Assembly (NCBI GenBank): GCA_963971405.1
Contig: OZ020484.1
Span: 14,260,001-14,324,000 of the forward strand
Length of the DNA: 64,000 nucleotides
Origin: Psococerastis gibbosa
Taxonomy: Eukaryota > Arthropoda > Insecta > Psocodea > Psocidae
Direction of reading: 5' to 3'
In this document: piece after piece, positions 1 to 64,000 of the stretch
How positions within the stretch are numbered: position 1 is the first letter of the stretch
Layout: each line of letters opens with the position of its first letter
Program-made: the position numbers and the translations under genes
The notes under the pieces: generated by a model
The model's database searches: none
Told to the model about the DNA's origin: nothing
What the model saw: only the letters and a program-made list of their open reading frames with translations

Positions 1-52
1 CCTGGGTATCCTACTACTGAATATTGCACCTGCTGTTACTAGGACATGCTAC

Positions 53-427
53 GTAGAAAATTAACACCCCAACATTTGTTGTTTTTATTGACTATTTATT
101 ATTATTTATTAATTAATTAACAAAGCAAGTTATCAAACATTTGACTCATGGAAGTTGTAGAAGACTACTTCATGCATCATATAATAAGAAATATTAAATT
201 TTTGGTACTTTAGTTCTTTCATAAAAAAACAGTGGGGACTAAAATTTCGCGTAATCTGGGATTTAGGAAAATCTACAAAACCTAAAAGTTAAAATACCGT
301 AACCTACCCGATTATATGATGTACAAAGTAGTCTTCTACAACATAAATGAGCCTAATTTTTAATAACTTGCTAAGTCAATAAAATTAAAAATGAGAAGTA
401 TTTAATTTTGGGGTGCCAATTTTCTAC
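53..427. mobile_element. MITE family A, copy 1 (long inverted arms)
   Basis: Arms start GTAGAAAATTAACACC and end GGTGCCAATTTTCTAC. The arms share TTGTAGAAGACTACTT and its inverse. Total 375 bases, AT-rich, noncoding. Confidence 0.8.
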
Positions 428-1710
428 ACAGATAATCCTCTTAACATCAGGGATTTTGTAACCTTTATACTTTAGCTGTATTGCCGTAAAATGTAATATG
501 CTATCTAGGCATTTGCATAAGTACTTTTAATATACGATATACAACATAATTATTCATATAAGGGGTATACATTATCGTGAATTTGTGAAGTAGAAGCTGT
601 TCGTTCAACTGTAAATTTAGTTTTTTTTTTAGAAATTTTCTAAAACCTTGAGCATATCTCATTTGAGGGAATCAATGAGTAAATGAGGATAGGCCTATGT
701 GAGGAAGAAGACATTGCTCATCAAGTTGACCTTATTGTCCATGTTGGGAAAACCCACGCACTTCTGCAGAAGAGACAGGCTTCTTCAGTTCTTTTGTTTA
801 GTATCAAGACAATCCCACAGGGGTGGAGATTATCTATTGTATCTTCGAACTGTTTGGAAAGTTTAGTCATCTAATAAATTACAATGCTGGTGTCATAACA
901 CTCCATATTCGTACGATTCAAAGCAATTTAATTAATTTCATCAAATTCTTTGCAAAACTATGGTATGGTACCTATGTACTATATATGTATCCCTAACCTT
1001 AGAATTCACAAAAATGTCATTAAATGACGAAATCATAAATTTAACAAACAAATTTTTGTACTTCCATCAAAATAAAAATAAAAATCCTCTTTAGCGAAAA
1101 AAAAACCTTTCAGTGCCACGTGGCGGAATATTAAATTTTTAAAGATCTGCAACGAAACCATTGGTGCTACTTGTGATTTTGAACAAAATTTAATGCCTAT
1201 ACCATATGAAAAGCTAGGTAGGAACCGTTTATCGTAGGCTTACCGTATGAAAAAAAAAATCAATCTCTGAATTCTCCAATTCTCCATGCTGACATTCCCA
1301 TCACATTCATAAGTGTCTATTGTATATTATTAAGTCGTGGATTTTAATGGATAAGGTTGGATAAGGATTGAATTGATGATTATATATGTAGGTTTTTTTT
1401 ATCGAAAAGTATTAAAGTGCGCGGAAGCGCACTAGCCAAGTTCCATAGTATATATATAGTTATTTATAGTTTTGACGGCGCCGAGCACATACAGTAACTC
1501 TTATTATAACACTGTACCGTATGTGGTTATAATTTCATTTCATTTCATCTCTCTACTGATAGTGAATTACGCCAAAATGTTCTCGATCTTTTTTTCAAAT
1601 AAAAAAATAAAAGATTGGCATGGTTTGTCATTAGTACAAAAGCAATATATCATGTAGGTGTTACTTGTTACACAGTATGGTACTATATGCAGTGAATACA
1701 GTAGTAGCTT

Positions 1711-1990
1711 AGGCGGCAATTCTACCGGCGAATTTACTTCATTTGTGATTTGAGATTTTTTTGTCTGTTTTCTTTTAAGGAGACTGTTATGTAGATAAAT
1801 TTTACTTAACTTATCTATTATAAATTAAGATATAATATGGTAGAGGCTTATTAATGATGTCTGCTACCATATTATAACTTAATTTATAATAGATAAGTTA
1901 AGTATCTACATAATAGTCTCCTTAAAACAAAACAAACAAAGAATCTCAAATCCCAAATGAAGTAAATTCGCCGGTGGAATTGCAGCCTTA
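1711..1990. repeat. Near-perfect foldback with 24-base loop
   Basis: Arms of about 130 bases (1711-1845 and 1860-1990): GGCAATTCTACCGGCGAATT on the left and its inverse on the right, continuing almost unbroken through AAGGAGACT and AACTTATCTATTATAAATTA. Noncoding. Confidence 0.85.
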
Positions 1991-2229
1991 CTGTATATTG
2001 TGATTTAGTAGTAATATAGAGTACCGTAACTTTAAAATTATGTTTCGAACCCCAGCAGTTTTTGAAGTTGGATATAGAAAATTGAGATAAAAAGTACAAA
2101 ACAAAAAGAAGGAAACCAGATTTACAATTCAAGGGCAGAATACGACTTTGCAAAGCCATCTGTCATTTTCAATACCATGTTGTTTACTTCATGTCGGCGC
2201 TTTAACGTGGGTAGTTGCTAAGGTACATT

Positions 2230-2800
2230 CGAGTTTATGCTTACCTTAGCGATTGATTTCAGAGAGTGGGGCGGGCCCGAACACACTGTTACACCCACTC
2301 CAACCAGCCGTGTGGCAGATGGTCACAAAGAAGTAGCTTTCCGCGAAAGGGGTAACATGCACTGCGTTCACTAATGCAATTTCCATCAGCAGTTGACCCG
2401 CCAAAACGCCGGGCCACGCATTTGTCAATGAGGGATTGAATTAAGTTGAAATGAATGAGCACCCAGCAATGAGTAGAGCATCCATAGCCGGCGAAACTAT
2501 CGCGGGAGACTTTTGCGAAAGCTTAATGTGCGCAAGCACCGAGATTTGCGCCGTTTCCTTAATCTGCTCGCTAAGTTTGGGTGGTGGGTGTCGTCGGTGC
2601 CGCTCGGGAGCATTCGGGATGACGGATGGGCAAATGGAAAATGGTAGCACGAGCCGCCCACGCTGCACAACTGACTGCGGAGGCGACGAGGCCTCCACCA
2701 AATCACATTCACTACCAGTCTTGCCAATCACTTGCTCCTGGGGTAACTTGATATCAGTTAGCACACAATTTTCACAAATTCAGCTTCAACACACGATATA
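2230..2800. other. GC- and CpG-rich patch with open frames, unassigned
   Basis: Clearly richer in G, C and CpG than neighbours. Open on both strands (plus 2451-2801, minus 2764-2441, minus 2428-2246) but no motif was recognised in any frame. A good donor (CTAAG then GTAAGC, minus strand, about 2240) borders it. Could be an exon, a promoter-type island or an element fragment. Confidence 0.3.
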
Positions 2801-2947
2801 AAATGACCGCACCGGCAGGGGCTCAAATCTTTAAACTTGGATGGGGCTATTGCTGATCCTGTACTGCTGGTTGTGAAACAAAAGAATTTATATCATCATA
2901 TCGACAATAACCATGTATGAAACACATTAATTGGTTTCTTCTAAGTC

Positions 2948-3345
2948 CTGGATAAGGAACAACTGAATAGGCTAGAAGCGCTAGAAATTTGGTATTACAG
3001 AAGGATGCTACGGATCAGCTGGAGGGATCACGTGACGAATCAAAGAATGCTTGAGACTATTGAAGAAGAGAGACAGCTGCTAGCTCATATAAAATTAGCG
3101 AAATTGTGTAGGGCATTTATTAGGACATGAAAATCTGGTTCACACCATCATTGAGGGTAGATACAGTGAAAGGAACCAATAGTAGAGGGCGGCCGAAGAA
3201 AGGAACTCATGGATCAACTGAAAGAGGACGCAGGACCTTGAATGTACCAAGAGCTGAAGAGGAAGGTGCAGAGAGTTGAAAGAGGATATTCATGATTGCT
3301 GGCAACCAATCATTGAGATTGTGACCTCAGAAGGAGAAGTCCTGG
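2948..3345 (+). mobile_element. LINE 3' fragment (insect-type endonuclease-reverse transcriptase family)
   Basis: Plus-strand translation in pieces gives LEALEIWYYRRMLRISWRDH then ...GRPKK-type residues, matching the tail of the LINE at 8017-8979. The 3' end is CAACCAATCATTGAGATTG. Several frame breaks. Confidence 0.75.
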
Positions 3346-3644
3346 ATAGCTGGACCCTGCTGGTCTCGGATGTGTGATGAGATGCGCCCATTTGCGGCGA
3401 AACCAATGAAAGATTTTTTTAAGAAGGATCTTTAACGATCAAGTTAAGGGAATAGTGAAATGTTCGAACCACCAATTTAGTCATCTTGCCAGCCACTGTT
3501 GCGAACTGCCCAAGTTAATGAGGAAAATTAATTTAACCCTATTGACATTCGTTGTTGTGAGGTCGTAAGGAATAATTAAGGATAGTCCGATGGATACTTA
3601 ATTCTTCCGTAAATTTATTAATTATAACCGAAGTTCGAGGAAGT

Positions 3645-3790
3645 GGAAAAAACTAGACTTAGCAGGATACGATTCCAAGATCTACGTCTAACCGGGACGT
3701 CATCTTAACCGCTGGAACACAAGCCCCGACAAGTCCAGCTGTCTCCAAATCCTCTACTTATGCTCTAATTGACATGATTCGGGCAGCACA
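3645..3790 (-). mobile_element. tRNA-core foldback (family T), minus copy
   Basis: The minus strand reads GGTTCCAGCGGTTAAGATGA-like box A sequence and GTTAGACGTAGATC. Flanking arms are partly preserved. See the better copies at 3945, 4985 and 7085. Confidence 0.55.
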
Positions 3791-3944
3791 GCTACACAAC
3801 TACCTAACCGAACAGGTCTGTGAGCTCCCTTTATTGCATAAAGGCAATGCTTTATTCAATAGCAGTATTCCTACTGTATATGGTGCAGATATATATAGTA
3901 TAATAACACTGACATTAAAATAACATTGGTTTAAAAGGCAACCT

Positions 3945-4085
3945 CCACGTTATAACCGACATATTAGAGGATATGGAAAGCCTGGACTTGGCGGGATATA
4001 TACGGTTAGGCGTTGATTGTAGGTTCGAATCGCACCAAGTCCAGTTTTTTCCATATCCTCTAATTTCGCCACCCTTTCCCGCCAA
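3945..4085 (+). mobile_element. tRNA-core foldback (family T), copy 2
   Basis: Arms ATTAGAGGATATGGAAA and its inverse enclose CTGGACTTGGCGGG ... GTAGGTTCGAATCGCACCAAG. GGTTCGAATC is a B box and the arms extend an acceptor-like stem. Confidence 0.65.
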
Positions 4086-4984
4086 AACGCTGTGCATGCG
4101 GACAGAATATGTGCTGCAATTTCTATCTCGTCTCCACACATTCTGCAAGAATGATGCATAAGATCAGCACACTAGTCAGTATGACTCTCGTAATAATACG
4201 GAAGATAATTTGTTAGGATATTCGCTTATGTGAATGCCCTTTTGGTGCCCCCGTCGCGTGTTGGATGCCTTTCATCAACACAAACGTGATCGCTTTTGCG
4301 GTGGCTACCGCGCGGACGAGCTTCATAACGGATATTCTCACTCGTAAAATGTTATCGGCCACCGGCGTATTTTTCGTGCAGGAAACCTATAAAATACTTC
4401 CCTGAACATACGATTCCAATATGGCGATATAACGCGGTACCGTAGTATTTGGTTGGCAGTCATCATGAATCAGTTGCCTTTATGATGGCCTGATTATTTC
4501 TAATACACGGTCAGTAAATACTGTCAGTACCGTCAATACCGGCAGTATTAGCGATCATGTAAGATGTGGATGATGGATTAATGAGATTTCCGGATTTTCG
4601 GATTCGCAGCCATCAGTATATTGTCATTACATCAGTGACCGTATAGCGGGCTGTACATGGCCAGTAAATAATAAATAAACAAATAAATAAATATTGCAAT
4701 AAACGGAAAAACTCCAATTTTGACAAAGTTGCTACAAGTGGAATAATAACGGTACACATCGTATTATAACGCATGTTGTAAGGCTTTCCTCCTAATGCTA
4801 TTTAGTGATTCATGGAATATATCTATGTCACACTTCTGGTTAAGAATATTACACTTGTCCGTACCGTCAATACCAGCGGTATTAGTAATCATGTAAGGAA
4901 CATTGATATTGCAGTATTAGGCTATATGGTAAATTTTAATTAAACATTAAATTAACGTTGGTTGAAGAGGTAAACTCCTCGTTC

Positions 4985-5100
4985 TAACCGAAATTTAGCG
5001 GATATAGAAAAACTGGGTTAAGACGACACCCCGGTTAGGCGTAGATCGTGGGTTCGAATCCCGCCAAGCCTAGTTTTTCTAAATCCTGTAATTTTCGGTT
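4985..5100 (+). mobile_element. tRNA-core foldback (family T), copy 3
   Basis: Arms ACCGAAATTTAGCGGATATA and near-inverse enclose GTTAAGACGACACCCCGG and GTGGGTTCGAATCCCGCCAA. Confidence 0.7.
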
Positions 5101-6061
5101 ACCATATATGGTGTTGAATGATGGTGCTGATGATAGATTGATGAGATTTCCGGATTTTGGGATACAAGCCATTAGTATTGTCATTACAACAGTACAGTGA
5201 CCGTGAAGCTAAATGAGTAAATTCCTAAGATACTTAGTAAAAAAAATCGAATAAAACTCAATTTTTCAAAAAAAAAAAATTAACTTAAACTTACAAAAAA
5301 CTTGTGACCCCCCTAAATTTTCGGCTGGATCCGCCCTTTGCTTACATGTACTTACATGGTCAGTAAATACTCTGTACTGATGTATACTACAAGTACCCAG
5401 GTATATAACTGATATGCCTGCCTATCAAGCATTGTGAGAGGTAGTCTACCCAATCTCACGCCGAACACAAAAACTCCACTGATAATAGATTAAATTATTG
5501 CATCCATCTCACCATCATTTTCTTTTTTCATATCGATAATGAGAATGAGATATCGCAAAGAAATCAATTGATTTAATAGTTAAAATTCCTGTTAAGCCTA
5601 AGTCGGCTAACGACCAAGAACGCTATCTTGCATCTTTGGGAAGGCCCCATTTTGACAGGTTCTCATACCTAGCCCAAGGCACACGCATGCCCTAATTGAA
5701 TTGTTCCTGAAGGCAGTTTTTGCTCTCTGCTTCACTTGTTTTATTTATGACATAAACTAATTACGCTCAAGATTAGAAATCAACAAATTCATTTTCGACT
5801 TGGGGGCTATTTCGAGACTTGTAACTGTTAGACCGACAAAGTCTTTTTCTTCTTCTTCTTCCACTTCCCTTGTAGTGCCGTCCCAGGGGGTCGCCCCGGA
5901 CCCAACTTATACTCGACGCTTGTTCGTCTTGAGCTCGGCCATTGTTTTTCCTTTTGATAGAACGACTGAGTCGTTGTCTTGAAAGCTGAAGGACGTTTTT
6001 AGGAACATAGGCCTACTTATGGTGGTCCCTTATCCAATACCAACGACCCCTTGGATCTGGT

Positions 6062-6195
6062 GACAAGGTGGTAGCGTGATTGTACTCGTGTGAGTCTCTA
6101 CGGGCCATGCGATTGGAGTAGTATCGTTACTCAGCACAAGCATTAATTTAATCAGTGAGGCTGCTGAAGAGGTAAATTGGATAAATTCTTTAAAT
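6062..6195 (+). mobile_element. SINE family S3, copy 1
   Basis: ACAAGGTGGTAGCGTGATTG, CATGCGATTGGAG and GAAGAGGTAAATTGGATAAA recur at 43665-43800 and, inverted, at 27935-28070 and 44465-44605. Confidence 0.65.
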
Positions 6196-6387
6196 AGACT
6201 ACTGAACAATTTTTAATTTTAATGCATTAGTATAGATTTATGTTAAACCCCTTAAAATTAGTTTTTTTTTTCCTGAAAGGCGTTACTTAAGTTTGATTGT
6301 TAAAAAGCGGGTCACGTGACCACAAATTCAAAATCATTGCCTTGTCTCCAGTAGTGGGTGTTTTGGGTCCTGTAATCCACAGTGGAA

Positions 6388-6422
6388 AACACCAACACCA
6401 ACACCAACACCAACACCAACAT
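6388..6422 (+). repeat. (CACCAA)n microsatellite
   Basis: Five to six copies of ACACCA/CACCAA. Confidence 0.9.
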
Positions 6423-7084
6423 TTATTTCTTTATTTATCAATACTTACAATTTCTTCATACCAAAAAGCATACTGCATTATTATTGTTAATTAAGCTATA
6501 ATATACCTTATCTGGCATATTATATATTTTATTGTAACAACTGTCAAGTAGCCTATTGTTTGTATGAGAATAACAATCTTAATGAATAAATAAATAAAGT
6601 ATGCTTTCAGATCTGCCACATCAGCAGGGATTTTACCATTATAGGTAGGCAATCGTACTTCATAATGTTATGCAAAGTCTAAACCTACAGTAACTAATAA
6701 TGCGAATGCAACAAGCAAAACAACAACATTACAAACTGTCATTTTTTTTTAATGCAGACCGATAGAATTAATTGCTTTTATGTAGATAACTGGAGTAGCA
6801 TGCATCAAAGTGTCCATTCATTCGCATTGGAACAGCAGTGCCAGTAGTCCACTTCTCAGGGTGGAGTTGGGCGCTACTTTACTTATCGCCAACATTGTCT
6901 ATTTGTCAGATAGGCCTATTATTCAAAGCTACTTGGTTTTCTATTTTATTCACTTATATTTATTAAAGCTGGTATTGCTTCGTTATCTCCTATACTATGC
7001 AGGCCTTTTTAATGTATATAAGAATATAACACATGGGCTTGGATAATCTACATAATGCATTATCGTATATTGCCGTCTAGCAAT

Positions 7085-7240
7085 ACGAATCTTGTCATAT
7101 TAGAGCATTTAAGTATAGAGGATTTAGATAGATTGCACTTGTGGTCCAGCGGTTAAGACGACGCTCCGGTTAGGCGTAGATCGTGGGTTCGAATAGCGCC
7201 AAGTTAAGTTTTTTCTATATCCTCTAATTTCGGTTACATA
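7085..7240 (+). mobile_element. tRNA-core foldback (family T), copy 4
   Basis: Carries TGGTCCAGCGGTTAAGACGA (box A type) and GTGGGTTCGAATAGCGCCAA (box B type). The right arm TTTCTATATCCTCTAATTTC is inverted on the left in weaker form. Confidence 0.7.
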
Positions 7241-7244
7241 CTGT

Positions 7245-7650
7245 ATGTCAGGACATATTGTGGAGTAGTAGTCCGGCCTCCGACTTTCATCAAAAAAGGA
7301 TGTTGGTTCGAGTCCCACACTTGCTAAATTTTCTGGTCATGCTTTGGAGGACATGAAAAGCAGGCGGTCCGGGGCCTCAGTGGCACAACATCCATGGAGG
7401 GGGTGACGAGGTCATGACCCCCTTCATGCCACAAATTAGGTAAAATTAAATATTATCTGATTAATAAAAACATATGTAATACAAATTAGCTACCGTAAAC
7501 CGGTCTAACTTTGTTAGCATAGGGTGCCAATTTCGGTCATGAGCCCCTTCAAATAAAAAAGCTGGATCCGCCACTGCCGGGCCTTTCTAGTTGAGTGTAA
7601 GAGAGAGCTTTAAAGCCCTAACTCCGCTAGGTTGGCTAAGTAATACAACG
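7245..7650 (+). mobile_element. tRNA-derived SINE S2 copy, split by a hAT MITE
   Basis: Head GTTGGTTCGAGTCCCACACT, body GGTCATGCTTTGGAGGACAT, interruption 7378-7576, then the 3' domain TTTCTAGTTGAGTGTAAGAG and CCCTAACTCCGCTAGGTTGG. Confidence 0.75.
7378..7576. mobile_element. hAT-type MITE (CAGTGGC...GCCACTG) in a SINE
   Basis: Ends CAGTGGC and GCCACTG. Flanking octamers CGGGGCCT and CCGGGCCT match at 7 of 8 bases. It interrupts the tRNA-derived SINE at 7245-7650. The ending GGATCCGCCACTG links it to the GGCGGATCCAG repeats at 9368-9770 and 15376-15530. Confidence 0.6.
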
Positions 7651-7898
7651 AAAGTTATTTATTTACTTAATTATTTATTTATGGTACCACCACTATAGAC
7701 CAGGATATTCAACTTATATTAGTAAATTGAAACAGTAAGTAAAAACCTTCCCATCCTTCTTCAGGTGTTTGCTGATTAAGGCCATTTTTGAAGGTCTAAC
7801 TTCGATCGATTTCTACTGTAAATTGTCTCATAAGATACATCTCAAATGGATTAAAGGTTTGCTGAAATATGTACCTACTTAACGTAGCCTTAGTCCTT

Positions 7899-9197
7899 AG
7901 GCGGGGTTTCCACCAACCTCTCATTGCAGAATGCAAATATGACATTGACGGAACTTTTTGTTTTACTCTATGCCATAGTTAAAATTGATCAATGATCATA
8001 GAGTAAAATCACAAACTTCTCTTCTTCTTAATGTTACAATCTTAGCGATTGGTTGGCAGCAACTCCCTGCATATCGTCCTCCAGTTTACTCGGTCCTCGA
8101 TCTTCCTCTTCAGTTCTTGATATGATATTGCTCCTGCGTCTTCTTTTACTTGATCCATGAATTCCTTCTTCGGCCGTCCTCTTCGGTTATTTCCCTCTAC
8201 TGTGCCCTCGATAATAGTGTGTACCAGATTTTCGTGCCTTAGCAAATGCCCCATCCATTTCGCTCTCCTGATTCGTATCTGGGCTACAAACTGTCTTTCT
8301 TCTCCGATAGCGTCTAGCACTCTTTCATTTGTCACATGGTCCCTCCAGCTGATCCGTAGCATCCTTCTGTAACACCACATTTCGAAAGCTTCGAGTTTCT
8401 TTAGTTCCTTATCTGCTATAGTCCAGGTTTCACAGCCGTACAATAAAACACTCCACACACATGTTTTTGGAAATTGCTTCCTGATGGTTAGTTTTATGTT
8501 ATAGGATTCCAGAATCTTGGATTTTTTATTTAATGCCACCTTGGCTTGTTGGATACGGCTGTTTATTTCAATCGCTGAGCTATTGTCTTCTGTTATTGTG
8601 CTACCCAGGTACTTAAATTGCTTGACACTGCTGAGAAATACTCTGTCAAGGGATGCATATATGCTTGGCTAGTGTCATTCTTATTCTTCACAGCCATGAC
8701 TTTGGTTTTGCTTTTATTTATGGTCACATTATATCCTCTTGTCAATATGTCCTGCATTGTTTCTAAGGCACGCTGTAGTTCCTCTTCGTCGTCAGCGATA
8801 AGTGCAATGTCATCAGCGAAACGTATCATGTCAACTTTTACCCCCTGCACTCTCACACCTCTTACGTCAAGCAGCGGGGTTCTCTCATCTCGTTTAAGGC
8901 CATTTGTATGTATATATTAAATAGTGCCTGAGATAGCGAACATCCCTGTCTTACCCCCTGACGTATTCTGGCCTCTCTTTCACAAACAAAGAAACTAAAA
9001 TTAAAAAATGGCGTCATGGGATATGTTAAGTACAAACATTTTAATCGATTTCTATAAAAAGAAAAATTCAAATTTCCGTCAATGTCATTTGCATTCTGCA
9101 ATGAGAGATCGGTGGAAACCCCGCCTAAGTCTTGAATGTCTGCTACCACAGCAACGTATGTGCATTCTGCAATGAGAGGTCGGTGGAAACCCCGCCT
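7899..9197. mobile_element. MITE family B copy split by a LINE
   Basis: Left part 7899-8016 starts AGGCGGGGTTTCC. The right part from 8980 ends GGAAACCCCGCCT at about 9126, with a partial second end to 9197. Inverted arms include GACATTGACGGAA. The same sequence without the LINE is at 36433-36825. Confidence 0.8.
8017..8979 (-). mobile_element. 5'-truncated LINE with 8-base target duplication, inserted in a MITE
   Basis: Minus strand: RT motifs IRQGVRQGCSLSQALFNIYI and DMIRFADDIALIADDEEELQ, then the C-terminal WRDHVTNERVLDAIGEERQF and MGHLLRHENLVHTIIEG region. The 3' tail is AAGAAGAAGAGAA. TCACAAAC occurs at 8009-8016 and 8980-8987. The 5' half, including the endonuclease, is missing. Clade uncertain (jockey- or RTE-like). 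Confidence 0.85.
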
Positions 9198-9367
9198 AAC
9201 ATAGGTAAGGTGTATCCTTAGGTCTAATATTGCCCCTTTTAATCGAGCACTGCAGTCTTAAAAGGGATTGAAATAATGTTTTTTTTTTTAATTAAATTAA
9301 TGACGTCAACAAAAGTGCAATAAAATAAAAATGGGCTATATATTTTTCTCGAAATAGTATGTCTTTC

Positions 9368-9770
9368 CTAGCAAGGGCGGATCCAACGAAAAATGTTGGG
9401 GGGGGGGGCAAGTTATATGTATGTTTAAAGGGTAATCGGTTGAAAAGTTGAGTTTAATTCAATTATTATTATTATTTACTTTACTATCTTACGAATTTAC
9501 TTATTTAGGGGACCCCGTGACACCCCCCCCCCCCAATATGGTTTATTAGCTCAGTATGGTAATCTTTCCTAGCAAGGGCGGATCCAGCAGAAAATTTAGA
9601 GGGGGGGGGGGTCACAAGTTGTACATATAAGTTTAAAAGGTAATTAGTTGAAAAGTTGAGTTTTATTTTATTATTATTATTATTATTACTATCTTATGAA
9701 TTATTAACTTATTTAGGAGGTGATAACCCCCGTGACCCCACCCCTGATTTTGTTTTGTTCCCTAGCTTAG
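9368..9770. repeat. Two tandem GGGCGGATCCA repeats with poly-G and poly-C tracts
   Basis: Units starting AGCAAGGGCGGATCCA at 9370 and 9571 both continue through a poly-G run, GTTGAAAAGTTGAGTTT, (ATT)n and TGAATT(T)ACTTATTTAGG(G/A)G. A third copy is at 15376-15530 and a fragment at 5200-5340. Confidence 0.75.
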
Positions 9771-9779
9771 TACGGTATA

Positions 9780-10415
9780 ACTTATAGTCTGCAAATGTGA
9801 AATACACTCAAATACTCACCTTGTCCTTACGTACTAGTATACCCACAGCAAATGGTTAATTATACACTCTCAAGGACTTCTCTTAATGGCCTCTACTGCC
9901 AGTGTCACAAACCAGCTTTCTAAAGCCATACCGCAAATGCAAAGGAGATGGCCGTTGCAAATTGCGGAGTCGGCAAGATCCGCGCAGCGTAAAAAGCAGG
10001 GCTGTCGCATTTGAAAATATGATAAAGCCAATAGCACGATAATTACTGGTCATTAACAGATGCCCGCTCCAACAACTTATATTTCCATCTCCACTCCGAC
10101 TATGGCTCATTGCTCTTAAACAAAACAATTTTATTACAGTGTGTCTATTAAATGAGCGTAGCATGAGGTTTGTATGCGCAATACATTTTTACATGTACTG
10201 GCTAGGTTGCTCAAAGTACAGTACAATATGTAATGGTATAAGCCGCTCATGAACAATAAAACTTTAAGTTGGTTATTCAGAAAACAGCATAATATATCGT
10301 ATTTTTTTTATAGTTTTTTAAGTTATTCAGAAAACCTCATAATACTGTATTTTTTATAGTCGCCGCAAGTGAGGATTCAGCTAGCAGAAAAACAGTAATT
10401 TTTGTTTACAATACA
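9780..10415. other. Unassigned stretch
   Basis: A GC-richer patch at 9880-10110 is open on the minus strand (93 codons) but shows no known motif. The tail has a near duplicate of about 50 bases (GTTATTCAGAAAAC twice, 10271 and 10322). Confidence 0.4.
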
Positions 10416-10417
10416 AG

Positions 10418-10912
10418 TTTCAACTAAAGTCACAATCCCAACGATTGGTCGGCAGCAACTTCCTGCATATCATACTCCAGCTCTTTCGGTCCTGCGCTTT
10501 CCTCTTCAGGTCTTGGTAAGTTCGAGCTCCCGCATCCTTCTTCCGTTAATCCAGAATTCCTTCTTCGACCATCCTCTTTTATTGGCTCCTTCCACTGCGC
10601 CCACAATATGCTGCTGTGGGCTAGATTTTTGTGTCTTAATAAGTCTTCCCAGTGTCCCCAGTGTCTACCCATTTCACTCTTACAAATTTTAAATATATGA
10701 AGTAGCAGATGTCTCTCTGGACTCTCTAGGACTCTTTTATTCGTCACGTTGTACCTCTGGGTTATTACTTGTAATGGGTTGTAATTGGATAAGAGTGGGC
10801 CGAAAGACCCAAATTCGCCCATATGGAAAATAAAGCCGATTTTCTTTCTTTCTTTCTTTCTAGCTTATCCGTAGTAATACTGTAATACCACATTTCAATC
10901 GCTTCAAGCAAC
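10418..10912 (-). mobile_element. LINE 3' fragment interrupted by a short retroposon
   Basis: Minus strand with the same C-terminal region as 8017-8979 (GRHWGHWEDLLRHKNLAHS and similar). The homology pauses at 10754 and resumes at 10861 (AGCTTATCCGTAGTAATACT). Confidence 0.75.
10755..10861 (+). mobile_element. Short retroposon with (TTTC)n tail inside a LINE
   Basis: GATAAGAGTGGGCCGAAAGA, CCCATATGGAAAATAAAGCC and a (TTTC)5 tail. A second copy is at 16688-16770 (AATAAGAGTGGGACGAAAGG). Confidence 0.7.
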
Positions 10913-10914
10913 TT

Positions 10915-12440
10915 CAGGACAGTTACAGTCCTGGAATCTGAACCCTGTGTTTGAGAAATGCGGGGATTTACACAAAAGTGGTACGATACATGACAAACAA
11001 AAAACTGAGCAATTACCAATACGACTAAATCTCTTCCAGCAGATAATACGATATTAAAAATTCAAAGTAGGTATATTATCAGAATCACTACAGCCTAGCC
11101 TATAGTATTGTATATTGTAGTTTAGATAGAATAATTTTAGAAATGAAGGTGGATTGTTATTAGTATACGAACCAATGAACGTCTGTGAATCTTTTCAGGC
11201 CAATGGCTATTTTAAATGCATACCTCCCCAGTGACAAGATCGCCCTCGGCGAGAAGAAAATAGTCGGTCTCTTGGTAATTATTTAAGTACAGAAAAATAC
11301 TGGTATGCCTGTGTTAATTCCCATTATTCACGAGTACCCGGCCCGCTCGGATTCATAATTATTATTATTCGTAATCATTAAACGATTTGGTCAACTTACA
11401 ATCAACGCCTATGTGACTCAACCTTTTTTTATGTCTTTCTCGAAGAAGCTGGTCATGCCAGTTAATGTTATGGCAGTCGTACGACATGCTTATTCTATGT
11501 TTTATCATCGCGTGTGCCTATTAGAAAAATATTGGATTCGTAGGTAGTGAATTGGGTTTTCAGTATTTTATCAATTTTATTTATTTGGCCTTGTCTGTGA
11601 CCCTGACACTTTAACTACAGGCGACAGGCGACAAGCGACTGGTGAAAGCGCGCGCCTTCTAAGAAGAAGCTTCTACAATATTACCGCTTGTGTACCTATA
11701 AAGTATAAACCATCAATTTACCTTGCCTTTGTCAGTAGGAAAAACGCGGCTGCTGGACATGCTGCTGACCACCATAAACAGAGAGATTAAGAGAAAATCT
11801 TCTACCAGAGCTCAGACATATATCTATAATAGTAGGTATGTTGTACCTACATGATGTTTTTACCCCTATAGCCTATCACTTGTATCGTAAATAATAAACA
11901 TTGTTCATTACTTAACTTGGCAATAATGAGGTATAAGGTCTAAAACACTTTGGGTTAAGGGACTGCTAAATCTATTTAAAACAATACAATAAGTAACAAG
12001 GGACCTTCAACAAATAAAAATATTACCGTCTCTCGTTTACGTCATACCTGCCCAATCATTATTGCGATAATAATTATAGCCTACTTGCCTAATTTGGCCT
12101 CTTCGTCGAGTAAGATACTTTAAACCTATCGGGAAGTTTCTACCAATTGCAAACATTTATGGAAATAAAATGGTCTCAGTGTGATTTACGCCTGCAATTT
12201 CTTAGTTAGTCTTTCGTTGCTAGTAATTTGAAGGGAGGCAATGAGGATGGAACCTCCGTTTAAGTTCGGACACGGAACAAAAATATGTCTTTCATTTAGA
12301 TCTAGCCGCCCAAATGGGGTATACAAGTGTTAGAGATTCTGCACTTATCTTGTGTACACGTTCACTAGCACCGCCATTAATTTTTATAAACGTAAACACA
12401 AAACTTGAACGTCATAGTGTAGGCCTACAATCATTGGTGT
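10915..12440. other. Unassigned stretch downstream of the known PEBP exons
   Basis: The missing PEBP 3' exon(s) should lie here or lower on the minus strand, but none was identified. Two weak plus-strand exon-like segments (about 11199-11274 and 11735-11833) do not join in phase. Confidence 0.35.
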
Positions 12441-12444
12441 AAAT

Positions 12445-12770
12445 TCATAAAATTTCTGGAGGGGGGGGGGGCTTTAGGACCCCAAGACTTAATTTGATCC
12501 CCCGGAGGAAAAAATTGACAAATGAGCCCAAATTAGTGAGGTTTTGCGCATTTTATACCCTGGGGAAAGGGGCGCCCGATGAAAGAAAATTGATAAATAG
12601 GCCCAACTTAATGAGGTTTGTACGAATGTTATACTTTGTTATACTCCAGAGAAAAAAATTGACAAATGGGCCCAAATTTGTGAGGATTTGCGCCTTTTGC
12701 AAGCGGTACAGTTGAGATTTTACCGACGAATAAACCTACCACTGAGGGGGGCCCGGGGGTCTCCCCCGAA
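12445..12770. repeat. Degenerate tandem repeat with GGGCCCAAATT units
   Basis: About three units of ~80 bases built around AAAAATTGA(C/T)AAATGGGCCC and TGAGG(A/T)TTTGCGC, ending in GAGGGGGGCCCGGGGGTCTC. A second copy is at 58805-59140. The open frame at 12494-12715 is a by-product. Confidence 0.75.
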
Positions 12771-13400
12771 GAAATTTTTTGAAAACATCGGTCTCAAATA
12801 TTGGGGTTTTAAGCATTTTGAGTAATGTATTTTTGTGAAGTACTTGTTCAATATGCTGATTTTTTTCATGACGTCTTTCATGTAAAATAAGCATACCAAT
12901 AATTAATTTCCCTTTCGTTATTTTGGATACTATGCCTTTCGCCTCCATAATGTCTTTATCACCAGAAATCCTGGGGGGGGGGGGGCTACGGGTACACTAT
13001 ATAAATGGACATTCTAAACAAAAACCTTGGTATGGTAACATGAACATGGCTTCCATATTTAAATTATAAATTATACTGCTGTAAAAATCGTAAAACGCCA
13101 CAATTTTGAACTTATATTTTCAAATTTTTCCTCCGGGGGAGACCCCCGGGCCCCCCTGTTTCCAGAAATTTCAATAAGCATTTAAGCGTTCCTTTGTAAG
13201 CTTTAAAAAATCAATACTTTACTGCTGTTAAAATGCGTAAAACCCCACTATTTTGCCCTTACATATATATAATAAAATTATATTATTTACTCAATTTCAT
13301 CAATGTCGAAATGTATCTTTATTTGTTGATACCGCACTGGTTCTCATTATATACCTGATCTATAAATATTGGCACAAGACGCAGTTTTTCCGATATTTAC

Positions 13401-16400
13401 AACAATGGCCGGTGGGTTTTTTATATGGTGTTTGAATAGGCGGAAAGAAATTCAGCTCCAGCGACTGGTCCACATAGTTCTTCATCTTGGCTGTTCAACC
13501 ATTTAAGGAATTCAAAGTTTGATCTTCCATTAGGTGACGATATTTTTTGGTTGTACACTGACTCCTCAAAAACGATGAACATATACCTATGATATCCGGA
13601 ATTCGCCGGGGGAGCCGGACCTACAAAAGCTAAAGAAAATAATTAATTTTTACATGTCAAATTATTTTTGCAGTACTTCTTAATTTTAGGGACCTACCTA
13701 TTGAGACGGCGACCAATGATCGACTTCTTTAGCAAATCTCTACACAACTATCATTTCATGACTCCCTGAGCCTGCTGTGTTTTGTAGCCTATGTGAATGT
13801 ACTGTATGCATTCATTTTAGGACACACTGTAACTTCCATAGATATTATTTGATTTTGATGAAACTTGGCACAAAAATAAATTGAGTTGCCTATTAGCAAA
13901 AGCAATCCTGTCCACCCAGGTCGATTTTTCAGAAACTGCAAAAAACTGCTGTGCCGCAACGCCATGAGGTATAACATTACAGTTTTTAAAGCTAATTTTA
14001 ACAGTATTAGAATTGCTTTTGCGTCTCAATATCTGATTCATCAGATAGAGTATTGAAAAATATAAAAAATGGTGCGAATATCTCAAAACTGAAAAAAAAT
14101 TTATGATTAATTATTGATCATACAAATGTCTTGATCGAGTTCGTTAACCAGCTAGATCCACTATTTAGTTACAAGATGGCGACCGACTGAAACCTGATAT
14201 AATTCATACCTCAGTTAATATTAGTCGCAGAGGAAACTAAACTGTGACTGAAAGCCCGTGTTATTATAATCTACGATAGTGGTCATCAACACTTTTACGA
14301 AAAATAAACTATTTCAATATGGCGTCCCGTCAACGTAAAAATAATGTGACACTTCAGTAAAAGTTCTTGGGTGCTTCGAAATTTTGAACAAAGGAGTGTT
14401 TTGTTGGTTGTTATGGTCGGGAAAAGAATGGAGTCAATAGAGAGCGTTGTTTTCCTTTTGAAGTATTTTTTTATTTTAATTAAGTAGGTACCTGCATAGT
14501 GTAGCGCATAAAGGAAAATTGGGGTCCGTAATATCGGGAAATATGTTCTACAATATGATATCATTTCGGTACAAGGGATGAAACCACCGCCCCGTGAAGA
14601 CACTTGCATGAAATCACCCTATAGCTGCAGCCTGATCATGGCGATTACAATACCGGTATTTATTTAATCCCTGGTATTAAAAATGTAAACAAGATAATTT
14701 TATAGTGGAAAGTTCTGTTCAAAATTTGTTTGTTTACATTTTTAATACCAGGGGATTAAATAAACACCGGTATTATAATCGCCATGATCAGGCTGCTGAT
14801 CGGCCGGAGCCGAAAGGGATTTTTATAGCCTACACATATAGGCTACGAGTAGAAAAATCTCGAGCTTTGAAATCTTAAGAGAATAATTAGCAGGCGATCC
14901 CGGATCTGCGCCTAGTTGAGTCGAAGAGAGGGCTTTATAGCCCTAACTCCGCTAGGTTGGCTTGGTAATAGTATAAAAAAGTCAATATTTAATTTTATTT
15001 TACTTTTAGTAGGATCTATGCTTTGCTCACCCCTTAAACCAACACGGTATAAATTCAAAACGTTTAATTATTAAAAATAGAAAAATCCGTTTAATTTGTA
15101 AACTTATCAGTTATCAGTCGATAACAGATATCATAGAATCATGAAGAAATTTTCGATATTTCAGTTAAAAATTATTTCTTTAATTAATTAATTAAAATCT
15201 AATAATACATGACAGCGGGCCAGCCATGGCGAAGATTAGGCCTATTAATCTTAACTTGTTATTAAAAAATTAAACAAGATAATAATTTTAAAAAGGAAAG
15301 TGCAATTCAAAATTGTTTTGTTTACATTTTTAATCCCAAGAATAAGTTATTATTAATGCTAAACGACATAGTAAACAATGGCGGATGCAGCGGAAAATTT
15401 AGGGGTGGGGGGTATGCATAAGTTTCAAAGGTAATTTTTTGTTGAAAAGTTGAGTTTTATTCAATTCAAAAAAATATTTTATTTACTATCTTATGAATTT
15501 ACTTATTTGGGGGGGGGGGATCCGTCATTGATAGTATAGACCCGCTAGGAGTCTATAGTTACCCTTGCTTTTGACACTATTATAATATAAACAGCTTACC
15601 ATCAAGTGAATTACCCTTAGATGTGTCTCCTTTTTTAAAGGCTGAGCCAGGAGTATTTGCCATCAACCAGTGCAGGTAATATTGACCTTTAGGATAATTA
15701 GGTACATCGGGGTCGATCAGTACAACAGTATACGTTGCATTCTGCGAAAAGGAATAAATAGCCTATTAAAGGGATATAAATAACACTTAGGCTACTGTAG
15801 GGCTTGTTCAACTTTTAAGGTCAGAGGTCTACTAATTGCTATATATGTTTGCCTAGTACCTATATTACTTGCGTATACAAATATTTATGCTGTATATATG
15901 AAGCGTGGAAATAAAAACCGGGTTAACCACCAAAATCATTATTTTGAGTTATCACGATTTCTTTATGCCATAATGCATGATGACATGATAAGACACACTT
16001 GCCATCCATATCTACCAACTGCTACAACAATTTTGCCACTATCGCCTTCGCCTTTTTCCGGACAAATTTGCCATGTCACTTGGATCATATTTAAGTGATA
16101 AAACTAATTTTGAATTTTTGGCGGTTAACCCGGTTTTTATTTCCACGCTACATATGGGTATTCATAGCTCATGCCACACAATGAAAGAGTATAAACATAA
16201 GTATGAAAGACTCAAATGATAAATTTAGTGAGATTTGAACAAACCATAATAAAGAAGAACCAGTGGAAACCGGGCTGATGGGCCGTGGTCGAATTAAAAG
16301 TGAACTCCCAAACGTTTCGTCAACATCTGCGGTCGACATCTTCAGTGGCGCTGCGTAGACTTCGAAGGTTGTACCTCGGTGGCTCCGTAGTGAGTGACTG

Positions 16401-18736
16401 GGTAGGGGGCTGAGCACTGACCTTTATACCTGGACGTTGTTGTTGTTGTGTTGAGAGCGAGAATTCGCTCGCTCTCAACACAACATGGAAATTCCCCAGA
16501 GGGGCATGCTGTGTTGAGAGCGAAGATGTCGACGAAACGTTTGGGAGTTCACTTTCAATTCGACCACGGCCCATCAGCCCGGATTCTACTGGTTCTTCAT
16601 TTGACTCCGGCCGTGAAAGCCTTTGCAGTTACATTAAACCATAATAATTGTAAAAAGATTGCATCACATCAGGGATAAACAGTATATGGGTTAATTGTAA
16701 TAAGAGTGGGACGAAAGGCCCGAAATTCACCCATATGGAAAATAAAGACAATTTTCTTTCTTTTTTTCTTAATAGTGCAACAACGTACGGTAGTCAGCGG
16801 TTCCCAGCCCATGGGTCACTTTGCGTGAAGAGATGTGAATCAAGAAAGCTTGGGAATAACAACCATACTGTATAATGATTTTCTTAGAGTAGGTATCTAA
16901 CTTATTTGCCTAAGACTTTATCATTAATTCAAAATGGACTCCTCCTGCGGGCCTACTAAGGCGATTATTTTTAATGTTAACATGGGATTTCAAGAATGTA
17001 AACAAGACAATATTACAATGGAAAGTACTATTCAAAAGTGTTTTGTGTACATTTTTAACTCCCCAAGAATAAGTAAATACTAAATGGGCTTCGTAGACCC
17101 GCTGTTGGGTCGCGCTCCAAAAAAGGTTCGGAACTACATAGTTAGGCTACGTGGCTACCTACAAGTATATAATATTCTCGTAGGTTTATTTAATAGAATG
17201 CAGCGTCTAAGATGGCTGAGACATGTTGTGAAAATGTCAGATGACCACATATCGAAGAAAATGTACGGTATACATAACAAGCATGAGGGAAAGTCTGGTC
17301 CCTAGAAACCGCAGAAATGACGAATTAAAGAAACCTACCTCCGGGAGTCCTTGGCAGAGCGTTATGCACAAGTGATATGACTTGAGAAGCGTTGTTGAGC
17401 AGGAAAAAGCTCATCATGAGCTACAGAGAAGATAGGACGAAAAAATAAGATAAAAAGAAATCCTTTAATTCTAGCTTCAAAATATAAAAATAAATACAAT
17501 ACGTAACCTCTTTTGCCTCAGAAAACGTCAACGACGGCTGACTTTGCCAGTCAGTTTTGTTAACTTTGACGATGCCACAACTATGGGAGTCGACAGTCTC
17601 TCCCTTATCATTGGTGACGGTGATGATGCTAGGAAATGAGCATGCTGTCTCAGGATCGGTCTCCAACAAATTATCACACAAAGATATGACGAGCGTCACA
17701 GCTTGCAGTAGAACAATCCAACGGATCTGTAATTAAACAAAGTTGAGAAGCATTACTGCTCCATCTATAGAACAATCCAACGGATCTGTAATTAAACAAA
17801 GTTGAGAAGCATTACTGCTCCATCTATAGAACAATCCATCCAACGGATCTGTAATTAAACAAAGTTGAGAAGCATTACTGCTTCATCTATATAACAATCC
17901 ATCCAACGGATTTGAAATTAAACAAAGTTGGGAAGCATTATGGCTCATTCTATTGTATAATGGATACAGCTAGAATAAACTAAAGGAAAAATTGAAATAT
18001 AGAGCATTTCTATAAATTTTAGAAATCTATTCGTTCGCCTTTACAATATTCTTCTTCAAAAGTAAAAGCCTACCAAAAATCTTATTTATTTATTTATTTG
18101 TTTCAATCACGAAATCTGTAGTATACGTATGTAGTATACCATATACTAGTATATCTGACAAATAAAAACAAAAATAATATAACAACTACTGTAACTGCAC
18201 TATGCACTAACTTGACTTATTAAATTTATACAGGTGTTGTTGAATTTTATTTTTATATGGTTAGTTAGTGGAATTAGTGCAAATTTGTTTTATTATTTTT
18301 GTTTCTATTTGTAATGCACCACTTCTATTCTACGAAGTCGCTTGAAAAACTCTTACAAGTATGTCTGATTTCGAAAAGGATTTAACGTCGCAGACCAGCA
18401 TGGGTCGCATACAAATATTTGTAGACTACCTCTACGGAAATAGTGTAATTATGTAACTATAAGTAGCTTTACTGTTAGGGCTACAATAGATGCACTCTAC
18501 ATAAGCATTAAGGTTAGACATACTGATGCACTTACCATTTTTAATACAACTTCGTAACGGTATACTTGTAGTTATCGATTGCCATTTAGGACTATATGCA
18601 CGTATATATAATGAAAAAATATTGACTATAGCAATAATATTCGAATTAGGTATGCATAAGTAGCATTACTATCAGGGCTACAATAGTTCCTACAGTACAT
18701 AAGCATTAAGATTAGACATACTGATGCACTTACCAT
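13401..18736 (-). CDS. Secreted phosphatidylethanolamine-binding protein (PEBP family), 3' exon(s) not found
   Basis: Minus-strand exons: a first exon ending in ATG at 18736-18734 (or its duplicate at 18538-18536), then 17726-17508 (73 codons), 15741-15600 (47 codons plus 1 base) and 13490-13401. Phases fit at every junction. With ATG in front, exon 2 begins MIRWIVLLQAVTLVISLC, a clear signal peptide, so the protein is probably secreted. Exon 3 reads NATYTVVLIDPDVPNY followed by YYLHWLMANTPGS, the PEBP core with its DPDxP ligand-site motif. Exon 4 ends in ..FFPPIQTPYKKPTGHC, matching the region before the HRY motif. PEBPs bind phospholipid headgroups or act as kinase or serpin-like modulators; the substrate here is unknown. 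The 3' edge of exon 4 is uncertain: a GTAAAT donor was chosen because the frame meets a stop nine codons later. Lower-coordinate exons were not found. Introns hold foldbacks and a LINE tail. Confidence 0.82.
14628..14795. mobile_element. MITE family C, copy 1
   Basis: Arms CAGCCTGATCATGGCGATTA and inverse; the inner motif AAACAAGATAATTTTATA is shared with the copies at 38167 and 38328. Confidence 0.82.
14885..14975 (+). repeat. SINE S2 3' domain only
   Basis: GCGCCTAGTTGAGTCGAAGA and CCCTAACTCCGCTAGGTTGG match the S2 3' domain; the head is missing. Confidence 0.65.
15376..15530. repeat. GGCGGATGCAG repeat copy
   Basis: Shares GGAAAATTTAGGGG, GTTGAAAAGTTGAGTTTTAT and ACTATCTTATGAATTTACTT with the 9368-9770 units. 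Confidence 0.7.
15902..16149. mobile_element. Foldback MITE family D in a PEBP intron
   Basis: Inverted ends AGCGTGGAAATAAAAACCGG then GTTAACC(A/G)CCAAAA, about 35 bases with one mismatch. 248 bases, noncoding, inside the PEBP intron between exons 2 and 3. Confidence 0.85.
16273..16582. mobile_element. Inverted-repeat fragment resembling Penelope-type termini
   Basis: Arms GATGGGCCGTGGTCGAATT...CCCAAACGTTTCGTC and the inverse at 16533-16580. The centre has a GAGAGCGA...TCGCTCTC palindrome. On the minus strand CTGAAGA, a GTCGAC/GTTGAC stem and GAAAC (16313-16346) resemble a hammerhead core, as known in Penelope-like elements. Confidence 0.45.
16688..16770 (+). mobile_element. Second copy of the (TTTC)n-tailed retroposon
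   Basis: AATAAGAGTGGGACGAAAGG, ACCCATATGGAAAATAAAGA, then a TTTC-rich tail. Confidence 0.65.
16955..17080. repeat. MITE family C-like fragment
   Basis: Contains TAAACAAGACAATATTACAA, TGGAAAGTACTATTCAAAAG and a following TGTACATTTTTAAC, as in family C but with decayed ends. A similar fragment lies at 15250-15340. Confidence 0.5.
17195..17440 (+). mobile_element. LINE C-terminal fragment, different family
   Basis: MQRLRWLRHVVKMSDDHISK is the RLRWLGHV(V/L)RM motif common at the end of LINE reverse transcriptases. The frame breaks soon after. It lies just below PEBP exon 2 on the other strand. Confidence 0.65.
17711..17955. repeat. Tandem repeat (about 60-base unit, four copies) covering the PEBP exon 2 acceptor
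   Basis: Four successive copies of a unit with AACAATCC(ATCC)AACGGATCTG, TAATTAAACAAAGTTGAGAA and GCATTACTGCTCCATCTATA. On the minus strand each of three or four copies includes a potential acceptor (TTTAATTACAG followed by ATCCGTTGG). Only the copy nearest the exon reads on without a stop. Confidence 0.85.
18536..18611 (-). promoter_or_regulatory. PEBP promoter 2, tandem duplicate with Met-only first exon
   Basis: A duplicate about 200 bases downstream of promoter 1: TATATATACG at 18611-18602, then ATG (18538-18536) plus GTAAGTGCATC. Flanking motifs (GGGCTACAATAG, ACATAAGCATTAAG on the plus strand) are also shared. Confidence 0.6.
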
Positions 18737-18800
18737 TTTTAATTCAACTTCGTAACTGTATACTTGTTACCGATTCCCGTATACTGTAAGTGTATATATA
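18734..18800 (-). promoter_or_regulatory. PEBP promoter 1 with Met-only first exon
   Basis: On the minus strand TATATATAC at about 18800-18792 lies about 55 bases above an ATG (18736-18734) directly followed by GTAAGTGCATC, a strong donor. Splicing to 17726 puts ATG in frame with the signal peptide. Confidence 0.6.
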
Positions 18801-18989
18801 ACGTCAGTGCTCCAGTTCAAGAGAACCTGCCTCACTAAGACCAGCAATGAACTCGTGGCCGCTCACTATAGTCATGTAGCCTGCTGTGTGTCCTGAAATT
18901 GTCAGAACAATACACTAACTAATTAGAAACATAATGTTCTCACGGTCGCAGTCTAAATCAACCGACAATCTCATTCTTCCGCTTGACGG

Positions 18990-20110
18990 CACTGATAATG
19001 AAGATTGAACTTTATGTCTTTATAGATATACGATAGGTAGCATAGCCTGCACAGATGCATTTGACACTCGCTGACGTATTTATTTTACTGTATATGTAGT
19101 GCAGTGGCGAAGCCTGAAATATACTAGTAGGCACGTTACATAAATGGCTAAAAGTATACGCACAATTTAACTCAACGTATTGTACTAATAACTGTATAGG
19201 TACCGGATGTAATTTCCATTGTTTTCCAAATAAATTATGGGAACATAAGCCAATAAATAAAAGTATATCATATCGAGTGAAATTTTCTTATTTTTATTAA
19301 CAAAAGGCTTTCGAATCCTTTTCAGAAAATAGGTGCCAAACTTGCATTTACTTACTATATACCTACGATACCTACTATATACCCATACAGGCTATATCGT
19401 GCTCATACTCCTGGTGCAACACCTATTTGAATTTCTTCCTCCGGCCCTGAGGTGTTCTATACTGCAAAAAGTAGCGAAAGCATTTAATAGTATGAATTTA
19501 ATGCTTAAATTAATATTTTGGGGGAAAAAATACAATGGTTTGCGCGCTCGTCGGTCAAAAAATTTAAACATCATCTACGCAAAAAATAAAAGCTTAGGTA
19601 CCTATTTAAAACATAACGATCAAAATAAAATAGGTACTGTAGAGGGAGAAAAACACGGGGAACTCAGACTTCAAAATATTTCCTATTAAACTCTAGTTTT
19701 TCAACCTAATGTAGGTGGACTGCAGCAGCTATTACATTTCCGCCAAAATATAAGAAAGATTAATAGACGAATTAATAAAATTAGGTATCCAGTATCCGGC
19801 ACTTGTGGGCTATATTATACAGTATCTATATCTTATATTATATACAGTTGGCATAGCCATTTGGGAAATGTTCAGGATAGTCAGTAGAATGCACCGTACC
19901 ATATATGGTATGGTAAACATTTGGAGAAAAATGGTAAGCACATTAATAGTAAAAACGTTTGAAAGTACCTACGTATGTTTTAGGTTCCAACAATTTCACA
20001 GAAATCTAAATTTTATTGTAAGTGCTCTAGCCCGCCACAGACCCTCACGCCTTGGGGTTATTGAATATATGACACTGTGCTAAAACATTAAATTCCTTTT
20101 AGATAGTGTG
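18990..20110. other. Unassigned stretch upstream of PEBP
   Basis: AT-rich with one 118-codon plus frame (19333-19689) lacking any recognisable feature. Nothing else supported. Confidence 0.4.
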
Positions 20111-20114
20111 ATAG

Positions 20115-20395
20115 TAGTCAGAATGGCGTAGAAGTAGTCAGAATGGCGTAGAGGTAACGACTCGGACTATCATCCAGAAGGTGACTGGTTCGAGTCCCAC
20201 CCGAATGCCAAAATTTTCTAGTGGTACAATTATTTATCTTCTGACTACCATGCTTCGGAGGGCATGTAAAGCCGGCGGTCCCGGCAGTCTTCCCTGACTG
20301 TCGATAGGTTAAACAGGAGGCTGTTGATGCAACCTGAAAACTCCTGTACCACGGGTAGTACCACCCCGACACGAATTTACTTTTACTTTAGTGTG
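20115..20395 (+). mobile_element. tRNA-derived SINE (family S2)
   Basis: Head GGCGTAGAGGTAACGACTCG ... GGTGACTGGTTCGAGTCCCA looks like a tRNA with boxes A and B and ends in GCCA. The body has CATGCTTCGGAGGGCATGTA and GCCGGCGGTCCC, shared with 7245-7650 and 34960-35155. Confidence 0.75.
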
Positions 20396-20642
20396 ACGCC
20401 AAAAAGCAAAATTGCAATACGTCATATAGTGCAAAAGTGAAGACGTGCTGCTTATTTAACCTTTATGTACAGTCTGAAGGCGTTTAGAAAACATAGATGA
20501 AGACCCTGTATACTGTCGGATACAGCTATAGCCCCTCCCCAATGCTGATGGAATGAAATTAATTACAATATAATAAAGTAGGTGCATTACATATCCACCG
20601 CTCCAGTTCGCATAAACAATATTTTACTCTCGACCGCGGCTC

Positions 20643-20934
20643 AGGCGCGGATCTACGGCGGGGGGGGGGGGGGCTATGGGGCTACAGGGTCCATTAGGTT
20701 CCTCAAAATGCGTAAAACCCCACAATTTCAGTCTTATTTTTCACAAATTTTCTCCCGGAGAAGACCCCCGGGTCCCCCTTGTGCTCGATTGTGTTAGTTA
20801 CCTATATTATACTTTAGAACCCTTATTGCCCTGAAAATGCGTAGAACCCCAATATTACAGCCCTATTTTTTATTTTTATTTTCGAAGTTAGTCTTAGCCC
20901 CCTCCTTGGTCTCATTCTTTGTAGATCCGCGCCT
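20643..20934. mobile_element. Foldback with AGGCGCGGATCTAC ends
   Basis: Left AGGCGCGGATCTAC and right GTAGATCCGCGCCT are perfect inverses. The interior has a poly-G run and two copies of an AATGCGTA(G/A)AACCCCA motif. Confidence 0.75.
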
Positions 20935-21313
20935 GCCGGGGCTTGAACTCAGTTTGCTCGGGTTTCTTCAACTTTCACCTATGGTTTTTCATCACTTGTC
21001 TTGGTTTTCATTTATTTCGTATCAGAGACACATCATTTAAATAGGTAATAAAAAAAGTATGATTATGTACCTACTCTAGCCATGTTCTGATCCAAAGATG
21101 TTTTTATATTTAATTAACCCTTTCAGTCCTGAATTATGATATAGCCTAGATGTCCAAAAATTTTTTTTTGCTTAATTTACTCTAATTTTAAGTTTCTTAT
21201 AGATAATTTGATTTTTTTCCCGGTTTGATTGCTCAACTTTGAAGATTCGGCATGTTCCTCTGGTGGAACATATGTTCTTAAGGCAAATTCGAAAATAAAA
21301 AATTACTACATAT

Positions 21314-22000
21314 CAGTACCGGATTAACCCCGTGGGGCCGTGGGCACGAGATATGTGGGGCCGTGGGTGCATGGAGCTAATAAAACTATGGAGCCACCAT
21401 GTCGTATTTCGGCTGTGCTGGAGGACTGAAGCCACGACCACGCCCCCTCATAGGTGCATTTTGGCGGGAAATTCAAATTTAATAGTTGTATTAAATGTTT
21501 TCTTTATAGTTTTCTTTGTTGTTTCATATATAATTATATTTATTATTTACATTTATTATATATATTGCTTAAAATTTAAATTAAAAGTACTCCAAGTTCT
21601 GCATAAAAATATTGCTGGTTAGTTGGCATGATTTTCCGTTCTAAATAATCTTTAAATAATCAAATAAAAAATAAAATGTTAACATGGTATCAAATGGCAA
21701 AAGGCTCAATCTGGTCCTATGCTACGGAAATAGCCGAAGTCAAGCGGCTTCAACCCGAATGTTTACGATGAGTCTATAGTTTTACTATGTCTATGCGTGG
21801 GTGCAAGCTCTGTCTACCAACATGGTAACAAAAAAAACGGTAAATTTCCCGCCAATTTCAAATTTTTTGGAAATTGTTTCAACTTTTTATTTTTCTATTT
21901 GGGTTTATAAAAATATATCGTTTGTGGGGGCCGGAATTTTAAGTATTTTTTGGGGGTCATGGGCTTGTGCCCCAAGTGCCCATGGGTTATTCCGGCACTG
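21314..22000. mobile_element. Non-autonomous hAT element related to the complete hAT beside it
   Basis: Left end CAGTACCGGATTAACCCCG and right end (inverted) CAGTGCCGGAATAACCCATG are close to the ends of the intact hAT 260 bases downstream. GC-rich GGGCC/GGGGC stretches follow both ends, and a motif CGGGAAATTC is shared with the intact element's 5' region. Flanking octamers CTACATAT and CTCTTTAT match at 5 of 8 positions, so the target repeat has decayed. No transposase is present (687 bases). Confidence 0.65.
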
Positions 22001-22740
22001 CTCTTTATTATAAAATTAAATAACAAAAAAGTTTCTTTCTTTCAAAAGACACAAAATGTGTTTTTAAATTTGTTTCCCCACAATTTTCCGCACCTATACA
22101 GCTCTACATCATCACATCTTTCTTCTCTGTAAATATTGGCTAATTGATTAATTCAAAATTAAGAACCTTTATACCATTGAGGGAACCGTACTTTTCGCAC
22201 CAATTTTTCAATGAGAACTTTTGTACCATGAGAGGAACAACAATTTAGGCGTTGCTACCAGTGCCGGGTTTGGCTATGGGGCACTGTGGGCCCGGGCCCC
22301 AGGGCCCCCACAAAAATGGGGCCCCCACAAAACGAAAAAATACAAATAAAAAATTGAAAAAATTAAAAAAAATCAAAACAGATAACTTTTTAAATTTTCG
22401 CGGGAAATTCGAACGCATCGTGGCATTAATGACTCATTTTTGATAAAAATTTAACAAAAAATGAAGTATGTCCACTCCTGCTCTGAAACCACGATTGTTT
22501 TGCTTCATTAAATACAAATTGAAAATTTGAAATCAAATTTCTAAATTGAAACTACTTTTATCAGCACTTTCTGGTTGGTATATTGTTAAGGTAAGTAGCA
22601 TAAGTTAATTCTTATATTAGAGGCGGAAGTACCTAATAGTTGTTCTTTATAAGATAAGGTCCTTATTTTTCGTATTCTGCGCCCATTTACCACAATTCAC
22701 AGAACGCATCAAAACTTTGTAAGCCTATTAATTTTAATAC

Positions 22741-22935
22741 GAAATGTGCCCAGCCACGTGGTCGCCACAAAATCGAGCACGTTATAAATATAAAATTCAT
22801 TGGTCTAAAATGTTATATGTCATAAAATGTTATATTATAAGACGCATGATTCGGAATTTTGAGATGTTTTATACAAAAGGGGATAAAAAATAAAATGTAT
22901 TCGATTTTGTGGTGACCACGTGGCTGCACATTTCA
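22741..22935. repeat. Small foldback nested in the hAT 5' region
   Basis: Two arms of about 34 bases, 22741-22775 and 22901-22935, are near-perfect inverted copies (GCCACGTGGTCGCCACAAAA against its inverse with GTGACCACGTGGC). The 125-base loop is AT-rich. It may be a MITE inserted in the transposon or a transposase-binding subterminal palindrome. Confidence 0.6.
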
Positions 22936-23044
22936 TCTTAAGTAGGGCAATAGGAACAAGTGGACTAGATAATTAGGCTCTGGCTAGTGAGTTCTGAAAA
23001 AACTAATTTATTACAATTTTTATTTTTGATTCCGTAGTGAAATA

Positions 23045-25794
23045 ATGGATCGTCACAAGGGAAAACGCGAATATGCAAGCGGCAGTGAAAAGCGGAAAAT
23101 CGCAGCAGATAAAGAAAACAAAATTCAAGATGTTTTATCTAAAACGCGCCGTATAACGGATTTTGTAACAAAAATAGAGACGGGTCCATCTACTCCTAGT
23201 TCTACTTCTAATTTTGTTGAAATGATGAGTGGTGATTCTGATTTTCCTGCATCTTCTCAAGTTATTGCTAGCCCTACCCAAGAGGTAAGAGTTTGACTTT
23301 AATTACTTAATTAAGGTGACCGCAATCAAAAATTACCGACCCCACTCACCCCAGTAATTCTTATGGAATTAAAAATGGGGGACTCCTGTTAATTTACTGT
23401 ATGAATTAAACCTACCTAAACTTGAGTCGGCCATGCCGAAAGGATTGTTTACAAAATTAATTACAACTGTAATTGTTTTACTTGTAGGCAGTAATTGATA
23501 ACAATGACGAATCCGAAAATACTGCTGATGATGGATTTTGCAAAGAAAATGACGTGGGATTGTGGCCAGCAGTTCTTAGTCAACAACACATCGACTATTG
23601 GATCAAGAAAGGAAATTTGGAAACTCAGCATTGTAATGAAGATATTTTGAAAGAAAAAAGCTTGGGACAAGTAGATGCAGTGAAAAGAAGAAAATGCCAT
23701 GCAAGTTTATTCCTTCGTCAAACTCAGGCAGGCAAGTCTATAAGCCGCTCTTGGTTATGTTTTTCACCTAGTACGGGGAAGCTATACTGCTTTTATTGTA
23801 AATTGCTCTGCAAATCAGCAAATCAGTTTTCAACTGAAGGGTTTGCTGACTGGAAGCATGCGTCTGAGCGTTTGAAAAGACATGAAACTACCGTAACGCA
23901 TTTGCAAATAGTTTGCCAATTTAAGCATCTCTCAAACGAGGCAATGCGTATTGATCGTGAGTTGGCCACACAAGTGAAGGAGAGCATTGCTTATTGGCGA
24001 AACGTTCTAAACAGATTGATTTCCGTCATAATATTTCTTTCTGGACGAGGACTTGCCTTTCGAGGGGACAACGAAATTTTGGGATCAACCAAAAATGGCA
24101 ATTATTTGGGAGTCCTTGAGCTAATTGCACAATATGATCCGTTTTTAGTAGGCCACTTAGAGAAGCATGGAAATCGTGGCAGTGGTAGTGGCGGCGTTAA
24201 CTACCTATCTGCCCACATTTGCGAAGAATTAATTGCGCTGATGTCCACCAAAGTTAGCGATGAAATAATTAAACGCTTAAAAGCCTGCAAATATTATTCG
24301 GTTTCGGTAGATTCAACAACTGACGAAGGCCATATAGATCAAATGACTGTGATTGTCAGGTATCTAGAAGAAAGCACACCAAAGGAAAGATTTCTTAGTT
24401 TTATGCCAAACCAAGGCCATAAAGCTAAAGAATTATTTGATGGCCTCAACAAAGTTTTAAAAAAGTTCGGCCTGGATTTGAAAGATATTCGTGGGCAGTC
24501 GTATGACAATGCTTCCGCTATGAGTGGAGAATATAGTGGTCTACGCACTTTGGTGCTAAATGAGAATCCTTTGGCTTTATGGGTTCCATGTTTCAATCAT
24601 TCCCTCAACTTAGTGGGCACAAAAGCGATGGACTCCTGCTCCCAATCGAAATTATTTTTTAGCTTTCTTGAGCAAATTTATGTATTTTTTACAAGTTCCA
24701 CAGCTCGGTTCAACGTCCTTTCAAATGTTCTAAAAAGTGCTGCGAAGAAGTATGGCCACAACATACCAGTGCCCAAAAGAATCAGTTTAACCCGGTGGTC
24801 CTCAAGAGCGGAAGCTACTAATAGCCTAGTTTTGGGCTATAACGAAATACGAGAAGTCCTTAAAGATCTCTCCGAAGAAGATGTCCAAGCAAGTGGACTC
24901 TATTTGCAAATTACCACGTTGGAGATAGCAATTTACGCTGTTCTTTGGAACGATATACTGGCAAGGGTGAATGCAGTAAACATCAATCTCCAGAATCCAA
25001 GAATCGACATTAATACTTCGATCAGTGTGATGGAGTCCCTTAAGATCTTCATTGGGGAATTTAGGGATTCTTTCCAAGAATATGAGAAAAAGGGTGTTGA
25101 ATTGTGTGGGCACAATTCTTATAAATCGGAAACTTTGCGGAAGCGGATCCGAAATGTGAGGCTAAATCCTTTGGATTATGGGAAAACTGAGGAAGCTGAA
25201 TTCAGTCATAGCGAGAAATTCCGAATCGAAAGTTTCATTCCCATAATTGACCAGTTTATGCAATCATTGGATCGGAGAATTTCAGCATATGAAGACATAA
25301 ATAGGAAATTTGGATTTTTACAATATTTAGAAAAAATAAGCCCTGATGATTTGAAAACTAGGGCAGAGAACCTGGTGAGTTGTTACACAGGTGACTTGGA
25401 CGGTAACTTGTACTTCGAGCTAGTACAGTTTCGTGAGTTTGTGAAATTATTTGTGATAGATGATGCACAAAAAAACAATATAATCGAAGAAAAACGTATC
25501 AGTTTTGAACGGTTCATGTACAATTTGATTTTAGAAAGAGGAGTAGCTGATAGCTTTCCCAATGTAGAAGTACTTTTGAAGATGTACTTAGTTATAATGA
25601 GTGGCAACATAAGCAGCGAGCGATCTTTTTCCGTACTAAAACACATAAAAAATCCTCGTCGCACCAGTTCTTCTGAAGCTCGGCTTAGCCATCTTTCAAT
25701 GCTGAATATAAATCACGACATAGTGGCAGCGTTAAATTATGACGATATAATTGACAGTTTTGCTGTAATAAAGAGTCGAAGAGTGCATCTTTAA
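23045..25794 (+). CDS. hAT transposase (TTF-type zinc finger, DUF4371/ZMYM1-like), one intron, apparently intact
   Basis: Exon 1 is 23045-23284 (80 codons, basic, starts MDRHKGKREYASGSEKRK); a 203-base GTAAGA...TAG intron leads to exon 2 at 23488-25794 in the same frame, giving 848 residues with no stop. The longest open frame alone appears to begin at GTG 23554, but the splice explains the upstream in-frame sequence. From exon 2 on: a TTF-type zinc finger (SWLCFSPSTGKLYCFYCKLL ... HETTVTH), the DUF4371 region, the first catalytic Asp in SVDSTTDEGHIDQM, the second in SYDNASAMSGEYSG, PCFNHSLNLV, and the C-terminal hAT dimerisation motif SGNISSERSFSVLKHIKN with the third acidic residue. It acts on the terminal inverted repeats of its own element. 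The exceptionally long frame and matching ends suggest recent activity. Confidence 0.93.
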
Positions 25795-26492
25795 ATAAAT
25801 TAAAATTTTGTGTTTATAATTAGGTACCTATTAATTTATTCCTTTTAAAAATACACCGCAGTGTCTACAGCTTTAGTTGAGTAGCCCTTAGGCTTGTATT
25901 GTACTATTGACTTGACTTTATATTACTAAGAATCGCTTTTCTTTTTTATAATGATTTTGCAACCTGTGTCACCATTTTATAATTTATTGTGGGATATTCG
26001 TCTAAGGGGATTAGAAATTTCTCCCCGAGAAAGGGCCCCCACATAATTCGGGCCCACGGGCCCCCACAAGCCCAAACCCGGCACTGGTTGCTACAGCAAA
26101 CGTTTTCAAAATATTTAAATTTTTTTCTAAGGAATAATAATTCTATGTCCTTTCTCAATGACACGCTATTTTTTCCTCATAATTCTACAATTATTTTAGC
26201 CACAATTAATAAAAATGTTCAGCAACTCATCAGGTATCACCATGACACCATATGAGTCGCCATTTTGAATATTTTTGTTTACCGAAGCAAAAAACTCGGC
26301 GAAGTAGGGGAATGAAGAAATAATTTATACAACAGAGGTCCCGCGGCCACGTTAGCGCGACTGCCATGTCTGGCGCGCATTTGTTTACGGAGTTAGGGTT
26401 GTCCATAGACATAGTAAAACTAGTTTTATTAGCTCCATGGGGCTGTCCAAAGTTATGTTCCTCTGGTGACCCACCAGGACTGAAAGGGTTAA

Positions 26493-27338
26493 AGAAAAAT
26501 AGGCCAAATTACCAGAATTATTGTAACTTTATGATTGATTATTTCACTCTTTCGTCAAATAAGTTCTGTCGCCGATTTAATAATTTTTGGGGTTCTGGCT
26601 GAACGAGATCAATTGGATTTTGGTTTGTCTTCAATTCTGCCCGTATCATTGTATATTTTAGCTACGGTAGGATACGATAAACAAACATGTTGTGACCACA
26701 CTTATAGGGCTATTACCGCACCCTTTTCTCTGTAGTTAGTGTAGTTTCCCATAAGCCAGCCATTTTTGTGATTTTCGAAATGAAACCCTCAGAGATTGAT
26801 AACAATAGACGAACAATGTAACCATGAGTAGCATAAAAAAAGTCAGATTGAAGCGTAAACTTAAACAGAACATATGGCTAGCAGACTAGGTACTGTACCT
26901 ACTATTTTCAATTTAGTGTTTATGGAAATTCAAACTCTATAAACGTCGCGTCGTATGCATAGGCCACTCCGAGTATTCCCAAAAATGAGGAAAATAAAAT
27001 AGAAAGGTTATTTCGGATTAATCAATACATAAAATATAGGCTACCTAAATGTAAAATATATATGACATAAAATTGAAAAACTAAATTAAAATTAAGTTTA
27101 ACATTTTTAGCGCCAAGTTACTAAGCCAGTGCTGCTCTCTAGTAGCCACCAGAGACACCAAAGCCGGCCGCCATGTTAACATTTTAATGGAACCAAAACA
27201 AACAAATTTTAATTGTTTTATTATCACATGCATTCTCAATACATTATTGCTAAAAAATGACTGTAGTCCTCGGGCTTGACTTGTCTTAAAATAGGTATAC
27301 ATAATTTGTGTAATAAGGGTAACGTACAATACAATTTA
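26493..27338 (+). other. Presumed NRBF2 upstream region
   Basis: Unique-looking sequence between the piggyBac-like element and the NRBF2 start codon. No TATA box, no open frame of note. It includes GCCGGCCGCCATGTTAACAT at about 27164, a local GC-rich spot that may mark the transcription start. Confidence 0.3.
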
Positions 27339-30300
27339 ATGGAAATCTATGACGATTCACCAATTGATAAGGTAAGGCCTAACGACTAACAAATAATAAG
27401 TGAGTTCCTATTACTGATTATCAGTATATACCTACCGTATTATTTTTAGATTCCCCTCTATTACACAGTCAAATATTGGGTTATTAGATCCAATAAACAT
27501 GGGTCCAAGAAAATGTATTGCCTAATATCTAAATTCAGTTTCCCATTGTATTTTAATATAAATATTCCAATTTTTTTAAGTAGGCCTAAACATTGGGTAT
27601 TAGTTATTAGTAGATTATACACGTCTAAGAAATGCCCCTGCACCTAAGAGTGATCAGTCTGGTCAGCACTGGGATTTTATTAGTGGGCAGAAACTCGTCG
27701 TGGGAGGGATTACGTAGTCCAAGTGTCCTATACAAACGTTTTACCAAGTTTAAAAACGCCTAAAAAAGCAGTGCGTTTTGACTGGAATCTGATTGGTGGG
27801 CAGGAGCAATCAGCGTGCACTGGGCCTAACAATACAAGTTAATTGTATTAAAATGTGCAAAATCGGTAATGTTTGCTCCTCCTCATATCTCCTAATAAAA
27901 AGGTTAAATCGCATACAAACAATTTAACGAATGTATCCGATTAATCTCTTCAATCGCCTCACTAAGTCACCTAATAGGTACTTGTGTCGAGTTGCGACAC
28001 GTCTCCGACCGCAAGGTGTGTAGAGACACCTTCAAGTACAAGCACGCTTCCACCTTGCCACCGAAGTTTGAATGCTTTTGACATGTTCTTTCCACTGTAA
28101 CATATGATCAAATGTAATAGCCATATGAAATTACAATGAATTTAATGTTGAAGCTCTAACTAAAATTATAATCGATATTCCTGCGATATTCTGATTCCTC
28201 ATCAAAAGACAAAAAGTGCATTTGCCCATTGTCACTCGCAGTCGATGTTGACATCGAGGAGTGAACCAGTTCACCAGCGGCCAAATTTTTTAAAGAAACA
28301 ATACATACCAATTATGTCATTGGCAGGGCAAAAATACTTGTGTCTTGTATTCCATATATATTGTATATGTATTGGAAACATGTTTTTATTTTGTAGGCCC
28401 ATTTTTATCATAGGAGAGCCGACAAAGCAGCTGGAAAGGGGTTATACGACGAGGCTTGTGATTTGCATGCTAAAGCAGTCTGTTGCCTGATTGAAGCTCT
28501 CAAGTTATCTAACAACAAGTTTGCCCTCGAGTCTTTGCAGCTGCAGATTAAATACCACGACAAGAAACAAGAAGTACTCAGGTATGTACTTCATCGCTTT
28601 GTTCTATTTAACATAGGGTTGGCTAGACTTGCATCGCCTGCCTACTGTGTTAATAGTCATTAGAGGCAGAGGCCTCATAGTCATCGAACTATTAGGGCGG
28701 AGCCCCTTGTCAGGGGAATGGGGTGACGTTTGATAATTTGATCCCACGAGCTACCACTGGTTGAATTTAAAAAAAAAAATCGTTAATAACTAATTAAAAA
28801 GTAAATAAATAAAATATTAATTAATTAATATTTTATTTACTTTTCATTTCTAATGTAACAAAACTCAATCACATGCAAGGACTAATAGACCCGAATGTCA
28901 ATATAGCAGACAGTGAAATGGTCCCAGGTAATGCGAATTCATTGGTTATTACTAAAATTTCAACCTGAAACCTAGCAAAATCTTACAATCTTTTAAAAGC
29001 TTCGCAGTAGTAAGTGCTCCGATTTACATACTTAGTGATCACCTAACTTAGGATTACGATAAAATAATTTTTTAAACCTGGATTAAAACAGTAAATTAAT
29101 AAATTATTTTTAGAATTAAAAAAGAGCAGCGTCGCGTTATTGAAGAGGCAGTACGTGTACAAAAGCAAGTGATGTCGCGAGTAAATAGGACTGCAAAGAA
29201 ATCTGAATCTGATGAGACATTGCAAAAAGCCATTTATAGGTGAGTGCAACTTCTGAAAGCATTAGAAAAAGCCATTTATAGGTGAGTGCAACTTCTGAAA
29301 GCATTAGAAAAAGAAAATCTTCTGAAGTTGACGCATCTGGGCGCTTGTTTAGGCCCGGTACACATCGCGACACCGCAGGCGCGCTGGGAAATTTTGTCAT
29401 TCTACCAAATGGGTACCTGGGAAACCACAGAGTCAACTTCTGAAGATTTCTGAAGCTAGAATTTAACCTTGATACGCCAACTCATAGTATACCCTGTGGT
29501 TTTGCCATTCAACAAACCCACTTGCTCCAATGATTTCCCAGCGCGTCACCGGCGTCGTGATCGCCCTTGTGTACTGGACTCATTTGTGGTTATGTTGGTG
29601 CTGGGTAGGATTATAGGTTTTCATTGCCTTTCAATACCTGTAAACATGCAAATGCTTTTTACCAATAAACTGTCTATTGCTGTTAGTGTGGTGGAACTAA
29701 TATAGTGACAACCCACCTCCCTCACAACATGGTTTCGCTAATTTGATTTAATGAATCTTTCAGAACTTTTGAAGAAGCTGACTCTCTACTTGAATTGCTC
29801 GTGCACAAGAAGGATACCAATGATAAGCCTGCTGTTGAACCCGTCCCGAGTTGTATCGCCACTGCAACTAAACGGCCGAAAGACGACTCAACTGTGATAG
29901 AGGAACTGCGCATTGTTAATTTTCAATTGAGGTACATCATATACCTTAGAATAGTTTGATATTTGTATTTACCAGTGCAAATATCATTGGTCGCAATGAC
30001 ACCTTAAATTGCCTTCAATGCATAAAGGGTTTATAGTTTTAATTGTAGGCTAGTGTAGTTTGTTTGTTTTCCATTGCCTTCTTTCTGCTTTTAAGCAGCT
30101 TTGTCAGCCAGAGGGCTGAACTGCAGGCTACTAGTGGGGTCACAGGTGGCGGATAGTGAACGGCCATCAGATATGATGGTTAGCTGCGAATAAGATGAAT
30201 AAGCAGTCCCCGACCAAGCAGTACCGAGTGGGGTCCGGTTAAAGATCCCCCACCTAGCTCCTTGGAGCTAGGGCATGGGCACCCTTTTGTCCATGGGAGA

Positions 30301-31938
30301 GAAAAAGCTCCCTAAAGGCGGAAGAATTCAACAGAGGAGTCAACGGCATAAGGATGCAGAAGGCAACGGGAAACCACTGCATTAAAGGTCCTTCGGGGCA
30401 TCCCTTGTACAATCATCATGAGCGATAGCTCAAATGATCGCCAATCTTCAACGTTGAAGGGGCACGAGAAGAAGAAGAAGTCAGCCAGAGACGGGGGGAG
30501 TCTGTTTCTTAACCTGAGGCAGACTCCTTCACGACAGGGAGAATGGGAGTTGACTGACAAGGTCGACGTTCTGATTAAAGTGGATTCCGAACCACTTGGG
30601 GAACATAGTAAAGTCGCACCTAAAATATTGCGGTACCAGGAATTGACACGCACTTGACTCACTGGCGGTCTCGACGTATTATCATGTTTCACCATGTTCC
30701 CCTGCCTACGCTGCGCTCACTACCAAGTCTACTGCTGTTTTGAACATGCTCTGTTCTGGTGGATTCAACTTGGTATGACCGCTGGAAAAATTAAAAAATA
30801 ATAATCTTGATATATTTTAAACAAGAAATTGTGATGTATTTTTGACGAAATTAATTAATGTCTCGTTCTACAGTCGCAAACTTGTAAAAGTGGTCAGATG
30901 AAAAATGACCAAAACAAAATCATGCTTCTTCCAAAAGCTGCCATTTCCCCCCACCCCCTGATTTACTACTATTCTATAAAATGGGTTTGATTGGGTTTTT
31001 CTGAAGTAACAATTTTTCACTTGAGAAAATATTAATTTACTATGGAAGCTAGTCTTATTTAACAATTTTGCATCGAATCACTTTCATATCTTTTTATGAA
31101 ACAAAAAATTAATTAATTTCTTCTAAAATACCTCCCTCACCGTTCCTTGTTTTCAAAATATTTTCAAGTCCGTCCCTTTATGTTTTGTGTTTTTTAGGGC
31201 TCTATATTAGCCAGGTATTGTCATCCGCCATTTTGAATCCATTTTAAGTCTGGTGTATAAGCAAAGCATTGGATGTTTACCAATTTATTTTCAGAAATGT
31301 ATCGTTGTTTATTTATTATTATTTTTAAAAAGATGTTCTACCAATTAGGGAAGTGCTTGATAAAAAAAAATACTAAAACGGGTTTTCATTCTTTTTAATC
31401 TTTTTACTATCTTACAATCATAAAGACACATTAACTGGAGCGGCGGGAGCCATAATATGCCTTATGAGGCACCCGTTAACCATAAGCCAACTATCAGAGA
31501 TAAGTACCAACGCAAAAAATATCGAAGTCTTCCACATTGTATCATAGCAGAACGGATACCTGGACCCGGTCAAAAACTCTGTACTTAGCTTGTGCAGGCT
31601 ACACTTATCACTGGTTTTCCCGCCAAATTGCGTATTTCTCTTGTGCAGGCTACACTAGCAGCCATATTGATAACGGTCTCCAACCACGGGATGCATACAA
31701 TACTTACCATTGGATTCAAAATGGCGGATGACAATACCCGGGGGCCGGGGATATAGTATCTTAGTGTTTTTGTTCCAGGAGTCTGATAACTCAGCTTATG
31801 TCCGATTTGGCAGCAAGTGAAGCAGAGGTAGCTGCATTAAAGAAACAACTGGCTGGCTTGGAGACTGAGGGTTGTAGGACTACAGCAGACGTTGCGCCGA
31901 AGAACTCGCAGGACTGCAAACAACTTGCAGGGGATTGA
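27339..31938 (+). CDS. NRBF2: NRBF2-like protein (MIT domain, autophagy PI3K complex family), complete, five exons
   Basis: Exons read as 27339-27371, 28397-28581, 29114-29239, 29764-29931 and 31779-31938; all introns are GT-AG and the phases agree, giving 223 residues and a TGA stop. Exon 1 encodes MEIYDDSPIDK. Exon 2 continues AHFYHRRADKAAGKGLYDEA, which matches the start of the NRBF2 MIT domain (RRAD, then a helix with a DLHAKA-type pattern). Exon 3 is a basic/acidic helix. Exon 4 carries KRPKDDSTVIEEL, matching the conserved APKDDKTIIEE segment of vertebrate NRBF2. Exons 4-5 form a coiled coil (LITQLMSDLAASEAEVAALK). In vertebrates NRBF2 binds the Atg14-Beclin1-Vps34 complex and tunes autophagy; that role here is inferred from homology. 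The protein is shorter than human NRBF2 (about 287 residues), ending soon after the coiled coil. Introns hold a SINE, a LINE 5' end and MITEs. No TATA box is seen near the start. Confidence 0.9.
27935..28075 (-). mobile_element. SINE family S3, copy 2, in NRBF2 intron 1
   Basis: Minus strand: GGCAAGGTGGAAGCGTGCTT, CGGTCGGAGACGTGTCG, CACAAGTACC and GAAGAGATTAATCGGATACA. Confidence 0.65.
28797..28846. repeat. AT-rich hairpin in NRBF2 intron 2
   Basis: AAAAGTAAATAAATAAAATA and TATTTTATTTACTTTT form a hairpin around TTAATTAATTAA. Confidence 0.7.
29223..29308 (+). repeat. 42-base tandem duplication spanning an NRBF2 splice donor
   Basis: The unit AAAAAGCCATTTATAG plus GTGAGTGCAACTTCTGAAAG and CATTAG occurs twice in a row, so the end of exon 3 and its GTGAGT donor are repeated 42 bases further on. 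Use of the second donor would insert AGG TGA, an in-frame stop. Confidence 0.9.
29351..29580. mobile_element. Foldback with AGGCCC(G)GTACACA ends in an NRBF2 intron
   Basis: Left AGGCCCGGTACACATCGCGA, right TCGTGATCGCCCTTGTGTAC then TGGACT. The inner GCGCGCTGGGAAAT pairs with ATTTCCCAGCGCG. Related ends GTGCACTGGGCCTAA occur at 27820 and 37995. Confidence 0.65.
30060..30685 (+). mobile_element. LINE 5' end fragment in the last NRBF2 intron
   Basis: Features GCAACGGGAAACCACTGCAT and CATCATGAGCGATAGCTCAA typical of the 5' leader of insect-type endonuclease-RT LINEs. A short frame starts at 30418 (MSDSSNDRQSSTLKGHEKKK) and ends at 30655. GC content and codon use differ from the surrounding intron. 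Confidence 0.65.
31202..31756. mobile_element. MITE family E beside the last NRBF2 exon
   Basis: Inverted ends GGTATTGTCATCCGCCATTT then TGAATCC and inverse, with CTATA at each tip. Contains two partial repeats of CTTGTGCAGGCTACACT. It ends only 22 bases before the exon 5 acceptor. Confidence 0.78.
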
Positions 31939-32118
31939 TCTTTCTTCTAGGTTAGGTAGGTTTTCCTTCCTTATTTTTTCTTGATAAGGCTCGACCTATT
32001 CCATTCACTTCAATTCCATTGTTCAAGCCCTGCAATTTTTCTTTCAAGTGTCAATAATGTCAGTGATTATTTCCTGTTGAGGGCAGAGTAGAGAATCTTA
32101 TGGACTCCTTAAATGCTA

Positions 32119-32445
32119 CATAGAAAATTGGCACCACAGAATTAAATACTATACATTTTTTATTTCATTAACTCTACAAGTTATTAAAAAATTGGCTCAT
32201 TTAAGTTGTAGAAGACCACTTCGTGCATCATGTAATCGGGTATTTTTAATTTTTGGTTTTGTAGTTTTTCCAGAAATCACAGATTATGCGAAAGTTTAGT
32301 CCACACTGGTTTTTTTTATGAAAGAACTAAGGTATCAAAAATTTAATATTTGTTATTACATGATGCATAAAGTAGTCTTCTACAAATTACATGAGCCAAA
32401 TCTTTAATAACTTGATTTGTTAATTAAATAAAAAATGAAAAGTCA
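32119..32445. mobile_element. MITE family A, copy 2
   Basis: Starts ATAGAAAATTGGCACC and carries GTTGTAGAAGACCACTTCGT and its inverse as in copy 1. It lies about 180 bases after the NRBF2 stop codon. The right end is shortened. Confidence 0.75.
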
Positions 32446-34955
32446 AAAGAGCGACAAATGGATTCAATGAATCCAGCCAATTGTGATCGTCTTTAGTAAC
32501 CTTTTATAATAAAGGCACCCTTTTAGACACCAAACTTTGATTCGTTGCAACCTGAAATAACGTAATTATGTAAGTGTTATTATTGTGTTATTAAATAGCG
32601 TTTCCAGTAATTTTACTTAAACATGAAAAGTGTAACGACTTATTTCAATACAACAGATATTTAAGTACGCTGTTTTTATTTTAATTTTTTTTATTTATAT
32701 TGTCATGACGAAAGAAGTATTTGCTGCACATCTGCAATACTTAGCATGTGGATCAATGATTGAGACGTTGCATTTCGGAACTTTTTAGGAGTTAATTAAG
32801 AACTGTGTATGTTTGTGTCAACAAAAGTATAATGATAATAGACAACAGAGATATTCATGGCGTAAGTTTATCATCACTCAATCTTTACATAAGATGTTCT
32901 CCATAATCTTTTTCCCTGAACTGCAAAGTAATGTTTGTTAAAATGATCTGTACTAAGTAGAAATGTATGTTGCAAGCAGAAAGCTTTGGAGTACAATACA
33001 CATGAAACCATGGATGATGCTGGGCTGTCTAGGCCTATTCAAGTAGAGTTATGAAACACATTTAACACAAACTCTTACATCAGATTAAATACTTCCATTT
33101 TCTTTGTTTACATTGTCATTGAATATATTGTAAGTAAACCACACAAGGTTGGGCCATACGTCAAAGCAGAGAAATCACGATAAGTCCACTGAGGCATACC
33201 ATGCAAGTTTTACGCGAACAGCAGTCATCTGAGAAACAGTAAATACAATGGAGTTTTCCTATATATCATTCGTAAGATGACTTTTGATCGCGTAACACTT
33301 GCACAGTATGCGGTGTATGTCTCAGTCAATTTACCGTGATTTTTCTGCTGTGACTTTTGACACAACCCAGTGGTGTTTTATAATAGTATTATACTCACAC
33401 CGAAATGGCTTAAACATAGACTTTATGTGGCTCAAATCCTGGTGTATCGCTTAACTTACTGTTTGACCAGGAATTGAAAGAGATGAGGTGTTTATTCCAA
33501 TGCATGAATATGCATCCATCACATTAATGAATTTTTATTTCCTTGCCGTATTGTCCTTGTTTTTGGTCGCTTGTAAAACACAAAACTAAACTAGCACATG
33601 GCTTATAAAATTAACTTTACATAAAATTACAAATTACTCGTGCAAATGAAGAACAAAAATAAAATAGGGAAACAGAACGTATGTTTCGTTATACGTAACA
33701 GGATAAAATATTAAGTTTCTTGAGCACATCAGAATCAGCCTAAAACTTTCTGATGTTGTCAATCTTTGTATGAACTTTTCAACCAATTTAAACTTTCTTC
33801 TTTTCAAAACTGTGACAGCCATTATCTTCGCCGACAGCCATTTATTATCAAGGAAACAACACATAATATATCATTTCTCATTTTATCTACTTATATTAAT
33901 GCTTAAAGATCTAAAACTATCGTACCTGCACTTGCGATTAAATGCACCAAACATGAATATACTACTACATATGTCATTGAATTTTATTTAATATGATTAG
34001 AGGTCCTGGAAAGTGCGTAAAATCTTAGCATTGAGTGCAAAAAATTAAAAGTGATTGAGAGCTTATAATGTTAGACACCCATCGTAGGCTAAATATTATT
34101 GCCATAATATAGTATTAATGATACCTAACTGAAACTAATAGATAAAAAATATCTTTCTTATACTTTCTGCATAATCGATACGTCATCTCACCCCAAAAGA
34201 TCTTTCCCATGCAATCAATTACAAAAGTTACGATTTCAACTTTCAGAGTAGGCTATATCCTGTTTTTTTGTCAGATATAAAAAAGCAAACTGGAATTTGT
34301 GTTACGATTATTAACATAGTAATCAATTAGGTTCCTTGATGAATTTATCACCGCTTACAATTTTTGATGTAGTATAAATAATAGTTAACCTCGTTTAGTT
34401 CGTGGCTAAATGTTAAACAAATCCAAAAAAGTTCATTTCAAGACAAAAGCCTACCGTGGATAATACTAGCGGGCATATTGTAATAGGCCTAATAGTGCAG
34501 TTTTACAACAGGTGACGAACCATTTCGGATCGATTTTCATAAGAACAAATTAGGTAATTAATTACTGAAATTATTTCAAAAAATGACGAATAAATTCAAA
34601 ATGTATTTTTCTCGTCCGGGACGGATCTGATGGGCTAGAAAAAAGTAAATTCATTAGATTAATAAAAATCTCTGAGTATGAAAATGGAGTTATACATTTT
34701 TGACAAACTGATTTTCAAACAACCAGTGTCCGACAACGTAACTACCGCACTATATCTTTAGTTGGCTTTTGACGCTAAAAATTAAGGAAACTAGCTAACT
34801 ATAGTATATGCTACTGATTATGGATTGGGCACGGTGTACGTAATTTACGATGTTCATTGATTTATAAGATTATTAGTATTAGAGGCTATTCAGAGGAAAA
34901 TGCAATAAAATTCGCTGAATTGATAATTAAATAAATGAATAAATATAGACCTTTT
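32446..34955. other. Gene-free stretch after NRBF2
   Basis: AT-rich, no recognised gene, repeat family or open frame with protein-like composition. Confidence 0.5.
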
Positions 34956-34959
34956 GTTC

Positions 34960-35155
34960 TATTACTAAGCCAACCTAGCGGAGTTAGGGCTAAAAGCCCT
35001 TTCTTACACTCAACTAGGAAGACCCAGGACTGCCTGCTTCACATACCTACCATTCGAAGCATGGCCAGAAAATGTAGTAAGTGTGGGACTCGAACCAACA
35101 ACTTTTGGGTGAAAGTTGGAGTCTGTACCACTAGCCTACTCTACAAATCCTGACA
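34960..35155 (-). mobile_element. tRNA-derived SINE S2 copy, minus strand
   Basis: The minus strand reads from a tRNA-like head (GTTGGTTCGAGTCCCACACT) through CTGGCCATGCTTCGAATGGT to TCCTAGTTGAGTGTAAGAAA and GCCCTAACTCCGCTAGGTTG. A nearly full SINE. Confidence 0.78.
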
Positions 35156-35158
35156 GTC

Positions 35159-35302
35159 AGGCGCCCATTCCATATACGTCAATCGTCAATGAAAAATTGA
35201 AAAATGACGTAAGTTGACGTGGTAGCAGAATTTTTAGTATGTCTGCTAAAACGTCATTTTTCAATTTTTCATTGACGATTGACGTATGTGGAATGGGCGC
35301 CT
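35159..35302. mobile_element. Short foldback sharing the AGGCGCCCATTCCA end
   Basis: 144 bases, nearly a perfect hairpin (CGTCAATCGTCAATGAAAAA and its inverse). The terminal AGGCGCCCATTCCA matches family B outer ends, so it is probably mobilised by the same transposase. Confidence 0.8.
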
Positions 35303-35951
35303 TACAGCAATTTACATCATCTACCCCAAGGCAATAATTATACTTGCATACGAAAGCTTTGTATAATTTAGTTGGGGCAGTATTACAGTAATTAATTATT
35401 GATACATTTTATTAAAACAACAAGCCCTTCAAGTTCTTAACCTCAACAGCCGACTAAAAATTTGGCACAGAAACTATCTTCCCCTTCCAAAATACGACAC
35501 TACAGAGTTTTTATTTTTATGTACAGTACACAAATAACAACATTCATGATTCATTGTCATTTTCCCAGCCCATGTAGTCATACATAAATATTACATGCAT
35601 AACATTCAACAAAAATTCTAAGATATGTTACCTTATTAACTAGTTTTTACCCTAGAGAATATCTCTAACAATGACTGATTTCATTTCTAAAATAACATGT
35701 CTCTAGTACCGAATATTTTAGTAGACTATGTAATTAAGTTTTATGAAAGAGTTTCCTATCTTTTCAACCTTCCGATCTGGTGCCTTGTGCAAGAGGATAG
35801 GAATTGGCTTCTTGAATCAGCTGCTGTCAGTCATTGCCTATGTAAAAGTCAGGATAACTCCATGGCTATATTCATATACCCTTTCTTCTCGATGCTTCCA
35901 GCGACAGGCATTGTCATCCAATCTTGGTCATGTTTATGTTTGTTGTGTATA

Positions 35952-36330
35952 AGGCGCCCATTCCACCGACCGGCTAGGGCTATTTACAAAAACAGTGACG
36001 TGGTAGCAGACATTCAAGACTTAGGTGGCGTTTCCATGAACCTCGCATTGGAGAATGCCAATGACATTGACGGAAATTAGAATTTTTCTTTTTATAGAAA
36101 TCTATTAAAATGTTTGTACTTAACATATCCCATGACGCCATTTTTTAATTTTAGTTTGTTTGTTTGTGATTTTACTGTATGATCAATTTTAACTATGGCA
36201 TAGAGGAAAATAAACGTTTCCGTCAATTCTGCAATGCGAGGTCGGTGGAAACCCTGTCTAAGTCTTGAATGTCTGCTACCACGTCACCATTTTTGGAAAT
36301 AGCCCTAGCTGGTCGGTGGAACGGGCACCT
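35952..36330. mobile_element. MITE family B with outer AGGCGCCCATTCCACC arms
   Basis: Outer arms AGGCGCCCATTCCACCGACC ... TGGTCGGTGGAACGGGCACC; inner arms as family B (GACATTCAAGACTTAGG, GACATTGACGGAAA). About 380 bases, noncoding. Confidence 0.8.
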
Positions 36331-36432
36331 AAGAAGGTTGTGATCCAAGACATGCCATCGAGCAAATTTTCATGCGTAACCAATGTAGCATTAATGAAAC
36401 TATAGTATCTTACAATCTACATGGTCACAGAT

Positions 36433-36825
36433 AGGCGGGGATTCCATCGACCGGCTAGGGCTAAATACAAATACGGTGACGTGGTAACAGACATTCAAGA
36501 CATAGGCGGGGTTTCCACCGACCTCGCGTTGGAGAATGCAAATGACATTGACGGAAATGTTTGTTTTACTCCATGCCATAATTAAAATTGTGCAATGATC
36601 ATAGAGTAAAATCACAAACAAACAAACTAAAATTAAAAAATGCGTCATGGGATACGTTAATTACAAACATTTTAATAGATTTCTATAAAAACAAAAATTC
36701 AAATTTCCGTCAATGTCATTTGCATTCTGCAATGGGAGTTCGGTTGAAACCCCGCCTAAGTCTTGAATGTCTGCTACCACGTCACCGTTTTTGTATTTAG
36801 CCCTAGCCGGTCGGTGGAATCACAG
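36433..36825. mobile_element. MITE family B, second full copy
   Basis: Same architecture as 35952-36330, about 100 bases away: arms with CCGGCTAGGGCTAAATACAA, GTGACGTGGTAACAGACATT and their inverses. Confidence 0.8.
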
Positions 36826-38166
36826 CGTTTGACTACCCTAGCATGACCAAATGGAGTATTTGACATACAAAAAAATAGATCTCCGGAGATAGCGTTACAC
36901 TCGTGTGAAAGTCAAACGGCGTGAAGGGTGAAGGAGACACCAAGATGTCAAATGAAAAAAAAAAAAAAAAAAAAATAAGGAAATGGAATGAAAAAGAAAT
37001 TTTTATTTTATTTTATATTTATTTGTATTTCCTATTTGTTCAATTTTACATGTCGGGCTTATTGTAGAGGTCTAGCGCCTATTATGAGTTCTTATCGTTG
37101 CTAGTTGTTCACCGCCTTTAATTTTTTAGTTTGAATTTGCCGTATCTGTTTATGTTATGCAAATTAACGTAAGCGGTGCTAGCTGACCTATAATTCGGGA
37201 CTTTAATCCAGGTATGCCATGCTAGGGCTGCAGACCATTAAAACAACAATTAAAGTGGAAGTGGCAGTCTCTTACAACTGTGGAGGGGGTTTCAGTTAAT
37301 TCGTTTATTAATAAAGTCTAAGTTAACCACTTATGCCTAGTCGTAGAGTAAAAAATGCAGTGACAATAAAAATAATTATCGAAACCGCTTTTAAACAAGT
37401 ATTACATCATGTCACACACATACACTGTACACTATGGCACATAGCCTATGTGATATTCTAAACACCAAGATTTAATAAACAGTTCTGAAAGAATTTATGA
37501 CACAACATCAGTTTAAGTAATTGCGAAAATATTTATCCCACTCGTGGTTTTTACGTATAGTCTGTATTTGCATCGATTTGTGGACACACTACACAGTGAA
37601 TTTTGATAAAATTAGTAGGTTCATAAAAGTCATACAGGTACACCTGTACCTCGGGATAATAATTATTGTTATTTTGGGTTAACTGAATTTTTTTTTTTTT
37701 GGGGGGGGGGGGGGGGGTTACCCCGGTTACGGTTAAAGAAATTATTTCTTAAAAACAGCTCTAACGATTTTTTTTTTTAAATTTCCTATACACCTATATT
37801 GTACGAGTTGTTACCAACGTGAACACAGCGCCCACTTGATCGCTTTCCCCTTGATAGTTTGGTGCGATTTTCCCCTCAACACACCAGCTCACAGAAATCT
37901 ACTGAAGTACACTTTACGGTTTTGCACCGACTATTCACCAAGCCCATTTGCTCCAATTAGAAATTTCTCAGCTTCTGATGCCGACTTCGAACGTCCGTGT
38001 GCACTGGGCCTAAGCCCTGTGTACTGCTGGGCCTAACACAAGAGACGACAGTACCCGCTGTATTATAACATATAATTATTACTTTCTTCAGCAGCCTAGC
38101 TTGTTATTTGCTCTTAAATATAATCGAGTTTCTCTCGCATATAATTTGAACCGATTGTCCACCAGC

Positions 38167-38484
38167 AGCCTGATCGGGGCGTTTATAATACCGGTATTTA
38201 TTTAATCCACTGGTAAACAAGATAATTTTATAATGGAAAGTGCTATTCAAAATTTGTTTGTTTACAGTTATAATCCTAGGGTATTTATTTAACCCCGGTA
38301 TTATAAACGCCTCGATCAGACTGCAGCAGGCTGATCGGGGCGTTTATAATACCGGTATTTATTTAATCCACTGGTAAACAAGATAATTTTATAATGGACA
38401 GTGCTATTCAAAATTTGTTTGTTTACAGTTATAATCCTAGGGTATTTATTTAACCCCCGGTATTATAAACGCCTCGATCAGACT
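38167..38484. mobile_element. MITE family C, two head-to-tail copies
   Basis: Copies 38167-38322 and 38328-38484 are nearly identical (arms with CTGATCGGGGCGTTTATAAT), separated by five bases. A direct tandem dimer rather than two independent insertions. Confidence 0.85.
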
Positions 38485-38774
38485 GCAGGTTAACGAATCG
38501 GGCTCTAATGGGATCCTGTTGTTGACGTCTTGAATATTGACGATGAACGTTCTATGCATTTAACGGAATGTTACCCATAAAGAAAATACGCTGGCCAATG
38601 CTGCTGAAGTAACAAATTGAACACTGCGCGATTTTTGCGCTTGGCAACTTTTAAGGTCACTGCATTGTACTAGTTTTGGTCAAAGGGAAATGGAAGTCTC
38701 TGGGGGTTTGTTTACAACTAGGATGATTCTTCTGATGAGGAAGTGGGCAGTTCGTCCTCACCAGAGACGTCCTG

Positions 38775-41700
38775 TCAGAAAGCCGTGTCGAATACGCCCA
38801 TGGACGCGGAGATGTCCGGGTCTGTGGTACAGCAGTCAAGAAACTCGTCCATCGTCACGACACCGTCGTTGTTTAAGTCCATTTTCTGGCAACAGAGAAT
38901 TGCTTGACCTTTGATTTGCAGTAACTTACTGATATTTTGCATTCCCAAATAGTTCTGAAATACTGAGCTCCGTTTTTTAAGGAGACTTTAAGCCATCAGA
39001 AATTAAGCCGGATAAAGGGCATAAAAAACGGTGCCGTTACACAGTTGTTGTATTAGCTACGATAAAGAGAAGAGGGGTGACGGGGTGACTATAGGGATTT
39101 TTGAGTTCTTGGTTACTGGTACCTACTGTTACTAATACAACTGTATTATTAAAGATGGGGAAAAGAGAGTTAGACTATAGGGATTTCTTTAGTTCTTGGT
39201 TACCGTTACTGTCATAGACGGTCCATTTCTGGTAGGTACTGCTACGTACTCGGGGGGGGGGGGCATAATTGGACAACCTATGAAGGACGAATAGGGGATT
39301 CCGTTGAGAACCTGAATGTATTTGTTAAGACATGATGAGGTGCAGCAAGTTGTAAAGCTATTTCGATCTGCGTTGTTGCCTGATTATTATTATTGCTGAA
39401 CACAACATCCAATAAAGAAGTGCTCATCAAGCGAGAGGAACCTCTACCAGTCCTCAGGCCTAGACCCTCAATCTTTGTAAGTAAGTTTGTCTGGGCGTTC
39501 CTCACCTGAAAAATATTCTCAACCTTTTCTTTGAGTGCAGTCTCCTCGAGGGGCTCGCCACACTTGCCCATGAGGTCGTAGACGGCAGCAATCATCTCCG
39601 TCATTTCTTCTTTGGTGATGGCGCCGTCCCCGTTGATGTCGTACAAGGAGAAGGTCCACTTGAGCTTCTCTTCAAGGGATCCCCGACACAAAATCGACAG
39701 TCCAATCACAAAATCCTGCACAATAGAGAAATTATTATAATATAATTATAATAAAGGTGAAACGATAATAGTAAAGACTTTTCCCCTGTGGTTAATTATC
39801 ATTAATGGCTAGGCAGGGTACATTATGCGTGTATAACTGAATAAAATGGGTCTTGGGATGATAGTATGTTGTCACGGTGGGACTTCTGACCTGTTGTACC
39901 GATTCCCGCCGTCGAACTCGGTTTGCCTTCATCTGCCTCCAGGATTCTGATGGCGTTGGTTAGGAGATGTAAGTCTTGCAGATCTTCTGTGGTTTGGTTC
40001 ACCCCTATTTTTCTAGGGCGACGGGGAGATCTATTCCCACTCAGTGTGGCTAGCCAAACGGCCCGTGCAGTTCTGCTGGCATCCATCCTCTCAACGTGAT
40101 TCAACCGCAGTCCACAATAATCTTCTTCTTCTTCAGCCAACGCCCGTTCTTGGCTGGTTGGCTATTTGACGCCGTGCCGCACATAGTAGAGCTGGGCATC
40201 CCTCCTGTGTCGTAGTTTGGTCTCTACCTCAATGTCAATGCAGCCGAATAGGTGATCGGCATTTCCTTCTCCTTGGAAACAGAGGTGGAATTCGGATGAA
40301 TTCGTGATACCTATTCTGTGGATGTGGCTCTGGAGGAAGTCGTGTCCTGTGGCTCTCTTAAACACGACTAGGAATGATAAAATGTTTAAAATTGCTCGAC
40401 ATAAGACTAGCCTATATGGCGAAGCTTTTCTCGTCCAAACTGCAAGGGAGTGGAGTAAACTCCCATGTAGCATAAGGTCCCAGCCATCCCTTGCCAATTT
40501 CACAAAAAAGCCTCAGGTCTCACCTGCCACCCCGGCAAAGGTCGGTATCCCAGCATTAGGCCTTGACACAGTCCATGCTGTTTTGAGTTCTTTTTGGGCA
40601 GTTAGGCCAATACTTATTGTTGTTTTTCTCGTTTTTGTTTTGTTTTTGTTTGTGTTTTTATTGAATTATGGAAACTTTAGGACAATACTAACAACACTAG
40701 TCTTAAGAATCTTGATTGTTGTAATACTAACCATCCCTTGCCTTACCTGGGTTAGCCCATAGAAGATTTCCTCTTATGGTTCGCCCAGGTAAAAATAAAA
40801 CCGTTATTTATTTATTTTATTTATTCGAAACGCTACCAAAGCGATGAGGGATGGTTTTTGCTAGGAGTGGTTCCCACCGTCTGCCAGCTGCTCTTACTTT
40901 CCAGCCCACAATAACGGAACTTAATTTACAAATCAATTTTACAGTACTAGTTACATACGCCCGTCATGATAGGACAATAAAAATATAAAAATTGTGTTAA
41001 AAAACTCAATTGGCTTGTAAGGGGGATCAGTTATTTAATATTATTAGTTAACATGGTGTTGGCATACACGGGGGGCGGCATATAGCAAGGGATAGCTAAG
41101 GCAACGGAAAATTAAAAAAAAACTAATGGACGGAGCTGAAATTTCGGGTTGATTTTCAATAAATCTAATGTGGCAAAGTTACAACTCTGTTTCCCTTGAG
41201 GCTACGTATCCGTTTGAACTTTGTATTCAAAATTTTAACTAAGTTAATACAGCTCCAGCACATAATACTGTACTGGAAAATGATGATAAAAATTGTGGGC
41301 AAAAACTGATATGTGTCAGTATTTCTTTGAAAACCTGAGGAAATTGGAAAAATATATTGTATGTAGGTACATTTGTACGATATAAACTCTTGGATATAGA
41401 AAACTCTACCCTATATTCAGACGCCTCCTTTTTTTTGAAAGTGGTTCGTTGGGTACACATGTTTCCTTTCCTTTGATATTCATTCTATCAACATCATTTG
41501 CATGCCTTGGAAAACTGAGAAACTTTTTGTAATCTAAAACTTTTTTCAGAATCCCATCAGTTGCCGGTTTTCATGCGTTATCACCATCGTTATTTTTAGT
41601 TGCAGGCATATTTTAATATATACTGTATTATAAATGAGGTTGTGGGTAAACGTACTCGTGGAGGGCGGTTTACATTATAGGGACATAAAATTAAGGAAAC

Positions 41701-44700
41701 TTTGGCAGAGGGGAGATAGGGCTTTTTAGCACGGCTGGATCTACCCGGCAAGGGTAGTGAAGGGTAAGTCAGAGCAACTACCTCGAACATTCATTCAAAT
41801 AATAAACTTGGAATGATGATTCGACGCTTTGAGAACTCTTACGCCCGGTACAGCGGATAATTCGAAAACCAGTCATTGGCAGCCCTACCATGCCGTTTAC
41901 AGATTAAAACTTACCAGGGATAGGTTTAAATTATTCTGATTAATAAACCATTCATTCATTCATTCATGTTTATCCACCGAATGAGTATCGAATATTGGCA
42001 AAGAGCATGATTAGCTGGGTATGTTTGCTAAGTTGCTTCTTCACAATAAAAATTGCAATAACTCTACGATGAAAATCAATACAGATGCTTTTGTATCCAA
42101 AAAGCTGATGGAAGTACATTTCCAAATCAGCAATAAAATTTGCTGAATAACCTCCCTCAGGGAAGCAATCTTCTGTAAGAGACGTTTCCTGCTTTCAAAT
42201 CACCTCGTTGCCATGTGGGAAAAATCACCGTGAATAGTTTTTAATTTAACGTTTAAGAGGTTGTATAAGATATTTGATATTGGTCATCCAAAATTCCGTC
42301 AGTTTTTATTTTTGCTTTCCAATTTATACGTAGTATAAGGAAAGCTTTGTGACGGTCGAAATTTTGGATTCCGAGATTTCAACGGATTTACACGTTTTAA
42401 GGTTCCAGGAACCCAAAAAAGTGGTTTTTACGAAATGTCTGTCTGTCTGTCGTTCTGTCTGTCTGTCGTTCTGTCTGTCTGTCTGTCTGTGTGTCGATTT
42501 CCGGGCAAACTACTCGGTCGATTTTAATGAAATTCGGCATGTAGGTTCACAAAAATCATACCTCGGAACGATTTTTATTTATTTGGTGCTAACTTTATTT
42601 GGGGGGTTTTATTCTCAAAAAACTACAAAAAAACGTCTAAAAAAATTATTTCTCAAAAACGGCTCCAACGATTTCTTTTAAATTCACATATAGTGTAGTC
42701 GTTATTAATTTTAACAAAATGCGGGGGGTCGCTTGCCCCTTGATAGACTGCTTCTGGGGGTAAAAAAATAAAAATAACTCAATTTTAATGATAAATGACT
42801 AAAAAATAATTTTTCTGCGAAACCTTTCTATCTATGATTTCTAACTTCAGGTATGTTTTAGTTGTTAAATTGAGTAACGAAACCGGACAGGTTGCTTTCC
42901 CAGAAAAGTATTTGGTTTTGTGCAAAAAAATGTTTTTTTGAAAAAATGATAGAAAATTCACGCTCAAGTGCATTGCGTGCCCTGCCAGTATTGCTGTGTA
43001 GTAATGTGTTGGTCTAACTAGAAATATCATACGTTTTATATACATTTGGGTGCTGCCATTTCACCATGAACTTAACAATGGGTGAAATTTTAGTTCTCCG
43101 TTAAGTTCATTAAATAATTGAAACACCAAAAATTAAAAATAACCTATTTATCAATGTATATATATCTATATATGTATATCTATCTTTACAACTTCCATAT
43201 ACCAAATCCTTATAACTCAGGAGGTAAATTAAATACAAAATAAAAACCGATAAATCCTGGGGTGGCTCATATCTACGTTCCGCTGTTAATGTTAATAATA
43301 TTAATAATCTTAATAAGAGTCTACGTGCCTTAGTAAATTGACTGTTTTAAAATTAATACTTCTTATTTTTTATTTAACTAACTAAACAAGCAATTTAAAA
43401 TACAAATAAGTTAATTTAAGTTGTAGAAGACTATACTTTATGCATGCATCGTATCATAGGATGTTATTAATTTTTGTGCTTGTATAGTAGTTTTATCATA
43501 GTATCTATTAGGTATACGTGAAATTTCAGCCTTCAGTCATTTTTATGAAAAAGCTATGGTACCAAATTAAAAATGCCTGGTGCGGCCTACAAAGGTACCA
43601 CTACATTCATACTTAAATTAAAGTACATTTGTATGGAGCTGAAGATTTAAATTAAGGCCTTCGTAGGCAAGGTGGTAGCGTGCTTGTAATTGAGCCATGC
43701 AATCGGAGACCTGTCGTAATTCAACACAATATTACCCACAAAGGCGACTCATGAGGTTATTCGGATGCATTCATCCAGTTTCATGATAAATTGCTTGTAA
43801 TTAATTATTAAATTGTATTTCTTGCTCTAAAAAAAAAACTGAATTAATTATGAACGATAGAAAGATAAGCTGGCAGTTTCCCTTATTTTTTCATACGGCT
43901 TTGTGTTCTATAATTTTGAGTAAGAAAGTGGCGACAAAAGTATATAATTTGCTGTACTCTATGATGAACGGTAATTTAACCCGCACAACTCAAATAAAAA
44001 TCCTATGGCACATAGGTAGGCTCCCAGCAATTCATCCTTTGGTTTAACATTTTCAAAAATACGTTGAGAGATAAAAAATCCAAACAAATCTCATTCCGTT
44101 TTAATTAAATGAAATTACATCTGTAGCAAACATGAAATGAAACTGGCTTCATTCGACGAGCTTGGTTCACGGTTCACTCGTCAAATGAAACAGACACAGT
44201 ACCTACCTACCCTCGTAAAACCAACCATCACTAAATTTTCTGCTAGCAAATTGGATATTTTACGTGCCTAATAATTCTGTGAAAATTAATAGGAAAATTC
44301 CACAAAACATAGTGGAAATGCTAATTTACATCCATTTATTAAACTCAAGTTCGAAATTGGACTCGAATACAACACACACCAATGCATACCTATCATCAAA
44401 TTGTTTGCTAGAGTGGATTTAATCAAACAATATGGTTCTGTAATTTTAAAAAACTGTTGATCGCATGCAAACAATTTAATGAATGTATCCAATTGACGTC
44501 AGCAGTCGCCTTATTGAGTAAATTAATAATTGTGCTGAGCTACGACATGTCTCTGATCGCGTCGAACTAGTACAAGTACGCTACCACCTTGCAACAAAGT
44601 GTTTCGTATTAGATACATGAGCCGATTTTGAGAACCTTGTTTGTTGTTCAATGTTGACTACTTTATTATGTCATTATCTTTTGCCATATTAGTATTCACC

Positions 44701-47700
44701 ATTACCTTGTTTGAGCAGTAAATGTAACATCAACATCGTCTTTAGGCTGCCGCCGTCAGGAAATTTTCAGATTTTCAGATTTCTGATATGTTCGGGAGAA
44801 TTTCATTAGTTTCAAGTGCGGTTAATTATAAAAAATACGTTACAAAGTAGTTTTACGTTGTTACGTTTTGGAAGTCCTCAAATATTGTAGCCTACATAGG
44901 CTACTGTATAGAGGCCGCATTATTGCGGTTACATTGACATTTAAATTGCTTGTGACTTAATTGATTTTTTTATTTATTTTTTTATTTGCTATTTACTTAA
45001 TGTTTTTGTCAGGATGTCTGAAGTATTGCAAGACCAATTGGTCTGTCTGCAAGTTCTTCACTATATGTACTTGTACCTTTTTGAGACGTCTGTAGGCCAT
45101 GTCTAGTATTCTGTTATTTTTAATTTAAATTAAAAATTTATTCGATTTTACTATGGAGCCATGACTTTACTTGTTGTTTTATTTCCCTGTATTTTTTCAG
45201 ATCTTTTATTGTATTTGGTATGTCATTGAAAATGTGAGGTATCATGTATTTTAATGTCTGTCTTCCTTTCAATTAAAAATTGAAACTAAGCATTTGTGAC
45301 ACCGCCGTGAGTTTCCGGAATATTATTATAAATGTTTCTATGTTAGTAAAAATAAAATATTTTTAACTTGTTTTTAATTTCCCAATGGCCCATCCCAAGA
45401 TTTTTTTTTTAATTACACTCATTGTATACCTCATATGTGTATTTTAGTGTACGTAGCACCTTATTTTCGGCATAAAACCGCCCGGCGCAGCAGCCTTGGC
45501 TAGTATAGGTGGGATTGTAAACAATAAGTGCCCTGATATTTTAAACGTAAGGTTAAATATTTTCAGCAGTGGCCGAATACTAATATACCTTGAGCAGTGA
45601 CAATGGCAAATATTTAATTTTCCACTTTCCACTTGAATGGCGCAGCGTTTTAAATTATTGCCTAATGGTCAGCACTACAGCACAACAAAAGCTCTGTACA
45701 CATGAAAAGAAAATTTTCAACTCTGTTCGAGCCAGAGCAAATTGTGGAACACATTTTTGCACAACAGCGGTAATCACAGTCGGTCCATTGTCGCCAACAG
45801 ACATAAAAAGAACAATGGCTGACGTGCTTGGCAAGAGAAGTTAATTCTCGTCATATCTCACAAATGAATAAAATTATGCTATCAATAATAGTACCAGGAG
45901 TTTCATGAATCAATATCTAGATACGATTTACAATACAATGCAAAATATTTATGTACTATTCTGGAGTTATTGATACTTTGGTATAAATTTTAAAAAAAAC
46001 TCCCCAAAAGGATTTGTAGATTCGGAAAAATTTGTCTTGACAAATAAATTTGAACATTTTGCTTAAACCAACAAAATGTAGAACTTCCTTTCATCTAGCG
46101 TCTGAGGCTATTTGGATAGATTGAATGAATATTTTGTTCGAAAAGCAATCGCGGTGTAGGCTATATAATGCCGATCACAAATGAATCACCAGACGAGAGA
46201 AATTCTGCCTACAAATTTCATGTGGATAGTATTATTTGCTTGAAAAACTATCTTTAAGGTACTTGACGACTCCACCATCTGCCTCTGATTCTTCAGTGCA
46301 TGGCCGTGCAGTGTTCCATTTGGGTACTTTTCAAGCGATGATGCGGCCAAAATAAGTGGCCTCTAGGACAACCGACAGATTTCGAGTCGTGATTGGGTAT
46401 TCACCGGAAAGGAAATTTGTAATTCCTTTCATACTCGCGATAGTTTTTTTTTTTTGTCTTAGGTCGAAACCGGTCGAGTTTGGTAGGCCTTCGGCTTTTT
46501 GTAACCCAGTTTGCCTCCTTTTTGTAACTTGAGGTTTCTTATTGTGTCCCTCTGGTGTACCATCCCTTAGTTAGGTAGCTGCTGTGGTAACACCTGGAGT
46601 AAGTCCTGCTTTTGCTTCGCAACAGTTCGAGTCTCCTTCGTCCCCACTCAACAACCGTTCCGCAAACTTGCCAACACCTATCCGACCAACAAGTGTCTGG
46701 ACATTCTGACCGGATTGTGGGCAGTCTCTTTCACATACACGGTTATTGAGGCCATTGAACGTAGCGGCAACAGGATACAGGGTTCAAATTGTTCACTTTG
46801 ACAAGCAAGTCAGATTCCAACAGGAACTGTGTTTCCACAAGCTATTCCGTTGCTTTCATTGCGATCTAATTGACGTTTTATTGTATGACGCAGTCTGGCC
46901 ATTAGTGAAACTTCCCCCGTTGTACACAAAACCCATCAAATTTAATGGCCATTATAAAATTATCAGATTTGAAAACAAAAAAAAGGAAAGGGGTTGCTTC
47001 GTACATCAGCTGAAGAAGATAAATCGGTGAACTGGGGTGAGAGGATACAAACTGACGGATTCTCCTACAATCCCATTTACACTGACGGAAGAAGGGAGAA
47101 GGAACCAAAGCTATGGTCAGCAGTGGAAATCGACTAGAAAATTGGAAAACTTCTTTGACGAGACCATCAACACGCCTAACTTCCCTAAGTCAATTTTCTT
47201 CAATTTGATTTTTCCATGATGAAATTTCAGCTGGATATGATTTATTGGGGTTGCCTTCAATATGTTGTGTTGTTGAGTTTTCAAAATTGCTTCGAGTTTT
47301 GTGTCACTATGACTCAAAGAACAGTACAATTAAATGGCGCGAGTGCTGGAAGCAAACTGTCTCCACAACCCATTAAAAAAGGCCACTTTCCAATTATTCT
47401 TATATCGTATAAATTTGCGTAATATAAGACTGAACGGAACACCTTAGAGGGCGAAGCTCTTCACATGGATTTATAGGTCTCCGAGACGTGCTGTTACATC
47501 ATGTAAACCTGAGCTGTTACTTTATTCTTATCGGTTCTGCTGCTGATGCTTAAGGGTTCACCAGGGACCCCAGATTATTGTAACAACCTACAGCGAACGG
47601 ATTGCTGCAACTGGCAATTTATGGTGGCATTTAAATTCAACGAGCATGACGCACTCATCGTAAAAATCTAGACTTAAGTGCTCCCATGAATCCCATTTTG

Positions 47701-50700
47701 CAGTAAGTTGAAGTAACGTTAGGTTAATTTGAATCATTTTGCATCACTGAGAAACTTACACCTTAACTTACTTCACCTTAGGAAACTCCCGATTGAACTG
47801 AGGGCGGCGAGAAATGCTACTTACTTCCCTAAATTGCTTACAGAGACCATCTTTTAGAGAAAGCTTTCTACGCTGTCACTGAGGAACAATAACAATGACA
47901 AAACTACCTGATTTCGACGATATTTTGACGATTTTACTTTACACTTTCTTGCCAATTACTTGTTGATTACTTGTATTTAATTTAACAGAATTATATATGT
48001 ATATATTTGTTAATTTATTTTATTTTATGACAAGGACCCTATATTTAGTGTTGGATAAACTGTATTAGTCTGGTGGCTTACGGCCAAAATATATCTCCAG
48101 CTTGGCTTTTTTGCACATGCTATTTCAGGGGGATATTCGTCATTTTGCGTAGCAGTGCGTAGATATTCATCTTAAGATCAGTTTTCCATCTCGGTGGCAC
48201 CGACCTATTTCGATTAATATTTCCCCTGGCCAATGCAAGATTTGACTCGTATCTGTACTTGGTTAAGTCATGCTTTCGCCTGTTTCATTGCGTCAACGGT
48301 AAACTTGTCTCAGCTTGTCCATTATCGCTTTTAGCCGGTGAAGGTTGGCATCAAAAACGTATAGGTATAAGTTTGCCAAAAATTCATGCTGAAACAATGC
48401 TAAAATTGTCTGATATCCATGGGGTCATTGGCATTGGACAAGGGACCTATGGGTCTATCAAAAATTACAATTACAGTAAGGCCAGATTTCCATCTCGGAC
48501 GTACAGACCTATTATTATTTTATGGCTTTCCAATTTATACGTAGTATAAGGAAAGCTTTGTGATGGTCGAAATTTTCGATTCCGAGATTTCAACGTATTT
48601 ACACGTTGTCAGGTCCCAGGAACCCAAAAAAGTGGTTTTTACGAAATGTCTGCCTGTCGCCCTGTCTGTCTATCTCGGTGTATATGTGTATGTATGTATG
48701 TCTGTCTGTTCATCGATTTCCGGGCAAACTACTCGGCCGATTTTGAAGAAATTTTGCAAGTAGGTTCAAAAAAATCATAACTCGAGAGCATTTTTTTTAT
48801 TTTGGGCTAACTCAATTTGGGGGGGGGGGGGTTTATTCTCAAGAAACTCCAAAAAAAAGTCTAAAAAAATTATTTCTCAAAAAAGGGCTCCAACGATTTC
48901 TTTTAAATTCACATATCTTGTAGTCATTATTACTGTTAAAAAAATGCAGGGGGTCGCTTGCCCCTTGATAGTTTGCTTCTGGGGGTAAAAAAATAAAAAT
49001 AACTAAATTTTCATGAAAAATGATTAAAAAATAATTTTTCTGCGAAACCTTTCTATCGATTATTTCTACCTTCAGGCATGTTTTAGGTTTAAATAATTAA
49101 ATTACTCGTGACTCCGTGGAATTTCATGTTAATAAACAAAAAATAACAAAAACTTTTAGTGACAACCCGAATTAATAAAACCCAAATAATCGTTAAGAAA
49201 TTAGCTTTGTCAAAGAAACCCACTTGTGTTAGTATAAAACCCTGAGCGCTTTTGGCAAGAACTGCCACCACAGAGGGAAACCCACTAGCACAGTTACACC
49301 TTATCTGCGATTTGAGACTTGCTCAACTCGAGGAGAAGATACATGTGACTAGGGAGAGGAAACCTTGGTTTATATAGGACTGGGAGCGGGGGGAGGAGGG
49401 GGTGGTAAGGGGCGTGGCTGGTTACCTATTCCTAACCTACTATAGCTAGATCTATTAGAGGGGATGATTGTGTGAATGTTGTGTCGTTTGTTAATTTTTC
49501 CCTATTGTGTAAAGCTCTTTTGATTTCAACATTTTCCAAAAAATTAAAGTGTAACTTTTCTTTATTTTGTGTAGGGTTGTCCAACCGTGAGGATCGAATG
49601 TGTGATTTTCCGAGTTAAGGTGTTTCGCGAATGTGCTGTTGGTGTTGGCGTCTCCTATACCTGTTCTATGTTCTCTGACCCTATTTTTAAAGCTTCTGCC
49701 TGTTTGGCCTATGTAAATTGCGTTACAATCGTTACAATTTAGACGATAAACTCCATTGCCTTTTTCCTTTTCTGGTTTGGTTTTGCAGTTCATGAGTTTA
49801 TTGGCCAAATTGTTGCGGTTGTACGGGGCTGGTGTTTTGTCTGTTGTAGAAGAAATGAGGTTACTTATTTTTTCTGTGATTTTTTCTATGTATTGTATCC
49901 TGAAATATGATTTATTGGTTTCCTGGTTTAAGCTCTCTGGGGGGTAAATTAGTTTGAGGTTGTGTTTGATTTTGTGATGTCGTAAGATTCTGTCTATTAG
50001 ATTGAGATTGAAATTGTTATTTTGGGCAATTTGTTTTATTGTATTTAATTCATTATTATAGTTGGTTTCATTCATAGGGATGTTAAGGATTCGAAAAATC
50101 ATACTATGGAATGCTGCGTGTTTGTGCTGGAATGGGTGAGAAGAATCAACAGGGATCATATTATCGCTATGGGTTTCTTTACGAAATATCTTGAAGTCTA
50201 GGGTACTATTATTTTTGGTGATGGTGAGGTCTAAGAAGTTCAGGGAGTTGTTTTCTTCTACTTCCATGGTAAATTGGATTTTTGGGTGAATTGTGTTGAT
50301 AAAACATAAGAACTTGTCTAGTTGTCCGTTACTTCCTGTCCAAGTGCAGAAGATATCATCTACATACCTTGTCCAGAAAGATATACATTTAACTAGGGGA
50401 TTTTTATTGAGTAGAAGTTTGTGTTCGAAGTTATCCATAAAAATTTCAGCAAGAAGGGGAGAAAGGGAAAAACCCATAGGTAGGCCTATTTTTTGTTGGT
50501 AGTAGTCGGATTCGAAACGGAAATAGTTTTGATGAGTGCATGTGTCTAACAGAAAGAGGGTCTCAGAAATAAGGCTGTTCGAAGTATTATTGTGATAGAG
50601 TGACTGGGCAACTAATTTTCGTACTTCGGGTACGGGAATATTAGTAAACAGATTTTTGACATCGAAAGAGACGAGTTTGGCATTGCTGGATAAGGAAAGG

Positions 50701-53700
50701 TGCTTAAGGCGGGAAACCAACTCGAATGAGTTTTTGACGCTGTGGCGGGATGTGAAGTTTGATAGCTCGCGAATGTGTTTGTTGAGAAAACTGGCTACTT
50801 TGCTGGATGGGGCACTGTTATACGAAACTACTGGGCGGATAGGTTGATTGGGTTTATGAAGTTTAACCAGACCAAAAAATGAAGGAGCTACGGGGTTCAT
50901 GTTGGTAAATTTATAGGCTATATCTCGAGGTATCGTAGTAGAGCTTTGTTTAATGGCTTTTTTTGGTTGCTTTTTGGAATTTGTTTGTGGAGTCTACTTT
51001 AAGTTTTACGAATGTGGATTCATCAGAAATGAGGTCTAAGACTTTAGAAACATAATGATGCGTAGGTAAAATGACAATAGAATTTCCTTTATCCGCCTTG
51101 GTGAGTGTAAGGTTATCTTGGCCTAGTTTCTTTTTTATAGATTTAGTGTTATCGTTTTTGTGTGTAAGTTTGACGTTTTTCAGGATATCTGCTGCTATGT
51201 GTTTTTCATTATTGTGGTTTTTAGGCTCAATTCAGTGTCTGACATTAAGTTGGTTAACGCGTGTTTTTGTTTAGACCTATATCGGGGCAATACTTGAGGC
51301 CCTTGTTGAGAAGTTCCATTTCTTTTGTGTTGAAAATCGTGTTAGATAAGTTGACGGTACGAGGATAGAATTTATGTGTTGTGATGGGTAGTGTAGTGAG
51401 TGTCTGCGCTGAAGGCGTGAGGCCTTGACCTACCCCAGTCTGCATCGATCGATGAACGGGGTTAGACCGGGAACACTCGTTAGTCCCGCGCATCTGATGT
51501 TTCGTGTCACGATGTGATGTGTGATGTATTCCGTTGGATTTGTTATTTTGGTTTTGACTCAGTTCTTTTATTTTTTTATTTAGTGTTGTGCGTTTTTTGT
51601 AAGTGATGCCACTAATTTTTGTGTATATTTGATCTTGGAAGGTGGTCCATTCTAAAAAGCGAAGTTTGAAAGATAATTCTGAATGTAAAACTTTAAGGTA
51701 AAGGCTTATGTTGTCTCTGATTTTGAACCATTTTTTGATTTCTTCTGCTAGCCAGACTTTCTGGGCGATTCTAAGTGCTTTATACTAACACAAGTGGGTT
51801 TCTTAGACAAAGTTAATTTCTTAACGATTATTTGGGTTTTACTAATTCGGGTTGTTATAACAAGTTTTTGTTATTTTTTGTTTATGTTTTAGGTGTTAAA
51901 TTGAGTAACGAAACCGGACAGGTTGCTTTCCCAAAAAACCATTTGGTTTTGAGCAAAAATTTTGTTTTTTGAAAAAATGATACATAGCCTAATTCACGCT
52001 TGAATGCATTGCGTGCCCTGCCATTATTGCTGTGTGATGTGTTGGTCTGACCTATCTAGAAATTACCTCACTTCCAGTGACGTCAGATGGGAACCCCCCC
52101 CCCCCCGAAATATCGAAAATTTAACCATAGGAAAATTATTTACCATGAAATTATTCCTTTTCTCTATCTGCTACTTTTGATAAATTGGAAAGCATGTTCG
52201 AGTAAACTCGGACCGGTTCTTATTATTTTGCTAGGACTTTTTATGGGCTCAAGCCTACTTAAAGTGGCCCATAGATCCCTTGTCCAATGCCAACGACCCC
52301 ATGGATTTCGGAAATTATTTGTATTGTTTCCGTTTGAATTTTTGGCCATTGGCAAACTGGTATACGGTCTCGATGTCAGCCCTCACCGGCTACAAGTGAT
52401 AATGGACAAGCTGAGACAAGCTTACCATTGACGCATTGAAACAGGCGAAAGCATGACTTATAGTCCACGCAAAATTAGAAAAGTATGGACATGGAATGTT
52501 TTGATCCTGTGCAACACTGTAAAAATATTGCTTGCACCATTCTGTGTTACCTTGCTGCCAATACATTTTCCCTATGCAGATAGGCTATAATGAAAACACT
52601 TATGACTGTTTTGTTCGAATGTTGTATAATAAACTTCTAAGCTTCTGTATTCTAAGTTAAATGTGAAAAGGGCGGATATGCCGGACACTCGATCGTAGGG
52701 TGTCATAAAGTAATTGATAAGTTCATATTAGTTTTGGTATACAGTAAATGGCCGTGACTAACACCAAATGGCCACAGTTTTTGGAGCTCAATCGGCCTGA
52801 GATCCCCAGTGGCTGATACTGTTTGCGTCAAAACTTCTAAGCTTCTGAATCAAATATTAAAAGTAGGTAACGTATCCAGTAAATTTACATTAAATTCAAC
52901 CATATTTTCATTTGCAAGCTGCATGTTACATCTAATCCTCCTCATCATCTTCTTCTGATGAATCCCCCGTATTTATAGATGTAATAAATCAGTGTGTCCT
53001 TTTTTGGGTTACTATATTACTGTATCCATAATAACTGCCCCGAAGTTAACGCTTTAAAAATACGGTTGGGTGGCTATTCCACATGAAAACAAAAGTTGTC
53101 AATTTTTGAAGACAAGTGGAATGAGGTGTAAAAATATATATATGCAACATTTATGATCTTTCCGCCAGTGACATTTTCAAATTTGAAGAAAAACTGACAA
53201 GGCGAATAGCCACCTTAGGAGTATGGTTATTCCTATTTATATGTTTTCTACAAATCCGTCCTTAGAAGGCACTTTCACCACTCAAAAGCAAAGGACTATT
53301 CTTCCAGGGCTCTCGTATTTTTTGTGCATTGCATGCGGCCGCAGCATAGGTTCTAGGTTGGCCCTAATTATGGTAGTGTTAAAAAATTAGCCTTTACCAA
53401 TAAGAACGGGGTTTGTAGGCTGGGGCTGTGGTATATCCAGGCCGTTGGTTCCCATTAATGCCTTCGCATTGAAGGTACCTTCTGCAACATTCTACTATGT
53501 TACGGGGCTACGGGCGTTATCCATAACTATAACAGATCTTGTATCGGCCAAAGCAATTGTGTCTCAACCTACTCTTTGAATACATAGGCTGTCACTGTCA
53601 TGCCTCATGATAATCGGTATTGCAGTCCTTCATCGCTTTCGTTGATATAAGAAGCACCGAAGCACGTTACTCACCCAGCCTTCACTAGCACCGGGATGCA

Positions 53701-55770
53701 ATATAGTAATAATAATAATAATAGGTAGCGTGTATTGCAACCAACAGACAGCTCCAATATAGGTTACATAACAATCGTACAATCTAACATTTAATCAATT
53801 ATGGCTAACAACATTGTCTTAAATACACTCAGATAGGTTCCAAAAGGGTCAATTTCTGTAAACGTGTCTAGTAGCCTTAGAATTCGGCCTAGTTGAGGCT
53901 CGTCATTGTCACACAAAAATAAATTCTTTAAGCGAGAATTTGCCGCGTTAACTCTAAAATGTACCCCCGATAATAAATCAAGGCAGTCAATAGGTAATAG
54001 TAGGTAGCCTACTCCAGAAGTAGGCATATTTGCGGCTCAATTAATTCTGATGTGCTCTCCACTTGTTTCTCCTTATCAAATCCCTATTGTTTCAACGAAA
54101 ACCAAAATGAGTTCAACAGGAATGTCGAAAAATGGGTACAAAACAAGTGTTAGTTAGCCTATGTAAATATTTGCATTGTAATGTGGAAATGCAGATGAAT
54201 GCAGCGCATATCTTGGAGAGGTCGTGTCCCTAATTCCAAGACTGTTCTGAGTCGCCAACAGTATCAGCCACTGAGGATGAGTTCCAAAAGTTAACGGCCA
54301 CATACTGTACACCAAAACTTAGATGAACATGTTTTTTACATTATGACACCCTACGATGTATCCGCATTGATGCCTTTTTTACATCTAATATGGAATACAG
54401 AAGCTTTGTAGTTTTGTATACAACATTCGAACAAAACAGTCCTAAGTGTTTTCATTACATCTGTATAGGGGAAATACAATGGATGCTGCAAGGCATAACA
54501 AAATGGTGCAATCGAAATTATTACAGTGTCGCACAGTACCAAAACATTCCAAATCCATAATTTTCTCATTTTGCGTGGACTATAACCAAGTACAGATACG
54601 AGTCAACATCAAGCCAACATCAATTTCTCGGATTTTGTTCCTTTCCACCGTGTTTATATAAATCTTATGCAAAAAATATGTTCCCTCATAGCCTAGTCGC
54701 CTTGAACAATTTGCCGCAATAATTTTCATTCCAATGTTTTCATCAGTTACGACAAATTGAAGGTTATTGTCATAAAAACCGCGAGTGTTGGCTTCTTGTT
54801 CACGAGTGACTTGATTAAGATTTTTTTATTGGAAAGTTTTCTACGCCAAAGTCTTTTTTCAATATATTGTTAGACAATAGTGTGTGATTAAGTTTCAAGA
54901 TATAGGGCACCAACATTCATTTAAAAAAAAAAAACTATTTCCTTTCATTCAAACTTGACCCATACAATCTGTGATACCGATGGATGGTCATACAATAATT
55001 ATTACCTAAATGATGATGATATTTAATTTGGTTTACTAAAATTGCTAAATAAAAGAGCAAAAAATGTAATGAGGATGAATCGGGTTAAAACTGCGCAGAC
55101 TTCATAGATAGCATTCAAAAACTAAAACTAAAACTAACTAAAAGTAATTTCGATTCAACCTCCCTCCCCCCCTCTCAGGGACGGATCCTTGGGGTAGTCA
55201 CCCCCCCCCCCCCCCCGAGAAAAATTGCTTTACACTAGATAGAATGGACTTTTGAAGGAAATGAAGAGAAATTGTTACTCAAGTAAGGGAAACGCGATAT
55301 TTTTCAGGTCACCGCCCCCCCCCCCCGAAAACTTTTTCTGAAACCGTCCCTGTCCCCTCTCCAATTTTCTGAGAACGGACTTGGAGCATAGAACCAAACA
55401 AATGCAAAATGTAAGTTATATTATTACTTATATTACAACAGGGCAAGGACATTGCCCCTTAGATGTAATACATATAGTCTAATACATATAAGTTTGGACC
55501 CGAATAACCACTATTGACGGTACTTACTTATGAAACAGGATAATATACACATATACAATATAGCTTGCTTTAACTTACTATACAGTATAGGCCTATATAT
55601 AATACATGTATAACATATTTTATTGGTATAAAAAAATCGTCCAACTTCTCGATTGTTGCCTAGTGTGTGCTGCGATAATATAATACATGTACTTACCTCA
55701 AAGCTTAGAAGACCGCTGTGATTATGGTCTAAAGTGCTGAAGACGTAGTGAGCATACTGGCTGGTGTTGG
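38775..55770 (-). CDS. KChIP / neuronal calcium sensor EF-hand protein, three 3' exons
   Basis: Minus-strand exons at 55770-55697 (2 bases plus 24 codons), 39715-39506 (70 codons) and 38885-38775 (36 codons plus TGA), all with GT-AG borders and matching phase. The first reads NTSQYAHYVFSTLDHNHSG then LLSFE, equivalent to the YAHYLFNAFD...VKFE block of potassium-channel-interacting proteins. The second reads DFVIGLSILCRGSLEEKLKW and carries a canonical EF-hand loop DINGDGAITKEE. The third carries EF-hand loop DLNNDGVVTMDE and the C-terminus. Family members bind calcium and modulate Kv4 channels or act as calcium sensors; that is knowledge of the family, not shown here. The 5' exons (N-terminus and EF1) lie above 55770, probably outside the window. 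The 15,981-base intron between the first two exons is almost wholly transposon sequence. In vertebrate KChIPs the middle exon is usually split; here it is single. Confidence 0.88.
39823..40117 (-). mobile_element. LINE C-terminal fragment
   Basis: Minus strand YCGLRLNHVERMDASRTARA followed by SPRRPRKIGVNQTT resembles the HV-RMD...GRPRKRW tail of LINE reverse transcriptases. Confidence 0.65.
40118..40375 (-). mobile_element. LINE RNase H end with (GAA)n tail
   Basis: Minus strand RATGHDFLQSHIHRIGIT then HLCFQGEGNADHLF matches the RNase H/C-terminal zinc region of I/jockey/R1-type LINEs. The stop is followed by a GAAGAAGAAGAAG tail. A fragment only. Confidence 0.75.
40376..40826 (+). mobile_element. 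CR1/jockey-type LINE 3' end with (TTTA)n tail
   Basis: Plus frame FKIARHKTSLYGEAFLVQTA then REWSKLPCSIRSQPSLANF is the R-S-Y..SFL..T...WN.LP...SL..F motif ending many CR1/jockey polymerases. A low-complexity hydrophobic read follows, then a TTTATTTATTTT tail. Confidence 0.78.
42314..43060 (+). repeat. Repeat family R, copy 1, with (GTCT)n minisatellite
   Basis: Same left end as copy 2 and a CTGTCTGTCTGT run at 42438-42490. Contains TTCGGCATGTAGGTTC and CTTGCCCCTTGATAG motifs shared with copy 2. The right end (after about 43030) differs from copy 2. Confidence 0.75.
43372..43590. mobile_element. MITE family A, copy 3, partial
   Basis: Carries GTTGTAGAAGACTATACTTT, the ATTTTTGTGCTTGTATAG equivalent and AAGCTATGGTACCAAATT as in the other copies; ends are lost. 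Confidence 0.6.
43660..43805 (+). mobile_element. SINE family S3, copy 3
   Basis: GGCAAGGTGGTAGCGTGCTT, CATGCAATCGGAGACCTGTC, AACACAATATTA and GGTTATTCGGATGCATTC. Confidence 0.65.
44460..44605 (-). mobile_element. SINE family S3, copy 4
   Basis: The minus strand has GCAAGGTGGTAGCGTACTTG, ATCAGAGACATGTCGTAGCT and AATTGGATACATTCATTAAA. Confidence 0.65.
45590..45844 (+). other. Short open frame of unknown status
   Basis: 84 codons ending ITVGPLSPTDIKRTMADVLG then KRS and TAA. Composition is more protein-like than the surroundings and an acceptor-like TTTTCAG lies at 45563, but no family is recognised and no splice partner was found. Confidence 0.2.
48525..52220 (+). mobile_element. Repeat family R, copy 2, carrying the Penelope-like insertion
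   Basis: Starts GCTTTCCAATTTATACGTAG, then a (TCTG)n-like stretch and ACTCGG-type sequence; ends ATAAATTGGAAAGC and GTTCGAGTAAACTCGGACCG. The first ~550 bases match 42314-42860, and the part after 51895 matches 42860-43030, so the Penelope-like element lies in the middle. No coding capacity seen outside that insertion. Confidence 0.7.
49089..51883 (-). mobile_element. Penelope-like retroelement (reverse transcriptase plus GIY-YIG endonuclease) with inverted ends
   Basis: The minus-strand frame 50900-49491 (469 residues) holds reverse-transcriptase motifs (PVAPSFFGLVKLHKP, LVSFDVKNLFTNIPV, IGLPMGFSLSPLLAE, RYVDDIF) and then a GIY-YIG endonuclease (GVYRLNCNDCNAIYIGQTGR then VREHRTGI), the Penelope order. 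N-terminal coding remains (such as FYPRTVNLSNTIFNTKEMEL) lie up to about 51790, with a few breaks. About 105 bases at each end (49127-49235 and 51785-51883) are inverted copies. The insertion is flanked by the 11-base repeat ATGTTTTAGGT (49078-49088 and 51884-51894). It looks moderately young but not fully intact. Confidence 0.88.
52461..54582. mobile_element. TA-flanked element Z (Tc1/mariner-pogo type ends), about 2.1 kb
   Basis: Ends TAGTCCACGCAAAAT...TTTTGCGTGGACTA with a TA on each side. Arms of about 380 bases (52461-52830 and 54230-54582) are inverted. The left arm of W carries the uninterrupted sequence across the same point, so the TA insertion is directly visible. The minus strand has a short acidic reading end (TGDSSEEDDEED then stop, near 52936) reminiscent of pogo-type C-termini, but no catalytic motif was recognised. 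Confidence 0.65.
55177..55351. mobile_element. Foldback with AGGGACGG ends and poly-C tracts
   Basis: Left AGGGACGGATCC, right GAAACCGTCCCT; two long poly-C runs (about 55201-55216 and 55314-55326). It lies about 350 bases from the KChIP exon. Confidence 0.6.
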
Positions 55771-56329
55771 CTGAAAAAGAGAAAAAGATTATGCTAATAA
55801 CATGAATTAATTAATATAAATAATAAATAAATTTAGTGCAATACAATTGACGAACAATAATGATAAGACTAAGTATTTTCTTCATGTTAAACATAAAATA
55901 ATGTTAAACATTAAATATATTGTTTAAAAAACCAAATTTATAATGTCGCAGAGCTATTTGTTCAATTTAGTAACAAAACCAAACAGATTGCTTTCCATCG
56001 GAAATATTTTAATTTTTTTAAAAAAATTTGGCTGACATGCAGTAGAAACCAGTTATTCGAGAGGGCGGGGATGCCAAAAAGATATTGTAATTTACAATGT
56101 TAAATTACTTAACAAAATATCGTATGTTATCATATTACTTCTATTAGAGGTACTATATTAGGTAATAGCCCACCCCACCATTATTAACTGTTTAGTATTC
56201 CGTAAATTAACACAAATTTCATGAAAAATGATTAAAAGCAAATTTTTTAGTGGATTGTTATGTCAGCCAGCCCGTTATTAATCACTAAATTGTGCCTATA
56301 ATGGATTATGTGCTTAAGGATAGGGAAGG

Positions 56330-56818
56330 TCAATTCTAATTTGCTATAGAACCCCTCTTTAGATCTCACTTAAGCCTAAACTTTAAAGAAATCACGCTAA
56401 ATAATCAGTGCAATCATACATGATTGACATTTGACTGCACGCAAATTTAATATTTCATATATGCTCATTAATATAAAGCCTAAAAGGCCAAAGCACATAA
56501 AAACCGAATATTAGGCATTTAAATTTCTGGTAACAACGTAAATATGACCAAATTGCCCTTTAACAACCAACGCCACAATCTTAATGCAATTATTAATGAG
56601 CAGAATATGCATACATGAGTTGCTATAATAATGGGCCCATAAAAGCCTAATAATAGACCTCATTATTTCATGTGATGACACTAATATTACCAATATAATA
56701 CTGTTTATGCAACCAATTTGAAAATGTCACAGTGTTATTGCACTGATAATATTTAATAAGATGTTTATAAAAGCGGAGACTCCGTGAACAGCACACTAGA
56801 AATATCGGATGCCTAAAG
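56330..56818 (+). promoter_or_regulatory. Conserved upstream region of the secretory peptide family
   Basis: The 5' flank of copy A is shared with copies B (58020-58475) and D (63200-63660), and the proximal ~170 bases also with C (59157-59330). Conserved pieces include CCCATAAAAGCCTAATAATA, ACCTCATTATTTC, a GTCACA(T/G)TGTTATTGC block and the TATA box 25-35 bases before the likely transcription start. Promoter identity is inferred from position and conservation among copies. Confidence 0.6.
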
Positions 56819-57400
56819 ATGTTCCACTTCCTATTGTGTTTGGTATCCCTGGCTGCTTTCGTCGTTGCCGTTAATGGCCAACACACAGCCACTCCGGCTC
56901 CAGGTAGGTTTTTTTATGCGGAAATTAATTTGGGAGAAATACTCTGGCTCTGGGCGTCGATGTTCATAATAAACATAATTGTCTCTCTATATATTGAAAG
57001 TAGAACTGACTCTCTCTCACATTATAACCTGGATAATTAGAAATATTATCATCAAAAAGATCATCCAAAGAAATCCCCGGATATTTACTATACATAATTA
57101 TACATACCTATATACATAATTACTCCCTATTAAAAGTAGAAGTTTACTGACTCTCACTCATGTATTAATTAAAAGCATAACAGGTAATTGCTTGAATTAC
57201 TACAGTCATCAGTAATTCCCTACATTCGGGCGAACAAATAGAACCTAACATTGAACAATCTCCTATTTACAGGCTTTTACATGCGGCAGAATGATTTCGT
57301 AACTTTGAGGATATTTTCAAAAGGCAAAGAGGCTCCAACAACTTTGGCGACTTACGAACTTAAGAACTTACGCCTAAGTCATGAAACGCCAAACCGATAA
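56819..57400 (+). pseudogene. Secretory multi-peptide precursor-like gene, copy A (exon 1 intact, exon 2 shortened)
   Basis: Exon 1 (56819-56903) starts MFHFLLCLVSLAAFVVAVNG, a textbook signal peptide, then QHTATPAPG, and ends at a GTAGGT donor. A TATA box (TTTATAAAAG) lies about 50 bases upstream of the ATG. Exon 2 begins at 57273 after a CAG acceptor in matching phase and reads GFYMRQNDF, then departs from the peptide-repeat frame seen in copy C: one base is missing relative to C, so the read frame becomes VTLRIFSKGKEAP and stops at 57398-57400. The coding homology also ends at about 57355, where an unrelated repeat begins. Host gene family of unknown function. Copy A keeps the start and splice signals but probably makes a truncated secreted product, if any. 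Confidence 0.6.
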
Positions 57401-58475
57401 GTGAATGGTAGCTCATGTAACAGAGTTTTGAAATACCAAAAAGAGTCCATTGGACACTGCGGCCAGCACAGTGTTAACCTTGAAGAAAATTGCTTCAGTC
57501 AGGGAATGTGAGAAAGAATGATAAGGAAAGAATATATGGGAACAGGATTCGCATCTTAGTCCCACCTTGACGCTGACCACTGCACCAAACCCGAGGCATT
57601 CTTTTCAGTTTTCCCTAACTTTACCGCACTTACGATACTCACTCATACTTCCAATTTCCAACATCTCCCCACCCTCATAGCTTATTGCTTTCTTATTTGT
57701 ACACTAGCTCCTATTATGAATTTCCTTTTGGAATAGGACGTAGGCTTAGTACCGGTATTTGAAGAAATTATTGATAATTCATGCCTCACTGCTTGGCACA
57801 CTGTATAGTAGCCGAAAATTTAACCATAGGACAATTATTTGCCATTAAACACCTCTCATTAGCTATCTCGCTACCTACTAATACTAACTTTGATGAATCG
57901 GAAAACATATATGAATTGACTGCTTCTGCTTCTTACATATTATGTTTCTGATGGATTTTCTCTTATATGATGATCGAAGATATCACCGAAATAGCTGTTA
58001 AAGTAATCAGCAAAAGATCCCGGCCCTCTTTAGGCCTCACTTAAGCCTAAATTTGAATGAAGGAACGCTATGTAATCAGTGCAATCACAAAGTGTTGAAC
58101 GCAGACAAATTAAATATCTCATAGGTCCTCATTAAATTCTAAGGCCAAAACACATAAAAACCAAATATTTGGCATTTTAATTTCTGGTAACAACGTCAAT
58201 ATGGCCAAATTGACCTTTTAAAACCAATGGGCAAATTATACAGCAATTATATTAATAAGCAGAATAAGTTATTTGAGTTGCTATAATAATAGGCCCATAA
58301 AAGCCTAATAATAGACCTCATTATTTCATGTCAAGACATTAATGACCAACATAATACTGTTTATACAACCGATTTGAAAATGTCACATTGTTATTGCACT
58401 GATAATTTTTAATAAGCTGGGTATAAAAGCGGATTCTGAATCGGTGAACAGCACAGTAGAACATTCTGTTGCCCT

Positions 58476-58559
58476 GATGCTCCAATTCCAATTGTGTTTG
58501 TTATCCCTCGCTGTTTTCGTTGTTGCCGTATAGCCAACACACAGCCACTCCGGCTCCAG
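58476..58559 (+). pseudogene. Copy B exon 1 of the secretory peptide family (left arm of palindrome)
   Basis: TATA box GTATAAAAGC at 58421 and the same 5' flank as copies A, C and D. The exon starts MLQFQLCLLSLAVFVVAV, a signal peptide, but two bases are missing before the NG cleavage site, so the frame hits TAG. The donor (GTAAGG) is kept; no exon 2 follows. Instead the sequence turns back on itself. Confidence 0.7.
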
Positions 58560-58574
58560 GTAAGGTTTTGTTAC

Positions 58575-58663
58575 CTGGACCCGGAGTGGTTGTTTGTTGG
58601 CTGTATACGGCAACAACTAACACGGTGAGGGATAACAAACACAATAAATTGGAATTGGAGCAT
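58575..58663 (-). pseudogene. Inverted copy of exon 1 (right arm of palindrome B)
   Basis: Reverse complement of the B exon 1 region with moderate divergence, including its own donor (GTAA) and, at about 58703-58712, an inverted TATAAAAG box. The two arms face each other with about 15 bases between their donors. Confidence 0.7.
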
Positions 58664-58804
58664 TAGGGCAACAGAATGTTCTACTGTGCTGTTAACCTAT
58701 TCTGAACCTGCTTTTATACCCAGCTTTTTAAAAATTATCAGTGCAGTAACAATGTGACATTTTCAAATTGGTTGTATATACAGTATTATATTGGTGGTAT
58801 TACA

Positions 58805-59140
58805 TTGGCGTAAATTCCCAAATTTCTGGGGGGGGGGGCTTTACGACCCTATGACCTTGAAACCTAGAAGACGATAAATGAGGTGAGGTTTTGACGCATA
58901 TTATGCCCTGGAGAGAGGTGAGCCCGCCCCCCCCCCCCCCCGGAGGAAAGAAATTGATATTTGCAAGGGCAAGTGACGTTTTACGAATATTCTATCCTGG
59001 AGAAAGGGGGGCCCGGGAGAAAAAAAATTGATGAATAGGCCCAAATTAAGAAGGATTGATGCATTTTGCAAGCAGTACAGTTGAGATTTTACAGACGAAT
59101 AAACCTACCACTGAGGGGGGCCCGGGGGCCTCCCATATGG
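58805..59140. repeat. Second copy of the GGGCCCAAATT degenerate tandem repeat, between peptide copies B and C
   Basis: Starts GGCGTAAATTCCCAAATTTC and ends AAACCTACCACTGAGGGGGG, like 12445-12770. It separates palindrome B from copy C. Confidence 0.75.
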
Positions 59141-59330
59141 TTGAATTTTGTGTCCACTAATAATAGTCCTCATTATTTCTTGTGATGACATTAATATTAC
59201 CAATATAATACTGTTTATACAACCAATTTGAAAATGTCACATTGTTATTGCGCTGATAATTTTTAATAAGCTGGGTATAAAAGTAGGTTCTGAATCGGTT
59301 AACAGCACAGTAGAACATTCTGTAGCCCTG

Positions 59331-60103
59331 ATGCTCCCATTCCAATTTATTGTGTTTGTTATCCCTTGCTGTTTTCGTCGTTGCCGTTAATGGCCAACAC
59401 ACAGCCACTCCGGCTCCAGGTAGGTTTTTTTATGCGCAAATTTATTTGGGGGAAATACTCTGGCTCTGGGCGTCGATGTTCATAATAAACATAATTGTCT
59501 GACTATATATTGAAAGGAGAGCTGACTCTCTCTCATCCACATTATAATCTGAATAATTAGAAATAATATCTTCCAAAAGATCATACAGAGAAATCCCCAG
59601 ATATTTACTATATACATAATTACTCCCTAATAAAAGTATAACTTTACTGACTCTCACTCATGTATTAATTAAAAGCATAACAGGTAATTGCTTGAATTAC
59701 TACAGTCATAGTAATTCCCTACATTCGGGCGAACAAATTGAACCTAACATTGAACAATCTCCCATTTACAGGCTTTTACATGCGGCAGAATGATTTCGGT
59801 GACTTTAGGGATTTTTTCAAAAGGCAGAAGGGCTCCAACAACTTTGGCGACTTTGGGGATTTCTTCAAGAGGCAGAATGATTTCGGCAACTTTGGGGATT
59901 TCTTCTAGAGGCAGAAGGGCTCCAACAACTTTGGCGCCTTTGGGGATTTCTTCAAGAGGCAGAATGATTTCGGCAACTTTGGAGATTTCTTCAAGAGGCA
60001 GAAGGGCTCCAACAACTTTGGCGACTTTGAGGATTTCTTCAAGAGGCATAAAGTATACGGAGATTTCGGAAACTTTGGAAATTTTTTCCAAGGAGGCCAT
60101 TAA
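59331..60103 (+). pseudogene. Secretory multi-peptide precursor-like gene, copy C (full peptide-repeat exon)
   Basis: TATA box GGTATAAAAG at about 59273. Exon 1 region is 59331-59419; exon 2 is 59772-60103 (CAG acceptor, phase 1, TAA stop). In the frame set by the acceptor, exon 2 reads GFYMR and then alternating blocks: type 1 QNDFG(N/D)F(G/R)DFFKR (13 residues) and type 2 QKGSNNFG(D/A)F(G/E)DFFKR (16 residues), three of each, ending in HKVYGDFGNFGNFFQGGH. Nearly every block ends in Lys-Arg and starts with Gln, as in neuropeptide-type precursors cut at dibasic sites with N-terminal pyroglutamate. Two lesions: exon 1 has about 4 extra bases compared with B, putting the signal peptide out of frame with the ATG, and the Lys codon of one Lys-Arg pair is TAG (59906-59908). 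No known family recognised. Also open in two other frames because block lengths are multiples of three. Confidence 0.65.
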
Positions 60104-60653
60104 TACTGAGTTTTTCTCTGTGAAATCTTGTTTTAACCATCAATCCAGTCCATAATATACATATTGAGCACACATCTTTAAATTTCATTTTATTATTATT
60201 TTATACCTTATTACACACCTAGCAAACTTGAGAAATAGTTGTGTGCGGAATGACAACCTTACCCAATATTAAAAGGTTTTGCCTCCTCACAAGGCTTAGT
60301 GGCAAATTTATACATAATGTTAAGTAAGATAGGAATTTAAATTATATAAATAAATAATAAATCCATCAAATTTTTCCCCACCTGACCATGCATGAGATTT
60401 GCAAGTTTCAAGTGTGGACATGTATGTTTTAAATAGAAAAAATCCAGTTAGAGATCGGTGGACATGAAGTAATGGACAGGAAGGGTAATTGCCATTTGTC
60501 CCCGAGCCTCTACATTACAGGGGTGAAATATTTTGTGGGTAGTTGCATCGATTGTTTTTAAGTGAATAAAATGTAAGCAATTGACCTTTAGGAATTAAAA
60601 TGGAAAATGGAAAGAAAATACATGCAGCACACAAATTTCAACAATACAACTAC

Positions 60654-60930
60654 AAGAACCGGTCCGAGTTTACTCGAACATGCTTTCCAATTTATCAATT
60701 AGTAGATGGATAAAATGAGTAATTTCATGGTAAATAATTTTCCTATGGTTAAATTTTGGATATCGGGGGGGGGGGGGGGGGGTGTCCACCGGACGTCACT
60801 GGAGGTGAGGTAAATTATAGAGAGGTCAGACCAACACACGTGAATAATGGTAAATCCGTTGAAATCTCGGAATCAAAAATTTCGACCATCACAAAGCTTT
60901 CTTTATACTACGTATCAATTGGAAAGCAGT
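60654..60930 (-). repeat. Repeat family R, copy 3, internally deleted
   Basis: Minus-strand copy with both ends (GCTTTCCAATTTAT type) but only about 250 bases between them, including a poly-G run at 60765-60781. The flank AACCGGTCCGAGTTTACTCG matches the right flank of copy 2. Confidence 0.7.
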
Positions 60931-61138
60931 ATACAGTTCTGTCCGTGATTACACCATCATCAGACTTTTGCTGTACACGTGCCATCCAATTCTCATGTTT
61001 TACCATATATTTGGGTGGGGTGTATTAGAAACTAGTTACGATAGAGGGGAGCGATCCCAAAAAGGTATTGTAATTTACAATGTTAACCTCCCAAACGAAA
61101 TATCGAATGTTATCATGTAACTACTGAAAGGTAATGTC

Positions 61139-61659
61139 AGGCGCGGATCTAGAATGAGAACTTGGAGGGGGAAAAATTGCCAATATAATCAGAGGCGGTC
61201 TCAGACGTCATAAAAGGGGGAGGCGTAACGGGGGGCGGGGTATAATTTGGCGCCCCTCCAACAATTTTTATAAAAATTAATAAAATGGGGAAAGCCGTTC
61301 TCATGCACGTATGCAGCTTTTAAATTAATGACCTTAGTGTCGTTTACGCATGAGCCAGAGGGTTCGGATGAAAAATAGGTCTTAAATAGTGGGGTTTTAC
61401 CCATTTTCAGAGCAATAAGGTTTCTATATTTCAGGGAAGTAATATAATTGTGGACAGGGGGGCCCTGGGGAAAATTTTTGAGAAACAGGGCTGATTAAGT
61501 GGGGTTTTACTTGGATTTATGATTTTTATATGTTGATTGGTAGTAGAGGTATTGAATTTTGTAGCTGTATAGTTATAAATAGTGTAAAATAAAAACCTAA
61601 TGGGAGGGGGGCTATAGCCCCCCTTAGCATTAGTAGATCCCATTAGTAGGTCCGCGCCT
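61139..61659. mobile_element. Second element with AGGCGCGGATCTA-type ends
   Basis: Starts AGGCGCGGATCTAGAATGAG and ends TAGGTCCGCGCCT. Interior GGGGTTTTAC and GGGGGCTATAGCCCC motifs resemble the 20643 element on the opposite strand. Confidence 0.6.
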
Positions 61660-62677
61660 GGTAATAATGACACCTATTTAACCTTGAAGAAAGCCTCTTC
61701 AGTCAGGCAATGAGAGAAAGGATGACAAGGGAAAAAATCTCCCTAACTAGATATCGAATGTTATAATATTACTACTGAAAGGGGTAGTATAAGGTAATTG
61801 AGACACCTATTTAAAACTGTGCCGGCCGGAGCATCTGACATACGTTAACGGCCGCCAGTGTCCAATGGACACTTATGGGATTTCGCATTGTCTATTCACA
61901 ATTATACCCAGTCCTGATCGCCCCATCCTGTTCCGAGTGGTTCTTTTCCCAGCTGTATTAAGAATACGGACGGATCAGCCCATTTGGTGGGCGGGAGGTG
62001 GTAGTTGTGGGTCGAAATAAGAAAAACATATTATGTAGTATTGATTAAATCAGAGCGTAAATTTAAATTAACTTACTATAGATTTACTGAATTTGGGAGG
62101 GGGCAGTAACCCCGCCCCCTGTATCCATTCATGATTAAGAACTTACGCCTTTTCCCACTTTTCCATCCCAATTAAAAAATTAAAATTTCAAGTTTTTGGA
62201 AACCATCCGGTAATAAACTAAATTTGGGGGGGGGGCAGTAACCCCGCCCCTGTGTCCATCCATGATTAAGAACTTACGCCTAAGTCATGAAACGCCAAAC
62301 CGATAAGTGAATGGTAGCTCATGTAACAGAGTTTTGAAATACCAAAAAGAGTCCATTGGACACTGCGGCCGGCACAGTGTTAACCTTGAAGAAAATTGCT
62401 TCGGTCAGGGAATGTGAGAAAGAATGATAAGGAAAGAATATATGGGAACAGGATTCGCATCATAGTCCCACCTTGACGCTGACCACTGCACCAAACCCGA
62501 GGGATTCTTATCCCTAACTTTACATCACTTATTACGATACTCACTCATACTTCCAATTTCCAACATCTCCCCACCCTCATAGCTTATTACTTTCTTATTT
62601 GTACACTAGCTCCTATTATGAAAAAGCTTTATAATTTAAGAAATATTTGAAATTTCAATTTACGCGCTTTGTGGTAT

Positions 62678-62877
62678 AGTCCACGCAAAATGAGAAAAGT
62701 ATGGACATGGAATGTTTTGATCCTGTGCAACACTGTAAAAATATTCTTTGTACAATTTTTGTTATACCTTGCATCCAATGCTATAAGGCAACACAAAATG
62801 GTGCAAGGAATATTTTTATAGTGTTGCACAGGATCAGAACATCCCATGTCCATACTTTTCTCTTTTTGCTTGGACTA
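62678..62877. mobile_element. 200-base MITE sharing the ends of element Z
   Basis: TA, then TAGTCCACGCAAAATGAGAA, ends with the inverse of the same sequence, then TA. Almost the whole element is a hairpin with CCTGTGCAACACTGTAA in both arms; a deletion derivative of Z-type elements. Confidence 0.8.
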
Positions 62878-63661
62878 TACCAAGACACAGGGACCAAGGA
62901 TAAATTTCCTTTTGGAATAGGACGTAGGCTTGGTACCGGTATTTGAAGAAATTATTGATAATTCATGCCTCACTGCTTTGCACACTGTATTGTAGCCGAA
63001 AATTTAACCATAGGACAATTATTTGCCATTGAACACCCCTCATTAGCAATCTCGCTACCTACTAATACTAACTTTGATGAATCGGAAAACATATATGAAT
63101 TGACTGCTTCTGCTTCTTACATATTATGTTTCTGATGGATTTTCTCTTATATGATGATCGAAGATATCACCGAAATAGCTGTTAAAGTAATCAGCAAAAG
63201 ATCCCGGCCTTCTTTAGGCCTCACTTAAGCCTAAATTTGAATGAAGGAACGCTATGTAATCAGTGCAGTCATAAAGTGTTGAGCGCAGACAAATTTAATA
63301 TCTCATAGGTCCCCATTATATTCTAAGGCCAAAGCACATAAAAACCAAATATTCGGAATTTTAATTTCTGGTAAAAATGACGTCAATATGACCAAATTGA
63401 CCTTTTAAAACCAATGGCCAAATTATACAGCAATTATATTAATAAGCAGAATAAGTTATTAGAGTTGCTATAATAAGGCCCATAAAAGCCTAATAATAGA
63501 CCTCATTATTTCATGTCAGGACATTAATGACCAATATAATACTGTTTATACAACCGATTTGAAAATGTCACAGTGTTATTGCACTGATAATTTTTAATAA
63601 GCTGGGTATAAAAGCGGATTCTGAATCGGTGAACAGCACAGTAGAACATTCTGTTGCCCTG

Positions 63662-63744
63662 ATGCTCCAATTCCAATTGTGTTTGTTATCCCTCGCTGTT
63701 TTCGTTGTTGCCGTATAGCCAACACACAGCCACTCCGGCTCCAG
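63662..63744 (+). pseudogene. Copy D exon 1 of the secretory peptide family (left arm of second palindrome)
   Basis: Almost identical to copy B, including the two-base loss that brings a TAG into frame before the cleavage site. Its 5' flank (about 62930-63660) duplicates 57730-58475, so B and D arose by duplication of a segment that already contained the palindrome. Confidence 0.7.
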
Positions 63745-63759
63745 GTAAGGTTTTGTTAC

Positions 63760-63848
63760 CTGGACCCGGAGTGGTTGTTTGTTGGCTGTATACGGCAACA
63801 ACTAACACGGTGAGGGATAACAAACACAATAAATTGGAATTGGAGCAT
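63760..63848 (-). pseudogene. Inverted copy of exon 1 (right arm of second palindrome)
   Basis: Mirror of copy D exon 1 with its own inverted TATA box at about 63897-63906. The palindrome continues toward the window edge. Confidence 0.68.
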
Positions 63849-64000
63849 CAGGGCAACAGAATGTTCTACTGTGCTGTTAACCTATTCTGAACCTGTTTTT
63901 ATACCCAGCTTTTTAAAAATCATCAGTGCAGTAACAATGTGACATTTTCAAATTGGTTGTGTAAACAGTATTGTATTGGTGATATTATATTGGCGTAAAT

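What the first reader, a model, noticed from the sequence alone, without database searches (positions are those of the whole stretch)
59772..60103. Unrecognised secretory precursor with alternating KR-bounded Gln-peptides
Seen: exon 2 of copy C encodes three rounds of QNDFGNFGDFFKR-type and QKGSNNFGDFGDFFKR-type blocks, downstream (in phase) of an exon encoding a signal peptide in copy A. Known: dibasic KR sites and N-terminal Gln (pyroglutamate) are hallmarks of multi-copy neuropeptide or secreted-peptide precursors. Inference: an undescribed family making two Asn/Asp/Gly/Phe-rich peptides of 11 and 14 residues in alternation. Comparing A with C, the Gln, Lys-Arg and SNNFG positions are kept although both copies are damaged, which supports this frame over the two others that are also open. 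Function unknown: signalling, adhesive, antimicrobial or structural are all possible.
Basis: partly seen in the sequence, partly recalled or inferred. Interest (0 to 1): 0.85.

Follow-up and report, generated by a model that had tools for sequence, protein, structure and literature searches.

The report
Barklouse multi-copy secreted peptide genes
The repeat is a decayed copy of a large barklouse gene family, with many intact-looking members elsewhere in the genome, that appears to make many short secreted peptides from each precursor and for which I found no description.

Summary
Copy C (59772-60103) encodes three alternating rounds of 11- and 14-residue blocks separated by Lys-Arg. It is a dead copy (in-frame TAG, frameshifted exon 1) in a partly decayed tandem cluster on chromosome 1 of the barkfly Psococerastis gibbosa. 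The same genome holds at least 28 open two-exon genes of this family on chromosomes 1, 2, 3, 7 and X. They share a signal-peptide exon, a phase-1 intron, and an exon of KR-bounded repeats such as QQGSNNFGDFGDFFKR. Among paralogs the KR frame is under strong purifying selection (dN/dS 0.15; about 1.25 in the two other forward frames). In 17 representative genes, 93 of 107 unit boundaries are KR and 94 of 107 are followed by Gln. Of 224 predicted peptides, none ends in Gly (no amidation) and 202 are acidic. A sister branch sharing leader and promoter has six cysteines: 86 exon matches, 74 on X. Pfam, PDB and paper searches gave no relative. Best reading: a multi-peptide secretory precursor, processed like Baramicin or apidaecin precursors, more likely effector or gland secretion than neuropeptide; function and expression are untested.

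The parts
56423..56818 (+). promoter region of copy A (92% identical to that of the open gene at chr1 14.344 Mb), with the conserved CCAAT...TATAAAAG block
   Evidence: blastn; alignment
56819..56903 (+). copy A exon 1: intact signal-peptide leader, phase-1 donor GTAGGT
57273..57353 (+). copy A exon 2 remnant, frameshifted and truncated
58095..58473 (+). promoter region of copy B
58477..58561 (+). copy B leader exon match with an in-frame stop; no exon-2 match before the promoter of copy C
58573..58663 (-). inverted leader fragment facing copy B
59157..59327 (+). promoter region of copy C
59349..59419 (+). copy C leader exon, frameshifted, no in-frame ATG
59420..59771 (+). copy C phase-1 intron
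59772..60103 (+). copy C exon 2: KR-bounded Gln-peptide repeat with in-frame TAG at 59906-59908 and terminal stop
63662..63746 (+). leader match of the next tandem copy (with in-frame stop), continuing past the window

Best explanation
The repeat is a pseudogene of a family of multi-peptide secretory precursors. In open members, exon 1 encodes a signal peptide and a short Thr/Pro-containing pro-segment. A phase-1 intron follows. Exon 2 encodes tandem 11- or 14-residue peptides separated by Lys-Arg. Shown by sequence: gene structure, number of loci, conserved promoter, frame-specific purifying selection. Inferred: the precursor enters the secretory pathway; a proprotein convertase cuts after KR; a carboxypeptidase removes the basic residues; the exposed Gln cyclises to pyroglutamate. 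The product would be many short acidic, Phe/Gly/Asn-rich, non-amidated peptides. Given dozens of loci and a Cys-bearing sister branch with the same leader and promoter, I think they are bulk effector or gland-secretion peptides (host defence or exocrine), made the way Baramicin A or apidaecin is made, rather than a neuropeptide.
For: 28 open two-exon models with the same architecture. dN/dS of exon 2 in the KR frame 0.15, substitutions concentrated at third positions (10 representatives of 8 clusters, 8 representatives of 6 clusters), against 1.24 and 1.28 in the other forward frames. At boundaries anchored on the aromatic motif alone, 93 of 107 are KR in 17 representative genes (1 KK, 1 RR) and 148 of 177 in all 28 genes (1 KK, 6 RR); the next residue is Gln in 94 of 107. 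Gln uses both codons and the boundary Arg uses AGG and AGA, so the amino acid is held rather than the DNA (that unit set was itself selected for Gln and a basic end). In 14 of 28 models, seven of them near-identical X genes, the last unit ends at its aromatic residue directly before the stop, without KR, as expected of a cleaved array. All 28 leaders have a hydrophobic core (11-residue Kyte-Doolittle mean 2.5-3.3). The block -120 to -45 from the ATG diverges 0.21 against 0.48-0.49 for blocks beyond -350 and 0.49 for the first 80 intron bases. Of 224 predicted peptides, 207 start with Gln, 202 are acidic, 0 end in Gly.
Against: No transcript, peptide or tissue data could be reached. Boundaries with MR, MK, YR, VR or NW exist, so not every site is dibasic. 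KR also makes the commonest repeats charge-balanced, so it could be a structural feature. kappaB-like sites upstream are at chance (1 observed in 15 genes, 1.29 expected), which gives no support to an immune role. Several of the 28 models have aberrant C-termini and may be decaying, and other copies are plainly broken. One antisense frame also shows low dN/dS (0.21), but it holds 77 stops in 2276 codons. The last 80 intron bases are also fairly conserved (0.26, with 39% gaps), so conservation is not confined to exons and promoter.
Confidence: 0.68

Rival explanations
1. A neuropeptide or peptide-hormone family: pGlu-started peptides released by PC2-type KR cleavage in neurosecretory cells and acting on a receptor.
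For: Signal peptide, KR sites (rather than RXRR), many near-identical copies, N-terminal Gln.
Against: No predicted peptide of 224 ends in Gly. Of 13 insect neuropeptide patterns written from memory, 12 matched no gene and the loose sulfakinin pattern matched 1 of 28; a general amidation pattern also matched 1 of 28. At least 28 open loci on five chromosomes plus a sister branch of 86 exon matches is atypical for a signalling peptide (recalled knowledge).
Confidence: 0.14
2. An uncleaved secreted structural protein (silk, glue or egg coating): the 16- and 13-residue units are charge-balanced, aromatic-rich repeats that assemble, and KR is part of the repeat rather than a processing site.
For: The commonest units have two Asp balanced by Lys-Arg; Phe-Gly-Asp-Phe periodicity; tandem amplification, conserved core promoter. 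Psocids make labial-gland silk (recalled).
Against: K and R are hardly interchanged: 93 KR, 1 KK, 1 RR of 107 boundaries in representatives (148 KR, 1 KK, 6 RR of 177 in all). Gln mostly follows the site. In 14 of 28 genes the last unit lacks KR and stops at the peptide end. Precursors are short, 115-237 aa.
Confidence: 0.15
3. Reproductive or sex-linked peptides (seminal fluid, or X-linked conflict), amplified mainly on X. This overlaps with the best explanation, so the odds do not sum to one.
For: 74 of 86 Cys-type exon matches and 12 of 28 open FGDF-type genes are on X, which is 5.6% of the assembly. By hand count 6 of 16 clusters are on X, binomial p = 0.00015.
Against: Clusters are not independent; two of the 16 rest on weak matches, and one of those (X 11.53 Mb), when read, showed no leader by my pattern. 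16 of 28 open genes are autosomal. No match was reported on a contig as long as the Y. No expression data.
Confidence: 0.1
4. A tandem DNA repeat with a fortuitous open frame and no function.
For: The window copy itself is a pseudogene, and other frames are open in it.
Against: Frame-specific dN/dS, conserved splice sites, signal peptide and promoter across five chromosomes.
Confidence: 0.02

Closest known systems
Baramicin A (Drosophila antifungal multi-peptide precursor)
   Same: Secreted precursor holding tandem related peptides between basic sites; IM10, IM12 and IM13 start with Gln found as pyroglutamate and are not overtly cationic (PMC8423362, passages seen).
   Different: RXRR furin sites rather than KR; 23-residue peptides with other motifs; a gene present in one or two copies; Toll-induced, whereas kappaB-like sites here are at chance.
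Apidaecin-type PrAMP pre-pro-polyproteins
   Same: Leader plus many near-identical short peptides in tandem, variable repeat number (PMC11549390, passages seen).
   Different: Pro/Arg-rich peptides with RREAEPEAEP-type processing signals; here acidic Phe/Gly/Asn-rich peptides with bare KR.
Insect multi-copy neuropeptide precursors (orcokinin and FMRFamide types; recalled)
   Same: Signal peptide and KR-bounded tandem peptides.
   Different: No amidation, no known motif, many dispersed and tandem loci, Cys-bearing sister branch.

Membership tests
Multi-peptide secretory precursor (general kind) | Signal peptide at the N-terminus | tested here: met
   Hydrophobic-core leader in 28 of 28 models; no dedicated signal-peptide predictor was run
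Multi-peptide secretory precursor (general kind) | Tandem related peptides bounded by basic pairs | tested here: met
   93 of 107 boundaries KR in 17 representatives, 148 of 177 in all 28
Multi-peptide secretory precursor (general kind) | Peptides actually released | not testable with these tools
   Needs peptidomics
Insect neuropeptide families | Known sequence motif | tested here: not met
   13 patterns from memory: 12 matched 0 of 28, the loose sulfakinin pattern 1 of 28; no Pfam family above cut-off in the 7 precursors submitted of this branch
Insect neuropeptide families | C-terminal amidation Gly (usual, not obligatory) | tested here: not met
   0 of 224 predicted peptides end in Gly; the general amidation pattern occurs in 1 of 28 genes
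Insect neuropeptide families | Expression in neurosecretory cells, receptor | not testable with these tools
   No expression data held
Baramicin / immune-induced AMP | Sequence homology to a known AMP family | tested here: not met
   No Pfam family above cut-off
Baramicin / immune-induced AMP | Rel/kappaB sites upstream | tested here: not met
   1 observed in 15 genes against a mean of 1.29 in shuffles
Baramicin / immune-induced AMP | Antimicrobial activity | not testable with these tools
   Needs assay
Insect silk or glue protein | Long repetitive fibre protein expressed in silk gland | tested here: inconclusive
   Repetitive but only 115-237 aa; tissue unknown

The most novel reading that the evidence does not exclude
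A barklouse secretion built from short peptides: one leader-and-promoter cassette was amplified into more than 100 gene copies, largely on X. One branch makes self-assembling pGlu-(...)FGDFGDFF peptides released from polyproteins and the other makes a six-cysteine partner, together forming a silk, glue or defensive secretion made of short peptides instead of long fibre proteins.
Probability: 0.08. Interest if true: 0.85.

Novelty: new variant of a known kind. Interest (0 to 1): 0.56.

Why it matters
If expressed, this is an undescribed peptide family with more than 200 encoded peptide copies in 28 open genes of one insect, from an order (Psocodea) for which my paper searches found nothing on such peptides. 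It gives a concrete case of a secretory leader-and-promoter cassette diversifying into a repeat-polyprotein branch and a cysteine branch, with heavy amplification on an X chromosome. It can be tested directly with peptidomics.

Tried and rejected
Pfam PF08017 (fibrinogen-binding) matched one member at E 3.4e-6 but far below its curated cut-off (26.1 against 50 bits) and another at 0.0058; rejected as low-complexity repeat similarity. Other Pfam and NCBIfam hits were also below cut-off (none). PDB gave no match or one at E 0.71. No relative in bacterial/archaeal genomes or viral contigs (pattern matches not confirmed). Paper searches for peptide strings found 0 papers; searches on psocid silk, AMPs and neuropeptides listed nothing on this family (listings only; one search was swamped by common words). 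Searches were general; led to the two AMP papers. The promoter block was searched genome-wide to look for other co-regulated genes: only 40 of 164 candidates were scored; by coordinates 39 of 40 sit before a leader of this family and one (chr7 30.571 Mb) was not checked, so it did not reveal the tissue. Unit DNA identity within genes (0.91) is only slightly above that between genes (0.88), so concerted evolution is not strongly shown. Stops reported in many X-array leaders lie, in the two copies I read, just past the exon at the donor site, so they are not evidence of dead leaders there.

The 28 models are a selection for openness. Left out were broken, truncated or unpaired copies, among them chr1 14.3198, 14.3252, 14.3306, 14.3353; chr3 46.581; chr7 31.821, 31.836, 31.838, 31.848, 31.857, 31.858, 31.863, 31.867, 31.874, 31.893; X 5.630, 5.653, 5.787; and the small extra loci. 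For 3 models (chr3 46.578, chr7 31.826, chr7 31.884) the acceptor was picked automatically by asking for at least two KRQ, so those three lean towards KR; the chr3 acceptor is uncertain (one search pointed to another).

Full report
Source. The window lies at 14,260,001-14,324,000 of contig C1 in a 409,210,807-base genome of 68 contigs. The lengths of C1, C2, C3, C15, C19 and C20 (53.62, 52.57, 50.33, 34.83, 35.30, 22.82 Mb) match chromosomes 1, 2, 3, 7, 8 and X of the barkfly Psococerastis gibbosa, assembly span 409.21 Mb (PMC12559846, passages seen).

The observation. Copy C exon 2 is at 59772-60103, behind a TTTACAG acceptor, and encodes alternating QNDFGNFGDFFKR and QKGSNNFGDFGDFFKR blocks with one in-frame TAG. 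Its leader exon is frameshifted. Copy A has an intact leader but a truncated exon 2; copy B is a leader with a stop; the next tandem copy begins at 63662. A downstream copy at 14,325,161 is identical over the 332 bases, and 3.86 kb around it is 98.5% identical. The window therefore shows a partly decayed tandem cluster.

The family. Searching the whole genome with the 332 bases gave 74 matches (40 of 52 candidates scored), and with a precursor protein 105 (several matches fall in one gene). From 26 fetched stretches I built 28 open models: chr1 four, chr2 two, chr3 one, chr7 nine, X twelve. Each has a leader of 26-29 codons plus one base (for example MFQLSLVFLAAFAVAVYGNEDTTTRAP) and a phase-1 intron of 176-1135 bases, mostly GTAAGT (25 of 28) to TTTACAG (23 of 28). 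The second exon begins FYMR[K/Q]NDFG in 20 of 28. Predicted lengths are 115-237 aa. The chr7 31.8 Mb genes carry mostly QQGSNNFGDFGDFF-like units, and six of the nine chr7 models end QKGFG[D/N]FGNFGN[Y/F]F. X genes carry 11-mers, a 43-residue segment QTTYIDENGHIHFAQGPN...GDFGDD and a final 14-mer. Among the X models many are near-identical, so the 28 are not 28 independent lines of evidence.

Coding test. In the first 30 exon-2 codons of 10 representatives (8 clusters, all pairs), pS is 0.445 and pN 0.095 (dN/dS 0.15), with 187, 86 and 341 differences at codon positions 1, 2 and 3; for the leader dN/dS is 0.47. In 8 gap-free representatives (6 clusters) the KR frame gives 0.151, the two other forward frames 1.24 and 1.28, and the antisense frames 0.95, 0.21 and 2.29. 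The antisense frame with 0.21 holds 77 stops in 2276 codons over 17 genes, the KR frame 0 (the genes were chosen to be open in the KR frame). So the KR frame is the coding one.

Processing. I anchored on the aromatic-x-acid-aromatic-aromatic motif, without asking for KR. In 17 representative genes the next two residues are KR in 93 of 107 sites; the rest are YR 2, MR 2, NW 2, and one each of DF, NF, SQ, CY, KK, VR, RR and MK. In all 28 genes KR is 148 of 177, with MK 7, MR 6 and RR 6. The residue after the pair is Gln in 94 of 107. If charge alone mattered, KK and RR, each one transition away, should be common. In 14 of 28 models, seven of them near-identical X genes, the last unit ends at its aromatic residue right before the stop. 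Cutting all 28 models in silico gives 224 peptides of 95 kinds: 207 start with Gln, 202 are net negative, 0 end in Gly. Actual cleavage and pyroglutamate are inferred.

Promoter. Between 11 representatives the block from -120 to -45 diverges 0.21, -45 to 0 0.26, -200 to -120 0.31, and three blocks further out 0.44-0.49; the first 80 intron bases 0.49, the last 80 0.26, the 100 bases after the stop 0.52. The proximal block holds CCAAT-like and TATAAAAG-like elements in most genes and is shared with the sister branch. kappaB-like sites are at chance.

Sister branch. The leader query gave 127 matches, many in an array at X 15.61-15.72 Mb with about 1458-base period and a cluster at chr8 30.93-30.98 Mb. 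There exon 2 encodes GWLWCDWQNNIGYCKPFYRQMESRSITDYCKHCSMRRNDFAHSRDYFKLQPLPGALDAVRLGLPVCEIICDIWKVVVEFQELFH, with 86 exon matches, 74 on X and 12 on chr8, two of them with a stop. Leader and promoter are clearly shared. The mature regions are only weakly alike: the SMRRNDF...DYFKLQ stretch matches the window array at 62.5% over 16 residues, E 0.02, and chr7 genes with Cys-containing first units (MRKNDFCNNNN...) look intermediate by eye. So one cassette of promoter, leader and phase-1 intron appears to carry two kinds of mature region.

What it is. No known family matches above cut-off in the members submitted and no paper in the held library contains the peptide strings searched. It works most like insect multi-peptide effector precursors. 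In Baramicin A, tandem peptides between furin sites start with Gln found as pyroglutamate, and net charge is not strongly positive (PMC8423362, passages). In apidaecin-type genes, repeats of near-identical peptides follow one leader (PMC11549390, passages). It is not a member of either: sequence and cleavage motif differ, and the kappaB test gave no immune signature. A neuropeptide reading remains possible but is weakened by gene number and lack of amidation. A structural reading is weakened by KR specificity and unit ends. I commit to a bulk-secreted effector or gland peptide, about two in three for the whole statement.

Limits. No transcriptome, peptide data, signal-peptide predictor or other barklouse genomes were available here, so how far the family reaches beyond this species is unknown. 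Gene counts are lower bounds and the 28 models were chosen for being open.

Noticed in passing
L035 (X 15,672,500-15,674,200); X 15.61-15.72 Mb: Tandem array of about 74 copies, period about 1458 bases, of a six-cysteine secreted protein gene sharing leader and promoter with the finding's family; the array changes orientation near 15.667 Mb.
   Followed up: partly
L041, L042: In the two X-array copies read, a TAG follows the leader at the splice donor (GTTAGT, deduced from the translated frames, in place of GTAAGT), so the stop lies in the intron, not the leader.
   Followed up: partly
L039, L038, L044: A further exon-2 subtype at X 3.517, chr1 31.758 and X 19.887 Mb with ...QRQMGFNN..NFGDFFKR units.
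   Followed up: partly
L015, C15:31848292-31849103: A copy whose leader has an in-frame stop also has most KR sites changed to KG, in keeping with KR being kept only in working genes.
   Followed up: no
window 39278-39745 (-): Open frame resembling an EF-hand potassium-channel-interacting protein exon (recalled resemblance, not tested; translation).
   Followed up: no
window 23488-25794 (+) and 49491-50993 (-): Long open frames that look like a zinc-finger/hAT-type transposase and a Penelope-like reverse transcriptase with GIY-YIG end (recalled resemblance, translations only).
   Followed up: no
window 38163-38488: Two 161-base tandem copies, 98% matches.
   Followed up: no
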